Positions 1-64,000 of a stretch of 64,000 nt of DNA are shown one piece after another. Each line of letters begins with the position of its first letter. The first letter of the stretch is position 1. Under the pieces are notes generated by a model that had not been told where the DNA came from, made no database searches, and saw only the letters and a list, made by a program, of their open reading frames with translations. The position numbers and the translations under genes are program-made. Source of the DNA: Mactromeris polynyma (taxonomy: Eukaryota > Mollusca > Bivalvia > Venerida > Mactridae); the NCBI GenBank assembly GCA_032209605.1, contig JASFXZ010000013.1, positions 8,145,401 through 8,209,400 on the forward strand, given 5' to 3'.

Positions 1-954
1 CTCCCAGGCTTGTCCCTTTACCATCTCCCAGTCCTGTCCCTTTACCATCTCCCAGGCTTGTCCCTTTACCATCTCCCAGTCTTGTCCCTTTACCATCTCC
101 CAGTCCTGTCCCTTTACCATCTCCCAGTCCTGTTCCTTTACCATCTCCAAGTCCTGTCCCTTTACCATCTCCCAGTCCTGTCCCTTTACCATCTCCAAGT
201 CCTGTCCCTTTACCATCTCCCAGTCCTGTTCCTTTACCATCTCCCAGTCCTGTCCCTTTACCATCTCCCAGTCCTGTCCCTTTACCATCTCCAAGTCCTG
301 TCCCTTTACCATCTCCCAGTCTTGTCCCTTTACCATCTCCAAGTCCTGTCCCTTTACCATCTCCCAGTCTTGTCCCTTTACCATCTCCCAGTCTTGTCCC
401 TTTACCATCTCCCAGTCTTGTCCCTTTACCATCTCCAAGTCCTGTCCCTTTACCATCTCCCAGTCTTGTCCCTTTACCATCTCCCAGTCTTGTCCCTTTA
501 CCATCTCCCAGTCCTGTCCCTTTACCATCTCCAAGTCCTGTCCCTTTACCATCTCCAAGTCCTGTCCCTTTACCATCTCCCAGTCTTGTCCCTTTACCAT
601 CTCCCAGTCCTGTCCCTTTACCATCTCCAAGTCCTGTCCCTTTACCATCTCCCAGTCTTGTCCCTTTACCATCTCCCAGTCCTGTCCCTTTACCATCTCC
701 AAGTCCTGTCCCTTTACCATCTCCCAGTCCTGTTCCTTTACCATCTCCAAGTCCTGTCCCTTTACCATCTCCCAGTCCTGTCCCTTTACCATCTCCAAGT
801 CCTGTCCCTTTACCATCTCCCAGTCCTGTTCCTTTACCATCTCCCAGTCCTGTCCCTTTACCATCTCCCAGTCCTGTCCCTTTACCATCTCCCAGTCCTG
901 TCCCTTTACCATCTCCCAGTCCTGTCCCTTTACCATCTCCCAGTCTTGTCCGTT
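1..954. repeat. 24-bp minisatellite, about 39 copies, cut by window edge
   Basis: Tandem unit of 24 bp built around CCCTTTACCATCTCCCAGTC, with C/T and C/A variants (CCCAG or CCAAG, CTTG or CCTG or CTGTT). It begins before the window and ends near 954. Because 24 is a multiple of 3 and the unit lacks stops on the + strand, it gives a 324-codon open frame of 8-residue repeats, which is not evidence of a gene. Variant units are interspersed, as expected from unequal exchange of blocks. Confidence 0.97.
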
Positions 955-1362
955 GATCAATGTTTGAAACATTACACCAGTTAAGCCTATGTTCCAGTAC
1001 CCCACCCACTATATATAGGTAAATTCTTCATGTTTGGTGCAACCTTTCATATCTAGTACTAACAATTGAGGTTTTCCGCCTGTATGACATCACCTCACCA
1101 TGTAACATGGTCTCACCGGACAGTTGACACATAAAAGTTGTTAATACTTAAATGAAAGTCAACATTTCTGATTCGAATCGTTAAGTAAAAATCCAATTTA
1201 AGAAAGTCTGAGCTGTTACTGGATAAAACAATTTGATATAGATACTACCACAGGTTATGTCGAAATTTTGTATTATTGTAGTGTCCAGATTCCGCATGGG
1301 AATGTTTTAGTTTAATTTATTATAAACAATTCAACTTTTTTGTGAAGAGTTCAGCTTTTTGT
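955..1362. other. Intergenic or intronic, no gene seen
   Basis: Unique AT-rich sequence. Since the first visible SPFH-like exon at 2623 begins at a splice acceptor, this stretch is probably intron of that gene. No exon with convincing coding potential was seen. Confidence 0.5.
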
Positions 1363-1470
1363 GCTCTCCGAAGGTGGAGCATATAGCCACTGTTCGTCTG
1401 TCTGTCTGTGCATCCATTCCATTTTCGTGTCCGCGATATTTCTCAGCTCCTAGAATTCAGAGAAACTTAA
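1363..1470. repeat. Head of a hairpin-headed dispersed repeat, split by a MITE
   Basis: Begins with the imperfect hairpin GCTCTCCGAAGGTGGAGC followed by CATATAG and a TCTGTC-rich stretch, the same architecture as the elements at 44.47 kb, 49.68 kb and 56.8 kb. It is interrupted at 1470 by the MITE 1471-2341 and appears to continue after 2342 (AATGGAAAGCTTTGCTACC onwards) to about 2470. The split is inferred from the continuity of the two flanks. Confidence 0.5.
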
Positions 1471-2341
1471 TGCCCCCTTAACATACACGGATTTTTCTTA
1501 CTAGTCTTTACGGATCGCACAAATTCACGGATCCTTACGATTTGGCCACTTTTACGACCGATTTATTACGAGTTATTACGATGTATTTACGGCAAAATTC
1601 CACGATCTGTTACGAGTTGTCACGGATAACTACGAGCAACTTACGGGCATTTTACAAGCTTTTTACGGATTGTTACGACTATATTACGGAATGTTACTAT
1701 TCATCGAAGCTTTTACATGTTAGTTACGACCTGTTTACGTGTTGTTACGAATAGTTGTACGAGTTAGTTACAAGTATTTACGAGTCCTTACGATTTTGCT
1801 GCTTTTATACCTTTCCCCAAATCGTAAACAATACGTAAAGTATACGTAAAGAATACGTAAAGTATACGTATCTATTTGTGAAGTACTCGTAACTACACGT
1901 AAAGTGCTCGTAATAACTCGTTACAATCCGTAAAGCCATCGTAACACGACCCGATTGAAATCGTAAACAACACGTAAGCACTCGTAATAATCCGTAAATA
2001 ATCCGTAAACAAATCATAAACTAACCGTAACACAAATTGTTACGAGTCATTTATGGATTCTTGCGAGCAGTTTATGGATGGTTACGTGTTGTTGCGAGCG
2101 GTTTACGATACTTACGGATTGTTACGAGTTATTTACGGAAAAATCAATCCATGGACAATCGTAAGAAGATTTCTGACATGTCAAAAAATTTGCCTCTCCT
2201 TTCTCGGATCCTTCAGAGTGTCTGCGAGTTGTGACAAGTTATTTACGGATACCAGCAAGTTATTTACGGATGCTTGCGATTGACTACGAGTTGGCGATCC
2301 GTAAGGACTCGTAAGAAAAATCCGTGTATGTGCAGGGGGCA
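1471..2341. mobile_element. PIF/Harbinger-like MITE with TAA target duplication and strand-switching TTACG repeats
   Basis: Terminal inverted repeats of 48 bp (1471-1518 and 2294-2341, four mismatches by eye) begin TGCCCCC. A TAA sits directly outside each end (1468-1470 and 2342-2344), the 3-bp target duplication typical of PIF/Harbinger elements. The interior is an irregular run of TTACGA/TTACGG every 8-15 bp on the + strand (about 1520-1800), then of the complement CGTAA (about 1815-2035), then + again (about 2037-2290). No transposase is encoded. Superfamily assignment rests only on the duplication size and is tentative. Confidence 0.75.
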
Positions 2342-2622
2342 TAATGGAAAGCTTTGCTACCAAGAGAAGATTTGCATATTGTCAACATGTTCGAAGATTA
2401 TTCACTTACTTCGGGGATCTCCATTGGTTCTTCAGCTTTCTTATTATAAGCTCTTATGCATTTTCTTGGAATTCTGAACTCATATTGAGACTAGCCTAAG
2501 ATTGCAGCCTCACCATTGGTCAATTTCAAGACTCTGCTAAGAATTAACCAATCAGAGAATCAAGTTTTTAGAATGTTGTCCAAAATAAGATATATAATCT
2601 CTGTCCATTTGATTTATTTAAG

Positions 2623-2755
2623 GGTTCAATTCCTGTCTACAATACAACAGAATTGAAAACAAAGAGACCTGAGATAGAGAGGGTGATCTATAAAGCCGTT
2701 CGTGAGAGATTGGGCGGGAAATGTTGTCGTCAAGATTGTAGCGAGTACAAGGAAG
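2623..2755 (+). CDS. SPFH-like gene, first visible exon
   Basis: Encodes GSIPVYNTTELKTKRPEIER through CCRQDCSEYKE. Acceptor is TTATTTAAG just before 2623, which has a weak pyrimidine tract. Donor is GGTATG at 2756, phase 1. No in-frame start: it is an internal exon. Confidence 0.6.
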
Positions 2756-5102
2756 GTATGTGAATATTTCCTGTGATCAAAGTTGTTTTTTATTGGATTT
2801 GCTCCATTACTGGACATATATTTCATGATAACTGTGCAATTTCTTCTCTAATTCAGTCTGCACTATTGGTTGTTTACCTCGAGATAAATATACCATTTCT
2901 TCTCTAATTCAGTCTGCACTATTGGTTGTTTACCTCGAGATAAATATACCATTTCTTCTCTAATTCAGTCTGCACTTTTGGTTGTTTACCTCGAGATAAA
3001 TATACCATTTATTCTCTAATTCAGTCTGCACTATTGGTTGTTTACCTCGAGATAAATATACCATTTATTCTCTAATTCAGTCTGCACTATTGGTTGTTTA
3101 CCTCGAGATAAATATACCATTTATTCTCTAATTCAGTCTGCACTATTGGTTGTTTACCTCGAGATAAATATACCATTTATTCTTTAATTCAGTCTGCACT
3201 ATTGGTTGTTTACCTTGAGATAAATATACCATTTATTCTTTAATTCAGTCTGCACTATTGGTTGTTTACCTTGAGACATATATATCATTTATTCTCTAAT
3301 TCAGTCTGCACTATTGGTGGTTTACCTTGAGATAAATATACCATTTATTCTCTAATTCAGCCTGTGCTGTGGGATGTATACCTCGAGACAGGTGTACCGA
3401 CGATGATAAAGGTCTATATGTTGATGTGAAGTTCTTCCAGTTGACTGACATTACTATTACTAATGATGTGATGGAAAGATTTATGGAGAATTTGCTTTTG
3501 GTGGAGAAGAACCTCCGTGAACAACACGTTCAGAATGCTACCATCATCAGAAAAGATACTGCTAAAAAGGTCAGTGCATTTATTAGTAATGATTTTCTTC
3601 TTTTTTTTCAGACTGCTTATATTATATGAACTGGGTTGATTTTTGTGACCAGTCTATATTTATTGTCTGGTTCTGTGGCGAACTCCACGCAGCGGTTATC
3701 TTCCCTTGCAGTACAGCAATAACCATTGCCTTCACAAAAGGCACGATAATGGTTGGTTGGACAAAATGCATTGTATATATTTTCAGTCTAAAATGCTGAC
3801 CATTACTATCACATATTACTTGACACGGATCTGTCATTTAAATGGTAGTAGATAATTTATTTTTAATTTATTTTTAGCTCACCTGAGCACTTCAAGTTGA
3901 GCTATTGGGACCACCCTATGTTCATCGTCCTTCGTCAAAAATTTAGATTGTTAACACTCTAGAGGTAACTGATCAGCATGAAACTTGGACAGAATGTTTG
4001 TCTTAATAAAATCTAGGCCAAGTTCGAAACTATGTCATCTGGGGTCACTAGGTCAAATTATAGGAAAACCTTGTTAACACTCCAGAGGTCACATTTTTGA
4101 CTTGATTTATGTGAGACATTGTCAGAATGTTTATCACAATGAAATCTAGACCAAGATCGAAACTGTGTCATTTGGGGTCAAAAACTAAGTCACTAGGTCA
4201 AATTATAGTAAAACCTTGTTAACACCCCAGAGGTCACATTTTTGACTTGATTAATGTGAGACATGGTCAGAATGTTTGTGTCAATGAAATCTAGACCAAG
4301 TTCAAAACCGGGTCATCTGGGGTAAAAAACTAGGTCACAAGCTTAAATTATAGTAAAACCTTGTGAACTTTCCAGAGGTTACATTTTTTACCTTATTTAC
4401 ATGAGAATTGGTCAAAATGTTTGCCTAAGTAAGATCTAGGCAAAGAATGAAACTGGGTCATCTGAGGTCAAACATTGGTCACAGGATCAGATGATTGAAA
4501 ATCGTAGTGGGTTCTCAGGAGGCTTAATTTTCTACCGGATCTACATAAAACGTGATCAGAATGTTTCTCTTAATAAAATTCAAGTCCAATGTGGTACATG
4601 GTCAAAAAAGTAGGTCACAAGGTCAAATCATTGAAAATCCTCTTGGACTCTCTTGAAGCCAACAATGTTCTCAGGTGAGCGATATAGGGCCACCATGGCC
4701 CTCTTGTTATGGTCATGCTAGTATTAACTATTAACATGCTGCAAAGAAATCCCAATTTTAAGTAGGGGCCATTTTCATGGGTAGGTAGTGTTATGCTTAA
4801 CAAATATTTTTTAATTGTGGCCTTGTGTTGCTCTACAGGTCGCTGATATCCAGAACGAAGCGAAGGAAATCCGGGAATCTGCTGAATCGGAATCACGTAC
4901 GATATATATCGTATCCCAAGCGGAATATACGAGCACGATAGAGAAAGCGAGAAGTACCGGATTGAAGCAGCTTTACACCAATCTGAACATCAATACACAG
5001 GAACAGAAGAACAGCTTCGATTATCTGCGAACGTTGAGAGGTCTCGATAACGTTCATCTTACTGTGGACTTCCAGCAGCGTATTGCCGGCTCTCTCAAAT
5101 AG
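2623..5102 (+). CDS. SPFH/Band 7-domain-like protein, C-terminal part (three exons)
   Basis: Three joined exons, 2623-2755, 3361-3569 and 4839-5102, give 201 residues ending in TAG. They keep one frame across both GT-AG introns (phase 1, then phase 0). The middle exon reads KGLYVDVKFFQLTDITITND, like the end of an SPFH core where a strand precedes the helix. The last exon is a long charged helix rich in A, E, K and R (residues about 110-165), then DYLRTLRGLDNVHLTVDF, the usual hydrophobic close of prohibitin/stomatin-like proteins. Such proteins form membrane-associated oligomeric rings. There is a Cys-rich insert (GGKCCRQDCSEYKEACAVGC) where exons 1 and 2 join, so disulphide or metal binding is possible. 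Upstream exons with any signal or membrane segment lie outside the window. The family call is by pattern only, and the gene looks intact. Confidence 0.7.
2837..3360 (+). repeat. 56-bp minisatellite made of the splice acceptor and start of the next exon
   Basis: The string CTCTAATTCAG or CTTTAATTCAG ends at 2856, 2912, 2968 and every 56 bp up to 3360, the true acceptor: ten acceptor-like sites without any indel. After each AG the sequence continues TCTGCACTATTGG...TACCTCGAGA, matching the real exon start CCTGTGCTGTGGG...TACCTCGAGA. Read in the exon frame, the decoys give VCTIGCLPRD against the exon's ACAVGCIPRD. Any decoy used as acceptor reaches TGA (copies with CCTTGAG) or TAA (CTCTAA two units on), so only the last site is productive. 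Confidence 0.92.
3361..3569 (+). CDS. SPFH-like gene, middle exon
   Basis: Starts at the last of ten tandem acceptor-like sites and ends AAAAAG|GTCAGT, phase 0. Encodes ACAVGCIPRDRC, the strand-like YVDVKFFQLTDITI, then the start of the charged helix ending RKDTAKK. Confidence 0.8.
3872..4708. mobile_element. AGCTCACCTGAG dispersed repeat (non-coding)
   Basis: Opens AGCTCACCTGAGCACTT and closes TCTCAGGTGAGCGATATAGG then CCACCATGGCCCTCTTGTT, so the ends form inverted repeats (CTCACCTGAG/CTCAGGTGAG). The interior is about five diverged copies of a roughly 120-145-bp module containing TGAAACTTGG...CAGAATGTTT and GGTCACTAGGTCAAAT. No ORF. It lies in the last intron of the SPFH-like gene. Related copies or fragments occur at 39.1-40.1, 53.9-54.1 and 55.25-55.32 kb. 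Confidence 0.8.
4839..5102 (+). CDS. SPFH-like gene, terminal exon
   Basis: Acceptor TTGTGTTGCTCTACAG just before 4839. Encodes VADIQNEAKEIRESAESESR, a long amphipathic helix, and ends RIAGSLK then TAG at 5100-5102. A possible poly(A) signal ATTAAA follows at 5221. Confidence 0.85.
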   Translation, partial: VADIQNEAKEIRESAESESRTIYIVSQAEYTSTIEKARSTGLKQLYTNLNINTQEQKNSFDYLRTLRGLDNVHLTVDFQQRIAGSLK

Positions 5103-5220
5103 ACTCGGGTTTAGTCTACCACTCAGCTGACTATCTCGTCCTCATTGTGTTTCATGGACATCAGTACTGATGTTTGACATATTACTCTGGTTCTTTTTTG
5201 TTGATTGTTTTATCACATAG

Positions 5221-5226
5221 ATTAAA
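5221..5226 (+). other. Possible poly(A) signal of the SPFH-like gene
   Basis: ATTAAA, 119 bases after the stop codon and just before an 18-bp minisatellite. It is the nearest signal-like hexamer I see. No transcript evidence. Confidence 0.4.
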
Positions 5227-5256
5227 GATACAGGATGTTTCATAATATGAGCCGTG

Positions 5257-5427
5257 CTGACAAAACCTGTATTACTGACAAAACCTGTATTACTGACAAA
5301 ACCTGTATTACTGACAAAACCTGTATTACTGACAAAACCTGTATTACTGACAAAACCTGTATTACTGACAAAACCTGTATTACTGACAAAACCTGTATTA
5401 CTGACAAAACCTGTATTACTGACAAAA
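5257..5427. repeat. 18-bp minisatellite, nine identical copies plus a partial
   Basis: Unit CTGACAAAACCTGTATTA repeats at exactly 18 bp from 5257, with a decayed tenth start at 5419. Open frames arise on both strands (DKTCIT repeats on +), a consequence of period 18 and not a gene. Confidence 0.96.
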
Positions 5428-6423
5428 AATCTATTTTCAGGTTTTTACATTTTCTACCAGATATATTTTTCTAGTTTCATTTAATACCAAAAATATTAAA
5501 ATCAGATGTCTGCTTTCCTTTTTATGACAATTCTAATATTAAGAACAAAATGCAAAAGTTTGCTACAAAATGACGTTGTGTCAAAAACGCTTTATTCAAA
5601 TGGAAACAAACAAATTTCAAGACATGTATCAATAGTTGCAAAGGAAAAAAGATATAAACATTTTCATGTTCATTTAATTCTATGAATCAAACTTAAGCAA
5701 CCAAAACACGAGAAAGCACTCAGTTTGTCATATCAAAACTTTGCTTGGGAAATTGTCATATCAAAACTTTGCTTGGGAAATACTCAACGTCATAACTGTC
5801 ACTAATACATGTTTTATCATGGCACCACCCATTTATAATTTTTTGATCAGTGGAATACAGAATTTTTTTTCAACTAATAGGGATACATTTTGGAGATAAG
5901 TTTTAGGGTAATTCCAGGAGTTCCACAACGGTCATTTTGATCAATTTTGACCCAATTTCACCAACTTATAGCCACATTACCTATAATTTAGAGAAAAATT
6001 TACCCTTCAGCCAAAATCCTGAGGGTCAACATGTGGCTTTTTGGATATTCCAGGGGTCAAAAGGTCATTTCAAGGGTAAAATGGAACCCCTGAATTCACT
6101 TGATAGTTATGCAGCTATTTTGAAGGTTTGAGACTGCATTACATTTTTGCTGTACTGAACACTAATATATCTTTTTATATATATACATTGTACTGGCCTA
6201 AATTACCAGAATAGGGGTTTCATCATGATTAAAAATAAATCAACAATTTTTCATTTGCGGTAAAACAGATCTAGCAGGAATTCCTTGGTAAATTAAGGGT
6301 CGCCATGGATGCTAGGTACCCTTAAACTGAGCATTTTTTATTTGTCCTTTCTAGTATTTTATTAAGACTTTACACATGCTTTAATGAATACTAGCTTTTA
6401 CTCATTTATGGAGTTGTCTAGTT
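5428..6423. other. Intergenic, no gene seen
   Basis: AT-rich. A short direct duplication (TCATATCAAAACTTTGCTTGG, twice) lies at 5728-5780. The stretch 5880-6130 (GGTCAAAAGGTCATTTCAAGG and similar) resembles degraded dispersed repeat. No exon recognised. Confidence 0.5.
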
Positions 6424-6849
6424 ACATCCTCGTTACCCAGGCTATTCATAACATATATGATACCCTGGGCAATTTGGCTAGCGAAACTTGGTAATGCATG
6501 AATATTCATTAGCATTTCTCGACCAATGAAATGGACGATAACAAAAAAGAAGGAATCTCCTTTATGAAGAGTCAGCAAATTAGACAAAATGGCAGCGACC
6601 AATGAAAAACAAATGCAACTTGTTTTGGCATAATAAAAATAGATAATACCAAATGTTTAACACTGGATCGCTCCAAACCGCGATTTCATCCGTAAATCCT
6701 TGGCAATTTGCGTATCGCATGAGGTGTTTCATGAGGCCAACCAGGCAGCTGCATTTCACCTTACTAATTATTCAAAATTATGATATTTTGTACAGTCAGT
6801 TTGCCCAGGGTATCATAAATGTAATGAATAGCCTGGGTACCGAGGATGC
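6424..6849. mobile_element. Foldback MITE with about 50-bp inverted ends
   Basis: Left arm CATCCTCGTTACCCAGGCTA...GATACCCTGGGCAA (about 6424-6473) is the inverse of the right arm TTGCCCAGGGTATC...GGGTACCGAGGATG (6801-6849). A short TAGTTA occurs outside both ends and may be part of a target duplication, but not adjacent on the right, so I do not claim it. No transposase frame in the roughly 330-bp interior. Confidence 0.65.
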
Positions 6850-6861
6850 TTTAGTTACATT

Positions 6862-7470
6862 TCAACCTAAAGTTGCATTTTATGGTCTTAACGTTTTTAA
6901 AGAAACTTTATACTATTTTCGTTAACAAATTTTTAAATGAACCAAAGTTTACATATTGTTGAATTACGTAAATAAGCAATTAGGATAATTATGAATACAG
7001 TCAAATTTGCCTCAATAGGATTTCATGTTTGTGCTATTCAGTCGATGAGTATTTTCGTATAAAATGAGTTTCAAAATGCGATATAGTGACACTTTACAAA
7101 CATTTTGCAAGTATGAACCTGTGCGTTTTAAATGACTGTATAATTGTCTGTTACCATGGTGATTTTGGCACTGTCTGTTTTCTCATATTTAGGTTCTATA
7201 ATTGGAATGAGATAATTGAATCATATAACTGAATCATGAGTGAATTCATTTGTTTCATATTATCAAATTCTTAGATGCCTTATTAACCCACTCAATGTAT
7301 GTTTTATAACTAAATATTATTTTATAATGATTATATAATATTTGAATAGTGTTGTATTATTGTCATGTTTAGTGCAATGTGTGTTGATTTCTCATTTAGT
7401 TGTCTGACGCCTGTATTTTTCTCCATAAATTACTTTTTTTACTATATTGTCAACCTGTTTCCATTTATAT
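6862..7470. other. Intergenic, no gene seen
   Basis: Unique, strongly AT-rich sequence with no coding or repeat structure that I can recognise. Confidence 0.5.
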
Positions 7471-7692
7471 TATATGTATAGAATGTACTATATATACATA
7501 CACTATGATAACTGAAACTCTAGAAGTGATAAAGGGAGAGAACTCTAGAAGGGATAAAGGGAGAGAACTATAGAATGGATAAAGGGAGAGAACTCTAAAA
7601 GGGATAAAGGGAGAGAACTCTATAAGTGATAAAGGTAGATAACGCTAGAAGGGATAAAGGGAGAGAACTCTAGAAGGGATAAATGGAGAGAA
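7471..7692. repeat. 25-bp minisatellite (GGGATAAAGGGAGAGAACTCTAGAA) after a TATATA palindrome
   Basis: About seven units of AACTCTAGAAGGGATAAAGG+GAGAG from 7512 onward, preceded by GTACTATATATACATACAC. The same two components recur together at about 21.72-21.80 kb, so this is a dispersed family and not a purely local expansion. Confidence 0.8.
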
Positions 7693-7899
7693 CTTGCTGG
7701 ATATTATAGCAGAACTAAATCCATTGCTAGTCATAATGATAATTTATTGTAAAACCGGGTACACAATTTTCATTATTGAAATCCTAGTAAATCTCGACTG
7801 TGGCTTCTTAATGTCTTGATGGTGTTATTAAGCAACATCAGTTTGATTTGTATGACATATTTAATGTTTGTCTCCTGTGGTAACTGGTATTGTCGGGCG

Positions 7900-8065
7900 T
7901 TTATTGTCGGGAATTTGATTGAAGATAAATTCGTCCAAGGTTCCTCCGTCTCTGATTCATGCAAGGAAGCTGTAAGTTATTGGATGGTGAACGGGCTAGT
8001 ACTGGTTGGTAAAGCAGGAAAGCTGGCTTGATGGACTGACTGCCGTAATAAACAGAAAGACTTGA
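7900..8065 (+). mobile_element. Fragment of tRNA-derived SINE body
   Basis: GATTCATGCAAGGAAGCTGT, then CTAGTACTGGTTGGTAAAGC, then GACTGACTGCCGTAATAAAC match the order of blocks in the better copy at 54.6-54.87 kb. The tRNA-like head is not clear here. Confidence 0.45.
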
Positions 8066-8456
8066 ACCCAATGCAACATGGCGTAGATGTACCAGGTTAC
8101 CTACCTCCATATTTTTATCTATGTTTTATTTTATATCAAATAGAATTCCAGTGTATTTATATTTAACTTTTGTAATATTTTACCATTAATTATGAATATT
8201 CCTGGTACCAGGGTGATGTACATATATTCTGATCTTTGTTTTTCTGCAGCTATTTTGTTCCCTATGAGTCTAAATGTCCTAAGTAATAATTTTGAGAAAA
8301 TGGCTTGTTAGCGCCTACATAGTACATACAGACATACTCTAAAACATTGCATTGCAACTATTCTTTAAAAGTTTCCTGGAACAGCAAAAATTATCGGTAT
8401 TTCCTCCACTAGCACTAACATACATAGGTCAAGATAGAAAATACTGATATCTGACT

Positions 8457-8951
8457 CCTGTATTTGTGGTTTAAGAAAGTGACAATGCAGTGTTGTATTT
8501 GTGGTTTAAGAAAGTGACAATGCAGTGTTGTATTTGTGGTTTAAGAAAGTGACAATGCAGTGTTGTATTTGTGGTTTAAGAAAGTGACAATGCAGTGTTG
8601 TATTTGTGGTTTAAGAAAGTGACAATGCAGTGTTGTATTTGTGGTTTAAGAAAGTGACAATGCATTGTTGTATTTGTGGTTTAAGAAAGTGACAATGCAG
8701 TGTTGTATTTGTGGTTTAAGAAAGTGACAATGCAGTGTTGTATTTGTGGTTTAAGAAAGTGACAATGCAGTGTTGTATTTGTGGTTTAAGAAAGTGACAA
8801 TGCATTGTTGTATTTGTGGTTTAAGAAAGTGACAATGCAGTGTTGTATTTGTGGTTTAAGAAAGTGACAATGCAGTGTTGTATTTGTGGTTTAAGAAAGT
8901 GACAATGCAGTGTTGTATTTGTGGTTTAAGAAAGTGACAATGCAGTGTTGT
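8457..8951. repeat. 35-bp minisatellite, about 14 near-identical copies
   Basis: Unit TGTTGTATTTGTGGTTTAAG followed by AAAGTGACAATGCAG repeats at 35 bp. The only difference I see is GCAGTG against GCATTG in two units. High identity suggests recent expansion or homogenisation. Confidence 0.96.
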
Positions 8952-8959
8952 AGAGTACA

Positions 8960-9999
8960 TCAGTATGAAGTAAAATACCACATTTTTTCTCATATTTATC
9001 ACTAAGGACATTTTGAATAAGACAAATAAGACTACATTGTATATACCTTTTATAATGAGACAGTGAATGTTTAAATGTAGTAATGTAATGTTTAGCTTAC
9101 GTAGTATTTATGATTCGTGTGTTATATGGAGGTAGATTTTGGTTTTGTTTGTTGTGTAACATTTTCATGTGAATTCCCTAATTTTGTAACTTTAAAACTG
9201 TTGTAAAAGGTGATTTACGAGCTTTGTGGTTCTGGAAAGGTGATAGACCTCTGATGTGACAATTTAATTATAGAGGAGTTGGTACCAGCCCTGCGTTCAG
9301 TTACGGCTAACAGTTGTGAACATTTTGTATTGTGTCTCTTGCCCACCATATCACATTGTCTGCACACGGGGAACCAAATTGCAAAACGTTACGAAATGTG
9401 AGCCGCAAATACCTTTACTGAACACAGGGCAGGCAACTCTACATGTGGTTATATAGCTAGCTACGGTATTATAGTCTTATACCTCAAGATTTAGTTGTAT
9501 TACATTGAACCCTGTATATGTAAGCATATAAACTGAGACGTAATGTGACGGCTTGCTGCTTTGTACAGCATCGTGACTATCAACTCAGGTAATATGATAT
9601 TCATGTATTTTACTGTCAATAAACTCGCTGCCTACAGTATAATAAACAAAAATAAAGCAAAACCTCGCAGCATGTACATATATGTTAGTAAATGTTGTAT
9701 AAAATCCTAACACTAACATTACATAAAATGTTTATTACATTTTGGTAGTTAATTAAAAAATATCACTTTATGTGCTAGATTGATTGGAAGTAAATTGGAA
9801 GTCAATTAAAACAGTTAAATTTTTGATGTTTATTGGTAGGTGCTGGTACATTGTTTATGGTGAGATACGTGTCATAATGCAAAGATCTATGATACCTGAT
9901 TTCCTTCTCGTTTGTAATACTCTTTATTTATTACCTAATCATTGTATTGATATTTATACAAATATATATACACCTTATTTTCTCATCAGTATTTTATAT
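8960..9999. other. Intergenic, no gene seen
   Basis: AT-rich. Around 9286-9434 a weak pair of inverted ends (CCTGCGTTCAGT and its inverse ACTGAACACAGG) hints at a small decayed MITE. Nothing else recognised. Confidence 0.4.
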
Positions 10000-10000
10000 T

Positions 10001-12408
10001 AATTAGGGATGGGTGGGCGTAACAAATTCGGTACACATGTAGTGTGATGAAATGTGTATAAATTGTCCACTAAGTCTTATTACATTATAAATCCATTGAT
10101 GCTACCGTGCTGGTATGCTTGAATGAACACCGTGCTGGTATGCTTGAATGAACGACGTGCTGGTATGCTTGAATGAACACCGTGCTGGTATGCTTGAATG
10201 AACGATGTGCTGGTATGCTTGAATGAACGATGTGCTGGTATGCTTGAATGAACACCGTGCTGGTATGCTTGAATGAACGACGTGCTGGTATGCTTGAATG
10301 AACGACGTGCTAGTATGCTTGAATGAACGACGTGCTGGTATGCTTGAATGAACGATGTGCTGGTATGCTTGAATGAACAACGTGCTGGTATGCTTGAATA
10401 AACAACGTCCTGGTATGCTTGAATGAACAAGGTGCTGGTATGCTTGAATTAACAACGTGCTGGTATGCTTGAATAAACAATGTGCTGGTATGCTTGAATA
10501 AACAAGGTGCTGGTATGCTTGAATAAACAACGTCCTGGTATGCTTGAATGAACAAGGTGCTGGTATGCTTGAATAAACAACGTCCTGGTATGCTTGAATG
10601 AACAACGTGCTGGTATGCTTGAATAAACAACGTGCTGGTATGCTTGAATAAACAATGTGCTGGTATGCTTGAATAAACAATGTGCTGGTATGCTTGAATA
10701 AACAAGGTGCTGGTACGTGCTGGTATGCTTGAATAAACAACGTGCTGGTATGCTTGAATAAACAACGTCCTGGTATGCTTGAATGAACAAGGTGCTGGTA
10801 TGCTTGAATAAACAACGTCCTGGTATGCTTGAATTAACAATGTGCTGGTATGCTTGAATAAACAACTTGCTGGTATGCTTGAATAAACAACGTGCTGGTA
10901 TGCTTGAATAAACAACGTCCTGGTATGCTTGAATGAACAAGGTGCTGGTATGCTTGAATAAACAACGTCCTGGTATGCTTGAATTAACAATGTGCTGGTA
11001 TGCTTGAATAAACAACTTGCTGGTATGCTTGAATAAACAACTTGCTGGTATGCTTGAATAAACAACGTGCTGGTATGCTTGAATAAACAACGTGCTGGTA
11101 TGCTTGAATAAACAATGTGCTGGTATGCTTGAATAAACAAGGTGCTGGTACGTGCTGGTATGCTTGAATAAACAACGTGCTGGTATGCTTGAATAAACAA
11201 CGTGCTGGTATGCTTGAATAAACAACGTGCTGGTATGCTTGAATAAACAACTTGCTGGTATGCTTGAATAAACAACGTGCTGGTATGCTTGAATAAACAA
11301 TGTGCTGGTATGCTTGAATAAACAATGTGCTGGTATGCTTGAATAAACAAGGTGCTGGTACGTGCTGGTATGCTTGAATAAACAACGTGCTGGTATGCTT
11401 GAATAAACAACGTGCTGGTATGCTTGAATAAACAACGTGCTGGTATGCTTGAATAAACAACATGCTGGTATGGTTGAATGAACAACGTGCTGGTATGCTT
11501 GAATAAACAACGTGCTGGTATGCTTGAATGAACAACGTGCTGGTATGCTTGAATAAACAACGTGCTGGTATGCTTGAATGAACAACGTGCTGGTATGCTT
11601 GAATAAACAATGTGCTGGTATGCTTGAATGAACAACGTGCTGGTATGCTTGAATAAACAACGTGCTGGTATGCTTGAATGAACAACGTGCTGGTATGCTT
11701 GAATGAACAACGTGCTGGTATGCTTGAATGAACAACGTGCTGGTATGCTTGAATGAACAACGTGCTGGTATGCTTGAATGAACAGCGTGCTGGTATGCTT
11801 GAATGAACAACGTGCTGGTATGCTTGAATGATCATGGTGCTGGTATGCTTGAATGAACAACTAGCTGGTATGCTTGAATAAACAACGTGCTGGTATGCTT
11901 GAATGAACAACGTGCTGGTATGCTTGAATGAACAACGTGCAGGTATGGTTGAATGAACAACGTGCAGGTATGCTTGAATAAACAACGTGCTGGTGTGCTT
12001 GAATAAACAACAGCATGTATTTGCCAAACAAATCACAAAGTTTGTGTTTGATACATAGCCACAAGTTCATAAATTGCTACAGATGCCAAAAGAGCAACAA
12101 ATACAAATTTTACGACACATCAACATAACAATTTATCTGCAATTTGTTTACAGCTCAAAGGATGAGATATTTAATAACCAATTTTGTTTTTGGAGTAGTC
12201 AAATACCAGTTATTATCTAGTAGTTTAAATACCCAGAAAGGGGATTACTGAAACGTATGGTGTGAACATTCACTCTATCTCAGCGTTTTGGCCCAAGAAC
12301 TCTGTAATATCACAATAACAAAATGGCTACAACAAATGCAAAACAAATTTTATATTTGATAATCGGTCAAATGACCGAGTACTCTAGTATTCGTTCCCAT
12401 CCCTAGTG
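10001..12408. mobile_element. Possible hAT-like MITE carrying a minisatellite
   Basis: TTAGGGATGGGTGGGCGTAA near 10000 and its inverse-type end CGTTCCCATCCCTAG near 12392-12406 look like paired hAT-type ends (TAGGGATGGG). A convincing target duplication was not found, so the pairing is tentative. If correct, the 25-bp array fills most of the element, resembling bivalve non-autonomous elements that carry internal core repeats. Confidence 0.4.
10100..12010. repeat. 25-bp minisatellite, about 76 copies, with deletion variants
   Basis: Unit AACAACGTGCTGGTATGCTT+GAATA. Point variants (CGATG, CACCG, CGTCC, AGGTG, ATGTG) are grouped in neighbouring blocks, and a shortened form GGTGCTGGTACGTGCTGG recurs near 10708, 11148 and 11358, which shows that multi-unit blocks were duplicated. 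Long overlapping minus-strand frames (up to 516 codons, FKHTSTLFIQAYQH repeats) are products of the repeat. Confidence 0.96.
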
Positions 12409-12633
12409 ATAATTAAATGTATTCATTTTTGTACCAGAAAATTTCTGTTAGCGTTTACCTTGTGTGTAGATGTTAGCCATTGTTGAGGTATATTATATTG
12501 GATATGAAACGGCAAATCAACGCAGAATTATATGTATTGCCGAAGTTCCCTTGGGGGTTCTGGGCACATTCTTTACCGGGTATTTTTAAATATGGGCATG
12601 GGTATATTTCTTCTTCTGCTCATTTCTTTCAAA

Positions 12634-12773
12634 AGTTCAATATGAAACATTTAGCCATACTTAGGATGAAGTGTTGTCTGAGTTCAATATGAAACATTTA
12701 GCCATACTTAGGATGAAGTGTTGTCTGAGTTCAATATGAAACATTTAGCCATACTTATGATGAAGTGTTGTCT
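12634..12773. repeat. 47-bp direct repeat, three copies
   Basis: AGTTCAATATGAAACATTTA and the following 27 bases start at 12634, 12681 and 12728, with one or two substitutions in the last copy. Confidence 0.9.
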
Positions 12774-12891
12774 GCCAGATCTATCATTTTCTGTTATGGT
12801 TGAGAGGATATTTTTGGGTTTAACTAACTTTTGGTATTTTATTGGTCTAATTATCTTCCCTGATATTTATGTGCTAACATGTTTGGCCTAA

Positions 12892-13080
12892 TACATGTAC
12901 ACGCTGTATCTCGTGTAAGATATGCATGTACACGCTGTATCTCGTGTAAGATACATGTACACGCTGTATCTCGTGTAAGATATACATGTACACGCTGTAT
13001 CTCGTGTAAGATATGCATGTACACGCTGTATCTCGTGTAAGATATACATGTACACGCTGTATCTCGTGTAAGATATGCAT
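12892..13080. repeat. 29-31-bp minisatellite, six copies
   Basis: Unit CATGTACACGCTGTATCTCG+TGTAAGATAT(AA/GC). Each unit holds ACACG...CGTGT and CATGTACACG inverted pieces, so single strands could fold. Unit length varies 29/31 by an internal TA or TG. Confidence 0.9.
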
Positions 13081-13950
13081 TTGATGATCAGCAATCTAAG
13101 ATATTAAGTTATAAAAAATATAAAAATTGATCATTTTAGGTCCGACCTAAACTGTCATACATTTGTTCACAATATGTTGATAACAGAGTAGCTTTTATCA
13201 ATTTCATGAACTTTTCTGTTGTTATTTCATATATGCACTGGTAAACTGGGTTTCAGGACTTTTCTGGTACAAAACTTTACTTGTTTGTTTTATAATTTTA
13301 TATTTTTTATCTTGTACTACTACATGTATACTGTTTACACGTCTCAATAAATATTTTATAGGATTTATGTTGCTTTTTGATTATACAGATAAATATCAAA
13401 CGCAAGGTAGACTTATGACCTTTAACTGAGGTTAATATGAGCATATATCGACTAGGGGAAAGTGATATTGACCAAGGGTTTGATGTCAATGTTTTAGTAT
13501 GACATTACTGAATATACATATCCTACCCTAGATTTTGGCAAAATAGGGTTGACCATATCTTATCTTAGATCAAGAGAGGTTCCCAGTCGGGAGCGGGACC
13601 CACCGATAGAAATTGCTGGATCTGTGCATAGAGTATAGTCACAGTCTGCTTTTGTCACACTGAACATATTGTTTGACTTAAAAGTCTACGTGTACCATAC
13701 GCTAATGTACGCAGTTCACCATTTGTTCAGGTTCAGTACTGGTCATGCAAATTCTTGCTTTTTTATGCTGTTCCGAGGACAGAGTGCAAACTCTGAAGTT
13801 TACCGGGATTCTTCCTTTGTAGGCAGGGGAGACTACTCTTAACAAAAGGTGCATTTAAGAAATTCAGAGTTGTTTCCCATTTGATTAAAAAATGATAAGT
13901 ACATCTTCTTATGAAGTTTAAGAGGAAGAAACAACTATATGATTTGGCTG
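13081..13950. other. Intergenic, no gene seen
   Basis: AT-rich; no coding or repeat structure recognised apart from the start of a decayed LINE near 13.95 kb. Confidence 0.45.
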
Positions 13951-13954
13951 CAAC

Positions 13955-14620
13955 ATCAACAAAACCTTAAATTGGGACCAGCCTATATCCAACATAACAG
14001 CAAAAGCCAACATCACTCTCAACTTCCTATCGTAAGATCACTTCCACTAGAACGAAAGGCACTGCTTATATTGCAATGGTAAGACCAACCTGGAACACAC
14101 TATATACACTCCCTGGACCAACATTAGAAATATCAGCTGCCTAAGGGATCCATACGAGAAAATTGATATTAATAAACAAATTGGAAATGGAAAACGGACA
14201 CGGTTTGTGAAGCACCGCTATCACAGACATGTTAGAAGACCCTAAATGGAAACATCTCAAACACAGACGATAAGAAGCCAGACTGACCCTTCTCTACAAA
14301 ATCATCAACAGAAAAGTAGTTATAAATCTAGAACAGTGCCTTCAGGGACCCACTAGAATCAGCAGAACCAAGCTACTCGTATGCAGTTCCATATGCAAGC
14401 ACCCAACAGTCATTCTACGCAAGGATGATCCAGGAATGGAACCATGCAGCTGCCTGTAACTGTAAGCTAACTCAGCCGGCTCACTTGTAGTTTGGTACCC
14501 AGTACTCTGCACACAAGAGTACGTCCAATAATGAAATGGTAAGGGCAGGTAATCCAGGCTAGCTCAGTTGAGGCCTTCCATGTCCAGCTAACCACTCTCT
14601 CGTTGTGACCCTCACTCTGT
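13955..14620 (+). pseudogene. Decayed LINE reverse-transcriptase C-terminus
   Basis: Frame-shifted pieces recall the region after the RT domain of CR1/Jockey-like elements: LNWDQPISNITAKANITLNF, then GKRTRFVKHRYHRHVRRP, then LLYKIINRKVVINLEQ. At least three frame changes and several stops are present, so it is dead. It is on the opposite strand from, and not part of, the LINE at 28-33 kb. Lineage cannot be fixed. Confidence 0.6.
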
Positions 14621-14634
14621 ACATATTTACTCTT

Positions 14635-14765
14635 ATTTCATCCCTTCCGCACCCATCTTGCTGAATACTCATCTCATCCGCACCCATCTTGCTGAATACT
14701 CATCTCATCCGCACCCATCTTGCTGAATACTCATCTCATCCGCACCCATCTTGCTGAATACTCAG
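14635..14765. repeat. 31-bp minisatellite, four copies, at the end of the LINE fragment
   Basis: TCATCTCATCCGCACCCATC+TTGCTGAATAC repeats; the first unit (TCATCCCTTCCGCACCCATC) runs directly out of the LINE remnant, so LINE 3' sequence probably seeded the array. Confidence 0.85.
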
Positions 14766-16035
14766 TTGAATGTGGTCAATAACGAAAGAAGGTGAAATTT
14801 CGATTGTTACATAAAATATAATCAACTCGTGAATACGTCATTTATTTATAATGTTGTTTTTTAAAAATTGTTCGAGTGGAACATATGTTACCTGAAGGGG
14901 TTTGAATGATAAGCAGTTTAATTTGTCAAATAAATATCATTTGAATGCTTTTTATATTGTTATTGGGATGTTATTTTTAGATTGTAACAGATGTTAATTG
15001 AAAGGCTGTGAACAAAGACCTAAATACCACAGATGCGCTACTCGGCCAGATATCGTAAACTCTCGCGGCAAATAAAATCTCGGGAGAGCAGGTTAACGTT
15101 TACCAGATATGGCGCAGTCTAAAAACAATATATTGTTGTCAAAATAAAATATGAAACTCTCTGTCGGTTTTGTTATTCAAATCAGATTAAATATATTGTT
15201 TATAGTTACTTTTAAAGGAATGTCTTATGAAAATGGCACATAGCGCTAAAATCCATAAAATAGTTTAGACATCTTTCGCGGCTGGCCATTTAATTTCAAT
15301 GTTTAAACAATTTCTGTGTTCTCATATAAATTGATAATTGACAGTAATAAATGAATGTTCTTGTGTTTTAATTAATTTGATTGGTCGATGCCCATTGTTT
15401 TGCAATTCATAAACCACGCCCTCGGCAGATTAGTTCTACTGGTCAGTGCTGTAATTGAAAATTGCCCTAGGTGTCAGCTGTAAAAACACGAGAGTCATAA
15501 AACCCCAGGAGATCTTTGTTATGGTAAATTCATACTGCTATTTCCTGTTTAATAGAATAAGTGCCTTTGATAATTGAAATGATTAGGTCATATCAGTCTG
15601 TGATCTCAATTTGTAGTAAACACAATCGGGTTTCAACGTCTGTCATCCAGAAATGTTCATATTTCAAAGACTAAACCAGCCTCTACCGACATTTTTTAAT
15701 GTTAATTAATTCTTGTTCAGAATTAAATTGCTGTCACCACCCTGTTACACAGACAATAAATACATTGATTTGACCTACTAAATTTTTATTTTTCACACCC
15801 TTGTGCTGGGGAAAATAGACGACTTGTGTACACAAACATGACATGCTCGCGTGCTAGAAATTTATATTTTTATTAAAAACGATGAAATTGCAATTAATTG
15901 ATCGTCACATTTAGCACATTATGAGTGTTTATAACAGATAATTATAATGGTGTTTTGTTTTATGTGTTTTTATTGTTTCTTGAACAAAATTCTTAAGACC
16001 CCTACCTGATGGACGTGAAATATCGATCCCGGATT
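14766..16035. other. Intergenic, no gene seen
   Basis: AT-rich unique sequence. The ORFs present are short and lack coding character. Confidence 0.5.
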
Positions 16036-16585
16036 TTCTTACAACCCGGGTCCCGGCTATTCGTTTTTGACCGTTGATATATAACTACCACGATGTAGGT
16101 CAATTTATTGATCCCGGATTTTCCCACCAAAGTCCCGGATTTTCTTTCAACCCGGGTCCCGGCTATCGGTTAAGGACTGTTGATATATAACTACTACGAT
16201 GTTGTTCAATTTATCGATCCCGGAATTTTCCCACCAAAGTCCCGGATTTTCTTACAACCCGGGTCCCGGCTATCGGTTATGGACCGTTGATTACTACGAT
16301 CTAGTTCAATTTATCGATCCCATATTTTCCCACCAAAGTCCCGGATTTTCTTACAACCCGGGTCCCGGCTATCGGTTATGGACCGTTGATTACTACTACG
16401 ATGTAGTTCAATTTATCGATCCCGGATTTTCCCACCAAAGTCCCAGATTTTCTTACAACCCGGGTCTCGGTTATGGACCGTTGATTACTACTACGATGTA
16501 GTTCAATGTATCGATCCCGGATTTTCACACCAAAGTCCCGGATTTTCACACCAAAGTCCCGGATTTTCTTTAAGTCCCGGATTTT
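16036..16585. repeat. Degenerate 99-107-bp tandem repeat, five copies
   Basis: AACCCGGGTCCCGGCTAT recurs near 16043, 16149, 16256, 16355 and 16457, within units that also carry GATCCCGGATTTTCCCACC and TGACCGTTGAT. The right end collapses into a GTCCCGGATTTTC sub-repeat. It is unusually GC-rich for the window. Confidence 0.85.
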
Positions 16586-17069
16586 AAATATAATAAGTAA
16601 TGTAGTCCATATTTGTTGTATATTGTAGGTAAAGATCAGCATTAAAAACAATTTTGATATGCTTCAACAAATACTTACACACATTTACAAATCAAGTCAA
16701 TAAATTTTATTAAGACACAGTTTGCATATATATATTACAGAACAAAACAGAACTGAACTTTATTTTCACACAGGTATAGGAAATATAAAATACATATACA
16801 TCATTAACAACAGGAGCCATATCCATAAAGCATATTAGTAAAAATGTTTCTTAGCTAAGTAAGTTATAGCTTTTGACTGAAGTGGAAAAAATGACTTATA
16901 AGTTATTTTTTTTAATAAAATGCTTTTTGGTTCTGGTTTCCGAAATAATAAATTACAAATTCATTTTATTTGTAAACAAATACAAAATAGGGGATATGTT
17001 TGATGTGGGGAGACACTCAATGCACATTATATGATATTAAACAGTTGTTGAGTATAGGAAAATACAGGG
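16586..17069. other. AT-rich spacer, no gene seen
   Basis: Lies 3' of the broken peptidase gene on its strand. No structure recognised. Confidence 0.5.
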
Positions 17070-17612
17070 CTAATTTATATGGTTGCAGTAAATACATTGC
17101 CATTTCCATTGCTTAATAGTTCGATGTTCAGTTGTTCTACCAACACATTTTTGGTGGAACCAACTTTTACATTTCCTAAATCCACATCATATCATATTGT
17201 CTACAAAATCGGGCATACTACAAACACACCATGTTTGTAGTTTAATTAATTTTGGGATCCCGCTAAATGCCGTAGACCGACTTCGACTAATATTTTCCAT
17301 AGGAAATGATGTAATTTTTCCATTTTCTAAACACATAACTAAATTTTCCCTCATATCATTCATTATGAAATGACTAATGAAATTGATATTCAAAGGATTT
17401 TTGCAAAATTCGACAGCACGTGCAATAGCAAACAGACCACAATCGTAAGAATTTGGCTGCTGCTGAACTCTTGGTATCTTAATCGTTAACCTATTAGAAT
17501 CACTTTTGTAAATCTGACTTAGTTGAATCTGTATATTTAATTTTAAGCATTTCGAATTTTCACTTAAACTATCTAGATAATATACAGTGGATGGTTCTTT
17601 GTCTGTTGGTTG
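17070..17612 (-). pseudogene. Ulp1-like (C48) cysteine peptidase C-terminus plus PHD finger, disrupted
   Basis: Read on the minus strand in one frame from 17612. EPSTVYYLDSLSENSKCLKL carries the active-site-region Asp, and VQQQPNSYDCGLFAIARAVE has the Gln...Asp-Cys-Gly layout of the nucleophile loop. Next comes a linker with MRENLVMCLENG. The end is a PHD-type finger, WCVCSMPDFVDNMI then CGFRKCKSWFHQKC then WQCIYCNH, with Cys/His spacing complete but one TGA between DNMI and CGFRKC. The part expected to hold the catalytic His lies upstream of a TGA at 17613-17615 and probable frameshift, and was not recovered. Ulp1-like plus PHD proteins are, as I recall, multicopy and transposon-associated in marine invertebrates. 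I infer a mobile-element remnant and not a host SUMO protease. Confidence 0.7.
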
Positions 17613-17615
17613 TCA

Positions 17616-18271
17616 TGGCAGCCTAGTAAGTTTCAAAACGTAGTTAAAAACGTTGCATATGTTCCACCACTCTGACTAAGCTGTGTTGTCACAATGTAGT
17701 ATGGTCATTTGAAATAATTTCGGATTTAAAATGACATGTGACACAGTAAGAACAAGTATGCGAACATGGTACATTGTCCGATATTTGAAAAAACAACAAC
17801 AGCTACTGCTTATAATACAAACACATGTAAACAAGAAATATCTTAAACAAAGATGTTCGGCCCAGTTTGAAGGTAAAGATTTGTTATGCAACATAAAAAT
17901 GCTGAGATGTTACGATTGTGGATTTTGGTAAAATAACGTACCCCTTATCGAAAGGTCAACCAATCCGCGTCAAGGTTACAAACATTGTTCGGTTAAAGAA
18001 AAGCTGGTTAAGTGGTTAACGTAAGATTTGATTGGTCTACACAACACTGATATGCAAATAGCAAAGCCATGTTAGTACGACTGCGCCGAAAATACGACAA
18101 CACTCGTCTTTTAACTTCTCTCGTGCTGCATATCGAAAAACTCGATCACTTCGCTTACACTGTTATCAATTTCGAGGAAAAGCGAGTGTTTTGAAGCGGT
18201 GTGACATGTTCGCTCTTCTATGTGGTCCCGAAATTATCGGAATACATGTACATGTATATTGAAATAACAAA
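17616..18271. other. Spacer between tubulin and peptidase remnant
   Basis: No continuation of tubulin was found here on the minus strand. Short ORFs on both strands look non-coding. Confidence 0.45.
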
Positions 18272-22654
<4,383 letters not shown>

Positions 22655-22780
22655 TTTGAGATAGAATCTATTTTCCACCAAGTTTAACAAAAAATATAGA
22701 GAAGTTTGTCAGTCGTTTCTCACTGTGACTTGAACAGTCCTTGTGAGGTTTACAAATACTGTTTGAGTGTGGTTGGGAAG

Positions 22781-22787
22781 TTTATAT
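22781..22787 (-). promoter_or_regulatory. Possible TATA box of the tubulin gene
   Basis: Minus-strand GATATAAAC, about 130 bases upstream of the start codon, leaving room for a short 5' UTR. Position and sequence fit a TATA promoter, but there is no transcript evidence. Confidence 0.4.
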
Positions 22788-23130
22788 CTATACAGTATAC
22801 GGTAGATTGATCAAACAAACAGGTGGGTTGAATATGTGAGCTAGGACGACTGATCATCCCAAACGCTGTGTTTTTGGCGGGGAAAATGTTACATTTTGTT
22901 TATCCGACCATCTAGCAAGGTTGATAAGTTCATGATCCGGTTTTATGTGTATGTTGCAAGAACTATAACTACGTGTAACTATAGTGATTGTCAGAAGTTT
23001 GTATTCATTGAATAAGAAAACAAATACCATAATATTATTTATTCTGTTTGTCATTTAAATAGAACTACATTTTGTACATAAATCATAATTAATTGATACG
23101 AGAGCGGGAATGATAATATTACAGTCACAG

Positions 23131-25953
23131 AAGCTGAGCTAAACACAAAATGCAGCATTTTACCGTGAGCAGCGAGCTGAGCTAAACACAAAATGCAGCA
23201 TTTTACCGTGAGCAGCGAGCTGAGCTAAACACAAAATGCAGCATTTTACCGTGAGCAGCGAGCTGAGCTAAACACAAAATGCAGCATTTTACCGTGAGCA
23301 GCGAGCTGAGCTAAACACAAAAAGCAGCATTTTACCGGGAGCAGCGAGCTGAGCTAAACACAAAATGCAGCATTTTACCGGGAGCAGCGAGCTGAGCTAA
23401 ACACAAAAAGCAGCATTTTACCGGGAGCAGCGAGCTGAGCTAAACACAAAATGCAGCATTTTACCGGGAGCAGCGAGCTGAGCTAAACACAAAATGCAGC
23501 ATTTTACCGGGAGCAGCGAGCTGAGCTAAACACAAAATGCAGCATTTTACCACGAGCAGCGAGCTGAGCTAAACACAAAATGCAGCATTTTACCGGGAGC
23601 AGCGAGCTGAGCTAAACACAAAATGCAGCATTTTACCGCGAGCAGCGAGCTGAGCTAAACACAAAATGCAGCATTTTACCGCGAGCAGCGAGCTGAGCTA
23701 AACACAAAATGCAGCATTTTACCACGAGCAGCGAGCTGAGCTAAACACAAAATGCAGCATTTTACCGGGAGCAGCGAGCTGAGCTAAACACAAAATGCAG
23801 CATTTTACCGCGAGCAGCGAGCTGAGCTAAACACAAAATGCAGCATTTTACCGCGAGCAGCGAGCTGAGCTAAACACAAAATGCAGCATTTTACCGGGAG
23901 CAGCGAGCTGAGCTAAACAGAAAATGCAGCATTTTACCGCGTGTAGCGAGCTGAGCTAAACACAAAATGCAGCATTTTACCGCGTGTAGCGAGCTGAGCT
24001 AAACACAAAATGCAGCATTTTACCGCGTGCAGCTGGCTGAGCTAAACACAAAATGCAGCATTTTACCACGAGCAGCGAGCTGAGCTAAACACAAAATACA
24101 GCATTTTACCGCGTGTAGCGAGCTGAGCTAAACAGAAAATGCAGCATTTTACCGCGTGTAGCGAGCTGAGCTAAACACAAAATACAGCATTTTACCGCGT
24201 GTAGCGAGCTGAGCTAAACACAAAATACAGCATTTTACCGCGTGTAGCGAGCTGAGCTAAACAGAAAATGCAGCATTTTACCGCGTGTAGCGAGCTGAGC
24301 TAAACACAAAATGCAGCATTTTACCGGGAGCAGCGAGCTGAGCTAAACACAAAAAGCAGCATTTTACCGCGTGCAGCGAGCTGAGCTAAACACAAAATGC
24401 AGCATTTTACCGCGTGCAGCGAGCTGAGCTAAACACAAAATGCAGCATTTTACCGGGAGCAGCTGGCTGAGCTAAACACAAAATACAGCATTTTACCGCG
24501 TGCAGCTGGCTGAGCTAAACACAAAATACAGCATTTTACCGCGTGCAGCTGGCTGAGATAAACACAAAATGCAGCATTTTACCGCGTGCAGCGTTATGAG
24601 CTAAACACAAAATACAGCATTTTACCGCGTGCAGCTGGCTGAGCTAAACACAAAATGCAGCATTTTACCACGAGCAGCGAGCTGAGCTAAACACAAAATA
24701 CAGCATTTTACCGCGTGCAGCTGGCTGAGATAAACACAAAATGCAGCATTTTACCGCGTGCAGCGTTATGAGCTAAACACAAAATACAGCATTTTACCGC
24801 GTGCAGCTGGCTGAGCTAAACACAAAATGCAGCATTTTACCACGAGCAGCGAGCTGAGCTAAACACAAAATGCAGCATTTTACCGCGTGCAGCTGGCTGA
24901 GCTAAACACAAAATGCAGCATTTTACCACGAGCAGCGAGCTGAGCTAAACACAAAATACAGCATTTTACCGCGTGCAGCTGGCTGAGCTAAACACAAAAT
25001 GCAGCATTTTACCACGAGCAGCGAGCTGAGCTAAACACAAAATGCAGCATTTTACCACGTGCAGCTGGCTGAGCTAAACACAAAATGCAGCATTTTACCA
25101 CGTGCAGCTGGCTGAGCTAAACACAAAATGCAGCATTTTACCACGTGCAGCTGGCTGAGCTAAACACAAAATGCAGCATTTTACCACGTGCAGCTGGCTG
25201 AGCTAAACACAAAATGCAGCATTTTACCACGTGCAGCTGGCTGAGCTAAACACAAAATGCAGCATTTTACCACGTGCAGCTGGCTGAGCTAAACACAAAA
25301 TGCAGCATTTTACCACGTGCAGCTGGCTGAGCTAAACACAAAATGCAGCATTTTACCACGTGCAGCTGGCTGAGCTAAACACAAAATGCAGCATTTTACC
25401 ACGAGCAGCGAGCTGAGCTAAACACAAAATACAGCATTTTACCGCGTGCAGCTGGCTGAGCTAAACACAAAATGCAGCATTTTACCACGAGCAGCGAGCT
25501 GAGCTAAACACAAAATGCAGCATTTTACCACGTGCAGCTGGCTGAGCTAAACACAAAATGCAGCATTTTACCACGTGCAGCTGGCTGAGCTAAACACAAA
25601 ATGCAGCATTTTACCACGTGCAGCTGGCTGAGCTAAACACAAAATGCAGCATTTTACCACGTGCAGCTGGCTGAGCTAAACACAAAATGCAGCATTTTAC
25701 CACGTGCAGCTGGCTGAGCTAAACACAAAATGCAGCATTTTACCACGAGCAGCGAGCTGAGCTAAACACAAAATACAGCATTTTACCGCGTGCAGCTGGC
25801 TGAGCTAAACACAAAATGCAGCATTTTACCACGAGCAGCGAGCTGACCTTAACACAAAATACAGCATTTTACCGCGTGCAGCTGGCTGAGCTAAACACAA
25901 AATACAATATTTTACCACGAGCAGCGAGCTGAGCTAAACACAAAATACAGCAT
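23131..25953. repeat. 43-bp minisatellite, about 65 copies, several subfamilies
   Basis: Unit GAGCTGAGCTAAACACAAAA+TGCAGCATTTTACCGCGAGCAGC. Subfamilies are set by the last 12 bases: GAGCAGCGAGC on the left, GTGTAGCGAGC in the middle, GTGCAGCTGGC on the right. Right-hand units carry CACGTGCAGCTG, i.e. two E-box hexamers in a row. Alternation of GCTGGC and GCGAGC units near 24640-25060 forms a dimeric higher-order pattern. Confidence 0.96.
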
Positions 25954-26204
25954 TTGTTCCTTTGCCACCGAAGAACACGGATTAAAATCGAAACATGAAA
26001 AAATCGTTTTCTTATGAACATTAGTTCCTTTGCTGGATATCAGCCATATGTAAATACACAAACATCGTATAAACTCTATGAAACTAGCAAGGCGTGCAAA
26101 TTGATAGATGAATCATCATTTTATTGTGATGTTAAGGTACATTTTGTATACCTTATCTACATATACACTGTATATAAAACACATATTTACTTTATTCAAA
26201 TTTT

Positions 26205-27575
26205 CTACGGTCGGCCCTCTCTTGAGCAACCTCTCCAGGTCGGCCCTCTCTTGAGCAACAACCACTCCATGGTGGCCCTCTCATGAGCAACAACCTCTCC
26301 AGGTCGGCCCTCTCTTGAGCATCAACCTCTCCAGGTCGGCCCTCTCTTGAGCATCAACCTCTCCATGACGGCTCTCTCGTTAGCAACAACCTCTCCAGGT
26401 CGGCTGTCTCTTGAGCACCAACCTCTCCAGGTCAGCCCTCTCTTGAGCAACAACCTCTCTAGGGCGGCCCTCTCTTGAGCAACAACCTCTCTAGGATGGC
26501 CCTCTCTTGAGCAACAACCTCTCTAGGGTGGCCCTCTCTTGAGCAACAACCTCTCTAGGGCGGCCCTCTCTTGAGCAACAACCTCTCTAGGGTGGCCCTC
26601 TCATGAGAAACAACATCTCTAGGGTGTCGCTCTCTTGAGCAACAACCTCTCCAGGTCGGCTGTCTCTTGAGCAACAACCTCTCTAGGGTGGCCCTCTCAT
26701 GAGCAACAACCTCTCTAGGGCGGCCCTCTCTTGAGCAACAACCTCTCTATGGTGGCCCTCTCTTGAGCAACAACCTCTCCAGGTCGGCCCTCTCTTGAGC
26801 AACAACCTCTCTAGGGTGGCCCTCTCATGAGCAACAACATCTCTAGGGTGTCGCTCTCTTGAGCAACAACCTCTCCAGGTCGGCTGTCTCTTGAGCAACA
26901 ACCTCTCTAGGGTGGCCCTCTCATGAGCAACAACCTCTCTAGGGCGGCCCTCTCTTGAGCAACAACCTCTCTATGGCGGCCCTCTCTTGAGCAACAACCT
27001 CTCCAGGTCGGCCCTCTCTTGAGCAACAACCTCTCCAGGTCGGCCCTCTCTTGAGCAACAACCTCTCCAGGTCGGCTGTCTCTTGAGCAACAACCTCTCT
27101 AGGGCGGCCCTCTCTTGAGCAACAACCTCCCTAGGGCAGCCCTCTCTTGAGCAACAACCTCCCTAGGGTGGCCCTCTCTTGAGCAACAACCTCTCTATGG
27201 TGGCCCTCTCTTGAGCAACAACCTTTCTAGGGCGGCCCTCTCTTGAGCAACAACCTCTCTATGGTGGCCCTCTATTGAGCAACAACCTCTCTAGGGTGGC
27301 CCTCTATTGGGCAACAACCTCTCTAGGGTGGCCCTCTCTTGAGCAACAACATCTCTATGGTGGCCCTCTCTTGAGCAACAACCTCTCTAGGGCGGCCCTC
27401 TCTTGAGCAACAACCTCTCTATGGTGGCCCTCTATTGAGCAACAACCCACTAGGGTGGCCCTCTATTGGGCAACAACCTCTCTAGGGTGGCCCTCTCTTG
27501 AGCAACAACATCTCTAGGGTGGCCCTCTCTTGAGCAAAAACCTTTTCACATCGGCCCTCTATTGAGCAACAACCT
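26205..27575. repeat. 32-bp minisatellite, about 42 copies
   Basis: Unit GGCCCTCTCTTGAGCAACAA+CCTCTCTAGGGT, with TCCAGGTC and TCTATGGT variants in blocks. It probably lies inside a TA-type MITE whose right end is GGAGAGGTAGCACTC...GACTG|TA at 27719. The left terminus is not recognised. Confidence 0.94.
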
Positions 27576-27719
27576 CTCTTGAACAGCAGTGTCACTTTTA
27601 CCGGGAGTTTTGAGTTACTACCAATTTAACTCATCAAGAGCCACAACCTCTCAATAACAGTCAAACGTTGCGGCTCCTGAAAGATGTTGCTATGGAGAGG
27701 TAGCACTCGGTAAATGACT
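27576..27719. mobile_element. Right end of a CCTCTCC-type MITE
   Basis: The inverse of this end reads CAGTCATTTACCGAGTGCTA+CCTCTCC, parallel to the left end at 43751 (CAGTGCAACCTCTCCAGTGC+TACCTCTCC). TA follows at 27720, as in pogo/Tigger-like elements. Only one end is recognisable. Confidence 0.5.
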
Positions 27720-28675
27720 GTATATCCCGAAATAGCCTGGCTGTACAAGCAATTTTATTATGAAATTTTCCAGCAGGCAAGCACTTCAAAAATCCTACGT
27801 AAAAATTAAAATGATGCAACACATGTACATTCAGGCGTATAGCTTAAAAGGCTATCCCTTTATTCAAATTAATATTTACAAGGAGTTGTAAAGAAGCAAA
27901 CCATTACAATATCTCATACAACACCACATATCTCATATATTGATTGATTGATTACTTTATTTCCTCCAAGTGTCGGAGAGCATAACTACAGAACAAATTA
28001 ATATACATATTACATGTGCATGTTCAAAAATAATACAAATGTACACACATGTATTCCACAATCATTAGAGGCGAACCTAATCACGAAACGAAAATGCTAG
28101 ATTACCATAGATGGACAGACATTCTTAAATTATAGTTACAACACACACAACACACACATGCACATATACACACATATATAAATGCATATACATAAAGACA
28201 TGTATGAGTTGAATTGAATTGAACATACACATATACACATGCACTAACAATATTAAATATTAAATACACACACTCATATGATACGCAACACATACATACG
28301 TACACATGTATACATATACACATACATACTTAAACATATACATTGTACATACATATACATACATCTAAACATACATATTCACATACATACGTCAACTAAA
28401 GTAGCTAATTAAGCATATAATCGTAATGATCTTCAGGTTACAAATACGAAACATATTGCGGAGTGCCTGCAAAATAATATATAAAAATACATAATACTGA
28501 TACACAGATACTGCTTAGAGTGTATCAGTTTCTTTGAAAAAGTAGACTCCAGCAATGATGGCGAACCAAGTTTTAAAACGACAGTGCTATGTTACCATAG
28601 ATGAACATACTGTCTGAATATAGTTACAATATGTTACAAACCAATAAGAGAGTCTGTTTAAACTAAGTTAGACCA

Positions 28676-31600
28676 TCAGTACGCAAGTTTAACCAATGAG
28701 GTTGATAACGAGAAGAATCTCAATGCGTCCCCTTCAACTTCAGTTGCTAAATTTAGCAGATAGTCACATTGCTCTGTAGGGGAGAGAGCCGCGAACGAGT
28801 TGAACTCAGAATGACCATGTGTACCAGTGAGAGTATCCCACACTAGATCACGATTGGAATTATTAACACGACAGAAGCATATCAAATGTACAACAATATT
28901 ATCTGTTGCATCATTACATTTTTTACAAATACAGGTAAAGTTGTTGATAAAACGTGCAACCATTGACATTAATTTAAAGCACAGGGCGGAGATCCGAGGA
29001 TTATGCCTTGACAGTGACCACAGCCTACAAGGTTTGTCATCCTTCAGTATATTCGATAAGATCGGTGACCGACACACTACATGTTCGAACATTATAGTTC
29101 TCTCACTTTGGATGACTCTGTTATTGATGATGTTCTTCCATGTTGAATTAGACGGGAAGTGTCCGTTCATCAGGTAAACATGCAGAATATCAATTAGACG
29201 ATACTTTTGTAGAATTCTGTAAATATCTGGAATAAATCCATTATGCTGATTGTCATAATTGATGTAATGTGTAAGTCTGTTATTGAAAACGTATTTGGCA
29301 TCGAAGCTGTTTGATAGTCCACATAATTGTCCGAGAAACTGCAGTTTTTTATGTTCAATGACGGTTTCCATGGAGACAACATCTAAAGCACACAATGAGA
29401 AATCGGTTGAAGTTCCTGTATAGAATGATTGCATTCTTTTAACACAAAAACGGTGAGACCGTTCAAGTTTCAGTAAGTCAGTCGAAGTGATCGTTGTCCA
29501 TAACTCGCATCCGTATAAAGCTTTTGGTAACACCACGGCGTTGTATATAGTTCTTGAAGTCACAGGATTAAGTACATGGGGACTTATTCCACTATTGCTT
29601 ATACTCAAATACGTTCCTCTGAGTTTTGTTCAGGCACTATTAATCAACTGTTTTGTTGTTAAGAACTGGTCACAGATAACACCTAGATGAGTATAACTCG
29701 AAGATTCATTGATGACTTGATCTCCAAGTTTAAACACTGTATTGTGGACTCTGCTTCTCTGTTCATTGAATACAACCACCGAACACTTGTCTGTATTGTA
29801 ACTATATCGCCATTGTTTTGAATAGTTATCACATATTTTGAGCATTTTGTTTAGACCGTTCACAGAATAGGAAATGAGAACCATGTCGTCGGCCACAGTT
29901 GGAGAGCTAAGTTTAGAATCATATAAGCAGATACCTGCACCAATGTGTTCCAGTTCATTGATAAGTCCATTAATATAAAGCAAGTATAACAGTGGAGAAG
30001 TTATACCGCCTTGTCTAGTGCCTTGTAGGATAGTAAACCAGTTTGAATGTTTTCCTTGGTACCTAACACAACTTGTCATGTTCGTGTAAAGTGCATTAAA
30101 GGCTAAAAAGGTCGTAGAGTCAATGTTTGTTTCCGTTAGCAGCTTATATAATATTCCCTGATGCCACACAGTGTCAAACGCCTTACGACCGTCCATAAAA
30201 CAAACGTACAGCTTCGAGTTGAACTCACGTGAAAAATGTATGCACTCTCGAAGTATAAATAAAGTCATCATATATGATAACCCATCTTGAAAGCCACCTT
30301 GCTGTTTGTTAATGCATGAATTAATTTGGTTTTTACATCGTTTCAGTAAAACAGCTTCATATATTTTTAGGAGTACGGAGGTTAAGGTAATAGCACGGTA
30401 ATTGTCTGGATTATACGTTCTTTTGTTTCCACCTTTGTGTAATGTTATTATAACGCCTTGCTTTAAAGCACTAGGAATAGATCCCGTCCTTAACATATAA
30501 GTGAATAGGTTTGCCAAAACAGGGGACAGAGAATCTTTAGTATTGATAAGATGTTCGTACTCAATTTTATCGTACCCACTTGATTTCCTTCTCGGACAAT
30601 TTTCAATTATACTTTTCACTGTTTCAGGTAATATAATCACCGTGGGATCTGGTTGTAGTTGACTCAACATATTTTGAATTCTAAAAATCAAAGTCTCCTC
30701 CCAGTTCCCATCATATGTGCAATCATCATTCGGAGAATACAAGTTTTGAAAGTAATTACACCATCCTTCAGTTATTCCCATCCGATCCCGTACAACAGCA
30801 CCAGTAAATTTAATCCTATCACTTTGTTTATTTTGCTTCCCTTTCCTTCGAGAATTAATTATTTGTCAGAATTTCCGGGAATCAATTTCGGCTGATCGAT
30901 CAATTTCAGAATTGATTTTTCTAAGATAGTCATTCACACACAGTCGATGTAGACGCCTGAACTCACATTTTGCTTGTTTGTACGACTGATACACTGGATG
31001 CTGATTTCCTCGAGGTCTACCATGCATACACCATGTATTCCTGAATATTTTCATATTATTATGAGCAGCTGATAGGTCACTATTCCAATATGGTTTTAAA
31101 TAGTCTAGATATCTCTTCCTGAGCAAAGATGCATTTGAACATGATGTAATCTTTTCAACTAACAGATTATAAGAATTGACAATGGCAGATGAGTCTAATT
31201 CACACTGTGATAATTCAGCTAGCTTTCCGTCAGACATTAACTTATAATTGTACTCTTCAATTTGCTCATTGGTACACTTAACCCAGTTTACATATACTAT
31301 ATCATTATCAGATCTATCAACGACACTAACAGGTAGATTTAAGGTACATAATACAGGTCTATGACAAGAAACATTCAAACAATCATCATCAAGAATCTCA
31401 CAGTAAAGTACACAATCAGACAATTCACACGGGATACAAATAAAATCTATCAACGTGCTACATTAACCGTCATATGAAACATATGATTTCTGTGCACCTA
31501 CACAATTAGGTGTAACATTTACAGGGAAAATATTGGTATTAGTAAAGAATTTATACAATGATACATCACGAGAACGTTTGCTATTGACATCGAATTTTGC

Positions 31601-32167
31601 ATTAAAGTCACCCAAGAACACAACAGTACCATTTTGTACGTACATATTGCAAATATCATACATTTTATCTATGTATTCCCTGTAACTATCAATACAGTGG
31701 TTAACACTTGGTAAATATACCTGAAATATATACATAAAAGTGTTAGGTGCAGTCTGAAATTGAACACCAGCTATTCTGTCGTCGTCAAAACTCAATGGAA
31801 CAACATTATAGTCATGTTGTTTGTGCCACATTAGAGCCACTCCACCCTTGCCGACCCTCCGGTTACTCGGAAGATAAAGTGATTTATCACAGATAACATG
31901 CGCACGATAGTCTGATGTTAATGTGTCTATAAAGTGCATATTTTGTGGCTTCAGGTAATGTTCAGAAATGCCACAGAAATCGACATTCTTTTTCTTCAAT
32001 GTGTCACAGAGATAGGATGAACTAGATGTTAACCCAGTTGCATTCCATGTCATCATATTTAATGCCATAATAGTGATTGGTATGAAACAAAATGTCATGT
32101 ACGGTAATAAGAGCACCATACTATATCTCTTAATGAATGAATTAGTCAATAGGTACATAATCTTCAT
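28676..32167 (-). pseudogene. LINE ORF2: endonuclease-reverse transcriptase with three in-frame stops
   Basis: One frame of 1,163 codons from ATG 32167. It has an APE endonuclease (MMTWNATGLTSSSSYLCDTL, GISEHYL, LGDFNAKFD), an RT (NYRAITLTSVLLKIYE, FMDGRKAFDTVWH, GTRQGGITSPLLYLLYINGL, VADDMVLIS) and a C-terminal Cys/His motif (CICKKCNDATDNIVVHLICF). Stops fall near 31463 (TAA after YVSYDG), 30866 (TGA after DSRKF) and 29630 (TGA after LINSA). The two TGA positions look like lost Trp. The endonuclease SDH motif reads SCH (NVSCHRPV), so the catalytic Asp is also gone. No frameshift was found. RT active-site Asp residues are intact. Confidence 0.88.
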
Positions 32168-33287
32168 GGGGTAAGTTATAACGGTTCACACTGATACAGC
32201 CGAACTGATTGTGTTCATTATAGTTTTCACGAGACTTGTAGCTATCGTACCGTCTGTCATCACGTGACCTCACTTTATAGTTTCGACTGCTGTCTCGAGT
32301 CATGCGAGTTGGAAGATCACGAGCCATTTTGTGATTTCGATTCTCGTCGTTTTGTCTCCGAAGTATTTCTCTAGATACCTACGGTCGGCAGATGATGCCA
32401 TGAGGCCAGAAACCGTCTTGTAGCATAGACTCCGCCATATCGTCACATTCAACGTTAAGGCGTATAATAACTCTATCTCTAGAGCGTTTGACAGGAAAAA
32501 CTCGGACAAACGTAACTTTGGGTCCTTGACTGTTGACATGATGAGCAATTTCTCCGATCGTTATTGTATTAGTATAACCACTGATAAAGAACCGTCTAGT
32601 TTTAGGTCGTGTGATACGTTCAAACCCTTCTTCGCCTTTATCTTGATGACGCGGTGTTATGAGCACTGGAATAGGACGAATACAGTCATCAGTTCGGTGC
32701 ATATCTTTTTGGCTTATATTTTCAGTGGTAATTCTCTCAAATGAGCAGTTCGTTGATTCAATATCACCACTTTGTTGTATTTCGGAAAATGCAGGGTTTG
32801 GATACTCGTTGATCATGTCCGTTTCGGAGCGCAGGTCTTTGATTTTCGTTACAATCTCTGATCTTTCCGAGTTGTAAGTTTCAACACAGAATGTATCACC
32901 TAGATGATATACAGACACACGTCTTGAACTATCAATAAAATCAAGAAAGACAACACCATTAAACAGTGCAAGAAAGACAACACCATCAAACAGTGCAAGA
33001 AAGACAACACCATCAAACAGTGCAAGAAAGACAACACCATCAAACAGTGCAAGAAAGACAACACCATCAAACAGTGCAAGAAAGACAACACCATCAAACA
33101 GTGCAAGAAAGGCAACACCATCAAACAGTGCAAGAAAGACAACACCATCAAACAGTGCAAGAAAGACAACACCATCAAACAGTGCAAGAAAGACAACACC
33201 ATCAAACAGTGCAAGAAAGACAACACCATCAAACAGTGCAAGAAAGACAACACCATCAAACAGTTGTTGGCAAACTGTCGCTAACAT
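32142..33287 (-). pseudogene. LINE ORF1 with one stop and an N-terminal minisatellite fusion
   Basis: The C-terminal half has an RRM-like/nucleic-acid-binding look: RRFFISGYTNTITIGEIAHH, KVTFVRVFPVKRSRDRVIIR and DGFWPHGIICRP, then TAG at 32379-32381 where W is expected, then VSREILRRQN and a basic, Arg/Tyr-rich tail to the stop at 32142. The N-terminal 110 codons are LALFDGVVF repeats from the 30-bp array and are not expected in the family. Its end overlaps the ORF2 start by 26 bases in another frame, suggesting coupled translation in the active ancestor. Confidence 0.75.
32946..33264. repeat. 30-bp minisatellite inside the LINE 5' part, about 10.6 copies
   Basis: Unit AGTGCAAGAAAGACAACACC+ATCAAAC, beginning in the LINE sequence TCAATAAAATCAAGAAAGAC. 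Period 30 keeps ORF1 open and also gives unrelated open frames in other frames. Confidence 0.93.
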
Positions 33288-33660
33288 ATGTGTCTTTTTT
33301 TATTGCTAGAAACAAATTTAAAACATCCTTTATTAAACCGTTCTTTTATCGACGTCCAAACATGGTTAAGTTAGAAAAGTTAAAATCAGAATTTTTGAAA
33401 CTTTGTAAATTTGTAAAAGTTATCCTACGAAATGTTAGAATGTAATATCTTTTTCATATTTAACTTTTATTTTTTGACTAATGTACTTCGTGTCTATCTT
33501 TTTTGAAATGTGAGAACAATCTTGAGTATTTATAACTAATACTGTACCTTGAATGTATATTGTAGCCTCGAAAAGTATATTATATTGTCAATTGTAAATG
33601 CCTCATATTTGCATGTTGTGTACATGTATTGAGAGAATAAAAGAGATGTTTGTATGTATG
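33288..33660 (+). mobile_element. Possible LINE 3' tail on + strand
   Basis: Ends GAGAATAAAAGAGATGTTTG+TATGTATG, a typical CR1/L2-like 3' end with short tandem tail. No coding part recognised; part of this could instead be 5' sequence of the minus-strand LINE. Confidence 0.35.
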
Positions 33661-36600
33661 TCAAATGTCATGTCAATGGCAACATACATACAAAATGCCA
33701 TCATTAAGGCAAACATCAAATGCCCGTGTCTTTTGATTGCAGGATAACTTTTTAACACGTCATAATAGGCCAAATATTTTACTTATATGTTTATGCCGTA
33801 CAATAGAGATGAAATAATGAGTATATAACACCTGCAATACAAAAGAATTGGTCGAATCAAAGAGTTTATCAATGTATTTTTAAAAGTATTTAATTTAAAA
33901 GTAAAGTTGTAAAGTTATTATTTTAAATCAATAATTTAATACATACATGTAAAACACCAAAATGCCATAAGAATACACCAAAACTAACGCCTATACGGTT
34001 TATCATTATATGCTTTTATTTCGAATTTATATTACAACATTGTCATATTCGGCGTTTATAAATCATGATTTTTTATTAAAATTTCATAATATACATACAA
34101 TAATTCAAATATTTTCATAGCATCTGAGTGGGCCGAATTGACTTGCCGAATAATCGGAAAAATAGGGGTCGAGCTGTTCAGGGGTCGAGTTGACATGGTT
34201 TAATTGTTGGGGTCGAATTGTTCAGGGGTCGAGTTGTCCAGATACCGTGCTTACAACCTATATAAATGCCAATACGATAAATTCAAAAGATCTCTTGGTG
34301 ATTAAACTGATAGTGTCGTGAACTCTTCATCAGTAGAGAGTTTTAATACTGGTACATAAATTAGTGATAAATTGCGCACTCCTCCGCGATGAATAAAAGA
34401 CACACACAAAGCCACACAGGTCTCTCCAGCCTATCTGTCTATGACTCAGAAATACATTTAGAACTCGACCGGAATGTGTTGGGTTTTAAACTAAACTTAC
34501 CTGACTCTTCGCTAGGAGTTTCATTTGGTACCTTTTGACAATTCCTTCACGAATTCACGAGATTGGTTAGTTATTTTCCTGTTGTTTTTTACCTATTTTA
34601 ATGATCTCTCACCGTTGGATTGATGATAAATCATATTTGGTTACTTCAGTTATGAGCGCTACGTTTTTTGATACATTTTAAAGTATATGTTGCCATGCTA
34701 ACATCCTAGTAGGCGAGTACCCTCAGCCAACTTTTCCCAAGTCTAAGACGTTTTTATATGCGTCGGTATTAGTATAAGCCAAAATCCATAATATCAAATA
34801 AATCAACCCACATCGTTACATAAGTCTGTGACAATATATTTTCTTGAAATTCCCCAAAATGATACATTTTTTACCATTGTATTGTTCTTAGTAAGATTTA
34901 TTAATGGGTCATAAAAAATAGCAGTGGCTATGTGTATGGGTCTGTAACTCCAGAATTTTAGTTTAAGGTTACAGGATTAAGGCACGGACATATAAACCAT
35001 GGATTCAAAACAGGCTGATATCAATACAACAATAAGAAGAAATTATTTACCCACAATCCTTAGTGCGCAATTTACCAACAATCCTTATCGCACGCTCGAT
35101 AAGCGGTTATCATGGATCTGAATCAAAATTTCAACTGCTTAAACAACTCTTGTTCAGTCTTACAACTCAGCATTGAACAAAAAATGGCGTACAACCAAAC
35201 AACAAAATAAACACAAAATATATAAAAACCATCAAGAAATGTATACTAGTTGTAAACATGATGATAACGGCTGTTCAAAATGTGAACTTCTCTCGATTCA
35301 GAAACAAGATGGAGGACATTGCCAATTTTTTTACTGCTATAAATTGGAAGACTTCGGTCATTATTGCAGATCATTTTCGTAGAATTGTACGAATCGTTGA
35401 TTTCAGAAGAAAATCTCGACGCTCGCGAGAGTTCAAACAAGTCTAAATACATATATACCAACCTATAAGCATACATGCCATATCTCACGCCGTGAGACCT
35501 TTCCTCACGTAAAATTGAACCTCCAAGAAAAAAAAGAAAAAATCCCTAATCGTGCGAATTTGTATCTCGGACATGCTATGATGCTCCGGTACTACCCGAA
35601 AACGCCAATTACAGGTAAACGTAATATTAGAAAAAAGTTGACACTGTTGATTGGCTTTGATCAGCTGTTGATTGGCGTGTTTTTAACCAGCTCAGGCAGT
35701 ACGTTGTTTATTTAAGCGGTGATGTAGATTTAATCATCTTATTGACCGGAAAGGTGTAAATCTGCTTGTTTTAATGCAGGGTTTTCCCTGACGCACTAAT
35801 TCGTGCATTTTTTATGCACATTTTGGTTAAATAAAAAAATACGAAAAGTTCTTACTTTGATCCGTCATTAATATTCATCACGCGTATATCCAATGTATCA
35901 AAGAATCAAAATGACACTACAAAAAGCAATGTTCACACAATAAAAGCATTAACTGTTACAATAGAATGTTAAACTTCTAGCACTTGAACTGTAAACAGTC
36001 CACTATTGGTATTTAAAACTTCAAAACTCGGTGAAATGAGGCACTTGACTTTAAGACAGGCAATACTGCTAGCTGTGACGTAACACTTTGCTCTCTGTGA
36101 CGTATTACTGTCGGGCAGATCAAAGTGGTTAGTTTGGAAGATATTTAAGGCTGGAGAGTGAAGTTTCGACACTTCGGTTTGATCAAAGGTTAGAAAACGG
36201 CTATTAGGTACCGTACTTATTCTAATAGATGCATATAAGACTTAAAAAAGTGATTTTTTACCTTTATTAAATGCCTACTCCTCTCAAAATGTAACACCCC
36301 GGGTTTTTTTTATTAGGAAATATGTTTTAATGTATACAATATTTGCATACCAGTATGTTGTGACTGAGTATCATATCTGATCCCTTGTATAAATGACCCC
36401 CAAATGAAGCCCCTAGGGGGACACTGTGGCCCCCTCAAAGAAACAAGTGAAAACCCTATTAAATGCCAATTTATGAAGGAATTTACAACAAAGTAACGCT
36501 GTTATTACGTAAAATTTAATTGGTCGGGCGACTGCATGTACATTTATGATGATGTTAATTAGTTTTTCACAATATTAGATTCTTTTGATATTAAAATACT

Positions 36601-36964
36601 TAAAAATGAGTTTAAAAAGCTGTATTAATTAAGCGCCCCCAAAATTCGTGATTTACAGTCTCACTTATTTTTCCCAAATCTCACTTAAAAACAGCCCTGC
36701 TGAGGAAAATCTCACTTATTGACCATCTGAAAATATGGCATGTATGTATATGTCCTTGATGTGTATGTAGTAGCCAATATGACTATGAGCCTAAAGACGT
36801 GGGTAAAATCTAAAAACAGAAAGTGGCTCACAGACTATGACGTAAAGTTCTACTTTTTTAACAAAAGCTTTCCTTTACAGCCTTGTCATAGTTATATTTC
36901 AGTTAAACGATATATTCTGTATACTTTATTTACTCTTGGTAATTATTTTAAATTATATTTTCAG
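33661..36964. other. Intergenic region upstream of CUL2, no gene seen
   Basis: AT-rich. 34130-34250 holds several GGGGTCGAGTTG/GGGGTCGAATTG pieces of some dispersed repeat. A minus-strand donor-like GAGTCAG|GTAAGT near 34500 has no supporting coding sequence. The CUL2 promoter and 5' UTR exon should lie here, because 36961-36964 (TCAG) looks like an acceptor in the 5' UTR, but I cannot locate them. Confidence 0.5.
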
Positions 36965-36978
36965 ATAATTGGACCTGA

Positions 36979-63932
<26,954 letters not shown>

Positions 63933-64000
63933 GTATTTATATTATGTTTTTATTAATTATAAAAACTTAAAAGTTCCATAAGCGTTTTGAATTTAGCATG

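What the first reader, a model, noticed from the sequence alone, without database searches (positions are those of the whole stretch)
2837..3360. Minisatellite made of ten copies of a splice acceptor
A 56-bp unit repeated without indels contains the 3' splice site and the exon's first ~30 bases; the decoys even translate as a diverged version of the exon start (VCTIGCLPRD against ACAVGCIPRD). All decoys lead to early stops. With the CUL2 case, two unrelated genes in one 64-kb window show the same event, suggesting that 3' splice junctions are hot spots for tandem duplication here.
Basis: partly seen in the sequence, partly recalled or inferred. Interest (0 to 1): 0.78.

Follow-up and report, generated by a model that had tools for sequence, protein, structure and literature searches.

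The report
Tandem-repeated splice acceptors in a clam
In a clam-like genome, the end of an intron and the start of the next exon have been copied in tandem nine extra times, leaving a row of look-alike splice sites in front of the real one; the same kind of structure is known from amphioxus, and here it looks like tolerated repeat growth rather than a special hot spot.

Summary
Window 2839-3388 is a 56-bp minisatellite: nine decoys plus the true copy of the 3' splice site and first 38 bases of exon 5 of an intact Band-7 gene, probably from a Mactra-like bivalve. All nine decoys would give early stops. The true copy equals the decoy consensus at 18 of 18 intron bases but differs at 11 of 38 exon bases, where decoys have lost conserved residues: they are drifted copies of this exon. 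An inverted duplicate of the region carries 12 acceptors instead of 10. Two more such arrays exist: exon 2 of the same gene (49 bp, upstream of the window) and CUL2 exon 2 (74 bp), on an apparent U12 AT-AC intron. Amphioxus has the same structures, named 'mirages'. The hot-spot claim is not supported: arrays cover 3 of 22 mapped acceptors and 0 of 22 donors, against 7.4 of each expected by random placement, and 0 of 33 acceptors at sampled kinase exons elsewhere. Arrays seem tolerated at acceptors and purged from coding sequence. How the real acceptor wins over nine equal ones is untested. A new member of a known kind, moderately interesting.

The parts
2623..2755 (+). exon 4 of the Band-7 gene; donor GTATGT follows at 2756
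   Evidence: tblastn with P0001; splice sites; open six-exon CDS of 336 aa
2826..2832 (+). TGATAAC, branch-point-like heptamer; its A at 2831 is 25 nt from the first decoy AG and 529 nt from the true AG
   Evidence: read by eye; consensus recalled, not scored
2839..3388 (+). 56-bp minisatellite: 18 intron bases plus 38 exon bases per unit; nine decoys plus the true copy (whose last unit reaches 3398)
   Evidence: TRF, register alignment
2839..3342 (+). the nine decoy acceptor units (AG ending 2856, 2912, 2968, 3024, 3080, 3136, 3192, 3248, 3304)
3361..3569 (+). true exon 5; donor GTCAGT follows
   Evidence: homology to P0001, splice sites, intact CDS
4839..5102 (+). exon 6, final coding exon with stop
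36991..37109 (+). coding part of CUL2 exon 1, followed by ATATCCTTT (U12 AT-AC type donor by recalled consensus)
   Evidence: tblastn with human CUL2, sequence, donor position
37418..37634 (+). 74-bp array, three copies of the CUL2 exon-2 acceptor, each with the TTTAAC...GTAC|AG end
   Evidence: TRF, sequence in both duplicates
37604..37706 (+). true CUL2 exon 2

Best explanation
This is a 'mirage': a minisatellite that arose when a segment spanning an intron-exon boundary (18 intron bases plus the first 38 bases of exon 5) was duplicated in tandem and then grew by the ordinary copy-number mutation that affects minisatellites at this array-rich locus. The distal copy stayed the real acceptor and kept its coding sequence under selection. 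The upstream copies became intron, drifted together and lost conserved residues, while the intron half of the last unit kept exchanging with the array. The intron probably grew from about 101 nt (donor to first decoy AG) to 605 nt. The gene works because the distal acceptor, nearest the exon-5 donor, is used often enough; transcripts that use a decoy carry an early stop well upstream of a junction and should be degraded. Shown: array, polarity, stops, intact gene, copy-number difference, same structure at two other acceptors. Inferred: original intron length, exchange within the array, use of the distal acceptor, decay of mis-spliced transcripts.
For: Array and register. True copy against decoy consensus: intron part 18 of 18 identical, exon part 27 of 38 (Fisher P = 0.011). 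Of 52 homologues over 250 aa, 44 share the exon's A and 0 the decoys' V at position 1; 49 share the exon's C and 0 the decoys' Y at position 12; of the six residues that differ, the exon form is the commoner at five. Intact 336-aa CDS, same length as the Mactra antiquata protein P0001, which is 88% identical over the 203-aa query; Band_7 hit. Stops in 9 of 9 decoy isoforms. The duplicate region has 11 decoys, the two extra near the 3' end of the array, although most neighbouring stretches compared are 99.6-100% identical. 22 of 47 comparable arrays differ by at least half a unit between the duplicates, so copy-number change is general. A paralogue with introns at corresponding places, 42-61% identical by exon, shows no array in 6.9 kb. 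Two further acceptor arrays. Known precedent: mirages (passages).
Against: No RNA evidence. The clearest branch-point-like sequence seen by eye is beside the first decoy, not the true acceptor, so strong use of 2856 would be expected unless units carry their own branch points or exon definition dominates. At one of the six differing residues (position 11) the decoys' K is commoner among homologues (7 of 52) than the exon's R (3 of 52). Fragments of the 56-bp array also lie in intron 3, ahead of exon 4, which simple in-place growth does not explain. The exon-2 and CUL2 arrays do not differ in copy number between the duplicates.
Confidence: 0.75

Rival explanations
1. 3' splice junctions are mutational hot spots for tandem duplication in this genome.
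For: Three acceptor arrays and no donor array among 22 acceptors and 22 donors mapped in two genes; two of them in one gene.
Against: 3 of 22 is below the 7.35 expected from random placement at this locus; 0 of 33 acceptors at sampled kinase exons elsewhere, though arrays are also rarer there (6.4% of flanks); acceptor versus donor P = 0.23; both boundary types are hit in amphioxus.
Confidence: 0.12
2. The decoys are a regulated unproductive-splicing switch: acceptor choice sets how much mRNA is destroyed, and copy number tunes it.
For: All 9 decoys give early stops well before the next junction; the decoys' intron side equals the true one apart from single-base variants in 5 of 9 copies.
Against: The decoys' exon half has drifted and copy number differs between near-identical duplicates; the paralogue shows none; no expression data.
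Confidence: 0.1
3. The repeat units come from a different, paralogous exon rather than from this one.
For: Exon half diverged at 11 of 38 sites while the intron half is identical to the decoy consensus.
Against: The DNA search listed matches only at the two copies of this locus, 6 matches from 5 candidates, a lower bound by the tool's own note; the paralogue's exon 5 starts KACPAGCKPITTC, unlike the decoys; decoys lack residues conserved in the family. More distant matches on C289 near 3.2 Mb were not examined.
Confidence: 0.04
4. Assembly artefact.
For: The contig holds a mirrored near-identical duplicate 7.2 Mb away, which could be a retained second haplotype.
Against: Both duplicates carry the array with the same variant order but different copy number; units are not all identical; three separate cases.
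Confidence: 0.03

Closest known systems
'Mirages' of amphioxus (Adh3, globins BflGb6 and BflGb9; also troponin C and PGBD5), as described in passages of PMC3087553 and PMC3902484
   Same: Minisatellite-like tandem duplications across an intron-exon boundary; copy number differs between haplotypes; units evolve in concert while the boundary copy is excluded; some hit the 3' splice site and exon start.
   Different: Bivalve, not cephalochordate; ten and twelve acceptors in the two copies (BflGb6: 6 and 3 repeat units); 11 of 38 exon positions of the true copy differ from the decoy consensus; one case sits on an apparent U12 AT-AC intron; no transcript data here, whereas RT-PCR suggests that the amphioxus genes splice regularly.
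Ordinary intronic minisatellites of the same locus
   Same: Similar periods and copy-number lability (22 of 47 comparable arrays differ between duplicates).
   Different: At the mapped junctions they do not include a splice site or exon bases.

Membership tests
[quoted passage not shown]
   18 intron plus 38 exon bases per unit, junction located by homology and splice sites
mirage (amphioxus) | Minisatellite-size unit (about 10-160 bp reported) | tested here: met
   56, 49 and 74 bp
mirage (amphioxus) | Length instability between haplotypes | tested here: inconclusive
   10 versus 12 acceptors in two copies of the locus, but whether the copies are alleles or paralogues is unresolved; the exon-2 and CUL2 arrays do not differ
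mirage (amphioxus) | Concerted evolution of units with the boundary copy excluded | tested here: met
   Decoys agree with their consensus at 51 or more of 56 positions, the true copy at 45
mirage (amphioxus) | Regular splicing despite the repeats | not testable with these tools
   No transcript data; only indirect: intact conserved CDS
mirage (amphioxus) | Somatic instability (reported for Adh3) | not testable with these tools
   Needs several tissues or long reads

The most novel reading that the evidence does not exclude
In minisatellite-rich genomes, short introns grow by multiplying their own 3' splice site, and acceptors are favoured because only the distal copy has to stay intact. Two of five introns of this one gene are 86-88% array. 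The true acceptor has thereby been moved about 500 nt from its original branch point and must win over nine near-identical upstream acceptors, so the spliceosome here would choose the last, not the first, of ten equal sites. Bivalves and amphioxus would have reached this independently.
Probability: 0.2. Interest if true: 0.65.

Novelty: new member of a known kind. Interest (0 to 1): 0.42.

Why it matters
Ten near-identical acceptors at fixed 56-nt steps, with the clearest branch-point-like sequence next to the first and the coding exon at the last, are a natural test of whether acceptor choice follows scanning from the branch point or definition from the downstream donor. The CUL2 case offers the same test for what looks like a U12-type intron. 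The finding also carries mirages from cephalochordates to a mollusc. The paper searches that I ran on mirages, minisatellites and splice sites and on bivalve or oyster minisatellites listed no title or abstract start that shows a mollusc case; this is weak evidence, because only open-licence papers are held and apart from the two mirage papers I opened none of those listed.

Tried and rejected
Hot-spot test by random rotation and by a kinase-exon sample: no excess. An earlier version of the rotation test with roughly placed CUL2 junctions gave the same picture (3 of 21 and 0 of 21). In one search one CUL2 donor (placed at 43706) is doubtful, and two stretches of human CUL2 (about residues 157-168 and 291-319) found no exon, so the 22 and 22 are the junctions mapped, not all. 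A search for second copies of each junction within 1.5 kb found 2 of 22 acceptors, 0 of 22 donors, 44 of 150 random intron points and 0 of 100 mid-exon points; it misses exon 5 because its exon half has diverged. A de novo scan for boundary arrays in 154 kb gave nothing at strict settings and at loose settings no excess over reversed sequence (3 acceptor and 3 donor candidates against 13 and 4; with slightly stricter cut-offs 3 and 2 against 3 and 1); it recovered the exon-5 array but not the known exon-2 and CUL2 arrays, so it has little power, and its best new candidate did not look like an exon. Rfam: no match in the window at gathering thresholds. One search printed wrong exon-part difference counts because of a slicing slip, and its Fisher value used 13 differences; (11 differences) are used instead. 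One search translated the CDS with two exon ends one base too long; one search is the corrected one.

The kinase sample was 36 stretches chosen by me among 137 matches listed (131 of 950 candidates scored), preferring short exon-like matches; acceptors were recognised in 33 and donors in 32. Flanks were only about 250 bp, so long arrays further off were not seen.

Full report
What is there. At 2839-3388 lies a 56-bp minisatellite of 9.8 copies without indels. Aligned on the AG it has nine decoy acceptors and the true one, ending at 3360. Each unit holds 18 intron bases and 38 bases like the start of the exon.

The gene. The downstream exon belongs to a six-exon gene with an intact 336-aa reading frame that hits Pfam Band_7. 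Its best relatives are bivalve proteins, first Mactra antiquata P0001, 88% identical over the 203-aa query and also 336 aa long. Exons 1-3 lie upstream of the window; exons 4, 5 and 6 are 2623-2755, 3361-3569 and 4839-5102. The window lies in a 793-Mb genome, contig C35. That the organism is a Mactra-like bivalve is inferred from these hits.

Polarity. The true copy equals the decoy consensus at 18 of 18 intron bases but differs at 11 of 38 exon bases (Fisher P = 0.011). Six residues differ. Among 52 homologues over 250 aa, 44 share the exon's first residue and none the decoys'; 49 share the exon's cysteine at position 12 and none the decoys' tyrosine. The exon form is the commoner at five of the six; at position 11 the decoys' K (7) is commoner than the exon's R (3). 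So the exon is the conserved form and the decoys have drifted. The intron half of the last unit has not diverged, as expected if exchange within the array reaches the acceptor and is stopped by selection at the coding bases (inference). The amphioxus globin paper reports exclusion of the boundary copy too (passages).

Consequences of mis-splicing. Exon 4 joined to any of the nine decoys meets a stop roughly 240-600 nt before the exon-5 donor; only the true acceptor is open. By the usual 50-nt rule, recalled and derived from vertebrates, all nine would be targets of nonsense-mediated decay.

Branch point. TGATAAC at 2826-2832, a good branch-point-like sequence by recalled consensus, has its A 25 nt before the first decoy AG and 529 nt before the true one (read). 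The distance from the donor to the first decoy AG is 101 nt, against 605 nt for the present intron. I infer that this was a short intron whose 3' end was multiplied. Which branch point serves the true acceptor is unknown; sites inside the units were not scored.

A second copy of the locus. The region is present again, inverted, 7.2 Mb away on the same contig (the middle's output was cut). A further match lies at 8.31/15.24 Mb, and a kinase-like pair at 7.91/15.62 Mb, not checked further, may extend it to about 0.4 Mb. It may be a second haplotype or a real duplication; this is not resolved. Near the array, three longer stretches are 99.6-99.8% identical and two short ones 100%; an intron-3 stretch is 96.3% by BLAST with only 2 mismatches and 2 gaps, while pieces further off range down to about 92%. 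The duplicate has 12 acceptors instead of 10, the two extra units lying near the 3' end. The exons are identical over the 1013 bases compared. Of 47 arrays comparable between the copies, 22 differ by at least half a unit, so such change is general here; the exon-2 and CUL2 arrays do not differ.

Other cases. Exon 2 of the same gene is preceded by a 49-bp array that repeats its acceptor and exon start, at about -5305 to -4947 relative to the window. Introns 1 and 4 of this gene are 88% and 86% array. CUL2 exon 2 has a 74-bp unit in three copies in both duplicates. There the donor reads TTCTC|ATATCCTTT and the acceptor TTTAACACTGAAGTAC|AG, which joined by hand gives RFSDVYALC, like human RFSDIYALC; by recalled consensus this is a U12-type AT-AC intron, and each unit carries its whole 3' splice site. 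Fragments of the 56-bp array also lie in intron 3, next to the 24-bp array; in the duplicate they are split by an insert of about 1.4 kb with TA at both ends and matching ends CACTGCAACTCC/GGAGTTGCAGTG (read).

Paralogue. A Band-7 paralogue on contig C289, 42-61% identical by exon (its first exon was not found), has introns at corresponding places and no TRF array in 6.9 kb. The arrays therefore seem younger than that duplication, or were lost there. Weaker matches on C289 near 3.2 Mb were not examined.

Is the acceptor a hot spot? Arrays cover 33% of the window. Of 22 mapped acceptors in the two genes, 3 lie in arrays, and of 22 donors, none; random rotation expects 7.35 and 7.34 (P of so few: 0.02 and 0.0008; acceptor against donor, Fisher P = 0.23). 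Second copies spanning the point were found for 2 of 22 acceptors, 0 of 22 donors, 44 of 150 random intron points and 0 of 100 mid-exon points. At 36 kinase exon pieces elsewhere, arrays fill 6.4% of the roughly 250-bp flanks and cover 0 of 33 recognised acceptors and 0 of 32 donors; one array, in L070, touches the test zone but stops about 11 bp short of its acceptor. Arrays thus seem to fill introns, to be excluded from exons, and to be partly tolerated at acceptors. A modest acceptor bias is not excluded.

Known kind. Minisatellite-like duplications of intron-exon boundaries are known as mirages in amphioxus; I read passages of PMC3087553 and PMC3902484. They state that both boundary types are hit, that haplotypes differ in copy number, and that RT-PCR suggests regular splicing. 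The original Adh3 paper could not be read. Of the features listed in the membership test, three are met here, one is inconclusive and two could not be tested; I file this as a new member, in a mollusc.

Noticed in passing
window 37110-37603: CUL2 intron 1 looks like a U12-type AT-AC intron (ATATCCTTT donor, ...TTTAACACTGAAGTAC end) whose whole 3' splice site is present three times; consensus recalled, not scored.
   Followed up: partly
L009 4695-5053 (about -5305 to -4947 relative to the window): 49-bp array repeating the acceptor and exon start of exon 2 of the same Band-7 gene; the intron is 88% array.
   Followed up: yes
genome C35 8145333-8145398, 15395383-15395448 and 15396873-15397037: Fragments of the 56-bp array in intron 3 beside the 24-bp array, split in the duplicate by an insert of about 1.4 kb flanked by TA with inverted matching ends.
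   Followed up: partly
contig C35, around 8.1-8.3 Mb against 15.2-15.4 Mb: Large inverted near-identical duplicate of the window region; haplotype retention or true duplication not settled.
   Followed up: partly
whole window: A third of the window is tandem arrays, and 22 of 47 comparable arrays changed copy number between the duplicates, by up to about 50 units (23132-25955 and 58935-59558).
   Followed up: partly
window 18275-19246 (-), 17190-17612 (-), 28679-32378 (-): By eye from the ORF list: alpha-tubulin-like exons, a Ulp1-like protease piece and an RTE-like retroelement.
   Followed up: no
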